Assembly: GCA_938050045.1 (NCBI GenBank)
Contig: CALLJS010000001.1
Coordinates: 1 to 64,000 of the forward strand
Direction: 5' to 3'
Source: an uncultured Sphingomonadaceae bacterium
GTDB taxonomy: Bacteria; Pseudomonadota; Alphaproteobacteria; Sphingomonadales; Sphingomonadaceae
DNA length: 64,000 nt
Shown: positions 1-64,000 of the stretch, piece by piece
Position numbering within the stretch: position 1 is the first letter of the stretch
Layout: the number at the start of each line of letters is the position of its first letter
Notes under the pieces: generated by a model
What the model saw: the letters and a program-made list of their open reading frames with translations, nothing else
Databases searched by the model: none
What the model was told of the DNA's origin: nothing
Translations under genes and position numbers: made by a program

Positions 1-1743
1 CAACGTCGAGAACGGCCAGAGCGCGGAGGAAAACCACGTGTCGAGAACATCTTCGTCGCGCCAAATATGGATGGTGCTCTTTTGGATAGAAGATTGAGCA
101 AGCCTCTTCGCAGCATTCGCAGAATGCGCAATTTCAACCCCCGTCACCCACGGCACATGCTCGTCGTAGTGCGCCCTCGCGAGTATGAGTGCCTCACTTT
201 CCGACTCTGCCACAAAGGTTCTTATCTTCGTTGACAGTAAATTTTCGAAAGACGGATAGGGAGCTTCTCCCTGAAAAGCACCTCCTTCAATGTCTGGCCC
301 ATACCACGCCGGGATCTGGTGTCCCCACCAGAGTTGACGTGAAATGCACCAGGGCTGGATGTTACGCATCCATTCGAAGTACGTCTTTTCCCAGTTCTTG
401 GGATGGAACGTGGTTATGCCATCTTCGATGGCCGCAAGTGCGGGCTTGGCCAGCTCTTCCGCGTTCGCAAACCATTGGTCCGTCAACATGGGCTCGATGA
501 CGACACGGGAGCGGTCGCCGAACGGTTGCATAACCTTCTTGTCCTCGATCCCGATCATCAGGCCTTCGGCATCGATGTCCGCGACGACCTTCCTGCGTGC
601 GGCGAAGCGTTCCAGACCGCGGTACTCGTCCGGCACCAGATTGATGGTATCAACGTACGCCTTGTCAGGCTCGCCGCCTGCGTCGAGGAGTGCTTTCGCC
701 AACTCGGCGGCCTCCGCATAGGGAACACCATCGGCGCGCATGTCGGCGACTTCATCCATCAGGCGGTACATCGGTATGTTGTTGCGGCGGGCAACCTCGT
801 AGTCGTTGAAATCGTGCGCGCCCGTGATCTTCACAGCGCCGGATCCGAAGTCCGGATCCGGATAGTCATCCGTGATGATCGGGATCAGCCTGCGGTGCTC
901 TTTCGGCCCAACCGGAATCTCGCACAACTGCCCGATGATCGGCGCATATCGCTCATCCGACGGATGCACGGCGACAGCACCGTCGCCCAACATCGTTTCC
1001 GGACGCGTGGTTGCAATGGAGATATAATCGCGGGTCTCGCGCAGCGTTTCGCGTCCGTCCTCGTCCTTCTCAACGTATTCGTAGGTTGCACCACCGGCGA
1101 GCGGGTACTTGAAGTGCCACATGTGGCCGTCGACTTCGATGTTCTCGACCTCGAGATCGGAAAGCGCAGTCCGGAATTCGGGGTCCCAGTTGACGAGCCG
1201 CTTGTCCTTGTAGATCAGGCCTTCGTTGTAGAGCTGAACGAAAGTCTTCATCACGGCTGCGACCATCTGATCGTTCTCAGTGCCCTCGCTGCCCATCGTA
1301 AAACGATCTCGCGACCAGTCGCACGATGCCCCGAGCCGCTTGAGCTGGTTCAAAATTGTCCCGCCAGACGTTTCTTTCCACTCCCAGATCCGTTTGATGA
1401 ACGCATCGCGGCCCATCGCGTGGCGATCCGGCTCCTGACTCTCGGCAAGCTGTCGCTCGACCACCATCTGCGTGGCGATGCCCGCGTGGTCGGTGCCCGG
1501 TTGCCACAACACGTCCTTGCCACGCATGCGCTCGAAACGCGCGAGAATATCCTGCATCGTGTTGTTGAGCGCGTGGCCCATGTGCAGGGAACCGGTGACA
1601 TTCGGTGGCGGAATGACGATGGAATAGGGTTCTGCACCCGCAGCGACGCGCTCTGGTCGGCCACAGGCAAAACAGCCCTCGGATTCCCAACGGGCATAAA
1701 TCCGCCCTTCGATTTCGGACGGCTGATAGGTTTTTTCAAGCAT
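1..1743 (-). CDS. valS: Valyl-tRNA synthetase (N-terminal part; continues past window start)
   Basis: Class I aminoacyl-tRNA synthetase that charges tRNA-Val in the cytoplasm. The reading frame is open from the ATG to the window edge, about 581 codons of a family normally near 900 residues. The HIGH signature is present as [18 protein letters not shown] near residue 45. At the window edge the frame reads [17 protein letters not shown], a hallmark of the ValS catalytic domain. The KMSKS loop and anticodon-binding domain lie outside the window. It is followed upstream on the same strand by popZ. This gene lies in the GC-rich left segment, which may not belong to the same genome as the rest. Confidence 0.97.
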
Positions 1744-1913
1744 GGGTGTGCTGTTTCGTCATTGGGATTGAGGGCGCGATTGCGTAACGCTGGAGCGGAA
1801 CGCCTGTCAACGGCGCACATTCGCGTCGATCGGGGCTATAGGGACCCCGTCGCCGGTTGCGGACCTTGCAACGCGTTGTTTCAGACATGAATAGACCTGA
1901 GCGCGCTGCGGTT

Positions 1914-2999
1914 TCAGTTGCTTCCAGCTTCGTTCGAGACGTCCTCACGCAAGGCCTGTTCAATCAAGCGTGGCATGTTCTCGTCCAGCCACTCTTTCAG
2001 CATCGGACGGAGCATGCGCGTTACCGTCTGCTCGATAACGCTGGAGGAGAGCCCTGCTGACACCTGCGCGGGCGCTGTCGATTGCTGCGCAGGTTGCGCG
2101 TGGGAAACAGCTTCTTTCGCAGGTTCATGCACATGGTGCCCGTTGATCCCGTCATTTTCCTGAGAGGCGCCGTTCAGTTCGACCGCAATCGTTCCTTCTG
2201 CCAGATCGCCTCCTGCATGGGGCTCCTCCGCGAGTGGACCGAGATCAAACGGTTGTTGCTCTTCGGTTTCGGGGTGTGCACATGGCAGTGCTGCACCGTT
2301 CATCTGGGTGGGACCGTTCAAACCTACGGTTCCGTTTACATCCGCCTGTGCGGTTGGCACTGGCTCCTGTGCAACGGATGCCTTTGGCTGCTCTGGCGCA
2401 GAATTTACCGGATCGAGAGCCGTCGCTGCATTGAAACCGTTGTGACCATTATGTTGTTCGTCAGACCGGAACTGCGCTGCAGCCTGGTCGTCAGTCTCCA
2501 TCTCGGTCGGCAGTACGATGCGGTTGTCCAGCGCAGGAGCAGCCTTTTGAAGGTCAGCGACCGGTTCGGAAAACGCAGTTGCAGCTTCGGCATTGGGCGC
2601 AGAATTCCGGTCAAATGGTGCAAGCGATTCCCTTGGTCGTGACACCTCGGCTTGCGAAATGCGTGGTTCGGCGGCAACGTAGTCGCGAGCAGGTGTGCCG
2701 GCCGCAGCACGGGCTGCTGCAATCAACGCCGCGGTGCTTTCAAGATTGTCTATATGAGCTGCAGGTGCGGGATCCGCGCGCCGATCGGCTGGTACTGCCT
2801 GGACTTGCGGAACAGTGTCGCGAGCCGGAGCCGCTGTCGCGTGTTGAAATTCGGATGTCTGCGGGTGCTGTGTCAACGCCGCATCCATTTTCTGGCGCAA
2901 TTGATCTGCGCCATTCAGGTCATCGGACACCAACCGACGAATGGAAGACAATATGTCATCAAGACTTGTATCAGCAGACTGTTCACCTGGTCCCGCCAT
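1914..2999 (-). CDS. popZ: PopZ-like polar organizing protein (DUF2497)
   Basis: Scaffold that self-assembles at the cell pole and tethers the chromosome origin region in alphaproteobacteria. The N-terminus carries the short helix LDDILSSIRRLVSDD. A long acidic, Pro/Ala-rich disordered middle follows, of low complexity with many Asn-Gly pairs. The C-terminus is the conserved trimerisation segment with MLRPMLKEWLDENMPRLIEQ. I chose the start that gives MAGPGEQS; an in-frame ATG five codons earlier (3014) is possible. At about 361 residues it is longer than the Caulobacter protein, by expansion of the disordered linker. Its place next to valS is usual in this class. Confidence 0.88.
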   Translation of the reverse strand: MAGPGEQSADTSLDDILSSIRRLVSDDLNGADQLRQKMDAALTQHPQTSEFQHATAAPARDTVPQVQAVPADRRADPAPAAHIDNLESTAALIAAARAAAGTPARDYVAAEPRISQAEVSRPRESLAPFDRNSAPNAEAATAFSEPVADLQKAAPALDNRIVLPTEMETDDQAAAQFRSDEQHNGHNGFNAATALDPVNSAPEQPKASVAQEPVPTAQADVNGTVGLNGPTQMNGAALPCAHPETEEQQPFDLGPLAEEPHAGGDLAEGTIAVELNGASQENDGINGHHVHEPAKEAVSHAQPAQQSTAPAQVSAGLSSSVIEQTVTRMLRPMLKEWLDENMPRLIEQALREDVSNEAGSN

Positions 3000-3277
3000 C
3001 GAACTCACTCTCAACCCGATTTCACCTGGACCAGATAAGCTCGCGCGGCATGTCTTGCATGTGACACGCTCGCCGCAAGGTATCGACCCTCAGCATCTAT
3101 GGCGTCTCCGCTCCAACGAAAACGCCCCCAGTCGAATGCAAACGCGCAGCGCACTCGATATCCCAAGACTCAATGACCGCATAATTGTCGCGAAATCAAG
3201 TCACCAGGCGGGCATTCTTTTACACCCGGATCACTTTACCCTTATAGTCTGAGTGTCCGGGAACTGCATCCGTGATT

Positions 3278-4759
3278 TTACTGGGACACGCGACCAAACA
3301 GGACATATCCTTCGTACGATTCATTTGGTGTCACTGTCGCACCCCAGAACTTATCACTGACGCGCCCGTAATGAACTTCGGGGTCATGGAGCTCTACTCC
3401 GAGTTTTGTATCGGATGCCGTCAGACGTCCCATCGCTGAGAGCACTGTGTATGCAGCAACGACAATGTCGCGGCGGGTCGTGAACAGAGCGCTTTGAGCT
3501 TCGAGCAGTTCCTGCTTGGCATCCAGGACATCGAGCAATGTCCGTTGACCAACTTTTTCCTCGGCACGCACGCCTGCAAGCGCTGTTCGGCTCGCGCGGA
3601 CTTCCTGCTGGTTTGAACGTAATTGTGCGCGTGAGGCAGTCAGCTCCGACCATGCGCGAACGGCGCGTGCTTTGGCGAAGGTCCTGGCAACTTCGATTTG
3701 CCGGGCCGCGCTTTCCCGCGTGCGTTTGGCAGCCCGGATGCGGGAGTACACCTCCCCGCCCTGATAGAGCGGAATGTTGACGCGCCCGGTGATCGAGGCA
3801 TCATCATTCTGTTTCACGCTGGACGATACATCATAGCGGCTGTCGAAACTCCCTTGCAGACTGACCGTCGGTAGCAACTCACCGCGAATGACGTCGACCT
3901 GATGGCGTGCCGCCAGCTCCTGGAAAGCGGCTTGTACGACCTCGGGTGCCTCACCCACTGCAACTTCTACAACGCCATTTATGGACTTGGGCAGAAGACG
4001 TTGCGGCGCCTGCGTTGCCCGCAAACGACCTGGCTGATGGCCGATCACACGCACATATTCGGAAATGCTTCCACGCAGGTTCGACTTGGCACGATCCAGA
4101 GCGGCCAACGAACGGGCGCGGCGCGCTCGCGCTTGTGCCACGTCCGTTCGTGTTGCATCCCCTGCCTGGAATCGTATCGTTGTCCCCCGCACGTCTTCGG
4201 CAAGCACACGCACATCGTTCTCCCGCAGTCGCACAATGTCACGATCACGGATCACATCCATATAGGCGGTAACCGCTTCAAGAAGCACACGTTGCTCCGT
4301 GGCACGTAATGTTTCGCGTGCAGCAAGAACATTCGCTTCGGCCTGACGGATCTGATTGGCCGTGCGAAAACCGCGGAACAGGTTTTGCGTGAACTCGATC
4401 TGGTAACCGCCTGGATTGCCCGACCGGTTCAAGGACGGGGTTGTGCCGGCATTAAGGCGTGTACGCGTACGTGTGCGCTCAAGGCTCGTGTCGCCACTCA
4501 CTGTAACGCGCGGGCGATATCCGGATTTAGCCTGCGGCACCTGTTCGTCCGTAGCCTCCAGGCGTTTACGTTCCGCGAGAATGGTCGGATTGGTCTGGTA
4601 GGCGGATGCGAGTGCTTGATGCAGCGTCTCCGCAGACGCGCGACTTGTCGTCACCACGACAAGTGTCGTGGCTGCGAACAGCATGATATTTCGAGAGCGG
4701 ATGCCCATCCACTCGCCGACACGCATTACGCGACGCATCACATTTACCCCAAACCGCAT
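3278..4759 (-). CDS. tolC: TolC-family outer-membrane channel protein
   Basis: Outer-membrane exit duct for type I secretion or RND efflux. An N-terminal hydrophobic segment (IMLFAATTLVVVTTSRASA, residues about 25-43) is a signal peptide ending in an AxA-type site. The mature part has the two TolC repeats, each with long coiled helices; examples are NLFRGFRTANQIRQAEANV and LYQGGEVYSRIRAAKRTRE. The length of 493 residues fits the family. The true start is uncertain: ATGs at codons 8, 12 and 18 would all leave a good signal peptide. It lies between popZ and the pcm-family gene, and no inner-membrane export partner is visible here. Confidence 0.9.
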   Translation of the reverse strand: MRFGVNVMRRVMRVGEWMGIRSRNIMLFAATTLVVVTTSRASAETLHQALASAYQTNPTILAERKRLEATDEQVPQAKSGYRPRVTVSGDTSLERTRTRTRLNAGTTPSLNRSGNPGGYQIEFTQNLFRGFRTANQIRQAEANVLAARETLRATEQRVLLEAVTAYMDVIRDRDIVRLRENDVRVLAEDVRGTTIRFQAGDATRTDVAQARARRARSLAALDRAKSNLRGSISEYVRVIGHQPGRLRATQAPQRLLPKSINGVVEVAVGEAPEVVQAAFQELAARHQVDVIRGELLPTVSLQGSFDSRYDVSSSVKQNDDASITGRVNIPLYQGGEVYSRIRAAKRTRESAARQIEVARTFAKARAVRAWSELTASRAQLRSNQQEVRASRTALAGVRAEEKVGQRTLLDVLDAKQELLEAQSALFTTRRDIVVAAYTVLSAMGRLTASDTKLGVELHDPEVHYGRVSDKFWGATVTPNESYEGYVLFGRVSQ

Positions 4760-4972
4760 ACCCGGAGCGCAAGCTGCAGGTCACGAGCCGCACTGCCAAG
4801 GCCCTCCCATTGCTGTTGATGAGCTGTGGGAAACTCAAGGATAACGACAGGGTTAACGGCGTCCAAGCTCGAAATTGTCACCGTGGCTTCTCGGGTACAG
4901 GCGGCGGAGATTGTTCTGCAAAATTACATGCAAAACAGCCTTGTATACGGAGTTTTCGAGGCCGCTGATTGA

Positions 4973-5644
4973 TCAGAACTGAAAGGCTCTGACTTGTTGA
5001 AAACCTGGCAATTCGGGTGCGCTGGCGTCGAACGCGACTGTTCTGCTCCACCCCTCCCCATGACGCACATAGCGTGTCGCTTTTCCCATAGGTTGGTTCC
5101 CGACAATCGCAACCAGGCGTCCACCATCATTCAGTTGTGCGCGCCAGGCGTCGTCGACATCCGACACCCGCCCTTCAAGGATGATGACATCATACGGACC
5201 TTGATCTGGCCGACCTTCGGAGAGGGTGCCAGACACAATCGCCGCATTGTCCGCGCCCTGCTCGCTCAACGTGGTGCTGGCGCGCTCTGTCAGGGCATCG
5301 TCGCCCTCCAGTCCCACGACGCTTTCTGCCAGCCGTGCGAGGACCGCCGTCGAGTAGCCGGTGGCGCAACCGACGTCCAGTACGAGGTCAGTTGGCTCGA
5401 TGTCAGCCAGTTGAACCAATTGCGCGAACACCATCGGGGACAGCAAAGCCCGCTCTGGCAAGGGTCCAAGTTCGCTGCGAACCACCAGATCATGATCCAT
5501 ATAGGCTAACGGACGCACTGAGGCGGGGGCAAAGTCCTCACGTGGTATATCCATCATGGCCTTTGTAATGCGTCGATCCGTGACATCGTTGGTGCGGATC
5601 TGGGATTCGACCATATTGAGCCGTTGTGTCTTGAAGTCGTTCAT
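4973..5644 (-). CDS. pcm: Protein-L-isoaspartate O-methyltransferase family protein
   Basis: SAM-dependent methyltransferase of the PCMT fold, which in E. coli repairs isoaspartyl residues. The N-terminus MNDFKTQRLNMVESQIRTND and the motif I glycine loop VLDVGCATGYSTAVLARL (about residues 86-103) are clear. The catalytic-loop region around ALLSPMVFAQLVQL fits the short alphaproteobacterial form of about 220 residues, which often sits beside tolC. I took the internal ATG at codon 65 of the longer open frame because the family starts there and the upstream part lacks similarity. Whether it truly repairs isoaspartate is not shown by the sequence. Confidence 0.85.
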   Translation of the reverse strand: MNDFKTQRLNMVESQIRTNDVTDRRITKAMMDIPREDFAPASVRPLAYMDHDLVVRSELGPLPERALLSPMVFAQLVQLADIEPTDLVLDVGCATGYSTAVLARLAESVVGLEGDDALTERASTTLSEQGADNAAIVSGTLSEGRPDQGPYDVIILEGRVSDVDDAWRAQLNDGGRLVAIVGNQPMGKATRYVRHGEGWSRTVAFDASAPELPGFQQVRAFQF

Positions 5645-5886
5645 GCCTGCTGATCCATCCGAGGTCTTAAAACTGGGTGCGTCATTGCCCACATTTCGCA
5701 TTGTCGCCAGCGGAACCGGCACTGTCCGGATCGAAAACCTGTCACAAGCGCAAATCGCCCGTTGCCCGATGGCACGCGCATTGCTAGACACCCGCTGACT
5801 GGTTCGCGAATTCGATGTGCGATCTGCACGACGCAACCGGCCTATGCCTTACACCACAATGATCAGGATTCTCCAGATCAACTTGA

Positions 5887-5960
5887 GGCCACGTGGCGGA
5901 GTGGTGACGCAGCGGATTGCAAATCCGTGTACGCCGGTTCGATTCCGGCTCGGGCCTCCA
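5887..5960 (+). tRNA. tRNA-Cys (GCA), acceptor stem mismatched, probably chimeric
   Basis: The cloverleaf has anticodon loop TTGCAAA (GCA, Cys), T-arm GCCGG-TTCGATT-CCGGC, discriminator T and an encoded CCA. The 5' acceptor strand is GGCCACG and the 3' strand is TCGGGCC. Only the outer four pairs form; pair 5 is A-G, pair 6 is C-C and pair 7 is G-T. Each half would pair fully with a different partner (CGTGGCC or GGCCCGA). Base composition changes at the same place, so the gene is likely a join of two different tRNA-Cys genes through their identical core. Confidence 0.93.
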
Positions 5961-6217
5961 TTTTCTCTGCTGTAATTTTGGCAGTTTTTAACTGTTTGAG
6001 AATGTTACACTGTTTGCACGCTTCAACTTGTTTGAGAATCTCGATTTACTGTGCAAAACTATATATGCGTTATGCTCTCACCATTGGCTAATTTCAGATT
6101 CGAAGCAGCCGCATATTTCGGCCTTATCAGTATAATATGGAATTATTTTACACCTCTAGTAATTGTTTCAAGTCTCTGATAGATTATAGAAATATAAGGG
6201 TTTTTCAGGGGGGAATT

Positions 6218-7087
6218 ATGAATATAAAAGCATTACTGGTAATAATAATAGCGGTTTTCGTTTCTTTGGGCATTGCTTATGCTGCGGGTCAGAATGCGCT
6301 CGCTACCGAGAACGGCACTGCATTATTCACTATCGCAGCTCTGATTGCTTTTGCTGTGAATTGGTTAGCTTTCATTCCAGCTAATATTTTGAAAACTGAA
6401 AAATTCTATGATCTGACGGGGGCGATTAGCTATTTGTCGGTCATTATAATCATATCATCATTAGCAGGGCCGCTTGATTGGCGGGCGATGATAGTCGGTG
6501 CTTTCGTAATCATTTGGGCGCTGCGTTTGGGGTCATTTTTATTCATGCGCATACAGGCTGATGGCAAAGATATTCGTTTTGATGAAATTAAGATCAATCC
6601 GATGCGCTTCTTAGTCGCTTGGACATTGCAGGGTGCTTGGGTGTTTTTAACCAGCGCGAGTGCTTTGGCGATCATCACCAGCACCACCCGTTTGCCGCTT
6701 GGCATATTCGCTTATATAGGCATGATTATCTGGGTGATTGGCTTTGCAATAGAGGTTGCGGCAGACGGTCAGAAAAAACAATTTCGCCGCAATCCAGATA
6801 ATAAGGGCAAATTCATCAATGTGGGTTTATGGTCATGGTCGCGCCACCCCAATTATTTTGGAGAAATCACGCTATGGACGGGCATTACAATCATGTCGCT
6901 TCCGCTCTTATCGGGCTGGCAGTGGGTAACGCTGATTTCGCCGATATTTGTGATAATATTACTGACCAAAATCAGCGGTATTCCAACGTTGCAGCGCACC
7001 GCGAAAAAACGGTGGGGCGATGATAAAGACTATCAAGACTATGTTAAAAACACATCTTTGCTTATCCCACTACCGCCCAAAAAATAG
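6218..7087 (+). CDS. DUF1295 family membrane protein (steroid 5-alpha-reductase-like)
   Basis: Integral membrane protein of about 289 residues with six or seven hydrophobic helices. The C-terminal signature GLWSWSRHPNYFGEITLW is characteristic of DUF1295 and of the related steroid 5-alpha-reductase/isoprenylcysteine methyltransferase fold. The substrate is unknown. I chose the ATG preceded by the purine-rich stretch TCAGGGGGGAATT rather than one 27 codons earlier. It is the first gene on the AT-rich side of the tRNA and converges on the grxD operon across a bidirectional terminator. Confidence 0.85.
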   Translation: MNIKALLVIIIAVFVSLGIAYAAGQNALATENGTALFTIAALIAFAVNWLAFIPANILKTEKFYDLTGAISYLSVIIIISSLAGPLDWRAMIVGAFVIIWALRLGSFLFMRIQADGKDIRFDEIKINPMRFLVAWTLQGAWVFLTSASALAIITSTTRLPLGIFAYIGMIIWVIGFAIEVAADGQKKQFRRNPDNKGKFINVGLWSWSRHPNYFGEITLWTGITIMSLPLLSGWQWVTLISPIFVIILLTKISGIPTLQRTAKKRWGDDKDYQDYVKNTSLLIPLPPKK

Positions 7088-7160
7088 GATAGTTAGAGGA
7101 TGAATTAGAAATAACTATAGGCGATATTGGCCAATAATAATGGCCTGAAACATTGGTCTA

Positions 7161-7194
7161 AAAAGGGCCTTAGCGGTATCGTTTTGGCCCTTTT
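7161..7194. terminator. Bidirectional intrinsic terminator between DUF1295 gene and grxD
   Basis: AAAAGGGCC and GGCCCTTTT form a perfect 9-bp inverted repeat with a 16-nt loop. The A-tract on one side and the T-tract on the other allow termination in both directions. The genes on either side converge here, which fits the role. Confidence 0.75.
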
Positions 7195-7212
7195 CACGTA
7201 TAAATTTTACGC

Positions 7213-7548
7213 TTATTCGGATAGAGTTTCTAAACCATTATCTGTGGCCAATGTTGCCATTTCGCCCGCATCATGCATTTCCATCATAATGTCGCTCCCG
7301 CCAAAAAATTCGCCCTTTACATAGAGCTGCGGGATGGTGGGCCATTCGCTATATTCTTTAATGCCCTGGCGCACTTCCATATCCTGAAGAACGTCAAATG
7401 TTTCATATTTCAATTTATAATGGTCCAAAATCGCCACGGCTTTGCTCGAAAAACCGCACTGCGGAAATAAAGGCGTACCTTTCATGAATAAAACCACATC
7501 ATTGGATTTCACCAATGTATCAATTTTTGCATTTACTTCTTCGCTCAT
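7213..7548 (-). CDS. grxD: Monothiol glutaredoxin, Grx4/GrxD type
   Basis: Small CGFS-type glutaredoxin that binds a [2Fe-2S] cluster with glutathione and hands clusters on in Fe-S biogenesis, usually in a complex with BolA. The active site FPQCGFSSKA places the single Cys at residue 31. WPTIPQLYVKGEFFGGSDI is the glutathione-binding region. The length of 111 residues is normal. It is last in a DUF1476-bolA-grxD operon, 10 nt after bolA, and this linkage supports the Grx-BolA partnership. Confidence 0.96.
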   Translation of the reverse strand: MSEEVNAKIDTLVKSNDVVLFMKGTPLFPQCGFSSKAVAILDHYKLKYETFDVLQDMEVRQGIKEYSEWPTIPQLYVKGEFFGGSDIMMEMHDAGEMATLATDNGLETLSE

Positions 7549-7558
7549 CCTATCATCC

Positions 7559-7792
7559 TTATTCTGGTACGGCGGTGGTTAATTGCAGAGCATGCAGCAC
7601 CCCGCCCATTTTTCCGCCTAGTGCATCATATACGCATTTATGTTGTTTGATACGCGGTTTACCACGAAATGTTTCGCTCATCACCTTGGCTGCATAATGA
7701 TCGCCATCGCCCGCTAAATCGGTAATCTCGACCTGCGCATCGGGAATGGCGGCCTTTATCATGCTCTCAATTTCGTCGGCTTGCATGGGCAT
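7559..7792 (-). CDS. bolA: BolA family protein
   Basis: A 77-residue BolA-fold protein. The region GDHYAAKVMSETFRGKPRI followed by KQHKCVYDALGG contains the invariant histidine that coordinates the shared Fe-S cluster with a CGFS glutaredoxin. It sits between a DUF1476 gene and grxD with gaps of 4 and 10 nt, so it is certainly co-transcribed. Starts at codon 1 (MPMQADE) or codon 3 are both possible. Confidence 0.95.
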   Translation of the reverse strand: MPMQADEIESMIKAAIPDAQVEITDLAGDGDHYAAKVMSETFRGKPRIKQHKCVYDALGGKMGGVLHALQLTTAVPE

Positions 7793-7796
7793 ATTT

Positions 7797-8120
7797 TTAG
7801 GCCTCTTCGATAAATTGACGCCGCGCTTCTACCATCAAATCATCCATAGCTTTGCGCACTATGCCCTCATCAGTATCGACGCCAGCCGATGTTAAATCAC
7901 CCAATACTTTGCGCAACACATCTTCATCGCCCGCTTCTTCAAAATCGGCCTGCACCACAGCTTTGCCATAAGCTTCGCTCTCTTCGGCGGTGAGTTTCAT
8001 TTTTTCAGCCGCCCATAAGCCCAGCAATTTGTTACGGCGCGCGGTAACACGAAATTTCAGATCTTCATCATGCGCAAATTTATTTTCAAAAGCGCGCTCG
8101 CGGTCATCAAATCCAGACAT
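7797..8120 (-). CDS. DUF1476 protein (F1F0-ATPase zeta-subunit family)
   Basis: Homologue of the alphaproteobacterial ATP synthase zeta subunit, which in Paracoccus binds F1 and blocks ATP hydrolysis. The N-terminus FDDRERAFENKFAHDEDLKF is the conserved inhibitory segment and RRNKLLGLWAAE follows it. The length of 107 residues is typical. I chose MSGFDDRE as start because the family begins there; seven extra upstream codons are open. It is the first gene of the DUF1476-bolA-grxD operon. Confidence 0.92.
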   Translation of the reverse strand: MSGFDDRERAFENKFAHDEDLKFRVTARRNKLLGLWAAEKMKLTAEESEAYGKAVVQADFEEAGDEDVLRKVLGDLTSAGVDTDEGIVRKAMDDLMVEARRQFIEEA

Positions 8121-8251
8121 AAATATCCCCAATATTGTCATACCCCGTAATAGGGCAGAGTTTCTGTTGTAAATTTAGTAGCTTTTGCGGGCAAAACAAG
8201 CCCTAAGAACAATGATTTTATAGCTGGTTTCAATATTCATCCTTTGTACAG

Positions 8252-9247
8252 CTATATTGTGACTACCAATTTTCCCACCGCTTCGCGATTGCCCAATCTT
8301 GCTATTGCTTTGGGCGCATCGGCAAAATCAAATATTTCTGATATGCGCGGTTTGATAAGGCCACGATCATAAAAATCAAATAATTGCGCTATGTTGGCAT
8401 GGTTGCGTTTCGGGTCGCGGGCGGCAAACGCTCCCCAAAATACACCACATACATCGCAGCTTTTTAGCAGCGTTAGATTGAGCGGTAATTTGGCAATACC
8501 TGCTGGGAAACCAACGACTAAAAATTTGCCTTCCCAGCCAATTGAGCGCACCGCTGGTTCGCTGTAATCGCCGCCTACCGTATCATAAATAATATTATAA
8601 CCATCGCCGCCAGCGGCTTTCTTAAATGCACCTGCTAGGGCTTTGGAAGCCTCTTTATCCAGCGGTTGATAAGGGTATATAATCACATCATCTGCGCCAG
8701 CATCGCGCGCTATTTGTGCTTTGGCTTCGCTAGAAACGCCCGCAATAGCGCGGCCACCATAGGCCTTGACCAATTCTATCGCCGATATACCAATGCCGCC
8801 AGCACCGCCGAGCACTAATACGCTGTCGCCTTCTTTCATATGACCGCGATCTTTGAGCGCATGCACCGAGGTGCCATAGGTCATGAGTATCGCCGATGCG
8901 TCCTCAAAGCTCATGCCATCGGGAATTTTGAAGCAATTAAAACCCATTACCATCACTTTTTCGGCCAAGCCATTATGGCCGCATAGCGCAATCACCCGGT
9001 CTCCGACTTCAAATCCAGCTACGCCATCGCCAATTTGTTCAATCACGCCAGCGACTTCGCCGCCAGGGGCAAAAGGACGCGGCGGCTTAAATTGATACAT
9101 ATCTTTGATAATCAAAGTATCGGGATAGTTGATTGAACAAGCTTTTACCGACACGACAATATGGCCCGCTATGGCTTTGGGGTCGGGCAAATCGCCCATT
9201 TCTAATGTTTCTGGGCCACCAACGGCGTTCGATAATAGTGCGCGCAT
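8252..9247 (-). CDS. NADPH:quinone oxidoreductase-like, zinc-free MDR family
   Basis: Medium-chain dehydrogenase/reductase of about 331 residues. The GroES-like N-terminal domain contains SINYPDTLIIKDMYQF and PFAPGGEVAGVIEQIG. The Rossmann domain has VLVLGGAGGIGISAIELVKA. The cysteine and histidine ligands of zinc alcohol dehydrogenases are absent, pointing to the quinone reductase/enoyl reductase branch. The substrate is not determinable. The start MRALLSNAVGG was preferred over the ATG four codons upstream. It is downstream of leuD on the same strand but separated by about 50 nt. Confidence 0.88.
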   Translation of the reverse strand: MRALLSNAVGGPETLEMGDLPDPKAIAGHIVVSVKACSINYPDTLIIKDMYQFKPPRPFAPGGEVAGVIEQIGDGVAGFEVGDRVIALCGHNGLAEKVMVMGFNCFKIPDGMSFEDASAILMTYGTSVHALKDRGHMKEGDSVLVLGGAGGIGISAIELVKAYGGRAIAGVSSEAKAQIARDAGADDVIIYPYQPLDKEASKALAGAFKKAAGGDGYNIIYDTVGGDYSEPAVRSIGWEGKFLVVGFPAGIAKLPLNLTLLKSCDVCGVFWGAFAARDPKRNHANIAQLFDFYDRGLIKPRISEIFDFADAPKAIARLGNREAVGKLVVTI

Positions 9248-9298
9248 AATCTCTCTCACTTATATAGTTTTGGAATAATATGTTATTAAATCAATATA

Positions 9299-9889
9299 TT
9301 ATCGGGATGGTATTAACCAAGGTTGCTGCTGCTGCAAATCCGCTTCATGATCCGTGATAGCATTATCGCGCTGCATTGTAAGGCCTATTTCATCAAGCCC
9401 GTTGAGCAGGCAATTTTTGCGGAATGAGTCCATCTCAAAGGGAAAGCGATCTTGAAATGCGGTTGTTACGACTTGGTTTTCCAAATCAATATGAATGGGG
9501 TCGGTTTGCGCAACCTCCATCAAGCGATCAACCGCCTCTTGCGGCAGCTCGATAGCGAGCATCCCATTTTTGAAAGCATTGCCCGAAAATATATCGGAAA
9601 AACTGGGGGCGATAACGGCCGCTATTCCCATGTCGGCCATGGCCCAAGCGGCATGTTCGCGGCTAGATCCGCACCCGAAATTATCGCCCGCAATTAATAT
9701 GGGGCTGCCCGCATATTCTGGATTATCGAACATATTATCCGCTTCGGCGCGCAATGTTTCAAATGCGCCTTCACCAAGCCCGGTACGGCTGATGGTTTTG
9801 AGCCATTTAGCCGGGATGATAATGTCGGTATCAATATTTTCGCGGCCGAAGGGATAAGCGCGGCCAGACACGCATTTGATTGCTTTCAT
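9299..9889 (-). CDS. leuD: 3-isopropylmalate dehydratase small subunit
   Basis: With LeuC it isomerises 2-isopropylmalate to 3-isopropylmalate in leucine synthesis. The swivelling-domain signatures are present: [17 protein letters not shown] near the N-terminus and [16 protein letters not shown] mid-protein. The start at [16 protein letters not shown] is set by family alignment. At 196 residues the length is normal. It is on the same strand as leuC but the two are separated by a peptidase gene and a small membrane peptide gene. Confidence 0.97.
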
Positions 9890-9899
9890 ATGCCCATCC

Positions 9900-10058
9900 T
9901 TAATCGGTTTCGGGGGCGTCTTCACGAGGTTTTGGAGCCAATTTATTTTTCTTGCGCTTGCTCGCATAGAGAAGCGCGGCGGCTATGGCAGCCGACCCAA
10001 TGGCTGCTGCACCGACTTTGGTGCTGGTTTTCCATTTTTTGTTTTTTTTATCAGTCAT
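9900..10058 (-). CDS. Small basic single-pass membrane protein upstream of leuD
   Basis: A 52-residue frame beginning [15 protein letters not shown], followed by one hydrophobic alanine-rich helix (about residues 15-30) and a Lys/Arg-rich tail. It ends 10 nt before leuD, so it is probably translated with it. I recall similar short peptides between leuC and leuD in sphingomonads, sometimes mislabelled as isopropylmalate isomerase, but it has no enzyme domain. The function is unknown. A longer frame from 10115 is possible but the added residues look unconserved. Confidence 0.6.
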
Positions 10059-10182
10059 GCTCAATCTTCTTATGCGCTGTGGAGGGGCTTTAATGTAAAG
10101 CGGCCCTTGCACCAAAATGCAACAAATTTATGACGATGGTTATGCCAATAATTTATTCCAGTTGATGGACATTATATGTTTA

Positions 10183-11868
10183 CTATGTGTTGTGGTTATC
10201 TTCTTTGGGTATGATTTTATAAAATAGTCGCGGCGGGCGCATTGTTTTGCCATGCGGCCAATAAGCAATATTATATGTTTTTCCATCAGCCTTTAGGACG
10301 CGAAACACAGCCTTATGCAATACATCGCCTCTGTCACCCGAAATGCGTGTTTTGAGAATATCGCCAGCTTCTATTCCAGCTATTTGTGCAGGGCCTCCTG
10401 CCTTAACCGAAGCCACTTTTGCATATCCATCGTCATATTCAAAATCTAATTCCATACCAAGTTCATAGTCGGGCAGGGCTTCTTTTGCTAATATGAAATC
10501 TGAACCTTGAATGGTAATTTTGGAAGGGAATTTTTGTTTATCAAAAAAGGGTGATTTTGGACGATTGGCTGCAAATAATATATTCTCGAAACCTGCCTCA
10601 TCAAATGGTTTTTCTGATTGTGCATTGAGCGCTGATTTAATTTTCTTCATGTCATCATAGATACCAATGGCTCTCCCTATTTTATCTCTTTGAGCATAAT
10701 GACGCTGTAAAGATATTAAAAAACCATGGTGATAGGGATTATCTTCGATAGTATGCATTGCTGCAAATTCTAGGGCTTCATTTGCTCCGATTTGAAAATA
10801 TTTTGCGCCTTGTGGATGCGTGTCTGCAAGATATTGAAAAGTAGCAAATTCAGTAACCCCTTCTGATAACCATCGCGGCATATCATGACGATATGGGAAA
10901 AAGCTATTCTCAACTATATCTATTGGTATCCATGTATGCATTAGCTCATGCAAGGCTGCATAATCCAATTCCCATTGATTATAGGTATAGTCATAATTTG
11001 CGGATAGAAATACTGTTTGCTGGCCATTTCCTGCCGCACCGAAAATTATGTTAGAAAAATCATTCTCCAATTGAATGATAATCAGGCTATTGTTGGCATG
11101 GCTCTTGGGTTTCCAAAATTTATCAGAGAAATAGGGATGGGCTTCTTCTATAAGGTGATGAATTTTTGGCGCATGCCGCGCAAAGCCTTGATTTGAAAAA
11201 GTGCGAGAATGGCGGGCGCCATCGTTACTGTTTGTTTGATGTCTTAGCTTGCCACCTATAAAAAATTGTCCGCCATCAATGCCATTGGGTAAAAAAGACT
11301 TAATTTCGCCTTTGATACGGGTGCTATGGCCCATGTCCCATCCATCGGGCAATTGCCATATGATTTCAGTAGCCTGATCATCAAAGTTTAATCGCTCATC
11401 CTTATGATTAAAATATCGAACAGCGGTAAATAAAGCTCTTGCTTTTGCCAGAAAAAAGTCATCCCCTACCACCAATGAATCAGCTTGGGGGCATATATCT
11501 AAAATATCCGTTGTAAGGTTTTTATCGCTATATTTGAGCTTGATATCATAGCTAATTATTAAATGCTTAGCTCCAGTTGATGGAACAATATCGGTAAATC
11601 TTGGCTCTCTGTCTGTACCTATTCCGCCCGATATAATTTTAATGGGGCTATACTCGCCAACGGCGCAATCAGAGGCCGCAAAATCACGTATTTTAACAGT
11701 AGATAGTCCAGCCCATTGTATTTTGGCGGTGACATTCAAAACCCTCTCTGCCGAATATTCAATATTGTAGGTTGTGAGAATTTCAGTTTTGCTGTCTGGC
11801 TCATTAGACGCTGAAATTGTGGATATTGATACAGTGAATGTAAGTAATAATAATATCTTGTAGATCAT
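10183..11868 (-). CDS. Secreted M61-like metallopeptidase with C-terminal PDZ domain
   Basis: A 561-residue protein with a signal peptide (residues 1-20). The gluzincin motif HELMH is at residues 307-311, followed about 25 residues later by WLSEGVTE, which supplies the third zinc ligand. The C-terminal region VKAGGPAQIAGIEAGDIL is a PDZ domain. This layout matches glycyl aminopeptidase-like M61 enzymes, likely periplasmic or outer-membrane associated. The codons are more AT-rich than in the leu genes on both sides. It interrupts leuC and leuD and has its own leader. The substrate is unknown. Confidence 0.82.
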   Translation of the reverse strand: MIYKILLLLTFTVSISTISASNEPDSKTEILTTYNIEYSAERVLNVTAKIQWAGLSTVKIRDFAASDCAVGEYSPIKIISGGIGTDREPRFTDIVPSTGAKHLIISYDIKLKYSDKNLTTDILDICPQADSLVVGDDFFLAKARALFTAVRYFNHKDERLNFDDQATEIIWQLPDGWDMGHSTRIKGEIKSFLPNGIDGGQFFIGGKLRHQTNSNDGARHSRTFSNQGFARHAPKIHHLIEEAHPYFSDKFWKPKSHANNSLIIIQLENDFSNIIFGAAGNGQQTVFLSANYDYTYNQWELDYAALHELMHTWIPIDIVENSFFPYRHDMPRWLSEGVTEFATFQYLADTHPQGAKYFQIGANEALEFAAMHTIEDNPYHHGFLISLQRHYAQRDKIGRAIGIYDDMKKIKSALNAQSEKPFDEAGFENILFAANRPKSPFFDKQKFPSKITIQGSDFILAKEALPDYELGMELDFEYDDGYAKVASVKAGGPAQIAGIEAGDILKTRISGDRGDVLHKAVFRVLKADGKTYNIAYWPHGKTMRPPRLFYKIIPKEDNHNT

Positions 11869-11929
11869 AAATACACCCAGAATGATTACCCTAGATAATA
11901 TATATTATTACTCTATGGGCAATGATTTA

Positions 11930-13345
11930 TTAAAAATCTCGAATATCGGTTAATTTCCCTGTCACAGCGGCAGCGGCGGCCATAGCAGGAGAGACCAGAT
12001 GCGTGCGCGATCCAGGGCCTTGGCGACCGACAAAATTGCGATTGCTTGTCGAAGCACAGCGCTCACCTGTCGGTACTTTGTCGGGATTCATGCCCAAACA
12101 TGCGCTACACCCTGGTTCGCGCCATTCAAAGCCTGCTTGGGTGAATATTTCATCCAATCCTTCGGCCTCGGCCTGCTCTTTTACAAGGCCCGATCCAGGA
12201 ACGACAATCGCCCATTTGACGCCATTAGCTTTTTTGCGGCCGCGCAAAATTGATGCAGCCGCGCGCAAATCTTCGATGCGGCTGTTGGTGCAACTGCCGA
12301 TAAAGATATTCTCAATCTCTACATCTTGCATTTTTGTACCAGCGGCAAGCCCCATATAATCGAGCGACTTTTGCGCAGCTGCTTGTTTGGATGGGTCGGC
12401 AAAGCTCATCGGGTCTGGAACATGACCCGTAATCGGCACAACATCCTCTGGGCTTGTCCCCCAAGTAACCGATGGCGCAACAACGGCGGCGTTGATCGTC
12501 ACGCTTTTGTCGAATTGTGCGCCGTCATCGGTGTGCAAAGTTTTCCAATATCGAACCGCCGTTTCCCATTGTTCGCCTTTGGGGGCCATAGGGCGGTCTT
12601 TCAAATAGGCAAAACTCTTGTCATCGGGGGCGATTAATCCAGCGCGCGCGCCGCCCTCGATGGACATGTTAGCCACGGTTAAGCGGCCCTCAATGCTCAT
12701 CTCTTCAAACACTTTACCACGATATTCGATCACATGGCCCGTGCCGCCCGCCGTGCCGATTACGCCGATGATGTGCAAGATTAAATCTTTGGGAGATACG
12801 CCCGCATTCAATGCGCCATCGACGCGCACTTCCATCGATTTGCTCTGCGATAGCATCAACGTTTGCGTGGCCATGACATGTTCAACCTCGCTCGTGCCAA
12901 TACCAAATGCGAGCGCGCCCAATGCGCCATGCGCTGCGCTGTGGCTGTCGCCGCAGACTAATGTTGTGCCTGGCAGAGTAAAGCCTTGCTCTGGCCCGAT
13001 GACATGGACAATGCCTTGGTTGCGGTCGGTTGCGCCAATATAGGGCACGCCAAATTCAGCGGTATTTTTTTCCAATGCCGCCAATTGCGCGGCGCTTTGC
13101 GGATCGGCAATAGGGAGGATAGTACCGCTGGGGTCGATGCGCGCTGTGGTCGGCAAATTATGGTCGGGGACGGCCAGCGTCAGCTCTGGTCGGCGTAATT
13201 TTCGCCTTGCGTTGCGCAATCCTTCAAAAGCCTGCGGGCTAGTGACTTCATGCACCAAATGCCGATCGATATAGATGAGCGCGGTATCGCCATTGCTCTC
13301 AATAACATGCGCATCCCATATTTTTTGATATAATGTCTTTGGCAT
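11930..13345 (-). CDS. leuC: 3-isopropylmalate dehydratase large subunit
   Basis: Aconitase-fold [4Fe-4S] subunit of isopropylmalate isomerase. The cluster cysteines are visible in [17 protein letters not shown] and [13 protein letters not shown]. The N-terminus begins [15 protein letters not shown] and the substrate region contains [21 protein letters not shown]. The length of 471 residues is usual. The partner leuD lies 2 kb downstream beyond a peptidase gene. No leader peptide or attenuator is evident in the roughly 100 nt between it and the divergent crtW. Confidence 0.97.
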
Positions 13346-13451
13346 ATTTGGTATTTCCTTATCAAATAGGCTTTAATCTTATCATAATAATATGCAAGTT
13401 CTCCTGTTTCTTTTGTTAGCAATCATTCGGTTTTTTCGCTATTAAGCGTTC

Positions 13452-14201
13452 ATGCTTATTCGGTCATCTCCTGTTTCCAAAATAAAATGGCAAAAAAGCA
13501 TCGGCCTGTCGCTGCTGGCGGCGTTATGGGCATCTTGGATTATGCTGCATCTCTACGCGCTATTTTTCTTTGAAATCAGCCTATCAAAGCTTTTGTTCAT
13601 TCCGATTATCATGGCGTTTTCATGCTGGCTCTCGGTGGGTTTATTTATCGCCGCGCATGATGCGATGCATGGGTCATTATTGCCTGGCTATCCCAAGCTT
13701 AATGATGCGATTGGCGCAGTAATTCTGATGCTCTATGCTGGCTTTGGCTGGCGCAAAATGCGCGCTGCTCATTGGGATCATCATAAATATAGCGGCAGCG
13801 ATAAAGACCCCGATTTTAATGCGGCAAATCCGCGCGGTTTTTGGCCTTGGTATGCAAAATTTTTCAGCACTTATTTTGGGTTCTGGTCAGTGCTTTATGT
13901 GCTGGCGATGGTGGTCATCTATATGCTGGTATTTGATGCACCCTATGTCAATATTGTGCTATTTTATGGTATTCCCGCGATAGCATCTTCGGTGCAATTA
14001 TTCGCCTTTGGTACTTATCTACCGCATCATCATAGCATAGAGAGTGGCGATGCTTTCATCGATCATCATAATGCGCGCAGCAATGATTATGGCTATTGTG
14101 CATCATTGCTAAGTTGTTTTCATTTTGGCTATCATCATGAACATCATATGCGCCCAAATGTTCCCTGGTGGGCATTGCCGCGTTACAGACGGCCGCGATA
14201 A
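13452..14201 (+). CDS. crtW: Beta-carotene ketolase
   Basis: Membrane di-iron oxygenase that adds 4-keto groups to beta-ionone rings, giving canthaxanthin or astaxanthin. The histidine clusters of the family are present: HDAMHG, HWDHH and HHEHH, with FAFGTYLPHH between them. Length is 249 residues with four or so membrane helices. Its stop overlaps the crtZ start by one base (TAATG), so the two are translationally coupled. The rest of the carotenoid pathway is not in the window. Confidence 0.93.
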   Translation: MLIRSSPVSKIKWQKSIGLSLLAALWASWIMLHLYALFFFEISLSKLLFIPIIMAFSCWLSVGLFIAAHDAMHGSLLPGYPKLNDAIGAVILMLYAGFGWRKMRAAHWDHHKYSGSDKDPDFNAANPRGFWPWYAKFFSTYFGFWSVLYVLAMVVIYMLVFDAPYVNIVLFYGIPAIASSVQLFAFGTYLPHHHSIESGDAFIDHHNARSNDYGYCASLLSCFHFGYHHEHHMRPNVPWWALPRYRRPR

Positions 14202-14716
14202 TGAGCATTTGGATCATCATAGCCATTGTGTTGGGCAGCGCAATCGCTATGGAATGCGTGGCATGGGCGGCGCATAAATATATCATGCACGGATTTGGTT
14301 GGGCTTGGCACCGCACCCATCATGAAACGCAGGACAAATTGTTAGAAAAAAATGATCTCTATGGATTGTTCGGCGCAGCGTTGGGCATTGCTTTGTTTAT
14401 CATTGGCAGTAATGTGTCTGCTCTTGAACCGCTCTGGTGGGCAGGGCTGGGTGTGACACTTTACGGGGGCATCTATATCATCGTTCATGATGGTTTGGTG
14501 CATGGCCGATTATTTCGCTATGTCCCCCAACGCGGATATTTGAAACGCCTTGTCCAAGCGCATAAATTACACCATGCGACCATCGGTAAGGAAGGCGGGG
14601 TAAGCTTTGGCTTTGTTTGGGCGCGCGATCCTGCGAAACTGAAAGCCGAATTAAAGGCGCAGCGCGAGGCGGGTATCGCCATTGTTCGGGATAGCGTTGG
14701 TTTAATAATTAATTGA
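14201..14716 (+). CDS. crtZ: Beta-carotene 3-hydroxylase
   Basis: Non-haem di-iron hydroxylase of the fatty acid hydroxylase superfamily, acting at C3 of the ionone ring. The four histidine motifs HKYIMHG, HRTHH, HDGLVH and HKLHH are intact. The start MSIWIIIAIVLG overlaps the crtW stop by one base. Length is 171 residues. Together with CrtW it should allow synthesis of astaxanthin-type xanthophylls from beta-carotene made elsewhere in the genome. Confidence 0.94.
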   Translation: MSIWIIIAIVLGSAIAMECVAWAAHKYIMHGFGWAWHRTHHETQDKLLEKNDLYGLFGAALGIALFIIGSNVSALEPLWWAGLGVTLYGGIYIIVHDGLVHGRLFRYVPQRGYLKRLVQAHKLHHATIGKEGGVSFGFVWARDPAKLKAELKAQREAGIAIVRDSVGLIIN

Positions 14717-14760
14717 CTCTAAAGTAAAAATATACTCTTCTCTTTAAGAGGAGAAGTAAA

Positions 14761-16110
14761 ATGGATATTATAGATAATATAAGTAACCCCCAAAGGTCAA
14801 GATTGTTTCCTGTATTGGCCGATACATCAAAAGAGGGGCGTACATTATCAATATTTTTAACTACACTTGCCTCTGTAAGAAATTTTTCTCACAATATACT
14901 TGGTGCAGTTGGCCAAAGAATAGGAGTAAATGCTAAAATAAAAACTTATACAGAAGTCACATTCAAAAGTGGAGTTAATCCAACCTTAGGCCGCCCAGAT
15001 GGTCTGATTGTTCTAAAGGTGGGTAAAAGAGAATGGACTGCGCTTATTGAAGCAAAGGTCGGCAAGGAACAGGTTGAAACTGAACAATTAGAGCGATATC
15101 TAGACATTGCTAAACAAGAGAAAATTGACGCAGTAATTACAATTACAAACCAATTCTCTACTGTACCTGACCATCATCCAGTTAAAATAAATTATAAGAA
15201 ATATAGCAAGATTGGTTTGTATCATTTTTCGTGGATGCATATCATGACGGTAGCTAATTTATTGACAGTAAATAAAGATGTGGATGACGATGACCAAGCA
15301 TTTATCTTAAAAGAATTTTTGCGTTTTATTAGTCATCCAAGTGCTGGTGTAGTTGGCTTCACCCAGATGCCTCCTCGTTGGACGGAGGCAGTTAAATTAC
15401 TTCAAGCTGGTGGAAGATTAGCAACTGGCGACATGGTCAATGAGATAGTATATGCTTGGCAGCAGGAAACAAAAGACCTCTGTCTGATATTAAGTCGACA
15501 ATTGGGTACATTTGTCTCAGAAAAGTTATCCAGATCAGCTCTATCAGACATTAAGAAACGTTATGAAGTAGATTGTAAATCACTAATTGATAATCAAAAA
15601 CTAGAAGTGTCGTTCAATATCCCAGATGCTGCATCGCCATTGAAGGTTGATGTTGATTTTCGGAGCCGGACGATATTAAATTCGATGTACTTAAGAGCAC
15701 CAGATGACAAAGTATCTAACAAGGCTCGGTTAAATTGGCTGCTTCGTCAAATACCAGATAATATGCTTGATGAAGTTCATATTAGAATAAATTGGCCTGG
15801 CACTTCTCCTATTAACCAATTCTTGGCCTCTACAATCCAAGACAACCCAGATTGTGTTCAGGAAGGTAAAGGCAAGATGGTATTACTTGGTTATGATATT
15901 ATCATACCAAATGATTTAGGCGCACGTTTTGGGCAGCGCAAAACTATCATTCAAGAATTGGAACAACGCGTACCTCATTATTACGAATCAATTGGGCAAC
16001 ACCTGAGAGCTTGGCAATCCCCTGCACCAAAATTATCACAGGATAAAGTTAAACCAGAAACTGTTACTCCATCAGAGATAGCGGCCTCATTAGAACCCGA
16101 TGGGGATTAG
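14761..16110 (+). CDS. PD-(D/E)XK nuclease-like protein of unknown function
   Basis: A 449-residue soluble protein. Residues about 78-98 read RPDGLIVLKVGKREWTALIE followed by AKVG, giving the D...E-x-K core of the PD-(D/E)XK nuclease fold; E102-type helix residues QLERYLDIAK follow. The remaining 300 residues are unassigned. A good ribosome site GAGGAGAAG precedes the start, embedded in a short inverted repeat (CTTCTC/GAGAAG). Base composition is more AT-rich than the neighbouring crt genes, suggesting acquisition. No methylase or helicase partner is adjacent. I recall similar proteins as widespread hypotheticals; a defence or repair role is inference. Confidence 0.6.
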   Translation: MDIIDNISNPQRSRLFPVLADTSKEGRTLSIFLTTLASVRNFSHNILGAVGQRIGVNAKIKTYTEVTFKSGVNPTLGRPDGLIVLKVGKREWTALIEAKVGKEQVETEQLERYLDIAKQEKIDAVITITNQFSTVPDHHPVKINYKKYSKIGLYHFSWMHIMTVANLLTVNKDVDDDDQAFILKEFLRFISHPSAGVVGFTQMPPRWTEAVKLLQAGGRLATGDMVNEIVYAWQQETKDLCLILSRQLGTFVSEKLSRSALSDIKKRYEVDCKSLIDNQKLEVSFNIPDAASPLKVDVDFRSRTILNSMYLRAPDDKVSNKARLNWLLRQIPDNMLDEVHIRINWPGTSPINQFLASTIQDNPDCVQEGKGKMVLLGYDIIIPNDLGARFGQRKTIIQELEQRVPHYYESIGQHLRAWQSPAPKLSQDKVKPETVTPSEIAASLEPDGD

Positions 16111-16130
16111 TCCTAATTCAGACCTAACCC

Positions 16131-16667
16131 TCAAGGTTCATAAGATATATAATCTTGGCGGTTGACCAATTTGCCCCAGACGCGGTCATAGGGATGCACC
16201 ATCTGCGTATCGCCAGCGTCGCTTATCAGGGCGCGTTTTTCATTATGCCATGCGAAAATACCGCCGCTTAAATTATAAATATCGCCCGCGCCCATGGCTT
16301 GTAATTCCTCCTTTGCGCGATCTGCTAATTGCGAAGAACGCACCCCGACCGAGCAATAGAAAATCACATCTTTGCCCGATGCTATTGATCCAATCTGTTT
16401 CGCGACTTCGCTGGCTGATGCTTTGGGGTCGATGCGCAGCGCACCCTCAATATGGCTGACGGCATATTCGCTCTCTTGGCGCACATCGATGAGAACTATA
16501 TCTTTATTATTGGCTTGCCATTGGTTGACGTGAGCGGCGGTTATAGGGCTAATATTGGGATAGGCGGCTTGCAATTCTGCATCAATAGTATCAAGTTTTT
16601 TGCTATCCGATGAGCAACCCGAGCCAGCAAAAAATAATGCGGCAAAAATGGATAATATGCGCAACAT
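16131..16667 (-). CDS. Rhodanese-domain lipoprotein
   Basis: A 178-residue secreted protein. The N-terminus LFFAGSGCSS is a lipobox with Cys18. A single rhodanese domain follows, with IVLIDVRQESEYAVSHIEGA and the active-site loop YCSVGVRS (Cys105). It is therefore a periplasmic membrane-anchored sulfurtransferase-like protein; the acceptor is unknown. It converges on the PD-(D/E)XK gene with a gap of only 20 nt. Confidence 0.88.
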   Translation of the reverse strand: MLRILSIFAALFFAGSGCSSDSKKLDTIDAELQAAYPNISPITAAHVNQWQANNKDIVLIDVRQESEYAVSHIEGALRIDPKASASEVAKQIGSIASGKDVIFYCSVGVRSSQLADRAKEELQAMGAGDIYNLSGGIFAWHNEKRALISDAGDTQMVHPYDRVWGKLVNRQDYISYEP

Positions 16668-16707
16668 CTATAGAGTATAATATAGGCTATGCATTGGGCG
16701 CAACACT

Positions 16708-17589
16708 TTATTGGTTGTGCGTTTTGGCTTTTTGCGGGCGATTGCTCCATATCGTTAGCGCGATGCCTGTGAAAATTAAGCCGCTGCCCAGCAGGAATGT
16801 TTTGGTAATCGCTTCATCCAAAAATAATATGCCGCCAATCGCGGCGATAGCAGGAACGGATAGCTGCGCGGTGGCGGCAAGGCTGACCGATATTTTGGGG
16901 AGCACCGCATACCATAGCACATAACCCAATCCCGATGTTATGACACCCGATAGGATTGCGAGTATTGCACCATAAGCGGTGATGCTCGCTGGCATGATAA
17001 ATGGAATTAACAATAAGCAAAGCGGTACTGCGCCGATGAAATTTTGCGCTGTGGAGAGCGAGGCATCTGTTGCGGTGCGCCCCATCCAGCTATAGATGCC
17101 CCATGCTATGCCCGCGACTATCATCATCACATAGCCTAATGAGGCCGTTTCATTTCCATCAAAATTGAGCGCTGGTCGGAGGAAGATGTACAATCCCACA
17201 AATGCAAAGATGAGGCCAATAATTTGCAACCATGTTGGCATGATACCCTTTGATATGCCAATCGCTTGTAATGTGATTTGAACGCTAGCGAATAATAATA
17301 ATGCCCCTAATCCGGCGCCCAATGAAATATAGGCATAGGAAAACCCTGTGGCATATATGAATAATGCGGCTGCTGAGAGCATATTGGTGTTTTTGGGTAA
17401 AGCGGCCTTAACATCATGTTTGGCGGCCATCAACAGATAGAGGAACAGAGCCCCCGATATTATGCGAATGGCGGTAAAGCTGCTCCAATCTATCGCGCCA
17501 ACACCAGCAAGGGCAGCGCGGTTGAGCAAGCTGTTGCCCGCAAAGGCAATCAGCGCGACAATTAGTAATAAAAATATACGGATCGTCAT
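16708..17589 (-). CDS. EamA-family (DMT superfamily) transporter
   Basis: Inner-membrane protein of 293 residues with about ten hydrophobic helices arranged as two EamA repeats. The N-terminus is MTIRIFLLLIVALIAFAGNSLLNRAAL and the second repeat begins near SLGYVMMIVAGIAWGIYSWMG. Family members export metabolites, but the substrate cannot be told. Its ATG overlaps the stop of the upstream GST remnant (ATGA), so translation was probably coupled to that gene before it was truncated. Confidence 0.88.
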   Translation of the reverse strand: MTIRIFLLLIVALIAFAGNSLLNRAALAGVGAIDWSSFTAIRIISGALFLYLLMAAKHDVKAALPKNTNMLSAAALFIYATGFSYAYISLGAGLGALLLFASVQITLQAIGISKGIMPTWLQIIGLIFAFVGLYIFLRPALNFDGNETASLGYVMMIVAGIAWGIYSWMGRTATDASLSTAQNFIGAVPLCLLLIPFIMPASITAYGAILAILSGVITSGLGYVLWYAVLPKISVSLAATAQLSVPAIAAIGGILFLDEAITKTFLLGSGLIFTGIALTIWSNRPQKAKTHNQ

Positions 17590-17909
17590 GCCTGCACGCG
17601 ATAATCGTCGGTGATGTGTGCAATCGCCATACCCTCATCTGCATGCGATTGTTCGTGCGATGTTTCGGCTAAGGCTTGCCGTTCCCACGCGATCATAGCG
17701 CGATATTCTAACATAGGCTGCATCCATGATTTTGCTGGCTCTTCGGCATGCAAACCATAGCTGCGAAACCGATAAAGCAAAGGGGCGTAAAAAGCGTCGG
17801 CTGCGCTGAAACCTGCTCTTGCAAGCCATGGGCCGCCAAAGCGATTCGCGGTGATTAATTTATAGCCCATATAGCCTCGCAATTCTGAACGCAATATGGT
17901 CAAAAGCAT
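17586..17909 (-). pseudogene. Glutathione S-transferase remnant (C-terminal part only)
   Basis: The 107-residue frame contains NRFGGPWLARAGFSAADAFY followed by APLLYRFRSYGL, typical of the helical C-terminal domain of GSTs of about 220-230 residues. The thioredoxin-like N-terminal domain, roughly the first 130 residues, is missing. Only some 70 nt separate the open frame from the divergent SMP-30 gene, so there is no room for it. The fragment still overlaps the EamA start. It is either a decayed gene or the product of a deletion that brought the SMP-30 gene close. Confidence 0.75.
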
Positions 17910-17981
17910 ATTTTTGGCTTGCGTCTGAAGTCAGTTACTAGCATCTTCGCTCTATTGTGTGAAGCTAGAGGAACGAAATTT

Positions 17982-18893
17982 ATGGAAATGGTAGCAGATG
18001 GTTTGCGCTTTCCCGAGGGGCCTGTGGCGATGCCCGATGGCAGCATCATAGTAACCGAGATCGAAAGCGGGCACATCACCCGTATCGCTGCCGATGGTAG
18101 CAAAAGCACAGTGGCCGATACAGGCGGCGGGCCCAATGGTTTGGCGATTGGCCCTGATGGAAAATTATATTGCTGTAATAATGGCGGATTTCAATGGCAA
18201 GATGACAATGGTTATTTAATCCCGCATGGCATCGCCAAAGACTATAGCGGCGGCAGCATCCAGCGTATTGATATGGAAACAGGCGCGGTGGAAACTCTGT
18301 ATAAAAGCGGTGATTTTGGCTGTATATTGCGCGGCCCCAATGATATTATATTTGATGAATATGGCGGCTTTTGGTTCACCGATCATGGCAAAATAGATTA
18401 TGAAAAGCGCGTGCATGATGTCGTGGGTATATTCTATGCCAAGGCCGATGGCAGCCATTTAGAAGAAGTGATTTTCCCATCGAATAATCCCAATGGTATC
18501 GGATTATCCCCCGATGGAAAGACGCTTTATGCCGCCGAAACCTATACCTGTCGTTTGATGAAATTTAACATCACAGCAGCGGGCAAAGTAGCCGCAGATA
18601 TGGGGCCGGCTGGTCCGGGCATTGCGCTCTATCGGCCAGCGGGTTATAAATTTTTTGATAGCCTTGCCATGGAAGAATGCGGCAATATCTGCGTTGCAAC
18701 GATAGGCGCGTGCGGCATTAGCGTGATTTCACCTGAGGGCGAATTGGTCGAATTTGTGCCAACGTCCGATATTTTTACCACCAATATTTGCTTTGGCGGC
18801 GATGATAATATGGATGCTTATATTTGCCTATCGGGCAGCGGGCAATTGATGAAGATGCGCTGGAAACGCGCGGGGCTAAAGCTGAATTTTTGA
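17982..18893 (+). CDS. SMP-30/gluconolactonase family protein
   Basis: Six-bladed beta-propeller hydrolase of 303 residues. Family motifs include GLRFPEGPVAMPDGSIIVTE at the N-terminus, GPNGLAIGPDGKLYCCNNGG, GPNDIIFDEYGGFWFTDHG and NPNGIGLSPDGKTLYAAET, covering the calcium and active-site residues (Glu, Asn, Asp). It probably opens a sugar or other lactone. The start is set by the AGAGGA ribosome site about 10 nt upstream of MEMVADG. Its stop overlaps the HAD gene start (TGATG). Confidence 0.9.
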   Translation: MEMVADGLRFPEGPVAMPDGSIIVTEIESGHITRIAADGSKSTVADTGGGPNGLAIGPDGKLYCCNNGGFQWQDDNGYLIPHGIAKDYSGGSIQRIDMETGAVETLYKSGDFGCILRGPNDIIFDEYGGFWFTDHGKIDYEKRVHDVVGIFYAKADGSHLEEVIFPSNNPNGIGLSPDGKTLYAAETYTCRLMKFNITAAGKVAADMGPAGPGIALYRPAGYKFFDSLAMEECGNICVATIGACGISVISPEGELVEFVPTSDIFTTNICFGGDDNMDAYICLSGSGQLMKMRWKRAGLKLNF

Positions 18894-19558
18894 TGCAATA
18901 TTCCACCATCATATTTGATTTTGGCGGGGTGATAACATCATCGCCGTTCGAAGCGTTTAACCGTATGGAGCAGCAGCGCGGCATTCCCAAAGATAGCGTG
19001 CGGCGCATCAATAGCACCAACCCCGATGGCAATGCTTGGGCATTGTTTGAACGGGCCGAAATTGATGCGGCGCAATTTGATATGCTATTTGCTAATGAAG
19101 CAGCGATGCTGAATATTAACTTGCGCGGAAGTGATGTTTTGGCGTGCCTCGCTGGGGATATACGTCCCGCTATGGTGCATGCGCTGGATTTGCTCAAAGA
19201 TAAAGGTTTCACATTGGGCTGCATCACCAATAATATTCCCTCGGGTTCGGGCGGATTGAAAGGGTCTGGCATGGCGATTAGCGATGAAAAAGCCGCCGCC
19301 GTTTCTGACGTCATGGCCCGTTTTGACCATATTATCGAAAGCAGCAAAGCAGGGATTAGAAAGCCCGATCCGCGCATCTATCGGATGAGCTGCGAGGCCT
19401 TATCGGTTGCACCAGAGCAATGTATTTATCTCGATGATTTGGGTATTAATTGCAAACCTGCGGCGGCACTTGGCATGGCAGCTATCAAAGTTACTAGCGG
19501 CGAACAAGCGCTTTCTGATCTTGCGGAATATCTGCAAATCCCTGAACTTATTGCTTAA
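18893..19558 (+). CDS. HAD-superfamily (subclass IA) hydrolase
   Basis: Phosphatase-like protein of 221 residues, related to the N-terminal domain of epoxide hydrolase. Motif I is FDFGGVITS with the nucleophile Asp, motif II is the Thr of ITNN, motif III is the Lys of GIRKPDPRIY and motif IV is YLDDLGIN. It is translationally coupled to the SMP-30 gene by a one-base overlap, so the two likely act in one catabolic step series; the substrate is unknown. Confidence 0.9.
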   Translation: MQYSTIIFDFGGVITSSPFEAFNRMEQQRGIPKDSVRRINSTNPDGNAWALFERAEIDAAQFDMLFANEAAMLNINLRGSDVLACLAGDIRPAMVHALDLLKDKGFTLGCITNNIPSGSGGLKGSGMAISDEKAAAVSDVMARFDHIIESSKAGIRKPDPRIYRMSCEALSVAPEQCIYLDDLGINCKPAAALGMAAIKVTSGEQALSDLAEYLQIPELIA

Positions 19559-19610
19559 CCACCACCCTATTTTCCAATATTATTATATCCAACATTAGAA
19601 AGTCAAAACC

Positions 19611-20246
19611 ATGACCATCACTTTGCACCATCTTCGTTTTTCACGCTCTACTCGGATCATCTGGCTGATGGAAGAATTGGGCGCGGACTATAAGATTGTT
19701 GAGCATCACCGCGATGAACAAACCAACCGTTCGCAAGAAGATATGTTCGCGCTGCACCCCATTGCCAAAGCACCCGCGATAGAGGTGGATGGCCGTATCA
19801 TGATTGAATCGGGCGCAATCATAGAATATTTATGCGAAATGAATGACGGTGAATTGGCGGTCAATACGGGTGAAAAAGACCGTAGTGCTTATTTGGAATG
19901 GTTGCATTTTGCCGAGGGTACGGTGGCGATGCCGATGTTGATGACATTGCTGGGGCCGCGTTTTGGGGGGCTTGAAAATCTACCCATTATGAAAGGCTTT
20001 ATCGATGGCGAAGTTGGCAAATTGCTCGATTATATCGATGGCCATATGGAGGGCCGCGAATTTCTGGTGGGTGATGCGATTACGGGCGCGGACATCAATA
20101 TGGAATATTTGCTAGAGCTGGGTAATTTGGTTGGTTTGCTCAATGATCGTGCGCACGCCAAAGCCTATTTGACGCGCTTAATGACGCGCGATGCTTATAT
20201 AAAAGCGATTGAAATCGGCGGCCCATTGACGCCAGCAGGACGATAG
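19611..20246 (+). CDS. Glutathione S-transferase
   Basis: Full-length cytosolic GST of 211 residues. The thioredoxin-fold N-terminal domain starts MTITLHHLRFSRSTRIIWLMEE, with RSTR as candidate activating serine, and contains HPIAKAPAIEVDG and the glutathione-binding ESGAIIEYL. The C-terminal helical domain includes FLVGDAITGADINMEYLLEL. A short spacer separates it from the HAD gene on the same strand. It is unrelated in sequence to the GST remnant 2 kb upstream. Confidence 0.93.
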   Translation: MTITLHHLRFSRSTRIIWLMEELGADYKIVEHHRDEQTNRSQEDMFALHPIAKAPAIEVDGRIMIESGAIIEYLCEMNDGELAVNTGEKDRSAYLEWLHFAEGTVAMPMLMTLLGPRFGGLENLPIMKGFIDGEVGKLLDYIDGHMEGREFLVGDAITGADINMEYLLELGNLVGLLNDRAHAKAYLTRLMTRDAYIKAIEIGGPLTPAGR

Positions 20247-20256
20247 CTTAGCAATT

Positions 20257-20724
20257 TCAACCTTCTGACATGCTGATAATTTCTCTCCATTCATCCAGGC
20301 TCACCGCGCTGACGGATAGGCGCGATTGCCGCACCAATGGCATATCGGCAAGTTTGGGATTGGCCTTAATAGCTTTTAAGGTGACGGGCTGAGAAAGCTT
20401 GCGCACGGGTTTGAAATTCACCGCGACAAATTTGCCTTTGGGGTCGGTGGGGTCGATATAATGCTCTTTGGTGACTTTGGCGATACCAACAATCTCTAGC
20501 CCAATTTGGCTGTGATAGAAAAAAGCTTGATCGCCGATTTGCATGGCGCGCATATTTTTCGCCGCTGCATGGTTGCGCACGCCATCCCACATACCCAAAT
20601 TTTCATCGGGGTTCTCATCGGGGTTTTCATCGGGGCCTTCATGCGGTTTTTTTGACTCATGCTCTGCAATAAGATTATCCCAGCCATAGGCATTGGGTTC
20701 AGATTTTATCAGCCAATATTGCAT
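20257..20724 (-). CDS. EVE-domain protein
   Basis: PUA-like EVE domain of 155 residues, a family that recognises modified bases or RNA. MQYWLIKSEPNAYGWDNLI, MWDGVRNHAAAKNMRAMQIG and the DQAFFYHSQIG strand are diagnostic. The usual short loop between the first helix and WDGVRN is expanded by a 12-bp tandem duplication encoding repeated NPDE units. The 3' end faces the GST gene 10 nt away. The function in this organism is not evident. Confidence 0.9.
   Translation of the reverse strand: MQYWLIKSEPNAYGWDNLIAEHESKKPHEGPDENPDENPDENLGMWDGVRNHAAAKNMRAMQIGDQAFFYHSQIGLEIVGIAKVTKEHYIDPTDPKGKFVAVNFKPVRKLSQPVTLKAIKANPKLADMPLVRQSRLSVSAVSLDEWREIISMSEG
20600..20635. repeat. Three 12-bp tandem units inside the EVE gene
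   Basis: The unit TTTTCATCGGGG occurs three times with one changed base in the middle copy. It encodes repeated Pro-Asp-Glu-Asn on the minus strand, in a surface loop, and keeps the frame. Confidence 0.9.
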
Positions 20725-20766
20725 CGCAATCGCTCCTTAGCCTTCGCATAAATTCCCAATTCTATG

Positions 20767-20814
20767 AACCCAGAGTCTTATAAACCCAGAGTCTTATAAA
20801 CCCAGAGTCACATA
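20767..20814. repeat. Three 16-bp tandem units at the folM 3' end
   Basis: The unit AACCCAGAGTCTTATA is repeated twice exactly and a third time as AACCCAGAGTCACATA. The third unit contains the stop codon and last codon of the folM-like gene, so the array lies just behind that gene and before the EVE gene start. It looks like replication slippage. Confidence 0.92.
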
Positions 20815-21578
20815 AATTCAAAATCTCTGGCATAGCTATTGAGATGCGCCCCGCCATCGACATAAAGTATCTGCCCCGTCACCGCCTGCGCCTTGATAAG
20901 ATATAATATGCTTTGCGCAATATCATCGGCGGTTGAATTGCGTTTCAGCGGCATAGAATCGGCAATGCGCTGCTCATGCTCGACAGAAAAATCATCGGGA
21001 GCCAGCGTGAAACCAGGGGCTATTCCATTGATACGGGCGCGTTTGCCATAGGCGATAGCTTGGGTACGAATGGATTGCGCCAATGCTTGTTTGGAGAGCG
21101 TATAGCTGATTTGATCGCGATTGGGATTGCGGATTCGTTGGTCGAGAATTTGGATGATGATGGGTTGATTATCCTGCTGATGCTCAATCATGGCTTTGGT
21201 CAGCATCACTGGCGCGCTAAAATTAACCGCCATATGTTTATTGAGCATGGCGCTGTTCATAGTATCGGCATCATCATATTCAAATATGGATGCATTATTA
21301 ATCAATATATCGGGCGCGCGGCCAAAATATCCTATCACCGCTTTTAGCAATATGTCTGCGGCTTCATCTTGGCGCAGATCAGCAGTAAAACCGTGCCAAT
21401 CGACAGCTTTATGGTCGAGCGTTTTTTGCAGCAATATGTCAGGAATAACATCGCTATTGCCATGCAGAGCTAGGCTATACCCTGCCCGCGCTAAATGCGC
21501 CGCTATGATTGCGCCAATGCGCCGACATCCGCCTGTAATTAGGGCTAATGGCGCGTCTTTGGCGGGCGTATCGATCAT
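20808..21578 (-). CDS. folM: SDR oxidoreductase, FolM/pteridine reductase-like
   Basis: Short-chain dehydrogenase of 256 residues. The cofactor loop is TGGCRRIGAIIA, the NNAS motif is LINNASIF and the catalytic pair lies in ISYTLSKQAL (Tyr and Lys). The segment QILDQRIRNPNRDQ before the Tyr is typical of dihydromonapterin/pteridine reductases. It overlaps folB by four bases (ATGA), which supports a role in reduced pterin supply. The exact substrate is inferred from context only. Confidence 0.82.
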   Translation of the reverse strand: MIDTPAKDAPLALITGGCRRIGAIIAAHLARAGYSLALHGNSDVIPDILLQKTLDHKAVDWHGFTADLRQDEAADILLKAVIGYFGRAPDILINNASIFEYDDADTMNSAMLNKHMAVNFSAPVMLTKAMIEHQQDNQPIIIQILDQRIRNPNRDQISYTLSKQALAQSIRTQAIAYGKRARINGIAPGFTLAPDDFSVEHEQRIADSMPLKRNSTADDIAQSILYLIKAQAVTGQILYVDGGAHLNSYARDFEFM

Positions 21579-21943
21579 TTGCGACCGCGCGTTATAGTGA
21601 TGCCAATCGCTTCGCCCTCTTCGGCGATCGCCAGTTTGACGATTTTGATGGTAATTTTGGAAACGCGCTGATCGCCTGAAAATATTGTATTGATGATATG
21701 ATCGGCAACCGCCTCTATCAATGTGAAATGCACATCTTTGGGAAGGCCCGTCACCGCGTCTTTTAAGTCCATATAATTTTTGGAAGCATCGAGCGGCGTT
21801 GTGGGTGCATAATGATCGGCCATTTCCAAATCGGCGCTGATTGAAATGCGCAATGGCTGCGGTAAATGGGTCTCTTGGCTATATATACCCGTTAAAACAT
21901 TAACCTCTAAATCATGCATTTCAAGGGTTAAACTATCTGTCAT
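21575..21943 (-). CDS. folB: Dihydroneopterin aldolase
   Basis: Folate pathway enzyme converting dihydroneopterin to hydroxymethyl-dihydropterin and glycolaldehyde. The 122-residue frame has the family pattern LEVNVLTGIYSQETHLPQPL near the start, YMDLKDAVTGL and FTLIEAVADHI with the substrate-binding Glu. The start MTDSLTLEMHDL was preferred to one seven codons upstream. The stop overlaps the folM start, and the methyltransferase gene follows about 50 nt upstream on the same strand. Confidence 0.92.
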   Translation of the reverse strand: MTDSLTLEMHDLEVNVLTGIYSQETHLPQPLRISISADLEMADHYAPTTPLDASKNYMDLKDAVTGLPKDVHFTLIEAVADHIINTIFSGDQRVSKITIKIVKLAIAEEGEAIGITITRGRK

Positions 21944-21993
21944 TTCATTCCTATCATGGGCCAAAATATGGCTGTCAGAGCCGTATAATTGGA

Positions 21994-22845
21994 CTATTTA
22001 GACCATCGGGCAAATATGGCAGTGGGTAATAAATGGCCGCGTGCTTCTTCTTTAACGGCTAGTTCGCCAAATTCAACTTTTCCACCTAAATCTGCAAAAT
22101 AGCTGTACACCAAATTACCAATGGCCATGGCGGACATGCGCACCGCATAGACGGTGAGGAATAGAAATTGGGAATCGTCATCCAATAATGTGCGGCAATT
22201 AGAAATCAGCTCTGGCAAATCCTCCTCGAGCCGCCAAACCTCGCCATCGGGGCCGCGTCCATATTTGGGAGGGTCGAGCAATATGCCATCATAGCGGCGC
22301 CCGCGCCTGACTTCGCGGGCGGTAAATTTGCCCGCATCATCAATAATCCAGCGTATCGGCCGATCGGTCATTGCAGATAGCGCAGCATTGTCGCGGGCTT
22401 TGGCAACGGACTTTTTTGACGCATCAACATGCACCACTTTGCTGCCTGCTTGGCTGAGTGCAAGGCTACCAACGCCCGTATAACCGAATAGATTCATACA
22501 TTCGGCTTCGTTCATACCAGCAATTCTCTCGCCCATCCAGCGCCACACGGGGTCCATATCGGGAAAAAATCCCAAATGCCGAAAAGGGGTGCATTCTGCT
22601 GTGAAATGCACATCATTCCATTGGAGTAGCCAGCCGCGAATAATATCGCCCTCATAATGCCAGCGTCCACCACCATCAGCATCCGCAGCGGGAATAAATT
22701 CGGCATCAGCCGGCCAATCATCACGCGCAGGTTCCCACATAGCTTGAGGCTCTGGGCGGATGAAATGATATTGCCCATAGCGTTCATATTTGCGGCCATT
22801 GCCGCTGTCGATTAATGTATAATCGGCGCGCGGTTCGCTTATCAT
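21994..22845 (-). CDS. Class I SAM-dependent RNA methyltransferase, RlmI-like
   Basis: Catalytic domain of the rRNA large-subunit cytosine methyltransferase type, without the N-terminal PUA domain. LFGYTGVGSLALSQAGSKVVHVD is the SAM-binding motif and ILLDPPKYGRGPDGEVW carries the DPPKYGRG catalytic motif. The protein is about 283 residues from MISEPRADY. Another ATG (22878) lies inside the end of thrC and would add 11 residues. The target is not known; it is likely rRNA by family. Confidence 0.8.
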   Translation of the reverse strand: MISEPRADYTLIDSGNGRKYERYGQYHFIRPEPQAMWEPARDDWPADAEFIPAADADGGGRWHYEGDIIRGWLLQWNDVHFTAECTPFRHLGFFPDMDPVWRWMGERIAGMNEAECMNLFGYTGVGSLALSQAGSKVVHVDASKKSVAKARDNAALSAMTDRPIRWIIDDAGKFTAREVRRGRRYDGILLDPPKYGRGPDGEVWRLEEDLPELISNCRTLLDDDSQFLFLTVYAVRMSAMAIGNLVYSYFADLGGKVEFGELAVKEEARGHLLPTAIFARWSK

Positions 22846-22864
22846 AGTGGTGAAAAGGGGTGGG

Positions 22865-24265
22865 TTATTTTTGGCCATTATGTGCATTGTTGACAATAAA
22901 TTGGGACACGCTCTCATAATCACCGGGAAGCACATCATACCGTTCTTTGCGTTCAAACAAATTACCAAGGCGCGCAGGCAATGCTGGGCGTTGGCCCGTT
23001 GCTTGTTCGACAATATCACGAAATTTAGCAGGATGTGCCGTTGCCAGCGTCACCATAGCTATGTTGGATGGTAATTTTTGCTGCTGCGCTGCTTGCAGGC
23101 CGATTGCGGTGTGCGGATCGATAATCATATCATAATTTTGATGCGTCATATTCATGGTGCGGGCCATTTCATTTTCATCGATACGAGCAGCTTTGAAGAT
23201 GGATGCATTGCGGCGCAAATCGCTGCTCAACACCATTTTGCCCATTTGTTCAAACCATTTCATCCGCGCGCCTGTCGTGCTGCCATCGCGGCCTTCTAAG
23301 TCGAATAAGAGCCTCTCAAAATTGCTCGATACTTGAATATCCATCGACGGCGATGCCGTTGGAAAAACAGTACCGACCGAATAATCACCCTTGTTGAGCG
23401 CGCGAAACAAAATATCATTCACATTTGTGGCGACGACCAAACGCTCAATCGGCAATCCCATTTGCGCCGCGACATAGCCCGCAAATATATCGCCAAAATT
23501 ACCCGTGGGAACAGAAAATGCCACCGGTTTTTGCGGCCCACCCAATTGCAAAGCGGCATAGAAATAATAGACAATTTGCGCCATTAAGCGCGCCCAATTA
23601 ATCGAATTTACCGCAGATAATTGCAGCGGCCCGTTAATCTCGCTGTCGGAAAACATACGCTTGACCATGGCTTGTGCATCATCAAAGCTGCCTTCGATAG
23701 CGATGTTGCGTACATTGGGGGCAAGGATGGTGGTCATTTGACGGCGCTGTACATCGGATATGCGGCCATGCGGATGCAGCATGAAAATCTCTACATTTTC
23801 GCGTCCCGCAATGGCATCAATAGCTGCTGATCCCGTATCGCCCGATGTGGCACCGACAATGGTCAGGCTTTTGTCGCTACCGCTTAGGAATTTTTCGAAT
23901 AAATGACCCACCAATTGCAAGGCTATATCTTTGAATGCCAATGTTGGGCCGTGGAATAATTCTAATATCCATTGCTGCTGATCTAATTGCACTAATGGCG
24001 TCACACCTTTATGAGAAAAGCTCCCATAAGCTGCTTCGCATAGTGCCAAAATTTCATCATGGCTGAGGCTACCCGCGACAAAGGGCGTCATGATTTTGGC
24101 GGCTAATTGCGCATAGGGCAGGCCGCGCATTGCGGTAATGTCATCCAATGAAAAACGCGGCCAATGTTCGGGGACGAACAAACCGCCATCAGGGGCTAGG
24201 CCGGTTAGCGTTACATCTGCAAAGCCCATTGCAGGGCTATTTCCACGGGTGCTAATATATTCCAT
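22865..24265 (-). CDS. thrC: Threonine synthase
   Basis: PLP enzyme converting O-phosphohomoserine to threonine. The cofactor lysine is Lys112 in HGPTLAFKDIALQ and the phosphate loop is GATSGDTGSAAIDA. N-terminal MEYISTRGNSPAMGFADV is the family opening. At 466 residues it matches the long Gram-negative form. The methyltransferase gene begins immediately downstream. In sphingomonads thrC often lies near the cytochrome oxidase genes, but here it is 13 kb away. Confidence 0.97.
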   Translation of the reverse strand: MEYISTRGNSPAMGFADVTLTGLAPDGGLFVPEHWPRFSLDDITAMRGLPYAQLAAKIMTPFVAGSLSHDEILALCEAAYGSFSHKGVTPLVQLDQQQWILELFHGPTLAFKDIALQLVGHLFEKFLSGSDKSLTIVGATSGDTGSAAIDAIAGRENVEIFMLHPHGRISDVQRRQMTTILAPNVRNIAIEGSFDDAQAMVKRMFSDSEINGPLQLSAVNSINWARLMAQIVYYFYAALQLGGPQKPVAFSVPTGNFGDIFAGYVAAQMGLPIERLVVATNVNDILFRALNKGDYSVGTVFPTASPSMDIQVSSNFERLLFDLEGRDGSTTGARMKWFEQMGKMVLSSDLRRNASIFKAARIDENEMARTMNMTHQNYDMIIDPHTAIGLQAAQQQKLPSNIAMVTLATAHPAKFRDIVEQATGQRPALPARLGNLFERKERYDVLPGDYESVSQFIVNNAHNGQK

Positions 24266-24338
24266 GCAAAGCGGTTAGCGATATGCGAACATAATCGCAA
24301 GTTTTGAGTGATTACAGGGGATAATTATAGACGAATTT

Positions 24339-24742
24339 TTACTTACTATTGCCTCTAACAAGAACTCCGATGGTACCAAGAGCACCAGCGCCTAGAAATA
24401 ATCCAGCCAGAAGATCTTTATCTAAATAGGCACAAATATCGCACAACCTAAAAGTAGCACTAGTGCGCCGAATCCGTAGCGTCTAGAATGACGCATATCA
24501 ATTATATCCGCATCGAGTGCTGACTTTTGGCACGTTTGATTATGAGATAAGTTTTCTTCGGCCATCGTCAATATTCTGTTCGCGCTACCTGGCAATATAT
24601 TGTCATATTCTGCAAGATGTTGTGGATGCGGGATTGGGCTGGGAAAACTTTCTTCATACAAGCTAGTCATCTGGGCAATGATTTGACCTTTTTGTTCTTT
24701 GCCAACCAACGACCCTATGCGCTTAGCAATTTCTGGCTGCAT
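24339..24742 (-). pseudogene. DUF2335 small membrane protein, frameshifted near C-terminus
   Basis: The first 106 codons give the DUF2335 pattern: FPSPIPHPQHLAEYDNILPG then ANRILTMAEENLSHNQ, then one hydrophobic helix GALVLLLGCAIF before a premature stop. Reading on in the neighbouring frame continues the protein as CAYLDKDLLAGLFLGAGALG and then TIGVLVRGNSK with a stop. One missing T in a run of Ts (around 24427-24435) would explain it. DUF2335 proteins are small membrane proteins of unknown role, often on mobile or accessory DNA. The lesion could be real or a consensus error. Confidence 0.7.
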
Positions 24743-24776
24743 AAGACTTAGTTCATCTTTTTTATTATCGCTATTT

Positions 24777-24992
24777 TTACGTGATATTTTCTTTGGTGGT
24801 GTTGGCTATGTTTTCTTTCTCAGTTTCTAGAGATACCCTTAAGGCGTTACCTATTTGTTTCCAATTATTACTCAGACTACTGATGCAGCTTTTGGTACGG
24901 CGGAATAATATAGGCTTGAAAAATAATGCAGGTGCGCCAAAACCGTCTAAGAGTCCAACGAGGAATTCGTCGCTTTTAACAAATGACTTTAT
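24777..24992 (-). pseudogene. Start-less reading frame upstream of DUF2335 gene
   Basis: A 71-codon minus-strand frame reads KSFVKSDEFLVGLLDGFGAP, continues with FFKPILFRRTKSCISSLSNN and ends in TKENIT. It looks protein-like but has no ATG, GTG or TTG at its head; the first plausible codon is ATA where ATG would be expected, and an in-frame stop lies a few codons upstream. It ends 34 nt before the DUF2335 start, so both may have formed one operon. The product is unrecognised. The call is tentative. Confidence 0.4.
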
Positions 24993-25048
24993 ATGTAGGC
25001 AGTTTGATTAGCAAAACAAAAATTAAAATTTTGAATTTATGAAAGCAT

Positions 25049-25389
25049 TGTCACCCCAAATCGGCTTTGACGAAATCGGCGCATCGCTCACCGATCATGA
25101 TGCCCTTTTCATCTGAGCAAAACTGCCTTTGCGGTTTTGCGTTAAAAGATGAAATCACAAGGATTCCGAGCATCTTGAATGGCCAGTTTACTGTCACCCC
25201 AAATCGGCTTTGACGAAATCGGCGCATCGCTCACCGATCATGATGCCCTTTTCATCTGAGCAAAACTGCCTTTGTGGTTTTGCGTTAAAAGATGAAATCA
25301 CAAGGATTCCGAGCATCTTGAATGGCCAGTTTACTGTCACCCCAAATCGGCTTTGACGAAATCGGCGCATCGCTCACCGATCATGATGC
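25049..25389. repeat. 143-bp tandem repeat, 2.4 copies, duplicating the GMC gene 3' end
   Basis: Copies begin at 25051, 25194 and 25337. Each full copy holds the last 17 codons and stop of the GMC oxidoreductase gene (ATGATCGGTGAGCGATGCGC on the minus strand), then a 90-bp spacer. The third, partial copy is the real gene end. The spacer contains a strong nested hairpin: TTTCATCT/AGATGAAA outside and GCAAAACTGC/GCGGTTTTGC inside with a four-base loop (25107-25154). I see one base difference between the copies (GCGG versus GTGG), so the duplication is recent. Confidence 0.95.
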
Positions 25390-26932
25390 TCGGCGCATTG
25401 GTATTGCCGCTCACTATCTTGGGCATGATGCTAGCATCGGCAATGTAAAGACCGTCTAATCCCTTAAACTTTAGGCGCGGATCAACAACGGCATCATCAT
25501 CCGATCCCATGCGGCATGTGCCAACGGGGTGATAGACGGTGTCGGCTTTATCGCGGATTAATTGGTCGAGCGCATCATCATCGTGCAGCGGCGTATCATA
25601 GCGATCTTTTAGGCCAAAATCGGCTAAGGGGCTGGTTTCGGCAAAGCGGTGGATTTGCCGAACGCCTGCGCGCATAGTCACCATATCGCGCTCATCATCG
25701 AGGAAATTTGGGTCAATACGCGGCGGCGCGGCGGCATCATTTTCATAGAGGGCTACGCTGCCCATGCTATAGGGGCGCAACACGCAACTATGGATGCTCA
25801 GACCATGGCCTTTGGGCCGTTCTTTGCCATGATTTTCGAGCGGCCCAGGGACAAAGTGAAATTGCGTATCGGGGGCAGGTAAATCGGGCGTTGATGACCA
25901 AAAACCGCCCGCTTCGGCATAGGGAGTGGTCATGATTCCTGTACGCTGGAGGCGATGCTCGATAATAGATTTGAGCATTTTGAAATTCGCGCCGATGCTA
26001 TCGCCAATCAGATCGCGCGATGGCGATACCCAGCCGCCAACATAATCAATATGGTCTTGCAGATTTTGTCCAACTTCTGATTTCTCACACAGTATTTCAA
26101 TGCCATGCGGTTTAATATCGTTGGTGCGACCAATGCCCGATAATTGTAATATTTGCGGCGATCCAAATGCCCCTGCCGATAATATGACAGCCCCGCGTGC
26201 TGTGATAATTTCGGATGATTTGCCTTTGCGTATTTGCACGCCCGTAACGCGGCCTTCGTCAATGATTAATTTTTCAACCAAGACTTTGGTGCGCACATCG
26301 ATATTATCTTGGTGTTTTACAGGGTCGATATAGGCGCGCGCTGCTGACCAACGTTCCCCAGCTTTTTGGGTGACTTGGAACATGCCAATGCCTTCTTGTT
26401 CGCCGCCATTAAAATCATCGGTGATTTTGAGTTGAAGATTGCGGGCCGCTTCGATAAAGGCCGTGCTTGATGGGTTGGCATATTTTTGATCCATCACATT
26501 CAGCGGGCCGTCTGTACCATGGTGATCGCCGCTTATACGCTCATTGCCCTCTGATCGGATGAAATAGGGCAATACATCAGCATAAGACCAGCCCGCACAG
26601 CCCATATCGGCCCAATTGTCATAATCCCATTTATTGCCGCGAATATAGACCATAGCATTAATGGCGCTTGATCCGCCCATGCCGCGCCCGCGCGGTTGAT
26701 AGCCTGTGCGGCCATTCAGCCCTTTCATTGGGACAGTATCAAATTTATAATTGCCGCTGTCAGGAATGAAAGGAAATAAGCCAGGCGTGGTATAGACAAA
26801 ACCATTATTTTTGCCGCCCGCTTCGAGCAGACAAATGGTCTTGCTGCCATCTTTGGCGAGGCGACCAGCAGCAGCGCTGCCGCCCGATCCGCCGCCGATT
26901 ACGATGATGTCATAGACGCTATGATGGGCCAT
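25337..26932 (-). CDS. GMC-family FAD oxidoreductase (choline dehydrogenase-like)
   Basis: Flavoprotein alcohol dehydrogenase of about 531 residues. The dinucleotide fold is IIVIGGGSGGSAAAGRLAKD. GMC signature 1 is RGRGMGGSSAINAMVYIRG and the C-terminal catalytic motifs are DTVYHPVGTCRMG and GNTNAPSIMIGERCAD. The start MAHHSVYD overlaps the end of the sterol desaturase-like gene by 14 nt. Family members oxidise choline, long-chain or terpenoid alcohols; the substrate is unclear. Its last 17 codons are repeated in tandem downstream. Confidence 0.93.
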   Translation of the reverse strand: MAHHSVYDIIVIGGGSGGSAAAGRLAKDGSKTICLLEAGGKNNGFVYTTPGLFPFIPDSGNYKFDTVPMKGLNGRTGYQPRGRGMGGSSAINAMVYIRGNKWDYDNWADMGCAGWSYADVLPYFIRSEGNERISGDHHGTDGPLNVMDQKYANPSSTAFIEAARNLQLKITDDFNGGEQEGIGMFQVTQKAGERWSAARAYIDPVKHQDNIDVRTKVLVEKLIIDEGRVTGVQIRKGKSSEIITARGAVILSAGAFGSPQILQLSGIGRTNDIKPHGIEILCEKSEVGQNLQDHIDYVGGWVSPSRDLIGDSIGANFKMLKSIIEHRLQRTGIMTTPYAEAGGFWSSTPDLPAPDTQFHFVPGPLENHGKERPKGHGLSIHSCVLRPYSMGSVALYENDAAAPPRIDPNFLDDERDMVTMRAGVRQIHRFAETSPLADFGLKDRYDTPLHDDDALDQLIRDKADTVYHPVGTCRMGSDDDAVVDPRLKFKGLDGLYIADASIMPKIVSGNTNAPSIMIGERCADFVKADLG

Positions 26933-27848
26933 GGATATGTTCCTTTTGTTGTTCATGCCAGCGTTTTTTAAGGCTGCTGCTGGTATCGCGCGAACCATCG
27001 TGCGACCAACCTGGTTCGCGAATGCAATAATTTATTTTATCGCGCCAGCTAGGGGCGTTCCAAATGTCGCGGGCGATGCCGATCCATTCATGAAAAGCAA
27101 CCCAGATTAGATTATGCGTTTCGAGATTTTTGACGATACCATATTGGATTATTTCCTCTTTAGTTTCAGGCTCAAAAGTGCCAAACATCTTATCCCAAAT
27201 GATAAATACACCCGCATAATTGCGGTCCAAATAGCGCGCATTGGTGGCATGGTGTACGCGGTGATGGCTAGGCGTGTTCATAACCGCTTCAAACCAGCGC
27301 GGCATTTTATCTATGGCCTCGGTATGAATCCAATATTGATAGATAAGATTTATTCCACCAAGGAAAAAGACAAGGGCTGGTGGAAATCCGATTAATAATA
27401 ATGGCATCCGAAACATAAAACTAAGCGCAAAAAAGCCTGTCCATGTTTGGCGCAATGCGGTGCTTAAATTATAATGCTGGCTGGTGTGATGATTAACATG
27501 CGCTGCCCAAAACCACCGCACACGGTGGGCGCTGCGGTGGAAACAATAATAGGCTAAATCATCCAATATAAAGATGATCGGAATCAACCAAAACCCATTA
27601 CCCAATGTCAATTTTATATCCCAGATACGATATTCATAGACAAACCCTGCCAATGCAAAAATTGTTGATCCGAATATGATTCCCGCGATAACGCTGCCCG
27701 TTCCCATCGCCATGGATGTCACGGCATCTTTGGTTTCATAATTTATCCGTGCATTACGGCGCGAGCATAACCATTCGGCCATGATGGTGAGGGCGAAAAA
27801 TGGGATCGCCCACGTCGTTGGGGATGGTAAATTGTCCATCATTACCAA
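26919..27848 (-). CDS. Sterol desaturase/fatty acid hydroxylase family protein
   Basis: Membrane di-iron oxygenase of 309 residues. The histidine motifs are DDLAYYCFHRSAHRVRWFW, HVNHHTSQHYN and MNTPSHHRVHHATN. Four or more hydrophobic helices surround them. The substrate is probably a lipid or sterol-like compound. It overlaps the GMC oxidoreductase gene, so the two may act in sequence as hydroxylase then alcohol dehydrogenase; that is inference. An ATG three codons in (MDNLPSP) is an equally good start. Confidence 0.9.
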   Translation of the reverse strand: MVMMDNLPSPTTWAIPFFALTIMAEWLCSRRNARINYETKDAVTSMAMGTGSVIAGIIFGSTIFALAGFVYEYRIWDIKLTLGNGFWLIPIIFILDDLAYYCFHRSAHRVRWFWAAHVNHHTSQHYNLSTALRQTWTGFFALSFMFRMPLLLIGFPPALVFFLGGINLIYQYWIHTEAIDKMPRWFEAVMNTPSHHRVHHATNARYLDRNYAGVFIIWDKMFGTFEPETKEEIIQYGIVKNLETHNLIWVAFHEWIGIARDIWNAPSWRDKINYCIREPGWSHDGSRDTSSSLKKRWHEQQKEHIHGPS

Positions 27849-27899
27849 CTGACATAGATGTTAATGGCTGTCTAGTATGTTTAACTGGATGATTAAAAT

Positions 27900-28340
27900 T
27901 TATGTCGTTGGCCCTGATAAGGCGTCGATTAATGCTCTGATGGCTGTTATGTCATATCCAGCATTGCTGGCTAGCCGCGCAATCTCGGTGGGTGTTTCGC
28001 CCATTTTTGCTTTGGCGAGGGACCATAGAAAGGTTGATCGTGTCCCCGAACGGCAATAGGCCAATATTGTACCTTCTTTGGCTTTATTATCCTCTAATGC
28101 CTTAATCATCGCATCTACTTGCGGTGCAGAAAAACCAGCATGGGTGATGGGGATAGAGATATAGTCAAGCTCTGCCTTGAGTGCGGCGCGTTTAATGGCT
28201 TCGCCTTCGGTTTGGTCGGTGCTTTCGCCATCGGGACGGTTATTGATAATCAGTGTGATGCCCATATTTTTGGCATTGGCCACTTGATCGATGGTAATTT
28301 GCGGCGATACAAAAATATTCTCATCTAATTTGGTGAACAT
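27900..28340 (-). CDS. TIGR01244 family sulfur transferase/phosphatase (DUF442)
   Basis: A 146-residue protein with the dual-specificity phosphatase-like fold. The conserved opening is LDENIFVSPQITIDQVAN and the P-loop is AYCRSGTRS with Cys96. Family members are described as sulfur transferases or beta-lactamase-hydrolase-like proteins linked to sulfide handling; the activity here is not shown. The start MFTKLDEN was chosen by family fit. It is downstream of the Atm1-type exporter on the same strand, about 40 nt away. Confidence 0.87.
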   Translation of the reverse strand: MFTKLDENIFVSPQITIDQVANAKNMGITLIINNRPDGESTDQTEGEAIKRAALKAELDYISIPITHAGFSAPQVDAMIKALEDNKAKEGTILAYCRSGTRSTFLWSLAKAKMGETPTEIARLASNAGYDITAIRALIDALSGPTT

Positions 28341-28378
28341 ATTCACTCCTGTTTTTTGGCCTATTTTATTATGAAGCC

Positions 28379-30217
28379 CTATGGCTTTTCTTGCGCTTGT
28401 CTTTGCCACATTTGCGCATAAAGCCCTCTCATCGCAAGCAATTCTTTATGATTGCCTTGTTCGGCTATGGCCCCATTGTCGAGCAAAATAATTTTATCGG
28501 CGTGGATGATGGTTGATAATCGGTGCGCTATCACCAATGTTGTGCGGCTATGGGATAGTTGGCGCAGCGTGTCCAAAATATCTTCTTCGGTGCGGCTATC
28601 TAGCGCCGATGTGGCTTCGTCTAATATAAGCAAGGGCGGGTTTTTGAGCAATGTGCGAGCAATAGCAACGCGCTGTTTTTCGCCGCCAGAGAGTTTTAGC
28701 CCGCGTTCGCCCACCTGCGTGTCATACCCATGGCTAAGCAGCTCAATAAAGGGGGCAATGGATGCACCTTTTGCGGCTGTTTCAATGGCTTTTTGATCTG
28801 CATCTTCGCGGCCATAGCCAATATTATAACCGATGCTATCATTGAACAAAACTGTGTCTTGCGGCACGACCCCAATAGCGCGGCGCAGGCTGTTTTGCGT
28901 GCATAGCTTTATATCTTGATTATCGATTAGGATGCGCCCCGATTGCGGATCATAAAATCGGAATAATAATTTTGCGATGGTCGATTTACCCGCACCCGAT
29001 GGGCCGACAATGGCTAGGGTTTGCCCCGCGTCAATCGAAAAGCTAAGATTATGCAATATCTGCCGATCATCACCAAAGCTGAAATTGATATTCTCAAACC
29101 GTATGCTACCTTGCTTCACATCGATGGCTTGCGCATTGGGAGCATCGACTATTTCAGCCTGCGTATCGATAAGGCGGAACATGGCATCCATGTCGATAAC
29201 CCCTTGGCGGATGGTGCGATATACGGTGCCAAGAAAATCAAGCGGTCGGAATAATTGCATTAATAATGTGTTGATGAACACCAAATCGCCTGCGCTATAC
29301 ATACCCTTTGTCCACCCCCAGACGCTGTAGCTCATCGCCCCAATCATCATGGCGTTGGTGATGATCGATTGCCCAATGTTCAAATAGGCCAATGAATTTT
29401 CAGATCTGACCGCAGCATTGGCATATTCATCGATGGCCTTGCCATAGCGTTTGGATTCGCGCTCTTCTGCTGCAAAATATTTCACCGTTTCATAATTGAG
29501 CAATGCATCGACGCTGCGGCCAATGGCGCGGCTGTCCATAATGTTCATTTGCTGGCGCAGCTTGTTACGCCAATTGGTCACTATACTGGTAAAGATGATA
29601 TAAAATATAACCACCGCTAAGGTGACTGAAACCAAGCCTAAACCAAATTCAAAGCCAAATATTATCAATACTGCGGTTAATTCTATCGCGGTGGGGGCGA
29701 TGTTAAAGAGCAAGAAATAGAGCATTGTGTCGATGCTCTTGGTGCCGCGATCAATAATTTTGGTTACTTCACCAGTACGGCGAGATAAATGAAAGCGCAG
29801 CGATAGAGTATGCAAATGGCTAAAGACTTGTTGGGCCAAATTGCGCGTGGCATATTGCCCCACAGGCTCAAATGTGAAATTGCGCAGATTATCGAACAAA
29901 ATCTGCGCAAATCGCGCCAAACCATAAGCTATGACAAGCAAAAATATAGCCTGCACTATCCCGCTATTATTCGCAATTAAGGCATCATCGCTCATAGTAT
30001 CAACGATAGAACGATAGCTATAGGGCAGCGATAATATCGATGCTTTAGCGGCGAGAACGAACAAGGCTGCCAAAAGGATTCGTATTTTTAATTCGGGCGC
30101 GTCTTTGGGCCAAAGATGCGGCAGAAAGCGGCGCAGCGTTGGGATTAATTCTGGCTCTCTACCATCTATCCTATTGTTGTTATGATCGGGCGGCATTGCT
30201 AGGCTGTTACAATGCAT
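28379..30217 (-). CDS. Atm1-type ABC exporter (fused permease and ATPase)
   Basis: Half-transporter of 612 residues that dimerises in the inner membrane. The N-terminal transmembrane domain (about residues 30-330) has five or six helices and ends in RPLDFLGTVYRTIRQGVIDM, characteristic of ATM1/HMT1 exporters. The ATPase domain has Walker A GPSGAGKS, signature LSGGEKQRVA and Walker B LLILDEATSALD. Relatives export glutathione-metal or glutathione-sulfur conjugates. A start eight codons in (MPPDHNNN) is also possible. Confidence 0.92.
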   Translation of the reverse strand: MHCNSLAMPPDHNNNRIDGREPELIPTLRRFLPHLWPKDAPELKIRILLAALFVLAAKASILSLPYSYRSIVDTMSDDALIANNSGIVQAIFLLVIAYGLARFAQILFDNLRNFTFEPVGQYATRNLAQQVFSHLHTLSLRFHLSRRTGEVTKIIDRGTKSIDTMLYFLLFNIAPTAIELTAVLIIFGFEFGLGLVSVTLAVVIFYIIFTSIVTNWRNKLRQQMNIMDSRAIGRSVDALLNYETVKYFAAEERESKRYGKAIDEYANAAVRSENSLAYLNIGQSIITNAMMIGAMSYSVWGWTKGMYSAGDLVFINTLLMQLFRPLDFLGTVYRTIRQGVIDMDAMFRLIDTQAEIVDAPNAQAIDVKQGSIRFENINFSFGDDRQILHNLSFSIDAGQTLAIVGPSGAGKSTIAKLLFRFYDPQSGRILIDNQDIKLCTQNSLRRAIGVVPQDTVLFNDSIGYNIGYGREDADQKAIETAAKGASIAPFIELLSHGYDTQVGERGLKLSGGEKQRVAIARTLLKNPPLLILDEATSALDSRTEEDILDTLRQLSHSRTTLVIAHRLSTIIHADKIILLDNGAIAEQGNHKELLAMRGLYAQMWQRQAQEKP

Positions 30218-30264
30218 TGATGGCTATGGCCACTCATTCTTAGACGGTGTCCATAATATTGAGC

Positions 30265-32421
30265 CTAAAAATTGCCTGAGATGATGAAACGATAGAAAAG
30301 CCCTGCTTGACCGCGAAAGCTCTCGCTTGTGCTAATCGGCCCATCGCGGCGATCCGTAAAGAATATTTCTTCGCGTCGTTCGGTTTGGTTCAACAGATTT
30401 TGAATTTGCAAATTTACCCGTAATCCAAACACATTTTTATTTTCTACAAATATAGTGGTGAAGGGTAAATTATTCGATCCTTCTGAGAGGAAATCAAGCC
30501 GCAGATTATCATTGCGCCGGCCATCGCGGGCTTCTATGCCCCACGCCCAATCGCTGCCGATTATATCGTGACGAAAATCAACCCTGTAACGCCTGATTAA
30601 GGACCGGCTTATGGGGCGGGCAATAGCAAAGATTTGATCGGGGACGCTGCTGGTTTCATATTCAGCGCGTATGTCGAGTTTCGCGCCTTTCCAACCCATG
30701 ATAGTGTCGAGCAAAAATGTTGCATCTGCGCCAATGTTCAAACGGCGTGCGCCATTGACATTGCCAACGGCTTCCGCGTCTAATCCAATGGGGATTTGGT
30801 CGATAAGATCGCTAATATTCTCTGCCTCTATTGTTAGCTTAATAGAGCCAGCATCGCCAAGAGAGCGGTTTAATTCTATTTCACCGAGCCAGCTTTGCGG
30901 CGGCACAAGCAAAGGATTACCGCTATTGCTATTGCCATTATTGCCAATATCGATAGAGGCTAGGAAAGACCCAAAATTAAGCTGGCCCACGCGCCTTTCG
31001 ATGCGGGCATTAATATCCAAAGCATTATTGGGTCGCCATGTCAGCGCCGCTGATCCTTTGGGGCGAACAAATGTGCGGCTGAGACCATTGACGCTATCTT
31101 GTGATATGTTGCTAATCTCTGCACCGATGATGGTCTGTAAATTCACTGTTGATGATAATGGACGGCTAAAGGATAAAGACGCATCCCCGCGATATTCCTC
31201 TACGCGAGCAGACGCATTATCAAGCGGTTCTTTTTGGAATATACCATTGCTATCAAGGGATAAAAATTCGCTCATACGATCGAGAAAATTATAGGCTCCT
31301 TCGAGCGAGAGCTGCCAGTCATTTTTTCCGCTGCTCCAGCGCAATTCGCTGCGCAATATGCTCTCACCTTCGTCTTGAATAATATTAAATTGAGAGCCTT
31401 GCGTTGTGCTGCCATCGGTAAATATTTGCCGAAATAAATTATCATCTGGGCTATGTTCAAAGCGTTGAAAGGCGATTAATTTTAGCCGTCCCCCAATAAA
31501 ATCAAATTCATAATCGCTGTTTAATTCGACATTTATTTCATCTTCGCTACCGGCGCGTAATTCACTAAATGGTGCGATATTCGGGCCCGTTATTGGGCTG
31601 TCATTATCGCGCCGAGAAATTGATAGCGCAAAAGACCCGCCAATGTTGAATATAGAGCCGCCATCACCGGTGACGCCATAAGACGCGCTAATAGTAGGAT
31701 TTTCCCGCCTGAAACGATTATTGCTCTGGCGGATGAATAATAAATTCCCATCGCCATCGCTGACGGTTTCTGGCCCTGCGTTACCACGGCGAAAAGACCC
31801 ATTATTATTGATACCCAATGTTAATTCGCCCTTGCCCAGAGGTGCATTAACATTCAATTCTGCATCCAATAAATTATCGGGTAATCTCTGTCTAAATTGA
31901 GTGCGCCAGCGATAATTACCGCTAATGCCCTTGGTTGTTGTTACCACATTGAGAACTTGTCCATTCAATCCTGTAATGGATAAGGATGCGCCGTCTACTA
32001 TCTCTAATTGCACAATTTGCGATGCTGCTAATCGTCCCAAAATAGTGCGGGCATCATTGCTCTTACCTGAGATGCGTTTGCCATTAATAAGAACATTTTG
32101 CGATGCATTGCCAAGGCCGCGATCATCGCTTGTGTCTGATATTGAAAAACCTGGAATTTGCTCAACCATATCAATGGCCGTTTGCGGCGAAAAACGCTCA
32201 AAAAAAGCGGGTAAATATATTGCTTTACCATCAATAATGGTGGGCGACATTGCTCTATCATTGGATTGTTCTTCTATGAGAGAATCGGCTGACATATATT
32301 CACTATTATCGTCAGCATTATTTTGTGCAGCTTGGCCATAGGCAGGCACAGCTAGGGTGCATATGAGCGCCGCACTATGGCATCGATATAGGAGCGATGA
32401 TCGTGCTACCCAATATGTCAT
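30265..32421 (-). CDS. TonB-dependent outer-membrane receptor
   Basis: A 718-residue protein with a signal peptide ending around AYGQAAQ. The plug domain spans about residues 75-165 and contains PGFSISDTSDDRGLGNASQN, VLINGKRISGKS and the strand QIVQLEIVDGASL. A beta-barrel follows and the protein ends in Phe, as expected for Bam recognition. It transports a ligand that cannot be deduced. It lies upstream of the Atm1-type gene on the same strand with a 47-nt gap, so metal or metal-complex uptake is a weak suggestion. Confidence 0.88.
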   Translation of the reverse strand: MTYWVARSSLLYRCHSAALICTLAVPAYGQAAQNNADDNSEYMSADSLIEEQSNDRAMSPTIIDGKAIYLPAFFERFSPQTAIDMVEQIPGFSISDTSDDRGLGNASQNVLINGKRISGKSNDARTILGRLAASQIVQLEIVDGASLSITGLNGQVLNVVTTTKGISGNYRWRTQFRQRLPDNLLDAELNVNAPLGKGELTLGINNNGSFRRGNAGPETVSDGDGNLLFIRQSNNRFRRENPTISASYGVTGDGGSIFNIGGSFALSISRRDNDSPITGPNIAPFSELRAGSEDEINVELNSDYEFDFIGGRLKLIAFQRFEHSPDDNLFRQIFTDGSTTQGSQFNIIQDEGESILRSELRWSSGKNDWQLSLEGAYNFLDRMSEFLSLDSNGIFQKEPLDNASARVEEYRGDASLSFSRPLSSTVNLQTIIGAEISNISQDSVNGLSRTFVRPKGSAALTWRPNNALDINARIERRVGQLNFGSFLASIDIGNNGNSNSGNPLLVPPQSWLGEIELNRSLGDAGSIKLTIEAENISDLIDQIPIGLDAEAVGNVNGARRLNIGADATFLLDTIMGWKGAKLDIRAEYETSSVPDQIFAIARPISRSLIRRYRVDFRHDIIGSDWAWGIEARDGRRNDNLRLDFLSEGSNNLPFTTIFVENKNVFGLRVNLQIQNLLNQTERREEIFFTDRRDGPISTSESFRGQAGLFYRFIISGNF

Positions 32422-32585
32422 TTTAAGAATAGGTCAAATTTAGCGAACAAAGAGGGGGTCTTTCTATTCAGCAATATAGTTTGAAATTGTAATTTAATTA
32501 TATGCTTATGCAATATATATGCTTTATAACATAGATTATCGACCAGTGGTGAGCAAAGGGGGATAAATAGCATCACAGGCGCACA

Positions 32586-32864
32586 TCATATTTTATTATT
32601 CAGCAGTAAATAAGCCGTTGTCATATTGAGCGCAGTATATGTCATATAAATGAGAACAAATAAATAGGATTCATTGTAAACCAATGCGCCCAATAATATT
32701 ATAAATTCAAATATATAGCCTGCATATTTTCCGATATGTTGCCCAAAATATAGTTTCGTATCTTCGACAAAGGGATGCTTGGATTCCATCACCGCACGAT
32801 GGCATGAAAAATTGGTGATACCAAATAAAAAGCATAATATTAAACCCATATTATGGCTGCTCAA
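32586..32864 (-). CDS. Small three-helix membrane protein, unknown
   Basis: A 92-residue frame with hydrophobic segments near residues 4-20, 50-62 and 65-87 and a polar HPFVEDTKLYFGQHIGKYAG loop. It overlaps the end of the AI-2E transporter gene by 14 nt, so it is likely co-expressed. I do not recognise a family. The composition is as AT-rich as the local background. Confidence 0.55.
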   Translation of the reverse strand: MSSHNMGLILCFLFGITNFSCHRAVMESKHPFVEDTKLYFGQHIGKYAGYIFEFIILLGALVYNESYLFVLIYMTYTALNMTTAYLLLNNKI

Positions 32865-34023
32865 TGCTCTTTTTAGTATTTTTCGCGAGGTTTCTCGCCC
32901 GCTCAGAATGGCTTTCTAATGCCACTTTTATCATCGCGATAATGGGATCGGCCAGTGCTAGCCCGATAATACCAAATAATGTGCCAAATAATATTTGCGC
33001 CCCTATCACTAGGGCGGGAGCCAAATCTACGGCGCGCTTAGCAATCATTGGAACAATCAGATAGCCATCAACAAATTGAACAAATATATAAACGCCCAAT
33101 GCGAATAAGCCCGTTTCAATACCACCAGAAAACCCAACCAATATAATCAATACGCCAGATATAATAGCACCAATATTGGGTAAAAATGCCAATAGACCTG
33201 TTAATATACCCAGCAGAGCAGCCAATGGCACACCGCCAATCCATAATAATATCCAAGTACCAAAACCTTCGACAGCCATACCAAGCAAGCGTCCAGCCAT
33301 TAAGCGGCGCAATGTAAAGCCAATTTTGTTCATATTGCCATAAAATTGCTCGCGCTCTGATAAGGGTAACATCCATGCAACACCGCGTTCATACATGCGC
33401 GGCTCTGCGGCGATGAAAATGGCTAATATTAACATAATTGCCATGCTGCCCAATGCCCCAATAGCCGAGGTAACCGCCGCCGTTACGCGGCCAACGGAAT
33501 TAAATATTTGTTGTCCTATATTCTCTAAATCTACCGAATTAAGGGCCAAGCCGCTTTCTTCGGCCATCACGCCGATACGCTCTAATTGGCTGGTTATTGT
33601 TGATTGCAGGCTGATTGCCTGTCCGACCAATTCAGAACCAGCGAATATCATCGTCCACACTAAAAAGGCGGTGACGGCTAAAATAACGATGGTTAGCAAA
33701 ATACCGCGCGGCCACGGCAATATTCTGCCCAATAATCGTGCACCGCCATCCAACATAGCAGCCAAGACAAGGCCTCCGACGATCAATAATATCGGTTGTG
33801 CCAAAAATATTATACCAACAACTAAGGTTATCATGCCGATCCATACAGCCGCTTTTTTTAATTCGGTGCGTATGATGGGGTCATAAAATTCGGTTGGCCC
33901 CATTGTCTCTGCGCGCTGGGTCTCTGCACGCTGGGTTTTTGGATCTTTGGTTTTTGGGTGCTGGGATGCTGTAACAGAAGGGGCTGTTGAAGCCATATCT
34001 TCATCATTGGGTCTTTTGCGCAA
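32851..34023 (-). CDS. AI-2E (PerM) family transporter
   Basis: Inner-membrane protein of 390 residues with about eight helices. The conserved C-terminal block PLAALLGILTGLLAFLPNIG, then GVYIFVQFVDGYLIVPMI and APALVIGAQILFG, is diagnostic of the PF01594 family, whose members export small molecules or ions. The first 40 residues are an unusual hydrophilic, repeat-rich tail (KTQRAETQRAET). The true start may be the ATG at codon 10. It follows lepB on the same strand. Confidence 0.9.
   Translation of the reverse strand: MRKRPNDEDMASTAPSVTASQHPKTKDPKTQRAETQRAETMGPTEFYDPIIRTELKKAAVWIGMITLVVGIIFLAQPILLIVGGLVLAAMLDGGARLLGRILPWPRGILLTIVILAVTAFLVWTMIFAGSELVGQAISLQSTITSQLERIGVMAEESGLALNSVDLENIGQQIFNSVGRVTAAVTSAIGALGSMAIMLILAIFIAAEPRMYERGVAWMLPLSEREQFYGNMNKIGFTLRRLMAGRLLGMAVEGFGTWILLWIGGVPLAALLGILTGLLAFLPNIGAIISGVLIILVGFSGGIETGLFALGVYIFVQFVDGYLIVPMIAKRAVDLAPALVIGAQILFGTLFGIIGLALADPIIAMIKVALESHSERARNLAKNTKKSIEQP
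33906..33965. repeat. Four 15-bp degenerate tandem units in the AI-2E transporter 5' end
   Basis: Units TCTCTGCGCGCTGGG, TCTCTGCACGCTGGG, TTTTTGGATCTTTGG and TTTTTGGGTGCTGGG lie head to tail. On the minus strand they encode the hydrophilic N-terminal tail of the transporter and keep the frame. Confidence 0.8.
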
Positions 34024-34075
34024 CGCCGCCTCCTTATTATTCAGTTTTTATTGCCACTAAACCTATATCATGAAT

Positions 34076-34975
34076 TTATTCGGCTTGCTCTTCTTTTTTG
34101 GTACGCAGGCTATTTCCAGCCCTATCTGATCGTAATGAAGAGAGCCAAGTGGTCGGGTTAAATGTTGTCGTGCCATCGACTGAAAATGTGATAAAAGATG
34201 CACGGCCACCAATATTTTCCCATTTAACCGCTCCGCCCAAACCGCGCGGCCATTCGACGCGGCTATCAGCACTATGATCGCGATTATCGCCCATCAGATA
34301 ATAATGACCTTTGGGGATATTATAGGGACGAACATTATCATTTGGGCTGTCAGACGCATCAATCGTATCCCAATATTTGCCATTGGGTAATTTTTCTCGA
34401 ACTATCGATACTATACAGTGTAATTCGCCCTCATCATCATATTGCAGAGCATTAGGAAAATCTGACGAACTGCATTCATTATTGTCATCTGCTGGCAATT
34501 TCAGCGATGGCTGCGCTTCTTGCACAATGGGTTTTCCATCAATGAAAACTTGGCCCAATCTTACTTCGATCGTCTCCCCTGGCAGCCCAATGACTCGCTT
34601 AATATAGTCTTGTTTGCTCTCGGGATGCGTTAATATGACAATGTCCCCGCGCATCGGCGATGACCCCCAAATTCGGCCCTCGGTCTCTGGCAAGCTTATC
34701 GCCAATGACTCTTCGTCTTGCCGCAATACCAACCATCTAAATATAGCGGCTAAATTTGGAATAGTGGGCGAAACATAGCTCCATCCATAGGGATATTTGG
34801 AGACAATCAAACGATCTCCTTTGAGCAATATTGGCATCATAGACGGCGATGGGATATAAAAAGGTTTGGCGACAAAGCTGTGGAATAATAACACAGCAAC
34901 CAGCAACCAGAAAAAGCCTTTCAGCTCATCCAAAATAATGTGCAATTTGCTTTTACTATTTTCAGCGTCGCTCAT
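34076..34975 (-). CDS. lepB: Signal peptidase I
   Basis: Inner-membrane serine protease that removes signal peptides from exported proteins. One N-terminal helix (about residues 20-36) anchors it. The catalytic Ser45 lies in PSPSMMPILLKGD and the general-base Lys126 in DYIKRVIGLPGE. Box E is GHYYLMGDNRDHSADSR. Two insertions lengthen it to 299 residues: one between Ser and Lys, and one containing a Cys pair (ECSS...LHCI). It follows acpS in the pyrE-pdxJ-acpS-lepB cluster. Confidence 0.96.
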   Translation of the reverse strand: MSDAENSKSKLHIILDELKGFFWLLVAVLLFHSFVAKPFYIPSPSMMPILLKGDRLIVSKYPYGWSYVSPTIPNLAAIFRWLVLRQDEESLAISLPETEGRIWGSSPMRGDIVILTHPESKQDYIKRVIGLPGETIEVRLGQVFIDGKPIVQEAQPSLKLPADDNNECSSSDFPNALQYDDEGELHCIVSIVREKLPNGKYWDTIDASDSPNDNVRPYNIPKGHYYLMGDNRDHSADSRVEWPRGLGGAVKWENIGGRASFITFSVDGTTTFNPTTWLSSLRSDRAGNSLRTKKEEQAE

Positions 34976-35007
34976 ACAGTAAATCCATTATTATTTATAT
35001 CTTATAC

Positions 35008-35409
35008 TTATATCTTACGGGCTTCGATAATGACAAAGGCTTGTGCCCATGGATGATCGTCGGTGAGCGTAAGATGAACGAATGCCTCATAGCCATCTGT
35101 TATCATGCTGTCGAGCCGCGCTTTTGCTCCGCCGCGCAAATCGAGCGTTGGGGCACCCGATGGCGCGTTGATGACGCCAATATCTTTCATGAATACACCG
35201 TTACGAAACCCAGTGCCAACCGCTTTTGAAAAGGCTTCTTTGGCGGCAAATCTTTTGGCATATGTGCCTGCTTTGGTGTAGGGACGTTTGGCTGCTTTGG
35301 CGCGTTCTTTTTTGGTGAAGACGCGGTTTTCAAATCGCTCTCCAAACCGATCTAATGAATTTTGGATGCGTTCAATATTGCATAAATCTGATCCCAAACC
35401 GATAATCAT
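35008..35409 (-). CDS. acpS: Holo-[acyl-carrier-protein] synthase
   Basis: Transfers 4'-phosphopantetheine from CoA to acyl carrier protein. [16 protein letters not shown] holds the metal-binding Asp and [14 protein letters not shown] holds the second metal ligand and catalytic residues. The length is 133 residues. The chosen start lies 10 nt downstream of the pdxJ stop; a longer frame overlapping pdxJ lacks family support. Confidence 0.96.
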
Positions 35410-35419
35410 AGCTTCACAT

Positions 35420-36175
35420 TCATCGGGCTTCATCCATGAGGCTGCGCATTTTGCGGACGCTCTCCTCTAGGCCAAGAAATATCGCTTCACCGATAAGATA
35501 ATGGCCGATATTCAATTCTGCGATTTGGGCAATCGCTGCAATCGGCTGGACATTGTCAAAGGTTAATCCATGACCTGCGTGCGCTTCGATGCCGTTTTTG
35601 GCGGCTAGAGCAGCAGCATCGCTAATGCGCTGTAGCTCACGGCCTACCCCTGCGGCATCGCCGTCAAACCCATAATGCGCATAGCGGCCTGTGTGAAATT
35701 CAACCACGGGCGCACCGAGCATCATCGCCGCTTCTATTTGGCGCGGTTCGGCTTCTATGAACAAGCTAACGCGAATATCGGCATCGCGCAATTTGTTTAC
35801 AAATGAGGTCAGATGATTATGCTGACCAGCAGCATCAAGCCCGCCTTCGGTGGTGCGTTCTTCGCGCTTTTCAGGCACAATACAGGCCGCATGCGGTTTG
35901 TGGCGTAATGCTATTGCGAGCATTTCCTCGGTTGCTGCCATCTCTAGGTTGAGCGGTAAATCAGTCGCATCCATAATACGCTCTATATCGGCATCCCGAA
36001 TATGGCGGCGATCTTCGCGCAAATGCGCCGTTATACCATCGCCGCCAACAGCAGCGACAATTTCTGCGGCGCGCACGGGGTCAGGATGCAGTCCGCCGCG
36101 CGCATTGCGAATGGTGGCCACATGATCGATATTGACACCTAAACGCAGATTATCGGGGCGCAGATTATTGGACAT
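35420..36175 (-). CDS. pdxJ: Pyridoxine 5'-phosphate synthase
   Basis: TIM-barrel enzyme condensing deoxyxylulose 5-phosphate with 3-amino-1-hydroxyacetone phosphate. Family motifs: [17 protein letters not shown] at the N-terminus, [14 protein letters not shown] with the catalytic residues, and [15 protein letters not shown]. The length is 251 residues. Its start abuts the pyrE stop without a gap and acpS follows within 11 nt. Confidence 0.97.
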
Positions 36176-36754
36176 TTATTTTCTGCTACCTGGTTTTATA
36201 ATTTCTACTTTTGCCAATTCCGCTGGAACTTCATCATCAGCATAAGTTGGAAAGTTGAGCGATATTAATGCATGAAATGGTACATCAAATTTTGTTGTTC
36301 CAGCGCTGCGATCTACTAAGCTGCCCGCGCAAACGACATGCCCTCCGGCTGCCTTCACTGCTGCCATAGCTTGCTTAGAAGATAATCCTGTGGTGACAAC
36401 ATCCTCCATCAGCAGAATTTTTTGGCCTTGTACAATGTCAAAGCCGCGCCGCAATTCAAATATACCCGTTGGCCGTTCCAAAAATATTGCGTCTGTTTCA
36501 AGCGCACGGCCCATTTCATGACCGATTATGAGGCCGCCCATCGCAGGGGACACCACCAAATCAATTTCATTGCGTAATTCACGCGGTATTTTTTTTGCTA
36601 GAGCGTTGGCGAGCCGCGCCGCGCGGTCTGGATTCATTAATACGCGCGCGCACTGCAGATAATGGGCGCTATGACGACCAGATGATAACAAAAAATGCCC
36701 TTCTAATAGAGCATTAGCGGTGCGAAATTCAGATAATATTTCTTCTTCAGTCAT
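36176..36754 (-). CDS. pyrE: Orotate phosphoribosyltransferase
   Basis: Forms OMP from orotate and PRPP in pyrimidine synthesis. The PRPP-binding motif is ILLMEDVVTTGLSSKQA. The opening is MTEEEILSEFRTANALLEGH and SSGRHSAHYLQCA is the conserved orotate-side loop. At 192 residues it fits the short alphaproteobacterial form. An upstream in-frame ATG adds 24 residues without similarity. It is the first gene of a pyrE-pdxJ-acpS-lepB cluster, divergent from ctaC. Confidence 0.96.
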   Translation of the reverse strand: MTEEEILSEFRTANALLEGHFLLSSGRHSAHYLQCARVLMNPDRAARLANALAKKIPRELRNEIDLVVSPAMGGLIIGHEMGRALETDAIFLERPTGIFELRRGFDIVQGQKILLMEDVVTTGLSSKQAMAAVKAAGGHVVCAGSLVDRSAGTTKFDVPFHALISLNFPTYADDEVPAELAKVEIIKPGSRK

Positions 36755-36877
36755 AAATATGGGAGGCTCTCTTTGGAATATTTTTTCTTGATTATTTGGT
36801 TTTACCATAAGTGGTTTAAGGCGCAATCCCCAGCGATATAATATGTATCAAATATCAATATCAATTCATTTTAATAC

Positions 36878-36907
36878 AATGACGTAGCGTCATTATTATA
36901 TATAATA
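36878..36907. promoter_or_regulatory. Two adjoining palindromes in the pyrE-ctaC divergent region
   Basis: AATGACG-TAG-CGTCATT is a 17-base inverted repeat and TATTATATATAATA, directly abutting it, is a perfect 14-base palindrome. Both lie in the roughly 400-nt gap between the divergent pyrE and ctaC genes. They may be an operator and AT-rich promoter core for pyrE or ctaC; no known regulator motif is recognised. The rest of this gap holds A-tracts that could bend DNA. Confidence 0.45.
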
Positions 36908-37038
36908 GGATTGCAAGGATGAAACATTGTGCGGCTTATTTGGACGTTAGTTTCGTGCAGTGCAAGAGGCGTTTGAAAAACCCGCATAAAAAAACCGTGA
37001 AAAATCGACAAAAAAGTAAAAAAAAGCTATTCCAGTGC

Positions 37039-37067
37039 TTGAGGCTTTGAGATTACAAGCCTATAAG
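37039..37067 (+). promoter_or_regulatory. Candidate promoter of the cytochrome oxidase operon
   Basis: TTGAGG and TATAAG are separated by 17 nt, close to the sigma-70 consensus, about 95 nt upstream of the ctaC start. No better pair is seen in this intergenic region. This is a pattern match only. Confidence 0.4.
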
Positions 37068-37160
37068 CAGCCGCGAATGCAAGCGTTCAATGTGCGTTTG
37101 TTATTTCTTGCGGGGAATGCCTTCATTATAAGGCTGCAAAAAAAGTAAAAGGCTAACACT

Positions 37161-38198
37161 ATGAATTTTAGTAATAAATTATTCTTACTCATTGGATTAT
37201 TGCTACTACCATCGCAGCTCTATGCACAGGAATCAACGCAAGAAGCGCAAGCTCCTGCTACGACGTCAGTGATGCCTTTCTCCCCAGCCCCCGTTGCAAA
37301 TGATGCACAGGCGGTTGCAGATAGTGCAACCAAAGCTTCGGATGGTGCTCAATATGTCCCTATGGATGCGACGCCAGGTTTTGGTATGCCGACCGATAAA
37401 GCGATAGATTTTCAAGATCAAAAAAACGATTTAGGCCAGCGCGCATATTGGATTAATAATTATATATTATTGCCGATAATCACTGTGATTTCATTCTTTG
37501 TTTTGGGGTTGCTGTTTTGGGTGGCCATCCGCTATCGCCGCAAAGCTAATCCAGAGCCTTCGAAAACAACGCATAATACGACCATTGAAATTTTGTGGAC
37601 GGCTATTCCTATTCTCATCTTGCTTGGAATTGCTATTCCATCGATCGATTTGCTGGCTAAACAATTTGAGTCTGCCCCCAAAAATGCAGTGACGGTAAAG
37701 GCCATTGGTTATCAATGGTATTGGGGCTTTAATTATCCCGACCATGGTGATTTCGAGGTGGTTGCCAATATACTCAAAGAAAAAGAGGATGTAGCCGAGG
37801 GCGAGCGTTATCGCACCGATGCTGACGGCCCTCAATTATTAGCAACCGATAACCGTATGGTTGTGCCGGCGGGTGTTCCTATTCGTTTGCAAACAACGGC
37901 TGCTGATGTGATTCACAGCTTTGCTATTCCATCGCTTTGGTTCAAATTGGATGCCGTTCCAGGGCGTTTGAATGAAAAAGCTCTGATGATCCCAGAGCCG
38001 GGAGTCTATTTTGGTCAATGCAGCGAGCTTTGCGGTGCATTTCATGGCTATATGCCGATTGCGATTGAAGCTTTGCCACCAGAAGAATTTGCGGTTTGGG
38101 TAAAAGAGCAAGGCGGAAGCATGCCAACCGATGCGGTGGCAGAAACAGAAGCTCCAAAGCCTGCGCAAGATAATGAAGTAGCGGCACAAGCCGGTTAA
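37161..38198 (+). CDS. ctaC: Cytochrome c oxidase subunit II
   Basis: Carries the CuA centre that receives electrons from cytochrome c in the aa3 oxidase. A signal peptide (residues 1-22) is followed by a Pro/Ala-rich linker, two transmembrane helices (about 107-128 and 150-168) and a cupredoxin domain. The CuA ligands are in QCSELCGAFHGYM (Cys287, Glu289, Cys291, His295, Met298), with the first His in VIHSFAIPS. It is first in the operon with ctaD, 27 nt ahead of it. Confidence 0.97.
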   Translation: MNFSNKLFLLIGLLLLPSQLYAQESTQEAQAPATTSVMPFSPAPVANDAQAVADSATKASDGAQYVPMDATPGFGMPTDKAIDFQDQKNDLGQRAYWINNYILLPIITVISFFVLGLLFWVAIRYRRKANPEPSKTTHNTTIEILWTAIPILILLGIAIPSIDLLAKQFESAPKNAVTVKAIGYQWYWGFNYPDHGDFEVVANILKEKEDVAEGERYRTDADGPQLLATDNRMVVPAGVPIRLQTTAADVIHSFAIPSLWFKLDAVPGRLNEKALMIPEPGVYFGQCSELCGAFHGYMPIAIEALPPEEFAVWVKEQGGSMPTDAVAETEAPKPAQDNEVAAQAG

Positions 38199-38225
38199 GA
38201 TATTAAGGATATAGAGGTCAAAAAT

Positions 38226-39884
38226 ATGACAACAATAGCTGCAAATCCGTCCGATCTTCATGAGCATGATTCAGACCATAAACCCGCTTTTTTCGCCCGT
38301 TGGTTCATGTCAACCAACCATAAGGATATAGGCACGCTCTATCTGATATTCGCAATTTTTGCGGGTATTATTGGCGGCGGTATCTCGGGCATGATGCGCC
38401 TTGAGCTTGCGGAGCCGGGTGTTCAATATTTGGGTCAATGGGCTTCTTGGCTCTCGGGTTCAGAGGCTACGTGGAACGAAGCATTGCATATGTGGAATGT
38501 TTTGATAACGGCGCATGGTCTTATCATGGTGTTTTTCATGGTGATGCCCGCTATTATTGGCGGTTTTGGTAATTGGTTTGTGCCCTTGATGATTGGTGCG
38601 CCCGATATGGCGTTCCCGCGTATGAATAATGTCAGCTATTGGTTGACGGTTGTGGCGTTCATCATGCTGTTGGGTTCAACCTTTGTCCCTGGCGGTACAG
38701 GCTTAGGGGCTGGTACTGGCTGGACAGTCTATGCACCATTATCAACCAGCGGATCGGTTGGCCCTGCGGTTGATATGGCAATCTTCTCGCTCCACTTGGC
38801 GGGTGCGGCTTCGATTTTGGGGGCTGTGAACTTTATCACCACTATCTTTAATATGCGCGCGCCGGGTATGACATTACATAAAATGCCATTGTTCGTATGG
38901 TCAGTATTGGTGACAGCATTTTTATTATTGCTTGCGCTGCCTGTATTGGCAGCGGCGATTACGATGCTTCTTACAGACCGTAATTTTGGCTCAGGATTTT
39001 TTGATGCGGCCCAAGGCGGCGATCCCATTTTATACCAGCATTTATTCTGGTTCTTTGGCCACCCAGAGGTTTATATCATGATCTTGCCAGGCTTTGGTAT
39101 CATCTCGCAAATCGTATCAACCTTTAGCCGCAAACCTGTTTTCGGTTATCTTGGTATGGCTTATGCTATGGTTGGGATTGGTGTGGTTGGTTTTGTTGTG
39201 TGGGCGCACCATATGTTCACTATCGGTATGACCGCCAATGTTAAAATTTACTTTACAGCAGCAACGATGGTTATCGCGGTACCAACGGGTATTAAAATCT
39301 TTAGCTGGATTGCCACGATGTGGGGCGGTTCAATATCGTTCAAAACGCCAATGCTTTGGGCGATTGGTTTTATCTTCATGTTCACCGTTGGCGGTGTGAC
39401 GGGTGTTGTTTTGGCCAATGGTGGGTTGGATGATGTCTATCATGACACCTATTATGTTGTGGCGCATTTCCACTATGTGCTATCGCTAGGTGCGGTCTTT
39501 TCGCTCTTTGCGGGTTTCTATTATTGGTTTGGTAAAATGAGCGGCCGTATGATTAATGAATTTTTGGGTCAGCTTCATTTTTGGATATTCTTTGTCGGTG
39601 TAAACATATTATTCTTCCCTATGCATTTCTTGGGAAATAATGGTATGCCGCGCCGTATTCCAGATTATAATTCGGCCTATGCTTATTGGAATGAGATTGC
39701 ATCGCTTGGTTATGCTATTATGGCGGTTGGTGTTATCATCTTCTTCATCAACGTTTTTTATTCTCTCTTCTTTGGTCCAAAAGCCGAAGGTAATTATTGG
39801 GGCGAAGGGGCTACAACGCTAGAATGGACATTGTCTAGCCCGCCACCTTTCCACCAATTTGAAACATTACCAGAGGTTAAATAA
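38226..39884 (+). CDS. ctaD: Cytochrome c oxidase subunit I
   Basis: Catalytic subunit of the aa3-type oxidase with haem a, haem a3 and CuB; it reduces oxygen and pumps protons. The 552 residues form twelve helices. The binuclear-centre region [20 protein letters not shown] with the crosslinked His-Tyr is present, as are [11 protein letters not shown] and the haem ligands in [16 protein letters not shown]. The N-terminal [16 protein letters not shown] is typical of family A. It is second in the operon. Confidence 0.98.
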
Positions 39885-39916
39885 CGATCATAAATGATTG
39901 GGTTATAGTATCAAAA

Positions 39917-39958
39917 GGGCATGATTGCCCCATAATATTGATGGGCCTGCGGGTCCAT
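39917..39958 (+). promoter_or_regulatory. Two small hairpins between ctaD and ctaB
   Basis: GGGC-ATGATT-GCCC and ATGGGCC-TGCG-GGTCCAT (one G-T pair) lie in the 95-nt gap between ctaD and ctaB. Neither has a T-tract, so they are more likely mRNA-stabilising or attenuating structures than terminators. They could set the higher subunit I/II level relative to assembly factors; that is inference. Confidence 0.4.
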
Positions 39959-39979
39959 TAATTGCATCAGGTGTATTGA

Positions 39980-40906
39980 ATGGAACAGGCTTTGACACAT
40001 GATCATTATATCCCGGCTGATTGGCGGGACTTTTGGGCGTTGACCAAGCCGCGTGTGATGAGCTTGGTTGTATTTACAGCCTTGTGCGGGTTGTTGGCAG
40101 CCCCAGAAAGCATTCATCCTGTGATTGGCTTTACCGCTATTTTATGCATTGCATTGGGGGCTGGCGCATCGGGTGCGCTTAATCAATGGTATGAAGCCGA
40201 TATTGATGCGAAAATGAAACGTACCGAGAAACGGCCATTGCCCGATGGCCGCATGGCTAAGCAATCGGCCTTGCACTTTGGCATCGGCTTGGCTGCTTTC
40301 TCAGTCTTGGTCATGGCTGTTGCTGTCAATTATTTATCAGCAGCTATTTTGGCCTTTTCGATATTTTTTTATGCTGTTGTTTATACGGTTTGGCTGAAAC
40401 GTTCGACACCGCAAAACATCGTGATTGGCGGTGCCGCAGGGGCATTCCCGCCGCTTATTGGTTGGGCAGCGGTGAGCGGTGATGTGACTATCATGCCGAT
40501 ATTATTATTCGCGATCATATTTTTATGGACACCGCCGCATTTTTGGGCGCTGGCCCTGTTTATAAAGTCTGATTATGGCAATGCAGGTGTCCCCATGTTG
40601 CCCGTGGTTGCTGGACGCCGCAGCACGCGCAATCAAATTTTATATTATACTGTCCCGATGCTATTTGCTGCAATGATGCCTTTCATATTAGGATATGTTG
40701 GAATTTTATATGGCATTACCGCTGCAGTATTAAATGGCATCTTTCTTATTTTTGCCGTTCATGTTTGGCGTAATGATAGCGATGATAGTGCTGCGATGCA
40801 GCCAGAAAAACGCTTATTTGCTTTTTCGATAGCCTATCTATTTATCTTATTTGCTGTATTAGCTGCTGATAATATGGTCGGCTTTGCTAAGGTTGTCTAT
40901 CTATGA
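39980..40906 (+). CDS. ctaB: Protohaem IX farnesyltransferase (haem O synthase)
   Basis: UbiA-family prenyltransferase that adds the farnesyl tail to haem b for haem a/o synthesis. It has about nine helices. The first Asp-rich motif is [20 protein letters not shown] and the second conserved block is [18 protein letters not shown]. The N-terminal [18 protein letters not shown] is diagnostic. Its stop overlaps the next small gene by 4 nt. Confidence 0.97.
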
Positions 40907-41130
40907 ACGATGATCCCAATATCAAAAAGGCTAGCCCCATTGAGGACAGAGCAGCGCCCGCTCGAACCAATGATGGCGAAGCAAAAATTGTGGGCCGTTT
41001 TGATGCCAATCAATCACAGCATATTAGAGACCGTCAGAAGGCACGATCCAATATGATGGGCATCATCTTATTGGGCCTATGCGTTTTATTTTTTGCAATA
41101 ACAATAGTCAAAATAGGCGTATGGGGATGA
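40903..41130 (+). CDS. Small single-helix protein of the cta operon (CoxF-like)
   Basis: A 75-residue protein with a charged N-terminal half, the motif [11 protein letters not shown] and one transmembrane helix (about residues 49-72). Small proteins of this form commonly sit between ctaB and ctaG in alphaproteobacteria and are presumed assembly factors. It overlaps both neighbours by 4 nt, so it is coupled to them in translation. Confidence 0.8.
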
Positions 41131-41711
41131 GTGCAGCTTTATCGCCTAAGACATCCGATAATCAGCAAAAGGATAATCTCAAAACAGGGTTAATGGCTGG
41201 TGGCTTGGCTATTGCTATGGTTGGTTTGGGTTTCGCGGCCGTACCATTATATCAAATATTCTGCCAAGTTACAGGCTTTGGCGGAACAACGCAGCGCGTT
41301 GATGCGGCGACGGCATCGGGTGTGCAAACCAGCGCGGCCTTTATGAATGTGCGTTTTGATGCAAATCACAGCCGCGCACTGCCATGGAAATTCAAACCAG
41401 AGCGCAGCGTCGAGCGGGTGGCCGTGGGCGCGCGCGATATGTCAATCTTCATCGCCCAAAACTTAAGCGATACAGATGTGACGGGTACGGCGACATTCAA
41501 TGTAACGCCTGTGCAAGCGGGCAAATATTTTAATAAGATTCAATGTTTTTGTTTTACCGAGCAAGTCTTAAAAGCGGGCCAACAAGTGCGCATGCCTGTA
41601 CTTTATTATGTAGACCCTGCTATTTTGACAGATCCAGATACAAAAGATATCGAAGAAATAACATTAAGCTACACCTTCTTCCCTGTAGACCCAGAGGAAA
41701 AGGGAAGCTAA
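41127..41711 (+). CDS. ctaG: Cytochrome c oxidase assembly protein CtaG/Cox11
   Basis: Copper chaperone that delivers CuB to subunit I. One N-terminal helix (about 22-43) is followed by the family motif AAVPLYQIFCQVTGFGGTTQ, and the copper-binding IQCFCFTEQ sits in the periplasmic domain. Length is 194 residues. The start MSAALSPK overlaps the stop of the small upstream gene (ATGA). Confidence 0.96.
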   Translation: MSAALSPKTSDNQQKDNLKTGLMAGGLAIAMVGLGFAAVPLYQIFCQVTGFGGTTQRVDAATASGVQTSAAFMNVRFDANHSRALPWKFKPERSVERVAVGARDMSIFIAQNLSDTDVTGTATFNVTPVQAGKYFNKIQCFCFTEQVLKAGQQVRMPVLYYVDPAILTDPDTKDIEEITLSYTFFPVDPEEKGS

Positions 41712-41744
41712 GAAGATGATGAAACATTAAATAGGGATAACGCC

Positions 41745-42605
41745 ATGTCAGGTGCAAATAATCACGATTATCATATTTTACCGCCCAGTATTTGGCCATT
41801 AGTCGGCTCTTTTGCGGCGCTCACCATGTTCGGTGGATTAGTCATGTGGTTCGCAAAAGCACCATATGCCACATTGGTGGGCGGTGCTGGATTAATTGCT
41901 GTATTGTTCACATTTTATAGCTGGTGGGTGGATGTTGTTAACGAAGCCCATGCTGGCGATCACACGCCCATTGTCCAATTGCATTTACGCTATGGTATGA
42001 TTTTATTCATCGCGTCCGAAGTGATGTTCTTTGTCGGTTGGTTTTGGGCCTGGTTTGATTATTCCTTATTCCCGCAACCCTTAGTTTTCGAAGATGGTGC
42101 CGTCACCAATATGTTTGGCCAACCGGGTGCTGATTTATTGGCGCAATGGCCCCCAAAAGGCATGGAAGTTTTGGACGCTCTTAAATTACCATTGCTCAAT
42201 ACGCTTATTTTGCTTTGCTCTGGTACAGCGGTGACATGGGCGCATCATAGCCTTATCAACGGAGACCGCAAAGGTTTGAAACAAGGCTTATGGCTCACCA
42301 TTGCATTGGGCGTATTATTCTCTTTCATCCAAGCTTATGAATATGCCGTCGCGCCCTTTGACATGGCGGGTTCAAACTATGGCAGCGCATTTTATATGGC
42401 CACTGGTTTCCACGGTTTTCATGTTTTGGTTGGCACGATATTCTTAATCGTTTGCCAATTGCGAGTCTATAAAGGCCATTTTACGCCAGAGCAGCATTTT
42501 GGTTTCGAAGCCGCTGCTTGGTATTGGCATTTCGTTGATGTCGTTTGGTTGTTCCTCTTTGCCACCATCTATGTATGGGGCGGTTGGGGCGCACCCGTTC
42601 ATTAA
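41745..42605 (+). CDS. ctaE: Cytochrome c oxidase subunit III
   Basis: Seven-helix subunit of the aa3 oxidase that binds lipid and stabilises subunit I. Signatures: HLRYGMILFIASEVMFFVGW, FYMATGFHGFHVLVGTIFL and the C-terminal WYWHFVDVVWLFLFATIYVWG. Length is 286 residues. Its stop overlaps the start of the DUF983 gene by one base. Confidence 0.97.
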   Translation: MSGANNHDYHILPPSIWPLVGSFAALTMFGGLVMWFAKAPYATLVGGAGLIAVLFTFYSWWVDVVNEAHAGDHTPIVQLHLRYGMILFIASEVMFFVGWFWAWFDYSLFPQPLVFEDGAVTNMFGQPGADLLAQWPPKGMEVLDALKLPLLNTLILLCSGTAVTWAHHSLINGDRKGLKQGLWLTIALGVLFSFIQAYEYAVAPFDMAGSNYGSAFYMATGFHGFHVLVGTIFLIVCQLRVYKGHFTPEQHFGFEAAAWYWHFVDVVWLFLFATIYVWGGWGAPVH

Positions 42606-43039
42606 TGAAAGAGCGCATTACTCCAGATGATAGAGAGAGGCAGTCGTTGATAGCGGCTGCCTTTTTTGGCTGTTGCCCACGGTGCGATGAACGCACATTA
42701 TTTGACGGTGCTATAGGTGCAGGAGGAGCAAATTTTGCTTCAAAATGCGCGCATTGCGATTTGGATTATGGTGGTTTTAATGTTGGCGATGGGCCAGCGG
42801 CATTTATCACATTTCTTATGGGTGCTGTGATAGTCATATTGGCCCTGACCTTAGAATTATCATTCCACCCGCCATTTTATCTGCATGCCCTGTTATGGGT
42901 GCCTATTACAATAGTGATGACGATATTATCTTTGCGCGTGGTAAAGGGCGTGCTCATGACGGTTGAATATCGCAACAAAGCCAGAGCAGCCGTCTCAAGC
43001 GAGGCAAAAAATGTCGTTTGCGCGGATGAAGATGCGTAA
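42605..43039 (+). CDS. DUF983 membrane protein
   Basis: A 144-residue protein with a zinc-ribbon-like head (CCPRCDERTLF and CAHCDLDY) followed by two hydrophobic helices. This DUF983 family usually lies between ctaE and the SURF1 gene in alphaproteobacteria and may help oxidase biogenesis; no activity is known. The start MKERITPDD overlaps the ctaE stop (TAATG). The 3' end overlaps the SURF1 gene. Confidence 0.9.
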   Translation: MKERITPDDRERQSLIAAAFFGCCPRCDERTLFDGAIGAGGANFASKCAHCDLDYGGFNVGDGPAAFITFLMGAVIVILALTLELSFHPPFYLHALLWVPITIVMTILSLRVVKGVLMTVEYRNKARAAVSSEAKNVVCADEDA

Positions 43040-43613
43040 TATTCCCATTATAGCGACAATCATCGCCCTCTTGGCGATTGGGACAATGATCCGCCTTGGC
43101 TTTTGGCAATTGGATCGATTGGCAGAAAAACAGACGTTATTAGAAAAATATGGCAATGCCTCTTCTTTGGCCGAAATTGCCTATCCAACGCCATATGCGG
43201 GGGATGATTTGCCTTATTATCGCCGTTCTTCGATTAATTGCTTTAAGGTCATAAGCTGGTTATCGGTATCGGGTAAAAATGATCTCGATGAATCGGGTAT
43301 TGCCCATATTGCACAATGCAAAACCGCTGGCGCAGAAGGCTCTATCGCAGAAATAGCTGTGGGGTGGAGCAAGAGCCCAGATAATCCAAAATGGCAAGGC
43401 GGTTTGGTGAGTGGCATTCTATCGCAAGGCCGCATGCAGCCGATAAAATTAACCGTGCAACAGCCTATTGAAGGTCTTGGGATGCTCAAAGCCCCCGATC
43501 CTGCGCATATCCCCAACAATCATTTTCTCTATGCGATACAATGGTTCTTATTCGCATTTTTCGCGGCGATCATTTATATATTCGCAGCCCGAAAGAAAAT
43601 GACCGCTCAATAA
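43011..43613 (+). CDS. SURF1 family oxidase assembly protein
   Basis: SURF1 proteins assist haem a insertion into oxidase subunit I. Two transmembrane helices frame a periplasmic domain: the first includes RLGFWQLDRLAEKQ, the second is YAIQWFLFAFFAAIIYIF. At about 200 residues it is shorter than the typical 230-250, with a reduced middle domain. The start could be at 43011, 43026 or 43032; all overlap the end of the DUF983 gene. It is last in the cta operon and converges on infC. Confidence 0.85.
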   Translation: MSFARMKMRNIPIIATIIALLAIGTMIRLGFWQLDRLAEKQTLLEKYGNASSLAEIAYPTPYAGDDLPYYRRSSINCFKVISWLSVSGKNDLDESGIAHIAQCKTAGAEGSIAEIAVGWSKSPDNPKWQGGLVSGILSQGRMQPIKLTVQQPIEGLGMLKAPDPAHIPNNHFLYAIQWFLFAFFAAIIYIFAARKKMTAQ

Positions 43614-43677
43614 TCTGAACAAAAAAATAGCCAGATCACAAGACCCAGCTATCACAATTCTTATATATGACATGCGT

Positions 43678-44226
43678 TTATTTCGGCGAAAGTACCATCA
43701 ACATTTGACGGCCTTCGAGCTTTGGCATAGCTTCGACCTTCGCGGTTTCTTTCGTATCTTCTTGAACACGGTTTAATAATTGCATCCCCAATTGTTGGTG
43801 CGACATTTCACGCCCGCGAAAGCGCAAAGTAATCTTCACCTTATCGCCATTATCGATAAATTGATTCACTTTCTTCATCTTGACCATATAATCATGGGTG
43901 TCGATGTTGGGGCGCATTTTAATTTCTTTAATATCTTGGGTTTTTTGGCTTTTACGCGCCAGATTAGCTTTTTTTTGCGCTTCATATCGATATTTGCCGA
44001 CATCCAAAAATTTACACACTGGCGGGTTGGCATTGGGGGAAACTTCCACCAAGTCGAGACCCGCTGCTTTCGCCTGCTCTATCGCTTCATTACGGTATAA
44101 TGTGCCCAAATTTTCTCCATCGCCATCGATAACAAGCACTTTTTCAGCTTGGATAAGGTCATTAAAGCGTGGTCCACTTTTTGTGGGAGGCGTGGGTCCA
44201 CGCCGAGTCGTTGGGGTAGCGATAAT
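43678..44226 (-). CDS. infC: Translation initiation factor IF-3, ATT start codon
   Basis: Binds the 30S subunit and checks start-codon choice. The C-domain contains VKITLRFRGREMSHQQLG and the N-domain VSPNANPPVCKFLDVGKYRY. The family N-terminus GPRFNDLIQAEKV is upstream of the first GTG, so that GTG cannot be the true start. Extending the frame ends at ATT ATC directly after an in-frame TAA, with GGAG five bases before ATT. I take ATT as the start (182 residues), as in E. coli, where it enables self-repression. A 7-bp hairpin GGCGTGG/CCACGCC lies within the first 13 codons. Confidence 0.9.
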   Translation of the reverse strand: MIATPTTRRGPTPPTKSGPRFNDLIQAEKVLVIDGDGENLGTLYRNEAIEQAKAAGLDLVEVSPNANPPVCKFLDVGKYRYEAQKKANLARKSQKTQDIKEIKMRPNIDTHDYMVKMKKVNQFIDNGDKVKITLRFRGREMSHQQLGMQLLNRVQEDTKETAKVEAMPKLEGRQMLMVLSPK

Positions 44227-44352
44227 TTATTCTCCATGGATATTAATATAATTGCTTGATAGCGAAATTATGGGCAACAATAAAGCCTATTGGTTAATAA
44301 ACCTATTATCGTGCTGTATTGGCAACATAGCGGCTCTATGCGAGTCCTATAC

Positions 44353-44781
44353 TCAATGCCCCATAGCACTATGAGAGCTATTTTCTGCGCCTTGCGGGAC
44401 AGCTATTGGCTTGAGATTGCGCTCTTTAAGCCAATTTTCCATCCACGCTATTTCTTCTTCTTGGGTTTTAATAATATTACGGGCTAATTTTCTTGCTTCT
44501 TCATCGTCGCCATATTGTAATATGATATTGGCCATATCCACCGCGCCTTGATGATGGGGTATCATGCCTTGGATAAAGGCTATATCGGGGTCTTCATGGA
44601 TGACGCCCATGGCTTTATGCATTTTTTCATTGGCGCGCCGATAGGCAATTTGTGCATTGGATGAAGACGCATTGGGGCCTGGCTCTGCTGGAGTTGGGAG
44701 CAAATCACGCTCACTGGCTGGATCGCAACCTACGAGCAATATGCTGGCTATTATAATAGGAAAAATATAATCTTTTTTCAT
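44353..44781 (-). CDS. DUF305 lipoprotein
   Basis: A 142-residue exported protein with lipobox IASILLVGC at residue 19. The DUF305 four-helix domain contains [20 protein letters not shown] and [15 protein letters not shown]. Such ferritin-like proteins are often linked to copper stress, but binding here is inferred from the His/Met-rich motifs and the SAMGH tail. Its ATG overlaps the thrS stop by 4 nt, placing it between thrS and infC in the same operon. Confidence 0.9.
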
Positions 44782-46805
44782 TGTATAACTCCTTTCAAAT
44801 CAGGAGCGGTAGCCTCTTCTTTGAGCAATTCTACCGCTTCATCGATGGTCAAAAATTGCTGTTCTTTCTCACCCAATCGGCGTAGTGCGACTTTGCCTTC
44901 TTCGGCCTCACGCATCCCGAGAACGAGGATATTGGGTATTTTACCCACGCTATGTTCGCGCACCTTATAATTGATTTTCTCGTTACGCAAATCGCTCTCT
45001 ACGCGGATACCAGCAGCGCGTAATGTATCGGCCACGTGCAGTGCATATCCATTGGCATCGGTGACAATGGTGGCGACAACGGCCTGCGTTGGGGCGAGCC
45101 AGAGCGGTAATTTGCCCGCAAAGCTCTCTATCAATATACCAATAAAACGCTCATAGCTGCCAAAAATAGCCCTATGCAGCATGACGGGGCGATGCCGCGC
45201 GCCATCTTCGCCGATATAAGTTGCATCCAGACGATCGGGCAACACGCGGTCAGACTGGATGGTGCCAACTTGCCATGTGCGGCCTATCGCATCGGTCAAA
45301 TGCCATTCCAATTTAGGAGCATAAAATGCGCCTTCGCCCTCTAATATCTCCCAACCATAGTCTTCGCTCGCCATACCAGCGGCCACCACCGCATCGCGCA
45401 ATTCATTTTCGGCTTTGTCCCAATCAGCATCGCTACCGAACCGCTCTTCAGGGCGCGTGGCTAGCTTGATACTATATTTTTCAAACCCTAAATCTTTATA
45501 GATGCCATCGGCGAGTTCACAGAATTTGCGCACTTCATCAACGATCTGATCTTCGCGGCAAAATATATGCGCATCATCTTGGGTAAATTGCCGCACGCGC
45601 ATCAATCCATGCAATGCGCCATGCGGTTCATTGCGGTGACAACAGCCATTTTCATAAATACGCTGCGGTAAATCACGATAGCTTTTGATGCCTTGTTTGA
45701 AAATCAGCACATGGGCAGGACAATTCATCGGCTTCATCGCCATAAGATCGGCCTTACCAGAAAATATGGCTTCGTCATCATCGGCATTGGGCACTTCATC
45801 GGGTACGACAAACATATTTTCCCGATATTTGCCCCAATGGCCCGATTGCTCCCATTGGCGCGCATCCATAAGCTGCGGCGTTTTCACTTCTTTATAACCG
45901 CCCTTGTCAATCGCGCGGCGCATATATTGCTCTAGCTCTTGCCAAATGACATAGCCTTTGGGATGCCAAAAGCAGGATCCTTGCGCCTCGGCTTGAAAAT
46001 GGAATAAATCCATCTCTTGGCCCAATTTGCGATGATCGCGTTTGGCCGCTTCTTCGAGCATCAACAAATGCGCATTAAGCTGCTTTTTATTAAGCCAGCC
46101 CGTGCCATAGATGCGCGTTAATTGCGCATTATTTTGGTCGCCGCGCCAATAAGCCCCTGCAACGCGCATCAGCTTGAACGCTTTGGGGTCAAGCTTGCCC
46201 GTGCTGGGCAGGTGCGGCCCACGGCACATATCGAGCCAAGCGCCCTCGCTATTCGGTTCGCCCGACCAATAAACGCTTAATTCTTCGGCATCGGGCAATT
46301 CAGCGGCCCATTCAGCTTTAAATATTTCGCCTTCTTTGCTCCATTTTTCAATCAGCCTGTCGCGTTCCCATACTTCGCGTATCAGCGGTTTATCGGCCTT
46401 GATAATCGCGCGCATTTTTTCTTCAATCGCGGGCAGATCATCCATCGTGAATGGCCCGCGCGATTGCGGTGCCATGACATCATAATAAAAACCATCATCG
46501 GTGGCTGGGCCAAATGTGATTTGCGTGCCAGGAAACAGGGCCTGAACCGCCTCGGCCAGCACATGCGCATAATCATGCCGTGCGAGCTCTAGCGCATCTG
46601 TTTCATCGCGCGAGGTAATGAGTGCAAGCGCAGTGTCCGCTGTCAGCGGCATCATAAGATCGCGCACTGCGCCATCTATTTTTGCGGCTAGAGCTGCTTT
46701 TGCTAGGCCAGGGCCAATATCTGCAGCAATTTGTGCAGGGGTCGTGCCAGCGGCCACTTGGCGGGTGCTGCCATCGGGTAGGGTTATTTGTATCATGTCA
46801 CTCAT
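44778..46805 (-). CDS. thrS: Threonyl-tRNA synthetase
   Basis: Class II synthetase of 675 residues. The TGS domain opens it ([20 protein letters not shown]), then the editing domain with [17 protein letters not shown] and [14 protein letters not shown], then the catalytic core with [13 protein letters not shown] and the anticodon domain near [20 protein letters not shown]. All zinc ligand positions (Cys in NCPAH, and His residues) appear present. It heads an operon with the DUF305 gene and infC. Confidence 0.98.
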
Positions 46806-46938
46806 AAAATACCGCTAGCCGAGGCGGTGCGCCCTTTCAATAGAAAGCTTTATTAATCATCAGTCAAATCACCGCATATTCGCTTTTTATTTGCATGTTG
46901 TAATGTCATCACTAAGCTTGAAGCCAGAGGAGAGTGCG

Positions 46939-47682
46939 ATGCCCAAGAAAAATGATAATGCCGTTGCGTTGGTGATAGGCGCTGGCGATGATACGGGTGC
47001 ATCGGTGGCCCGTGCATTTGCGAACGAGGGTTATATTGCCTGTTTGGTGCGCCGTCCATCGCGCGCGGCGGATTTGGAAAAGCTAGCCGATGCGATAAAG
47101 GCTGCGGGAGGCCGCGCCCATGCTATGCCCTGTGATGCGCGCGATGAGGATGCGATGATTGCCTTATTCGAGAGCATAGAGGCAGATATTGGCCCTATCG
47201 AAGTGAGCGTTTTTAATGTGGGCGCGAATGTGCGTTTCAGCATTTTGGAAATGACCAGCCGTGTGTACCGCAAAGTATGGGAAATGGCAGCATTTGCTGG
47301 TTTCTTAACGGGACGTGAGAGCGCAAAGCGGATGGTAGAGCGCGGCCATGGCAGCATCATATTCACAGGCGCAACGGCAAGCATGCGCGGCGGCGATGGA
47401 TTTGCGGCTTTTGCATCGGCCAAATTTGCACTGCGGGCCTTGGCGCAATCTATGGCGCGAGAGCTCGGCCCCAAAAATATCCATGTCGCGCATGTCGTGA
47501 TTGATGGGATGATAGATTCGCGTTTCATTCGCCAGCTTCTGCCGAATTTTGATGAAGTGAAAGCGCGCGATGGGGTGCTCAATCCCGATGATATTGCGCA
47601 AAATTATGTGATGCTGCACAATCAACCGCGCAGCGCATGGACGCATGAATTGGATGTGCGTCCCTTTAGCGAAAAATTTTAA
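46939..47682 (+). CDS. SDR-family protein with Phe in place of catalytic Tyr
   Basis: Short-chain dehydrogenase fold of 247 residues. The cofactor loop is VIGAGDDTGASVARAFANEG and the post-loop VGAN replaces NNAG. The usual YxxxK is FASAKFALRALAQ, so the catalytic Tyr is Phe while Lys is kept. The C-terminal part GPKNIHVAHVVIDG is familiar from a subgroup of such proteins. It may be an unusual reductase or a binding protein. The start has an AGAGGAG ribosome site. A DsbA-like isomerase gene follows in the same operon after 12 nt. Confidence 0.8.
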   Translation: MPKKNDNAVALVIGAGDDTGASVARAFANEGYIACLVRRPSRAADLEKLADAIKAAGGRAHAMPCDARDEDAMIALFESIEADIGPIEVSVFNVGANVRFSILEMTSRVYRKVWEMAAFAGFLTGRESAKRMVERGHGSIIFTGATASMRGGDGFAAFASAKFALRALAQSMARELGPKNIHVAHVVIDGMIDSRFIRQLLPNFDEVKARDGVLNPDDIAQNYVMLHNQPRSAWTHELDVRPFSEKF

Positions 47683-47694
47683 TAAGGAAATATC

Positions 47695-48324
47695 ATGCCC
47701 AAAATAGTAGATTTTTTGTTCGATTGCGGTGCGCCCAATGCTTATTTGGTGCATAAGGTTTTACCATCCATCAACGCACGCACGGGCGTTGTGTTCAACC
47801 ATGTGCCCGTGCTGCTCGGCGGTATATTCAAAGCCACGGGTAATTTACCGCCGATGATGCGCTATAGAGAAACGCCAGCGAAATTGGCCTATGAAAATTT
47901 GGAATTTAAGCGGTTTATGGAAGCGCATAATATTATAAATTTCCAATTTAATCCCAATTTTCCGATCAATAGTATTACCATAATGCGCGCAGCGATCGCT
48001 GCGCACAATGCTGGTCAATTGATGCCCTTTGTCGATGCGGCAATGGCGGCGTTTTGGGAGCAGGGCAAAAATATGGGTGATGCGAATATTATCGCCGAAG
48101 TGCTGAGCGATGCAGGATTGGATGCCGAAGCTTTGCTGAACGCAACCCAAGATCAAGCCGTGAAAGACCAATTAGCCGCGAACACGCAAAAAGCCATTGA
48201 TTGCGGTGCCTTTGGCGTCCCGACTTTTTTTGTCGGTGGTATGGATGTCCATGACTCAGATAGTGGCGATATTTTCTGGGGCAAAGAACGTTTGGGCCAA
48301 GTCGTTGCCGCTGCTTTGGAGTGA
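47695..48324 (+). CDS. DsbA-fold 2-hydroxychromene-2-carboxylate isomerase family protein
   Basis: Kappa-GST/HCCA isomerase type of 209 residues. The N-terminal VDFLFDCGAPNAYLVHKVLP corresponds to the FD-SP-Y-A strand and loop, with Cys-Gly-Ala at the usual active-site turn. The C-terminal FGVPTFFVGG carries the cis-Pro motif. HCCA isomerases take part in naphthalene breakdown, but many relatives have other glutathione-dependent roles. The operon partner is the upstream SDR gene. Confidence 0.83.
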   Translation: MPKIVDFLFDCGAPNAYLVHKVLPSINARTGVVFNHVPVLLGGIFKATGNLPPMMRYRETPAKLAYENLEFKRFMEAHNIINFQFNPNFPINSITIMRAAIAAHNAGQLMPFVDAAMAAFWEQGKNMGDANIIAEVLSDAGLDAEALLNATQDQAVKDQLAANTQKAIDCGAFGVPTFFVGGMDVHDSDSGDIFWGKERLGQVVAAALE

Positions 48325-48342
48325 AATAGAATAAATTAAATC

Positions 48343-48813
48343 TCAGTCATTGCGAATTTTAAAAACTAGATAAGCACAGAATGCTCTTCGATCTTTTATA
48401 TGACTTTTGGTAAAATTTCTGATAACATCTCTTGCCCAGTCTATATCAGACTTTACTGACGATTTAACATATCGAACGTAAGGGTCATAATCGGCTTGAT
48501 GTCGTTTTTTTTGTGCTGTCTTAAATAGATGTGCAAAATCTTGAATAGGGTCTGGGAATTTTCCAATAATATTAGTTTGATTGCAGGCTTGTTTGGAAGC
48601 ACCATGATTGACCGCCCTGTAAGCTTGATGCCATGCTTTATTGCTACTATTTGAACCTGAGCCGCCAATTAAAGTATCAGCGGTCATTCTACAAATAGAA
48701 TGAAACATAGCATAGTAAATACTACTTTGCGCACGTCTCAAGTTTGCTTGCCTTGGCCGAGAACTACCTTTAAGTAGATCCTCGGCAGAATCAAGGAGGT
48801 CAAGCGGCTTCAC
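48343..48813 (-). CDS. HEPN-domain protein, candidate toxin of a two-gene module
   Basis: A 156-residue helical protein. LRRAQSSIYYAMFHSICRM is the first HEPN helix pair and KKRHQADYDPYVR is a R-x-H type motif typical of HEPN ribonucleases and related proteins. Its start overlaps the upstream 96-codon gene by 14 nt. I recall such pairs co-occurring in proteobacteria; a toxin-antitoxin or defence role is inference. The 3' end converges on the DsbA-like gene. Confidence 0.65.
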   Translation of the reverse strand: MKPLDLLDSAEDLLKGSSRPRQANLRRAQSSIYYAMFHSICRMTADTLIGGSGSNSSNKAWHQAYRAVNHGASKQACNQTNIIGKFPDPIQDFAHLFKTAQKKRHQADYDPYVRYVKSSVKSDIDWARDVIRNFTKSHIKDRRAFCAYLVFKIRND

Positions 48814-49090
48814 TTACCCGGTTATAATCTGATTTGGATAGGAAGGATAAAATTGGGAATGGGATATCTTGCCCTTCCGCCGCGTTTTGCATAGCAGGAA
48901 AAATATTCCGCAATAATTTACTAGCTTTACGAGGATCAAATTTATTTTGAGCCTTCATGACTATAGTGACTTCGTATATATTATCACCGTCAGAGTCTTT
49001 ATCTTCACGGATATGCACGGCTTCGATGTCCGCACTAGAAAATTCTGTGCGAACAAGTCGTTCAATGGCTTGGTAAATTAAATCGTTCAT
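48800..49090 (-). CDS. Small partner protein of HEPN gene, candidate antitoxin
   Basis: A 96-residue acidic protein with the alternating beta-strand segment IEAVHIREDKDSDGDNIYEV, then FDPRKASKLLRNIFPAMQNA and a C-terminal FPILSFLSKSDYNRV. It has no nucleotidyltransferase GSxxR signature. It is the first gene of a two-gene unit, overlaps the HEPN gene and has a long palindrome 60 nt upstream. The function is not established. Confidence 0.65.
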   Translation of the reverse strand: MNDLIYQAIERLVRTEFSSADIEAVHIREDKDSDGDNIYEVTIVMKAQNKFDPRKASKLLRNIFPAMQNAAEGQDIPFPILSFLSKSDYNRVSEAA

Positions 49091-49149
49091 ATTCTTTGGA
49101 TAGACCTAAAAAGATTAAAATGTCGAGTAAAACAAGCTAATGGCACTAA

Positions 49150-49173
49150 AAATATGTTATATATAACATATTT
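49150..49173. promoter_or_regulatory. Perfect 24-bp palindrome upstream of HEPN module
   Basis: The half-site AAATATGTTATA is followed directly by its exact reverse complement. It lies about 60 nt upstream of the first HEPN-module gene in an AT-rich, roughly 290-nt gap that holds no gene. A further inverted repeat TTGAC-TTTT-GTCAA lies just beside it. This is a likely operator for self-regulation of the module. Confidence 0.55.
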
Positions 49174-49319
49174 GAATAATTGACTTTTGTCAACACTTGA
49201 TATTGTTTTTTATAGATATTTTTTTATAATTAATTAAATCTATTTAACATAAAATTAAGGGTATAGGAAATTTCTTATTTATATTATATTTGTTTTCAAT
49301 TCATAAAAGTCAACTTTCC

Positions 49320-49354
49320 TTGACATTGTAAGCGAATTTAAGTAAAACTTACTT
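49320..49354 (+). promoter_or_regulatory. Promoter with overlapping operator for the XRE/membrane module
   Basis: TTGACA, a 17-nt spacer and TAAAAC form a fair sigma-70 promoter upstream of the membrane protein gene. The inverted repeat AAGTAA-AAC-TTACTT covers the -10 region, as expected for an operator of the XRE-type repressor encoded in the same unit. This is pattern-based inference. Confidence 0.45.
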
Positions 49355-49380
49355 GACTTAAATAAAAGGAAGCTTGTCAT

Positions 49381-49809
49381 ATGGCATCAACAAAAACACA
49401 TAAAGGCTCTAAAATGCCTTCCGAAATGCACCGCTATATGAAGCGTATGTTCCTATGCATGGCGTTTTATGGGGCAGCCCTCATTCTCGCGGTGACGATG
49501 TTTAATAAAGATGCCGTCAGCGGACCATTGGCCTATATATTGGGCCTATTGCCTGCGCTGCCGATCATCGGAATATTTTGGACAATCGGAAAATTGATAA
49601 GCGAGACCAAAGACGAATATCGTAAAATATTATTCACACGACAGATATTAGTGGCGACGGCCTTCACCCTATCACTGGCTACCATCTGGGGGTTTTTGGA
49701 ACAATTTGAATTGGTGTTCCATATTCCCGCTTATTATTGGTCGATCACTTGGTTTTTGGGTTTGTTCGTGGGCATGGCTTTTAACAAAATTACCATGGGC
49801 GATGTTTGA
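49381..49809 (+). CDS. Four-helix membrane protein paired with XRE regulator
   Basis: A 142-residue protein with hydrophobic segments near residues 23-42, 50-70, 85-105 and 115-133 and a conserved-looking loop SETKDEYRKILFTRQILVAT. Small membrane proteins of this type are often encoded directly before an XRE regulator in sphingomonads. Its stop overlaps the regulator start (TGATG). No function is known. It is preceded by AGGAAG ribosome site. Confidence 0.75.
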   Translation: MASTKTHKGSKMPSEMHRYMKRMFLCMAFYGAALILAVTMFNKDAVSGPLAYILGLLPALPIIGIFWTIGKLISETKDEYRKILFTRQILVATAFTLSLATIWGFLEQFELVFHIPAYYWSITWFLGLFVGMAFNKITMGDV

Positions 49810-50000
49810 TGAAAAACCGACTAAAGGTGCTGCGTGCAGAGCGTGATTGGACGCAAGGCGATTTGGCCGATGCGCTCGAAATATCGCGCCAATCGGTCAA
49901 TGCGATAGAGACAGGCAAATATGATCCGTCATTGCCGCTCGCGTTCAAAATATCAGATTTATTCGCCCTTTCTATCGAAGAAATTTTCACCCGCGATTGA
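49809..50000 (+). CDS. XRE-family helix-turn-helix regulator
   Basis: A 63-residue minimal HTH_3 protein: LKVLRAERDWTQGDLADALE, ISRQSVNAIETGKYDPS and LAFKISDLFALSIEEIF. It is nearly all DNA-binding domain, as in the YozG/immunity-repressor-like group. It is translationally coupled to the upstream membrane protein and probably represses their common promoter. The alpha/beta hydrolase gene begins 8 nt later. Confidence 0.92.
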   Translation: MKNRLKVLRAERDWTQGDLADALEISRQSVNAIETGKYDPSLPLAFKISDLFALSIEEIFTRD

Positions 50001-50008
50001 GAATTATC

Positions 50009-50926
50009 ATGAACATTCAAAAATTATTGACTATCATTTTGGTATTCAGTCTCAGTATGAGCGTTTCTATATTTGCGCAGGAAGTTGCATCAGAGATTGA
50101 GGTTGAAAATCATCGTATATTAGAAGGCAAAAGCTTTACCGTGCTGGTTGAAGGCGATGGCCCCGATGTGGTGTTGATAGCGGGCCTTGCGACCCCGCGC
50201 GCTGTTTGGAGACCTTTGCGCGAGACGCTTAGCCAGACGCACCGCGTGCATAGTGTGCAAATAAGGGGTTTTGGCGATGCCCCCAAAAGCAATGGCGATT
50301 CAGATATGCTGCTCAATGATATTGTGCTGGAACTGGCTGATTATATCGATGATGAAATCACCATTCATGAGCGCACTGCGCCATCGATCATTGGTCATTC
50401 TTTGGGCGGATTATCAGCGATGATGATCGCGGCGCGCCATCCAAGCGCAGTTTCTAGAGTGATGGTGGTCGATAGCCTGCCATTCTTTGGATTATTATTT
50501 GGCCCAACAATGACCGCCGATGCGATGAAACCTCAAGCGGAATTTTTGCGCAATAGTATGGCATCACAGCCCAAAGGCCAAGTTAATGAGCGCGGATTAA
50601 GGGTGCAGTCAATTTCAGAAGCAGGGCGCGAGCAGGTCAAAAATTGGTCGAAAACGGCTGATCCAAAAGTGATGGCGCAATTATTTTACGAAGTCGCTAC
50701 AACGGATATTAGGGACGAATTGCCCGCTATTAAAGCACCGATCATGATGCTTTACCCTATTGATGAGAGCGTGATGTCCGCTGCGCGTATCACCAATATT
50801 TACGAAAATGCCTATAGCAATGCGAAGACCGCGACCCTGATACCCATTAAGGATAGCCGCCATTTTATCATGATAGATCAAAGTGAAATATTTAATAGGC
50901 AAGTATTGCGATTCTTAAGTAAGTAA
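50009..50926 (+). CDS. Exported alpha/beta hydrolase
   Basis: Alpha/beta hydrolase of 305 residues with a signal peptide (MNIQKLLTIILVFSLSMSVS then FAQE). The nucleophile elbow is IIGHSLGGLSAM and the oxyanion/aspartate regions VVLIAGLATPRAVWRPL, MLYPIDESV and SRHFIMIDQ fit the fold, with the His in the last. The substrate is unknown. It follows the XRE gene closely and may belong to that unit. Confidence 0.87.
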   Translation: MNIQKLLTIILVFSLSMSVSIFAQEVASEIEVENHRILEGKSFTVLVEGDGPDVVLIAGLATPRAVWRPLRETLSQTHRVHSVQIRGFGDAPKSNGDSDMLLNDIVLELADYIDDEITIHERTAPSIIGHSLGGLSAMMIAARHPSAVSRVMVVDSLPFFGLLFGPTMTADAMKPQAEFLRNSMASQPKGQVNERGLRVQSISEAGREQVKNWSKTADPKVMAQLFYEVATTDIRDELPAIKAPIMMLYPIDESVMSAARITNIYENAYSNAKTATLIPIKDSRHFIMIDQSEIFNRQVLRFLSK

Positions 50927-50987
50927 AAATAAACTATTTATTATTTTATAAACCCATCTATGTTGATTTTGGTAGAAGGGTTTATAT

Positions 50988-51592
50988 GTGACAGAAGAAA
51001 ATAAAAAAAGCGCGCTCCAATTTCATGGCACCTGGGTTGATTTTTTCAAAATTGCGATTGTCAATTTGCTGCTCTGTATCATTACGCTGGCTATATATCG
51101 ATTTTGGGCAGCGACGCGCGAACGCGAATATCTATGGACAGAAACCGAATTTATAGACGAACGCCTAGAATGGACGGGTGCTGGCATGGAGCTGTTCATT
51201 GGGGCTATCATACAAGATAGTCTAGCAGTGGCTATAACTATTATCTTGGGCCTTATTCTCTTGATTTATTTTCTAATCGGCGTGGCTTATTTTAGAGCTT
51301 TAAGTTATCGGCTCGGCCGCATTTATTGGCGCGGAATACGCGGTGGCAGCGATGCGGCAGATTTCAAATATGGTTTACTTAATATTTGGCCTAATATTTG
51401 GCCTATATTTGAAAAAATGTCTTGGGCACCATTTCGATCTATCTTTTGGGGCCATATCGCCATTGGAACTTTTTTATTACGCACATGGAAGCTTATGGCG
51501 AAGTAAATTTGGATATTTTAACACAATCTGAAACTATCCGCTCTAAACATGGCGAAGGTTAGTTAGATGCATTTGATGAAGGAGCTATATAA
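50988..51592 (+). pseudogene. DUF898 (YjgN-like) membrane protein gene, deleted and frameshifted
   Basis: The N-terminal half is family-like: FHGTWVDFFKIAIVNLLLCI, LAIYRFWAATREREYLW and YWRGIRGGSDAADFKYG. From about 51370 the frame degenerates. The family C-terminus reappears in another frame as LGPYRHWNFFITHMEAYGEV then NLDILTQSE and GEG-stop-LDAFDEGAI, with an internal TAG at 51560. Compared with my memory of full members (about 350-370 residues), some 170 residues are missing. A 12-bp duplication (AATATTTGGCCT twice, 51381-51404) marks the deletion area. The remaining C-terminus ends just before the M48 gene. Confidence 0.75.
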
Positions 51593-51594
51593 AT

Positions 51595-52695
51595 ATGGCG
51601 CATGAAGTCGAAGATCCATTTTTTTCAGTTTCGTATATCGATGGGAAAAATGCGATTCGGCGAGAGGTTGAAATTCTAACCATTGGACAAAATTTTTACC
51701 TGTTGGAAAATGAACGTCGCCACGGCCCCTATGCTTTTTGTTATATGCATTTTGTCAGCAAGACTAAGGATAATTTATCCTATGGCTATGAAGATATTGA
51801 CGGCTGGCGTCTCACATTATCTGGGACGATACCAGAGGAATTGAAACCGTTTTTACCCGCCACGCGCACCTATGGCAATTGGCTTGATAAGCTGGACTTC
51901 GGTAGAGCATCGGCCGTATTTATTACCGCCAGCGTGGCCGCAGTTGCAATTATTTTTACCGCGCCGCAATGGCTTGCTCCGTTAATTCCGCAATCGCTTG
52001 AAAATAAATTGGGCGATGCTTTGGTCGAAGATTTTGGTGGGCGAATTTGCAGCACTCCAGACGGCAAGGCAGCCCTCTCTAAGCTCACCAATACTTTGGA
52101 TGCTAACCCCGATGATTTGCAAGTCGAGCTGGTCAATATTGATATGCTCAACGCGGTTGCTCTGCCTGGGGGTAAGGTATTTTTATTCGAAGGTCTAATC
52201 CAGCAGGCGGAGTCCGTTGATGAAGTAGCGGGCGTATTGGGGCATGAGATTGGCCATATACGCCAGAGGCATGTGCTGCAGGGTTTGTTGCGCCAATTGG
52301 GCCTATCCTCTATCCTGGGCGGATTGAACGAGAATATTGGCGGTGTTTTCAGCAGCGCATTATCCAACAACTATGGCCGCGATGCCGAAAGAGAGGCCGA
52401 CAGTCATTCGATAGAAATACTCGACAAAGCCAATATCTCTCCCATTGCGACCAAAGGTTTTTTCAATAAATTATCCAAAATACCCAATGAAGAAAATGGT
52501 ATATCATCTGTGACATCTTATATGTCGAGCCATCCGCTATCTTCGCAACGCGCAGCAAAATTTGATGCGAGCTTTGATAAGGAGCGCGATTATCAGCCTG
52601 CTTTGACTCAGGACGAATGGGCAGCGATTAAATCTATGTGTGCAAATGATAAAGATGTGAAATCAGGTTTTGGGTTTGATTTTGCGGACGAATGA
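51595..52695 (+). CDS. M48-family metallopeptidase
   Basis: Zinc peptidase of 366 residues. The first 100 residues form an unassigned domain, then one membrane helix (about 105-122). The catalytic motif HEIGH is at 217-221 and the third ligand is Glu265 in EREAD, with QQAESVDEVAGVLGHEIGHI being typical of the BepA/YcaL-like branch. It probably acts in envelope protein quality control. It follows the wrecked DUF898 gene and precedes a cytosolic hydrolase gene. Confidence 0.9.
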   Translation: MAHEVEDPFFSVSYIDGKNAIRREVEILTIGQNFYLLENERRHGPYAFCYMHFVSKTKDNLSYGYEDIDGWRLTLSGTIPEELKPFLPATRTYGNWLDKLDFGRASAVFITASVAAVAIIFTAPQWLAPLIPQSLENKLGDALVEDFGGRICSTPDGKAALSKLTNTLDANPDDLQVELVNIDMLNAVALPGGKVFLFEGLIQQAESVDEVAGVLGHEIGHIRQRHVLQGLLRQLGLSSILGGLNENIGGVFSSALSNNYGRDAEREADSHSIEILDKANISPIATKGFFNKLSKIPNEENGISSVTSYMSSHPLSSQRAAKFDASFDKERDYQPALTQDEWAAIKSMCANDKDVKSGFGFDFADE

Positions 52696-52710
52696 ACGCA
52701 CAAGGACTCT

Positions 52711-53472
52711 ATGAATGATGATGTCCAATATTTTAAGCAAAGCGCGGGCCTAAAAACTGCATACCGATATACGCAAGGCAGCGATGCATCGCAACCAACT
52801 ATAATTTTCTTGCCCGGCTATATGTCGGATATGGACGGCGGCAAAGCGCAGGCTATTTTTACCCATGCACGGCAAAATGATCGCAGTTGCTTGCTGCTTG
52901 ATTATTCGGGGTGCGGCAAGAGCGAAGGTGAATTTGCCGATGGGTGTCTGTCGCTATGGTGCGATGAGGTTTGCGCTATTATCGACGATAAAGCGCCAGG
53001 ACCTATTATATTGGTTGGTTCTTCGATGGGCGGCTGGTTAATGCTGTTGGTTGCTGTGCAGCTTTGCCAAAAATATGGCCCCCATAAATTACAGGCACTC
53101 CTGGGTATTGCCGCTGCCCCAGATTTTACCGAATGGGATTTTAGCGCAGCGGATAAAGCGATCATTGATAGCAATGGCGTGTTCTATCGGGATAATGACT
53201 ATGGATATGATCCTACTCCTATGCATCATAAATTCCACCAAGATGGCCAAAATCTTTTATTGTTAAACAAACAGATTGAACTTGATTGCCCCGTGACATT
53301 ATTTCACGGGCAAAATGATAGGGATGTTCCCTATGATATTTCCATGCAGTTGTCGGCTGCGCTGCGTTCATCGCATGTGCATATAAATTTGATAAAAGAT
53401 GGAGATCATCGTTTTTCCCGCGATAGCGATATTGCGTTATTGATAGCTTCGCTAGAACAAATATGGACATAG
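52711..53472 (+). CDS. Alpha/beta hydrolase (ABHD10-like)
   Basis: Cytosolic hydrolase of 253 residues. The opening FLPGYMSDMDGGKA, the segment CLLLDYSGCGKSEGEF, the nucleophile elbow LVGSSMGGWLMLL and the terminal DGDHRFSRDSDI with the catalytic His are typical of acyl-protein thioesterase-like members related to ABHD10. The substrate is unknown. The end overlaps the TPR gene by 10 nt. Confidence 0.88.
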   Translation: MNDDVQYFKQSAGLKTAYRYTQGSDASQPTIIFLPGYMSDMDGGKAQAIFTHARQNDRSCLLLDYSGCGKSEGEFADGCLSLWCDEVCAIIDDKAPGPIILVGSSMGGWLMLLVAVQLCQKYGPHKLQALLGIAAAPDFTEWDFSAADKAIIDSNGVFYRDNDYGYDPTPMHHKFHQDGQNLLLLNKQIELDCPVTLFHGQNDRDVPYDISMQLSAALRSSHVHINLIKDGDHRFSRDSDIALLIASLEQIWT

Positions 53473-54278
53473 ATTATATGATTATTGTCGTAATGGCGTT
53501 GCAGACATTTCAGCCCAATGCACCGCAAATATCTGATCTCGCCGAACAGCGCGAATTGACTGCGCCCAAAAACTTAACAGAGGTGCGGCTCAATGAATGT
53601 TTGGATTTGGCGGTCAATGATCCCAATAGCGGCATTGTAGCAGCTAATGAATGGAAAATTGAGGGCGGTGGCTTTTTCGCCGATCACTGCCTTGGCTTTG
53701 CTTATGCCGTGGATTTCAAATTTGATGCTGCCACTAGGGCATTTGATAATGCCGCCCAAGCTGCTGCTGCTCAGAAAGACGACCGCGCTGCCCGCTTTTG
53801 GTTGCAAGCGGCCAATGCTGCCATAGCGGGGCAAAAACCAACCGAGGCCATCGGCTTTATTGATGCGGCTCTATCTTTGGGGATATTAGAAGGCGTCCAA
53901 TTGGGAGAAGCGCATTTGGATAAAGCCCGCGCTATGGTGGGGATTAAATTAGAGGAAAAAGCGGGGGCTGAATTATTATTGGCGCAAAAATATGCTCCGC
54001 AAGATCCGCTTGTTTGGCTCTTATCTGCAACGTTGAATCGCCGATTGGGCAAAACACAGCAAGCGCGTTTGGAGGTCGATGTAGCGGCTCAACTCGCCCC
54101 TAGAGATCCGTCTATCGAGCTAGAGCAAGGTAATATTGAAATTGTTGATGGCAATTATGCCGCCGCTGAGGCGCATTGGCGTAACGCACTAGACATTCGT
54201 CCTACTGGACGTATTGCTGATAATGTCCGCGCTTTATTACAACAGCTTGAGGCGGGTAAAGCAACAGTAGAACCATGA
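53463..54278 (+). CDS. TPR-containing protein
   Basis: A 271-residue protein with a weak hydrophobic N-terminus and helical repeats: AARFWLQAANAAIAGQKPTE, AGAELLLAQKYAPQDPLVWL and EIVDGNYAAAEAHWRNALDI. Tetratricopeptide repeats suggest a scaffold role, possibly periplasmic if the N-terminus is a signal peptide. It overlaps the preceding hydrolase gene. The alternative start at codon 6 is possible. Confidence 0.8.
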   Translation: MDIDYMIIVVMALQTFQPNAPQISDLAEQRELTAPKNLTEVRLNECLDLAVNDPNSGIVAANEWKIEGGGFFADHCLGFAYAVDFKFDAATRAFDNAAQAAAAQKDDRAARFWLQAANAAIAGQKPTEAIGFIDAALSLGILEGVQLGEAHLDKARAMVGIKLEEKAGAELLLAQKYAPQDPLVWLLSATLNRRLGKTQQARLEVDVAAQLAPRDPSIELEQGNIEIVDGNYAAAEAHWRNALDIRPTGRIADNVRALLQQLEAGKATVEP

Positions 54279-54350
54279 ATGGATGTAATGTTACTTTCCA
54301 TTTCAGCGTCTGTCGTGATAGATAGATATGGATTTAACGATGGAGCGAGA

Positions 54351-54788
54351 ATGCCAATACACTATTTACACACGATGATCCGCGTGACTGACCTTGATGC
54401 CACTATAAATTTTTTCGAAATGATTGGCTTAGAAGAAATACGCCGCCGCGAATTTGAAAAAGGGCGTTTTACATTGGTCTTTATGGCTGCCCCAGGTCAA
54501 GAAGGACTGGCCGAGGTTGAATTAACCTATAATTGGCCTACCGAAGGTGAAGCCGCAGAGCAATATGATGGCGGGCGTAATTTTGGTCATTTGGCCTATC
54601 GGGTTGATAATATTTTTGACACATGTCAGAAATTAATGGATAATGATATTATCATTAATCGGCCGCCGCGTGATGGCCATATGGCTTTTGTGCGCTCACC
54701 CGATGGTATCTCGATTGAATTGTTGCAAGAGGGTTATTTACCGCCGCAAGAACCTTGGGCCTCAATGGAAAATAGCGGAAGCTGGTAA
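54351..54788 (+). CDS. gloA: Lactoylglutathione lyase (glyoxalase I)
   Basis: Converts the methylglyoxal-glutathione hemithioacetal to S-lactoylglutathione. The 145-residue protein has the metal ligands in HTMIRVTDLD (His), LAEVELTYNW (Glu), NFGHLAYRVD (His) and GISIELLQ (Glu). The start MPIHYLHTM fits the family; upstream codons do not. gloB follows 9 nt later, giving the complete glyoxalase pathway. Confidence 0.95.
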   Translation: MPIHYLHTMIRVTDLDATINFFEMIGLEEIRRREFEKGRFTLVFMAAPGQEGLAEVELTYNWPTEGEAAEQYDGGRNFGHLAYRVDNIFDTCQKLMDNDIIINRPPRDGHMAFVRSPDGISIELLQEGYLPPQEPWASMENSGSW

Positions 54789-54797
54789 GGATAAAAT

Positions 54798-55520
54798 ATG
54801 TTAGAAGTTGCGATCATCCCAGTTTTATCAGATAATTATATTTGGTTAGTGCATGATGATAAAAGCGGCGAGACATTGGTGATTGATCCTGCGGTATCCA
54901 AACCAGTGTTAGAAGAAGCCGATAAACGCGGTTGGAAAATTACCCAGATATGGAACACCCATTGGCATCCAGATCATACGGGCGGTAATGCTGAGATTAA
55001 AAAAGCTACGGCTTGTATTATCAGCGGTCCAGAGGCCGAAAAGGATCGTATTCCCACTTTGGATGTGATGGTGAATGGCGGCGCTACTTTGTCTCTGGGT
55101 GACTATATCGCGGATGTGATTGATGTGCCAGCGCATACAGCGGGCCATATCGCTTTTCACTTTGCCAGCGAGAAAATCATATTTGTGGGCGATACTTTAT
55201 TTGCGATGGGATGCGGGCGTTTGTTCGAAGGAACGCCAGAGCAAATGTATGAAAATATGCAAAAACTCGCTATTCTACCCGATGAGACTATAGTGTATTG
55301 CGCGCATGAATATACGCAAAGCAATGGCGAATATGCATTGGTAGCAGAGCCCGTTAATGAGGCGATTAAGGAACGCATGCGCGATGTAATAGCGGCGCGT
55401 GCTCGTGGAGAATATACGGTCCCTACAACGATTGCATTGGAAAAAGCGACCAACCCATTCATGCGGGCGCAAAGCGCAGAAATATTAGCGCAACGCCGTG
55501 CTGCGAAGGATAATTTTTAA
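54798..55520 (+). CDS. gloB: Hydroxyacylglutathione hydrolase (glyoxalase II)
   Basis: Metallo-beta-lactamase fold enzyme that hydrolyses S-lactoylglutathione to lactate and glutathione. The metal motif is NTHWHPDHTGGN, with further ligands in VPAHTAGHIAFHF, FVGDTLFAMGCGRLFEG and YCAHEYTQSNGEYAL. Length is 240 residues. It is coupled to gloA and ends the plus-strand unit except for the DUF6491-like gene. Confidence 0.96.
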   Translation: MLEVAIIPVLSDNYIWLVHDDKSGETLVIDPAVSKPVLEEADKRGWKITQIWNTHWHPDHTGGNAEIKKATACIISGPEAEKDRIPTLDVMVNGGATLSLGDYIADVIDVPAHTAGHIAFHFASEKIIFVGDTLFAMGCGRLFEGTPEQMYENMQKLAILPDETIVYCAHEYTQSNGEYALVAEPVNEAIKERMRDVIAARARGEYTVPTTIALEKATNPFMRAQSAEILAQRRAAKDNF

Positions 55521-55594
55521 GCATTGAACCTTTTAGCACAAATAATGTACTAATCTAAAGATGGGGCGTTTTAATCTGCATAAAGGATATGATT

Positions 55595-56026
55595 ATGAAA
55601 AAATTATTTATTACAGCCCTGATGGTGCCAATATCAGTCGCCTCTATCGCTTTTTACAGCGCGAATGCGCAAAATACTATCGCTGAAAACTCTGCTTTGA
55701 GTGAAAAAGAGCAAAAGATTTTGGACAAAGCACTGGCTGGTAGAGCCGCTGGGCCTGCTAAAAATTGTATTAACCGCGCGCAGCAGCGCAACTTGACCTA
55801 TATCAATGATAATATTCTGATATTTGGTTCTAGAAACGCTAAAACAATCTATGTCAACAAGCCCGCTGGCGGATGCCCAAATGCTCAGCGTTATGCATTA
55901 TCTTATAGCCGTCCAGGGACTGCATTATGCAAGGGAGATATTGCTCAAATTGTAGATGTGACTGTTGGCTCTACATTGGGAAGTTGTTCATTTTCAAAAT
56001 TTGTTCCCTATACAAAGACTGAATGA
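55595..56026 (+). CDS. Exported DUF6491-like protein
   Basis: A 143-residue protein with a signal peptide ending near YSANAQN. The mature part has two cysteine-containing strands: NCINRAQQRNLTYINDNILI and LCKGDIAQIVDVTVGSTLGSC, then FSKFVPY. This pattern matches DUF6491, a family of unknown function often found after gloB in sphingomonads. The ATG at 55595 is preferred over 55589. Confidence 0.75.
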   Translation: MKKLFITALMVPISVASIAFYSANAQNTIAENSALSEKEQKILDKALAGRAAGPAKNCINRAQQRNLTYINDNILIFGSRNAKTIYVNKPAGGCPNAQRYALSYSRPGTALCKGDIAQIVDVTVGSTLGSCSFSKFVPYTKTE

Positions 56027-56148
56027 ACCCACACTGATTAGCGATAGCACCGGAATAAAAGTCAATGAATAAAGGCCAATGAATAAAATTTAATATGGGA
56101 CAGCCCATTAATATTTATAAGCCTTTTTTCATCAATATATGGTTCTAT

Positions 56149-56685
56149 TTACTGAACCGTGATGGTCACAGCGCGGCGGTTTTGCGCCCAAGCATTTTCA
56201 TTAGAGCCCAAAGCAATTGGCTGTTCCTTGCCATAGCTAACGGTATTGATCCGATTAGATCTGACCCCGAGCGAGATAAGATAGTTTTTGGTGCTATTGG
56301 CGCGTCTTTCGCCAAGCGCGAGATTATAATCGCGCGTTCCGCGTTCGTCAGCATGACCTTGGATGGAGATATTTTTGTTCGGATATTGTAGCAACCATTG
56401 GGCTTGTGAGCGCAATGTTGATTGGTCTTGCGCATCAATGTTGAATTTATCGGTATCAAAATAAATGGTGTCAGAAGATATTTGAGAGAGAAAATCTTCT
56501 TGCGACCCAGGCACAATGATATTTCTATTATTATTATCAATATTAGCGGTATTTTGCACGGGAGGTTGCGTTTGAGGGTTGGCATCAAATGGAATATCAA
56601 TTTCTTTTTTTCCGCAAGCGGTAATAAAGATAGCACCAGCCATCGTCAGGCCAATATTACGGATCAATCTATTTTTCTCAGTCAT
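56149..56685 (-). CDS. pal: Peptidoglycan-associated lipoprotein
   Basis: Outer-membrane lipoprotein of the Tol-Pal complex that binds peptidoglycan during constriction. Lipobox IFITAC places the lipidated Cys at residue 24. The OmpA-like domain has TIYFDTDKFNIDAQDQSTL, ISIQGHADERGTRDYNLALG and RINTVSYGKEQPIALG. Length is 178 residues. It is last in the ybgC-tolQRAB-pal cluster, 111 nt after tolB. Confidence 0.96.
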   Translation of the reverse strand: MTEKNRLIRNIGLTMAGAIFITACGKKEIDIPFDANPQTQPPVQNTANIDNNNRNIIVPGSQEDFLSQISSDTIYFDTDKFNIDAQDQSTLRSQAQWLLQYPNKNISIQGHADERGTRDYNLALGERRANSTKNYLISLGVRSNRINTVSYGKEQPIALGSNENAWAQNRRAVTITVQ

Positions 56686-56796
56686 TACTTTCTCCTTTAT
56701 ATTACTTCATTACCATATTGGTTTCAATATTGCACATAGCGCATAGAATGAAGATTTAATTACATAATCTATAGTCTGTCACCTTCTGCTATTATA

Positions 56797-58167
56797 TCAT
56801 GGGCGTATTGGCCCCCATGATGGATCAGAGCCATCGAGCGGCGTCGGTAGTTTTCTCTCAAACTTGCCCGTGAGATCCACTTGCCAAATGCTAGTTTTGC
56901 CGCTGCCACGCGCCGTTCTGAAAAATTGAATGACGCGGCCATTGGGGGCCCATGTCGGGGCTTCATCTTGCCAGCTATTGGTCAGCAAACGCTGATTGCT
57001 GCCATCGGGGCGCATCGTGCCAACCCGAAAACCGCCGCCAATTTTGGTAAAAGCGATAAGGTCTCCACGCGGTGACCATTCAGGCGTCGCAAAACGACCA
57101 CCGCCAAAGCTGATGCGGCGTTGATTGCTGCCATCGCTATTCATGATATAGAGCTGTTGGCTGCCCGATCGATCGCTCTCAAACACAATCTTTTTGCCAT
57201 CGGGAGAAAAGCTGCCGCCCACATCAATACGCGGCGATGAGGTGAGACGCACCGGTTTGCCGCCACGCACAGCAATTTTATAAATATCGGTATTGCCGCC
57301 AATGGCCATAGAATAGAGAATGAATTTACCATCGGGAGACCAGCGCGGTGCAAAGGTTGGATTGTTGGATTGTGTTATTAATTGCTGTTTGCCACTTATA
57401 AGATCATAGACATAGATGCGCGGATTGCCATCAACATAGCTTAGATAGAGCAGGTTTTTATAATTGGGCGAGAATCTTGGGGTAAGCGCCGTGGAACGCC
57501 CCGACGTAATGAAACGGTGATTGGCGCCATCGCTGTCCATAATGGCAAGGCGTTTTACGCGCTTATTCTTTGGCCCTGTTTCAGCAATATAGGCTATGCG
57601 GCTATCAAAAAATGGGGCTTCACCCGTCAGGCGCGAATAAATAATATCGCTGCATTTATGCGCGGCTCTGCGCCAATCACCAGGGGCTACGGTAAAGCCG
57701 CTGCGCGTGGTTTCTTTGCTAAAGGTGACGTCAAATAGATAACAACCAACGGTAATATTACCGCCGTCTGCGCTTTGAATAAAGCCTTGGATTAATTGAT
57801 CGGTGTTGCGGCCTTGCCAATGGCTATAGTGTGGAGAAGTCACTTCGGAGAAGGATATTTTTTTAACTCTATTAGGGCCGATAGCATTAAATATACCGCT
57901 ATTATTGAGATTATCAGCAATGACTTTGGCGATATTCTCGCCCAGTTGCGCGGTGCTGCCCGCATTGGTGCGCACATCATTGGGTGTAACAAAAGTAGGA
58001 ATAGCCACAATGCGCTGTTCATTTACATCGACGGTAACGACTTCAGGGCCTTGCTGTGCCTCCACTTCTAACACTGGTTGGGCTTCGTCTTGTGCATGGC
58101 TTGGCACGGCTGATATAGTTAGCAAGCTTGCTGAGGCTATAAGATGAGATAATTTATATGCGGTCAT
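56797..58167 (-). CDS. tolB: Tol-Pal system protein TolB
   Basis: Periplasmic six-bladed propeller that binds Pal. A signal peptide (residues 1-25) precedes the N-terminal domain with VIADNLNNSGIFNAIGPNRV. The propeller repeats are SPNYKNLLYLSYVDGNPRIY, WSPDGKFILYSMAIGGNTDI, FSPDGKKIVFESDRSGSQQL and WSPRGDLIAFTKIGGGFRVG. Length is 456 residues. Its start overlaps the tolA stop by 4 nt. Confidence 0.96.
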   Translation of the reverse strand: MTAYKLSHLIASASLLTISAVPSHAQDEAQPVLEVEAQQGPEVVTVDVNEQRIVAIPTFVTPNDVRTNAGSTAQLGENIAKVIADNLNNSGIFNAIGPNRVKKISFSEVTSPHYSHWQGRNTDQLIQGFIQSADGGNITVGCYLFDVTFSKETTRSGFTVAPGDWRRAAHKCSDIIYSRLTGEAPFFDSRIAYIAETGPKNKRVKRLAIMDSDGANHRFITSGRSTALTPRFSPNYKNLLYLSYVDGNPRIYVYDLISGKQQLITQSNNPTFAPRWSPDGKFILYSMAIGGNTDIYKIAVRGGKPVRLTSSPRIDVGGSFSPDGKKIVFESDRSGSQQLYIMNSDGSNQRRISFGGGRFATPEWSPRGDLIAFTKIGGGFRVGTMRPDGSNQRLLTNSWQDEAPTWAPNGRVIQFFRTARGSGKTSIWQVDLTGKFERKLPTPLDGSDPSWGPIRP

Positions 58168-59039
58168 TTCGTGTTAAACTCCATTGGCCATTTTTTCCAA
58201 ACGGCATAATTATCCTCGGGTAAGTTTTTGAAAGGCGCAGCGGCTTTTATGGCATCGCTAACACATTCTTTATGCAGTCCCGCTTGGGTTCTATTACTGC
58301 TATTAATGCCGCGCTGATTTATACCCGTAATGCTAACCAGTCCGCCATTTCTATTGAGATTTAAGGTTGCAGCCGTCGTTATTTTATTGACATCAACCCC
58401 AGTGGGCGCGCAGCGTTTGAAAAAGCGTTCAACTTGCGAGCTTAAACTGATTTTTACGGAACGGCGGATTTGGGCGGCGGTTTGTGATGCGGGTGTTCCA
58501 GAGGCACTTCCGCCACCAGCAAACCCCTTTTTCCTGCGTTCTTCTGCTCTGGCTTTCGCGTCGGCGCGGCGTTTGGCTTCGGCGCGTTTTTTAGCCTCTT
58601 CTCTTTTCTTCGCTTCTGCTCTTTTTTTGGCATCGGCTTTCTTTTTTGCCTCTACTCTCTTTTTTTCTTCGGCCCGAAGCTTAGCATTCGCTCTTTTTGT
58701 TGCGTCGGCTCTCTTTCTATCTTCCGCCGCTTTATTATCTTTTCTTTGCGGTTGTGGTTGATTGGGCGCACTCGCTTCCTCTGGTGCTGGTTCGCTTTCT
58801 AAGGGGTCATCGGGGGTTAATTCCTCGACTAATTCGTCGCTTTGCTCTGGAGCAGGCTCTTCTTGGATAGCATCGGGCGCGGTTGAAATATCGGCAATGT
58901 CGGCAACAATATCAACCGAGATAGAGGCTTGCTGGGGCTGGACTTTCTGATCGGAGAGAGAGCTTATATACAATCCGCCCATCAGCCCAGCATGGCCTAA
59001 TAAGGCCACCCCCAAACCAATTTTCTCAAACCGTTCCAT
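58164..59039 (-). CDS. tolA: Tol-Pal system protein TolA
   Basis: Links the TolQR motor to Pal and TolB. One N-terminal membrane helix (about residues 9-28) is followed by an acidic Pro/Glu stretch, then a long Lys/Arg/Ala/Glu helix (about residues 98-172, repeated AEAKKR/ADAKKRAE units). The C-terminal domain contains QVERFFKRCAPTGVDVNKI and LHKECVSDAIKAAAPFKNLP. Length is 291 residues. It lies between tolR and tolB in the usual order. Confidence 0.92.
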   Translation of the reverse strand: MERFEKIGLGVALLGHAGLMGGLYISSLSDQKVQPQQASISVDIVADIADISTAPDAIQEEPAPEQSDELVEELTPDDPLESEPAPEEASAPNQPQPQRKDNKAAEDRKRADATKRANAKLRAEEKKRVEAKKKADAKKRAEAKKREEAKKRAEAKRRADAKARAEERRKKGFAGGGSASGTPASQTAAQIRRSVKISLSSQVERFFKRCAPTGVDVNKITTAATLNLNRNGGLVSITGINQRGINSSNRTQAGLHKECVSDAIKAAAPFKNLPEDNYAVWKKWPMEFNTK

Positions 59040-59048
59040 TTGGCCTAT

Positions 59049-59669
59049 TTACTCCGCACTAGATGAACCGTTTGTGACTAATGCCTCAGAGCTGCTTTGT
59101 GATAAAATATCACTAGAATTAGGCCTTGGGCCTATATTCCCTGGGCCTATATTTCCTGGGCTGGTTTCTGCTGCGTCGAGCTGTGTTGCATTGGGCGCGG
59201 GCTTGGAAGCTGCGGTTTCGGTTGCGCTCGATGCGATAGGGCCAGTGATAAGACTGATTTGATTAAGCCCTACCGCATTTAATTCACCCATCACCAAAAC
59301 AATGCGGCCATAATCAATGGCTTTATCGCCGCGCAATACTATTTGTGATTGTTGTTCGCGCTCTTTATCTTGCGCTGCGATGGCGGCAAAACTAGCGGCT
59401 AATTGGCTGGACGGCGTTTCTTCACCATCTATGAATATCGCACCTTCTTGGTCTATTGCGACTTCGATGGGATCTTTTTGTTGTTCAAGCGGTTTTGCGC
59501 TACTCTCTGGTAAATTTACGGGTATACCAGCAACCAATAAGGGCGCAGTCACCATGAATATTATTAGCAGTACCAACATCACATCGACAAATGGCGTGAC
59601 GTTAATCTCTGCCATAGGAGCACGGCGAGAACGGCGATTTCCAGTGCCACCTGATAAGTTCATACCCAT
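59049..59669 (-). CDS. tolR: Tol-Pal system protein TolR with extended C-terminus
   Basis: ExbD-family motor subunit. The transmembrane motif is EINVTPFVDVMLVLLIIFMV, with the proton-relay Asp. The periplasmic domain carries VNLPESSAKPLEQQKDPIEV and QIVLRGDKAIDYGRIVLVMG. At 206 residues it is about 50-60 longer than usual. The extra tail is rich in Ser, Ala and Thr and holds a GNIGPGNIGP repeat. It overlaps tolQ by one base. Confidence 0.93.
   Translation of the reverse strand: MGMNLSGGTGNRRSRRAPMAEINVTPFVDVMLVLLIIFMVTAPLLVAGIPVNLPESSAKPLEQQKDPIEVAIDQEGAIFIDGEETPSSQLAASFAAIAAQDKEREQQSQIVLRGDKAIDYGRIVLVMGELNAVGLNQISLITGPIASSATETAASKPAPNATQLDAAETSPGNIGPGNIGPRPNSSDILSQSSSEALVTNGSSSAE
59126..59160. 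repeat. 15-bp tandem repeat in the tolR tail
   Basis: TTGGGCCTATATTCC and CTGGGCCTATATTTC lie head to tail and are followed by a partial third unit CTGGG. On the minus strand they encode the repeated Gly-Asn-Ile-Gly-Pro in the tail of TolR. Confidence 0.85.
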
Positions 59670-60361
59670 TAGGCTTCGCGTTCCAATTCGCGGCTTAATG
59701 TCCCATGAAATCCATCGGCAAAGCGGCCCAATTTGGCTTCATATTGGTTCAATCGGTGCGAAAATCTATTATAGGCTATAACGGCTGGAATCGCTGCAAA
59801 CAGGCCAATTGCAGTAGCGAATAAGGCCTCGGCAATGCCAGGGGCGACAACGGCAAGCGAGCTATTTTGTTCGGCCGCAATCGCGGTAAAGCTGCGCATA
59901 ATACCCCATACTGTACCAAATAGACCAACAAAGGGTGCAACCGAACCCGTTGTGGCCAAAAAGTTCAAACGATTAGCCAATTTATCAACCTCATGCGCAA
60001 TGCGCGCATTCATGCTGCTGCCAAGCCTCTCGCGGGTGCCTGCACGGTCAATCACCTTGCCATTGGTGGAACGCCGCCATTCCGAAATGCCAGATGCAAA
60101 TACGCGCGCAATGGGCAAATCACCTTTGCCGTGCGCCGCATAAAATGAATCAATATTCTCGCTTTGCCAAAAGTTTTTTTCAAATTTATCACTATTGCTG
60201 TTGATTCGCGAAATTTTGAATGAAAATGCAAAAATAATCGTCCAAACCCATATACTGGCCAATGCGAGACCTACGATCACGGTCTTGACCACCAAATCGG
60301 CCTGTAAGAATAATCCCAATGGAGAAAAATCTGCACCATTTGCTAAAATTGTTAAATCCAT
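59669..60361 (-). CDS. tolQ: Tol-Pal system protein TolQ
   Basis: ExbB/MotA-family inner-membrane motor subunit of 230 residues with three helices. The family region is NFLATTGSVAPFVGLFGTVW then GIMRSFTAIAAEQNSSLAVV and GIAEALFATAIGLFAAIPAV. The start MDLTILANGADFSP is the first in frame. It stands first of tolQRAB-pal; ybgC lies about 100 nt upstream on the same strand. Confidence 0.97.
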   Translation of the reverse strand: MDLTILANGADFSPLGLFLQADLVVKTVIVGLALASIWVWTIIFAFSFKISRINSNSDKFEKNFWQSENIDSFYAAHGKGDLPIARVFASGISEWRRSTNGKVIDRAGTRERLGSSMNARIAHEVDKLANRLNFLATTGSVAPFVGLFGTVWGIMRSFTAIAAEQNSSLAVVAPGIAEALFATAIGLFAAIPAVIAYNRFSHRLNQYEAKLGRFADGFHGTLSRELEREA

Positions 60362-60464
60362 AATTTATCCTATTTGCTTTACTCTGGCCTCTTGGCTTCA
60401 TTCTTGACTATTGGTTTCATTCTGGGTTTGCATTCTGCGTTTAAGCTATTCTCTGTGACCATTA

Positions 60465-60929
60465 TTAAGTATGAACATAGTCTTGATCGGTCAACTTGCT
60501 TTTGAAGGCATCAATCCATGCTCTGGGTTGCCGCACGGGCCGTCCCGAAGGGTGGATGAAAGCCGCTTCGATTTCAGCCGCAATAATATGCTCTTCACCG
60601 CGATATATATTTTGCGATATATAAACCCGCGCCCCCGTTACTTTATGCGCATGGCTGATGATTGTTAGGGCATCATCAAATTTGGCGGCCAATTTATATT
60701 TCACAGTGAGCTGCGTAATCGCGTAAGCCCCATCGCCGCTCTCAAATGCACCGCGTTGGTCAATATTAATACGCGCAAGCATATCCGAACGCGCCCTCTC
60801 TAGAAACCGAACATAGCTACCATGATAGACGATGCCTGAAAAATCTGTATCTTCATAATAGACGCGCACAGCAAATAAATGATGCGCGCCATCATAATGG
60901 CCTTCAAAGGGTTTAATATCTTGCTTCAT
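60465..60929 (-). CDS. ybgC: YbgC-type acyl-CoA thioesterase
   Basis: Hot-dog fold thioesterase of the Tol-Pal cluster. The catalytic signature is VYYEDTDFSGIVYHGSYVRF, with Asp and His, followed by LERARSDMLARINID. Length is 154 residues from MKQDIKPFEG; an in-frame ATG 17 codons upstream adds unlikely residues. It precedes tolQ in the common order and follows ruvB. Confidence 0.94.
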   Translation of the reverse strand: MKQDIKPFEGHYDGAHHLFAVRVYYEDTDFSGIVYHGSYVRFLERARSDMLARINIDQRGAFESGDGAYAITQLTVKYKLAAKFDDALTIISHAHKVTGARVYISQNIYRGEEHIIAAEIEAAFIHPSGRPVRQPRAWIDAFKSKLTDQDYVHT

Positions 60930-61051
60930 CGCTTTGTTTTTAGCCGTTACAGCCTCTATGTAAAAGGGATAAAAAGACAAGATAGTGCGCTTTGTCGCCT
61001 GTCAGACTCACTTCACAGAAGTTATGCAATAGCTTTGGCTCGCTAGCCGAT

Positions 61052-62074
61052 TTAATCAAATAATTCGTCTTGAGGTCTATTGGGCGGATTAAGCCCCAAA
61101 TGCTTCCAAGCGCGATCATTAAGCGCACGGCCGCGCGCGGTGCGGGCCACCAAACCAAGCTGGATAAGATAAGGCTCAATCACTTCCTCGATCGTATCGC
61201 GCGGCTCGGATAATCCAGCGGCGATGGTTTCGACCCCGACTGGCCCGCCTTTATAAATATCTGCAATCATCAGTAAATAGCGGCGATCCATAGTATCAAG
61301 ACCCAGCGCGTCAATTTCTAATTGAGTGAGCGCGTGATCGGCGGCTTTAGCATCAACGGTGCTAATATTGCCAACATTGGCAAAATCGCGCACGCGGCGC
61401 AGCAATCGGCCCGCAACACGGGGCGTGCCGCGCGAGCGGCGAGCAATCTCAATCGCACCATCGGATGAAATACCGAGACCAAGCAATTTGGCGGCGCGTT
61501 TAACCACCAATTCCAATTCATCATGCGTGTAAAAATTGAGCCGCACAGGAATACCAAAACGGTCTCGTAACGGGGTGGTGAGCAGGCCTTGCCGCGTCGT
61601 TGCCCCCACCAAAGTGAAGGCAGGCAGATCGATGCGGACTGAGCGCGCACTCGGCCCTTCGCCGATCATAATATCGAGCGCGCGGTCTTCCATCGCGGGA
61701 TATAAAACTTCTTCGACGATCGGGTTGAGACGATGAATTTCATCAATGAACAATACATCGCCTTCTTCTAGGTTGGTGAGTAGTGCCGCAAGATCGCCCG
61801 ATTTGGCAATCACAGGGCCAGATGTTGCGCGAAACCCAACGCCAAGCTCGCGCGCCATAATCTGCGCCAATGTGGTTTTGCCCAATCCTGGCGGGCCGAA
61901 AAATAGCACATGGTCAAGGGCTTCGCCGCGTGATTTGGCGGCCTCAATAAAGACGCGCAGATTTGCACGTGCTGCCTCTTGCCCGATAAATTCAGACAGC
62001 GTTTTCGGACGCAAGGCTGCGTCAATATCTTCGCTTTTGCGCTCGGTTGATGATAGGCGGTCAGTTTCGGTCAT
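61052..62074 (-). CDS. ruvB: Holliday junction branch migration ATPase RuvB
   Basis: AAA+ motor that, with RuvA, drives branch migration. The Walker A loop is [17 protein letters not shown], Walker B is [13 protein letters not shown] and the arginine/sensor region includes [38 protein letters not shown] opens the core. Length is 340 residues. A small membrane protein gene abuts it between ruvA and ruvB. Confidence 0.98.
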
Positions 62075-62329
62075 TTATCTATTTTCTTCGCGTTCACGCG
62101 CTTTTTGAGCTGCCTCTCTTATGAAGGTCTTCTTATTTTCTTTTCTACGTTTTTCTCTGTAGTCGGCTCTAGCTTTATATTTAAATGTTATAAGGAAACT
62201 AAAAATAGGAATTAATATTAATGCAAATAAAATATTCTTTGGCTCAAGATTTGCAAAACCCTTTCCCCACTGTAATATTATGACAAATGCCAACAAAGCT
62301 ATCGAACCTAGGATGGTTTGTTTTACCAT
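62075..62329 (-). CDS. Small membrane protein between ruvA and ruvB
   Basis: An 84-residue frame with two hydrophobic helices (about residues 5-22 and 30-50) and a strongly basic, lysine/arginine-rich tail (YREKRRKENKK, REREENR). It fits exactly between ruvA and ruvB and abuts the ruvB start. Its composition is more AT-rich than the ruv genes. No family is recognised. Confidence 0.6.
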   Translation of the reverse strand: MVKQTILGSIALLAFVIILQWGKGFANLEPKNILFALILIPIFSFLITFKYKARADYREKRRKENKKTFIREAAQKAREREENR

Positions 62330-62350
62330 GTTAATGCCACTTTCTTCATA

Positions 62351-62953
62351 TCACTTGCCCGCCAATTTCAACGCGCGTCTTATGAGCGCATCGAGTGTCG
62401 CATCGCGGCCCAATTCATCATAGGCAGCAGAAACGGCGCGGCTAGCCTCGGCGGGTTTGAAGCCAAGCGATGTGAGCGCGCCCGCAGCATCACCGCTATG
62501 ATTGCCGCTTGCGCTTGATGATGTGATGCCTTGACCATCGCTGGTCGCTAGGCCGCCGACTTTATCTTGCAGTTCATTAACAATGCGGCTGGCGAGTTTC
62601 GGGCCAACACCATTGGCGCGCGTCACCGATGCACTATCGCCGCTGGCTATGGCCTGTTGCAGTTCGGAAGGTTCGAGCGCCGATAATAGCGCAAGGCCGA
62701 CTTTGCCGCCAACGCCCTGAACGCTGGTGAGCAGCACATACCAATCACGCTCTTCCTTGCTGGCAAAACCAATCAAGCGCATGTCATTTTCGGATACTTG
62801 CATTTGCGTATAGATGGAGGTGGTTTCGCCCATAGCGCCGATTGCCGATAATGTACGCGCGCTGGCTTGGACCAAATATCCAACGCCCTCCACATCAATG
62901 ACGAGGAAATCAATCCCCAATTCGTCAATCTTACCCGTTAATTTTGCAATCAT
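62351..62953 (-). CDS. ruvA: Holliday junction DNA-binding protein RuvA
   Basis: Tetrameric junction-binding protein of 200 residues. The OB-fold domain opens MIAKLTGKIDELGIDFLVID. The two helix-hairpin-helix motifs are LTSVQGVGGKVGLALLSAL and RANGVGPKLASRIVNEL. The C-terminal domain that contacts RuvB ends LGFKPAEASRAVSAAYDELG. It is preceded by ruvC on the same strand. Confidence 0.97.
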   Translation of the reverse strand: MIAKLTGKIDELGIDFLVIDVEGVGYLVQASARTLSAIGAMGETTSIYTQMQVSENDMRLIGFASKEERDWYVLLTSVQGVGGKVGLALLSALEPSELQQAIASGDSASVTRANGVGPKLASRIVNELQDKVGGLATSDGQGITSSSASGNHSGDAAGALTSLGFKPAEASRAVSAAYDELGRDATLDALIRRALKLAGK

Positions 62954-63027
62954 ATTTCTTTTTTATAGCAAAGTTTGCCTGTGTCGAGTTTTTACCTTGT
63001 TCTTTTGTACTAAAAAGGAATTTTGAC

Positions 63028-63492
63028 CTATCCATGATGCGCATGGGTGATAGCGACGGCTAGAGCATCGGCGGCATCGGGGCCTGTGACTTTGGCATTG
63101 GGCAATAAAATTTTCAGCATGGCCGAAATTTGATCTTTATCGGCATTGCCAACGCCAACCACGGTCTTTTTGACAAGGCGCGCCGAATATTCGCTCACCA
63201 CCGCACCGCCGCGCGTGGCACCCAGCAATATGACGCCGCGCGCTTGGCCCAATTTGAGCGTGCTTTGCGGATTTTTGTTGACAAATACTTCTTCGACCGC
63301 GCATTCATCGGGCTGATATTCTTTCAAAATGTCGGCCAATTCTAAATCAAGCTGTAACAGACGGCTGGCAATCGGCATCTTAGGGCTGGTTTTAATCTGG
63401 CCATTGGCAATATGGGTGAGGCGATTGCCCTCGCTGCGGATAACGCCCCATCCCGATGTGCCGAGGCCTGGATCAAGACCCAAAATTATCAT
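63028..63492 (-). CDS. ruvC: Holliday junction resolvase RuvC
   Basis: RNase H-fold endonuclease. The acidic residues are Asp7 in [13 protein letters not shown], Glu in [15 protein letters not shown] and the Asp pair in [17 protein letters not shown]. Length is 154 residues. It stands 75 nt before ruvA in a yebC-TM2-ruvC-ruvA-ruvB order. Confidence 0.97.
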
Positions 63493-63498
63493 GTGAAT

Positions 63499-63828
63499 TT
63501 ATTCACTATATTTTTTGTGAAAAGTATTTTCATCCATAAGGAGGTATAATATAGATTCTATAAATGCGACAAATGCTGGGATTAGTGTCCAGAAAAAGAT
63601 TAAATATAAAATACCCCAACCTGTGCGGCCAAGATAAAATTTATGAAAGCCAAGGCCGCCTAAGAAAAATGCTAATAAAAATGCAACAATCCGATTTTTT
63701 TCATGCCCTAGCGGAAGGCGGCCTTGCGGTGCACCGCAACTGGGGCAATGGGGTGCTTCTTGATGCAAAATGGTCGCACAGCCCGCACAATATTTTTGTC
63801 CTGGTGGAATGATAGTGTCATTTTTCAA
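63499..63828 (-). CDS. TM2-domain protein with zinc ribbon
   Basis: A 109-residue protein. A zinc ribbon near residues 15-35 ([20 protein letters not shown]) precedes the TM2 domain with two helices: [20 protein letters not shown] and [22 protein letters not shown]2 proteins are of uncertain function. It lies between yebC and ruvC and is co-directional with both. Confidence 0.85.
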
Positions 63829-63909
63829 TTATATTTCCAATCTCAAGTAATATTATATTATCAACATAAATATCAGTGCTTTATCTAAAAATATAGATTT
63901 GTAATTGTT

Positions 63910-64000
63910 TCATTCTAAACCTGCCATCACATCATCGGGGATAGCATAATTGCCCCACACGGTTTGGACGTCATCATCATCTTCTAATGTGTCGATAAGG
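63910..64000 (-). CDS. yebC: YebC/PmpR family protein (C-terminal end only)
   Basis: The last 29 codons before the window edge read LIDTLEDDDDVQTVWGNYAI then PDDVMAGLE and a stop, the familiar C-terminus of YebC-type regulators/translation factors. The gene continues beyond the window. Location next to ruvC is conserved. Confidence 0.85.
   Translation of the reverse strand, partial: LIDTLEDDDDVQTVWGNYAIPDDVMAGLE

Follow-up and report, generated by a model that had tools for sequence, protein, structure and literature searches.

The first contig of this draft genome (C1, 77,720 bases), of which the initial 64,000 nucleotides were analysed (the window hereafter), is almost certainly a chimera of two co-sampled bacteria, which a metagenome assembler would have made at the core of a tRNA-Cys gene, as judged from sequence comparisons. 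The same error appears to recur elsewhere in the draft, where several further tRNA genes close to contig ends are affected, and would there likewise represent an artefact, not biology. An earlier note on the window had called the join between the left 5.9 kb and the rest false; this claim is supported by the hybrid nature of the tRNA, by a duplicate of the left-hand gene cluster, by the gene order in relatives and by recurrence of the pattern at four other tRNAs.

The gene in question, a tRNA-Cys(GCA), was predicted by ARAGORN on the plus strand at 5887–5960 and is matched by the Rfam model RF00005 at 5887–5957 (51.4 bits), with two non-standard acceptor pairs flagged. Its acceptor strands, GGCCACG (5887–5893) and TCGGGCC (5950–5956), are mismatched at pairs 5 and 6 and form a G-U pair at position 7. 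The mismatches and the wobble in an otherwise good tRNA-Cys, pointed out in the earlier note, are thus confirmed. As a control, an acceptor mismatch was found in none of the 37 tRNA-Cys genes present in the best 80 named valS loci. Comparison of the strands with relatives assigns them to different sources. The 5' strand is foreign: GGCCACG occurs in 16 of these 37 genes, and the window's genus has GGCCCGA, paired with TCGGGCC. The 3' strand is native, being the same in four relatives (G035, G011, G008 and G165) and in a second tRNA-Cys gene of the assembly, located on contig C26. Positions 8–74 of the window's gene are identical to the tRNA-Cys of G035 and G011, which belong to the same genus, and only nucleotides 5–7 (5891–5893) differ. 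Positions 1–46, in turn, are identical to the tRNA-Cys of L097, a distant named relative of the left side, which differs at positions 47 and 63–66. Because of these matches of strands and core, the gene can be read as a 5' part from one organism (X) and a 3' part from another (Y), joined within 5894–5949, i.e. in sequence conserved between both parents. The shared core, previously put at about 55 nt, is at most 56 nt long, with 39 nt (positions 8–46, in L097) directly seen. In 21 of the best 80 named valS loci, a tRNA-Cys gene lies within 1 kb of pcm and divergent from it, eight of the 21 having the strand pair GGCCACG/CGTGGCC.

The foreign block (1–5886, GC 0.58) starts at base 1 of C1 and hence constitutes a contig end; the window contains no N. 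The earlier reading of its genes as a GC-rich valS-popZ-tolC-pcm series was borne out by family searches, all four lying on the minus strand: the first 581 codons of valS, cut by the contig start (1–1743; NCBIfam NF004349, valine--tRNA ligase, 718.6 bits, above cut-off), a popZ-like gene of the DUF2497 family (1914–3014; PF10691, 48.9 bits, above cut-off, with NCBIfam PopZ_fam below cut-off), a gene for a TolC-family outer membrane protein (3278–4759; TIGR01844, 320.8 bits, above cut-off) and a pcm-like gene with a PCMT domain (4973–5836; PF01135, 105.4 bits, with the NCBIfam pcm models below cut-off). The frame of the last is open from 5836, and its likely start, chosen by eye from the translation, is an ATG near 5644. 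The shift in composition at the tRNA-Cys, also proposed before, is sharp: GC is 0.568–0.588 in each of the first six kilobases and 0.429 in the seventh, and the correlation of tetranucleotide Z-scores with the right flank (r) is 0.04 for 1–5886 versus 0.65–0.78 for nine equally long blocks on the right-hand side.

No close relative of the left block was found among the best 80 named loci, where the most similar valS (71%) is that of L048, a Hyphomicrobiales draft. When its DNA was compared with a sample of 385 genomes of the class (the own genome included, its own matches set aside), the best-scoring match was 73% over 0.9 kb of valS, and a near relative of its valS was likewise absent from a sample of 396 genomes of the order, drawn from a larger group and including the own genome. 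Among these 396, 18 genomes from seven genera of the window's own family have a valS 65–72% identical to that of X, from which we infer that valS has moved between groups. The 3' end of the tRNA-Cys of X and its true right flank would be as indicated by distant relatives.

The right flank gives a different picture. The sequence at 5894–5988 is 93.7% identical to G011 over 95 nt, a match that runs across the tRNA end into the flank, and within the native stretch just 3' of the tRNA-Cys (5961–6092, plus strand) a further match to G011 (77.6%) covers 6044–6092. Because of this match and the identity of tRNA positions 8–74, the DNA from about the tRNA core rightwards can be regarded as native. Its first gene, encoding a DUF1295 protein (6137–7087, plus strand; PF06966, 204.4 bits), lies downstream of, and on the same side of, the tRNA-Cys in two relatives, with an identity of about 87–88% in G035 and 69% in G011, and seven neighbouring right-flank proteins that match the same stretch of G035 are 79–96% identical. 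Searching the two flanks separately, as had been suggested, thus yielded same-genus relatives for the right one and none near for the left one. The native order in both G035 and G011 is valS-popZ-tolC-pcm, a tRNA-Cys with the acceptor GGCCCGA/TCGGGCC, and the DUF1295 gene, the distance between the last two being 2.9 kb in G011, 13.6 kb in G035 and about 180 bases in the window. The window's gene order with a mismatched tRNA-Cys was not found in the relatives compared at the locus (G035, G011, G008 and G165), all of which have a well-paired tRNA-Cys beside a cluster of the native type; the stretches from two others, G006 and G012, contained no tRNA and did not enter this comparison. Further along the right flank, a tandem repeat with a 143-nt unit (25049–25389; two complete copies followed by a third one that is only 55 nt long) reaches the 3' end of a minus-strand ORF at 25337–26998.

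The genome has its own version of the left-hand cluster. An AT-rich pcm-tolC-popZ-valS cluster on contig C26 (C26:1320–9884, including the tRNA) adjoins a tRNA-Cys with a perfect stem (C26:1320–1393), in the same gene order as the left block except for one additional gene between popZ and valS. The proteins of the two clusters are only distantly similar (ValS 51%, TolC 38%, Pcm 36% identical). Since the C26 cluster has an r of 0.78 and its proteins are 62–92% identical to those of the G035 and G011 clusters, it is the native one, and since it adjoins a well-paired tRNA-Cys, the left block is an alien duplicate of this neighbourhood. The true neighbour of the native half of the window is thus found elsewhere in the assembly, as well as in the order seen in G035 and G011, and the same holds for a tRNA-Val discussed below. 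The C26 locus is itself peculiar: its tRNA-Cys differs from that of the genus at core positions 30, 38 and 44, and beyond it lie 1.3 kb of atypical DNA (C26:1–1319, r 0.15). These features do not follow from a single join and count against assembly chimerism as an explanation; this contig end is either another chimera or a real island. An ORF at C26:131–1057, beside the well-paired tRNA-Cys, encodes a kinase-like protein resembling HprK-related ATPases (NCBIfam matches below cut-offs). Relatives of this protein, 48–59% identical, occur in other genera of the family; at the 11 best loci, no tRNA was found within 1.5 kb on either side.

The pattern extends to other parts of the draft, which comprises 2.42 Mb in 28 contigs and for which a completeness of 99.28% and a contamination of 1.37% are listed. 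We surveyed 3–12 kb at the left end of every contig but C1 (27 contigs), the right ends of 27 contigs (all except C23, 2,999 bases, which is masked as N) and the regions around the Rfam tRNA matches; of these 39 matches, 38 were included and the one at C16:27748 was dropped for want of an ARAGORN call. A tRNA-Val in the overlap of C11 and C13 was counted twice, and the C-A first pair of the initiator tRNA-Met, which is normal, was excluded from the count of mismatches. Acceptor stems are mismatched in five of the 38 rows (37 distinct genes), namely those of Cys, Arg, Trp and, twice, Val. All five lie no more than 13 kb from a contig end, and in every case the alien DNA is on the end side.

The left end of C4 (C4L) carries clpP-clpX-lon at a GC of 0.556 and turns native inside a tRNA-Val(TAC) with a mismatch at pair 6. 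Another lon gene, 63% identical to that of C4, is located at C10:53591 in an AT-rich locus (GC 0.426) with its frame open; the notion that it might be a broken copy was rejected, as the TAA within the match falls at the end of an 820-codon open frame. At the right end of C20 (C20R), positions 1–42 of a tRNA-Val are native and are followed by an incompatible 3' part with 13 differences from the gene of G035. In both G035 and G011, the genes of C20R, a well-paired tRNA-Val and the genes of C4L follow each other in one stretch, and because of this contiguity we interpret the two ends as one native locus cut at tRNA-Val, with a stranger added to each half. The tRNA-Val 3' part together with about 830 bp at a GC of 0.385 (C20:62507–63363) derives from some other organism. 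On C5, native genes lead to a tRNA-Trp with pair 7 mismatched, beyond which the composition is alien (C5:127424–139969; GC 0.565 in its initial 6.5 kb and 0.571 in its final 6 kb) and the genes, going by their translations, are presumably nusG-rplK-rplA-rplJ-rplL-rpoB-rpoC. The bin has no other rpoC, so the argument from duplication is missing for the C5 end, which counts against our interpretation. Finally, C3 starts with an AtuA-family gene at a GC of 0.51, up to a tRNA-Arg(CCT) with pair 7 mismatched.

An alien flank on one side accompanies all five mismatched tRNAs, as opposed to nine of 30 others (Fisher's test, P = 0.006, for the 35 rows left after dropping three with one flank too short, and with a threshold picked after the data had been seen; correlations are noisy for the flanks below 2 kb, i.e. 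C3L, C20R, C13R and C26L). Because these nine well-paired tRNAs (at C26, C13R, C20L and six further sites) have an odd flank too, such a flank is in itself no proof of a join, and the six further ones may border natural islands. One contig start does resemble a natural element: C12:1–17643 has relaxase-like (DUF3363), HipA-like and TraG/VirD4-like genes in its first 6 kb, these 6 kb and the 4 kb preceding a tRNA-Leu(GAG) are alien in composition, and the region looks like an integrative conjugative element. In general, contig ends have more tRNA matches in their vicinity than expected: of the 39, eight are at most 2 kb away (expectation 1.8, P = 3e-4) and 15 at most 6 kb away (expectation 5.0, P = 5e-5), although these counts include tRNAs of rRNA operons and the one gene counted twice in an overlap, i.e. 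ordinary reasons for such a position.

The route by which the join arose can be sketched as follows. Two co-sampled bacteria would have had nearly the same tRNA-Cys core, which in a de Bruijn graph would collapse into a single node that can be entered and left in two ways each; the assembler would have entered it from X (valS-popZ-tolC-pcm and the 5' part of the tRNA-Cys) and left it into Y (the 3' part, the DUF1295 gene and everything further right in the window). At tRNA-Val(TAC), tRNA-Trp and tRNA-Arg(CCT), the same event may have happened. This presumes that the sample was a metagenome and that the join goes back to an assembler, as opposed to a chimeric molecule in the library. Among 55 contig ends, 20 overlap another end by exactly 141 identical nucleotides, in 13 pairs altogether, and these overlaps suggest a de Bruijn assembly with k = 141. 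The default series of MEGAHIT ends at this value, and the program was probably MEGAHIT or a similar k = 141 assembler. As the core of 39–56 nt is shorter than 141, the join plausibly dates from an earlier round with a smaller k; contigs of small-k rounds feed later ones. None of the hybrid tRNA ends is among the 141-nt overlaps, which counts against this explanation.

Foreign DNA fused at contig ends has been seen before. A study on a mock community reports chimeric Salmonella/Escherichia coli contigs, the chimeric sequences always being at contig ends (PMC8172020). The draft resembles these interspecies chimeras in that alien DNA sits at a contig end and is joined via a conserved stretch; however, the joins in that mock community rested on highly similar genomes, whereas here distant organisms would have been joined inside tRNA genes, the hybrid tRNA being the record of the join. 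In the titles and abstract openings of the literature listed for chimeric contigs and tRNA, tRNA genes are not described as chimera breakpoints. As in ordinary bin contamination, the foreign core genes give duplicates in the bin (the listed 1.37%), but here it is native contigs that carry the fused foreign DNA, and discarding whole contigs is therefore no remedy.

A junction inside a tRNA gene that coincides with a step in composition also recalls islands integrated by tyrosine integrases, and in the window's genus this site is indeed in use: in G035, a region of about 12 kb with a Phage_integrase ORF (L128:8209 to L129:5560) lies between the tRNA-Cys and an att-like 24-nt repeat, a 92% copy of the 3' end of the tRNA-Cys. 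A genuine island would here have the C26 tRNA as attL and the window's tRNA as attR, the left 5.9 kb being its far end, taken from another bacterium's chromosome. The orientation would fit, since tRNA-Cys would form a direct repeat with C26 leading out of it and C1 leading into it, and C26:1–1319 is compositionally atypical; the C26 tRNA-Cys does face that of the window, but with a different core. We nevertheless consider an island very unlikely and reject it on three grounds. First, the block consists of a core neighbourhood in normal chromosomal order up to the tRNA, with no island genes. Second, a simple exchange would have left on C26 the 3' strand of the other parent (CGTGGCC in its relatives), whereas C26 has TCGGGCC. 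Third, it leaves the recurrence at other tRNAs unexplained, i.e. clpP-clpX-lon at tRNA-Val, rpoBC at tRNA-Trp and the incompatible tRNA-Val 3' part of C20R. In addition, the foreign part is the 5' part of the tRNA and not its 3' end, and a well-paired acceptor has not been reconstituted in the window, contrary to what is expected of an island integrated at a tRNA. The earlier note had stated that both an integrase and an att duplication are lacking. The former holds for the proteins scanned, four in the left block and 14 in the right flank as far as 20.2 kb, with smaller ORFs outside the scan, and the latter for 20 of the 24 direct-repeat families listed for the window, which include no tRNA repeat.

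Chimeric molecules formed during library preparation, when DNA of two species is linked at the tRNA by template switching or ligation, would presumably also have their joins in conserved sequence. Such molecules, however, should be individually rare and hence not dominate a consensus, and five mismatched tRNA junctions in one bin would be unusual, for which reasons we find this origin hardly credible. Assigning the chimeric joins to the cell, with one lineage carrying other bacteria's valS-popZ-tolC-pcm, clpP-clpX-lon and nusG-rpoBC recombined at tRNAs and hence duplicated core operons and hybrid tRNAs, is just as hard to believe. Least probable of all is real interspecies homologous recombination at the tRNA gene, yielding a cell that has an additional valS cluster and whose tRNA-Cys is weakened: the sequence does not forbid it and a second, well-paired tRNA-Cys would cover the function, but several independent events would be needed, each at a tRNA, importing core operons and near a contig end, and it was seen in none of the four relatives read at the locus.

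With misassembly at tRNA cores thus the preferred explanation, distrust should not stop at the tRNA-Cys junction but also cover the remaining contig ends of the draft that adjoin a tRNA. Although the bin is rated as nearly complete and little contaminated, at five contig ends it seems to be joined to DNA of other organisms at a mismatched tRNA, and the joined pieces include marker genes, the bin's only rpoC being on an alien-looking end. The cores of tRNA genes are likely systematic breakpoints for short-read assemblers, and mismatches in the acceptor stem likely a marker of such breaks that needs no reads: as the two strands of the stem come from opposite sides of the join, a mismatch between them can expose it. 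The same test could be applied to other draft genomes. As regards the organism itself, statements on gene order, horizontal transfer or rpoB and rpoC that are based on this bin could be wrong, and phylogenies inferred from its marker genes could be misled.
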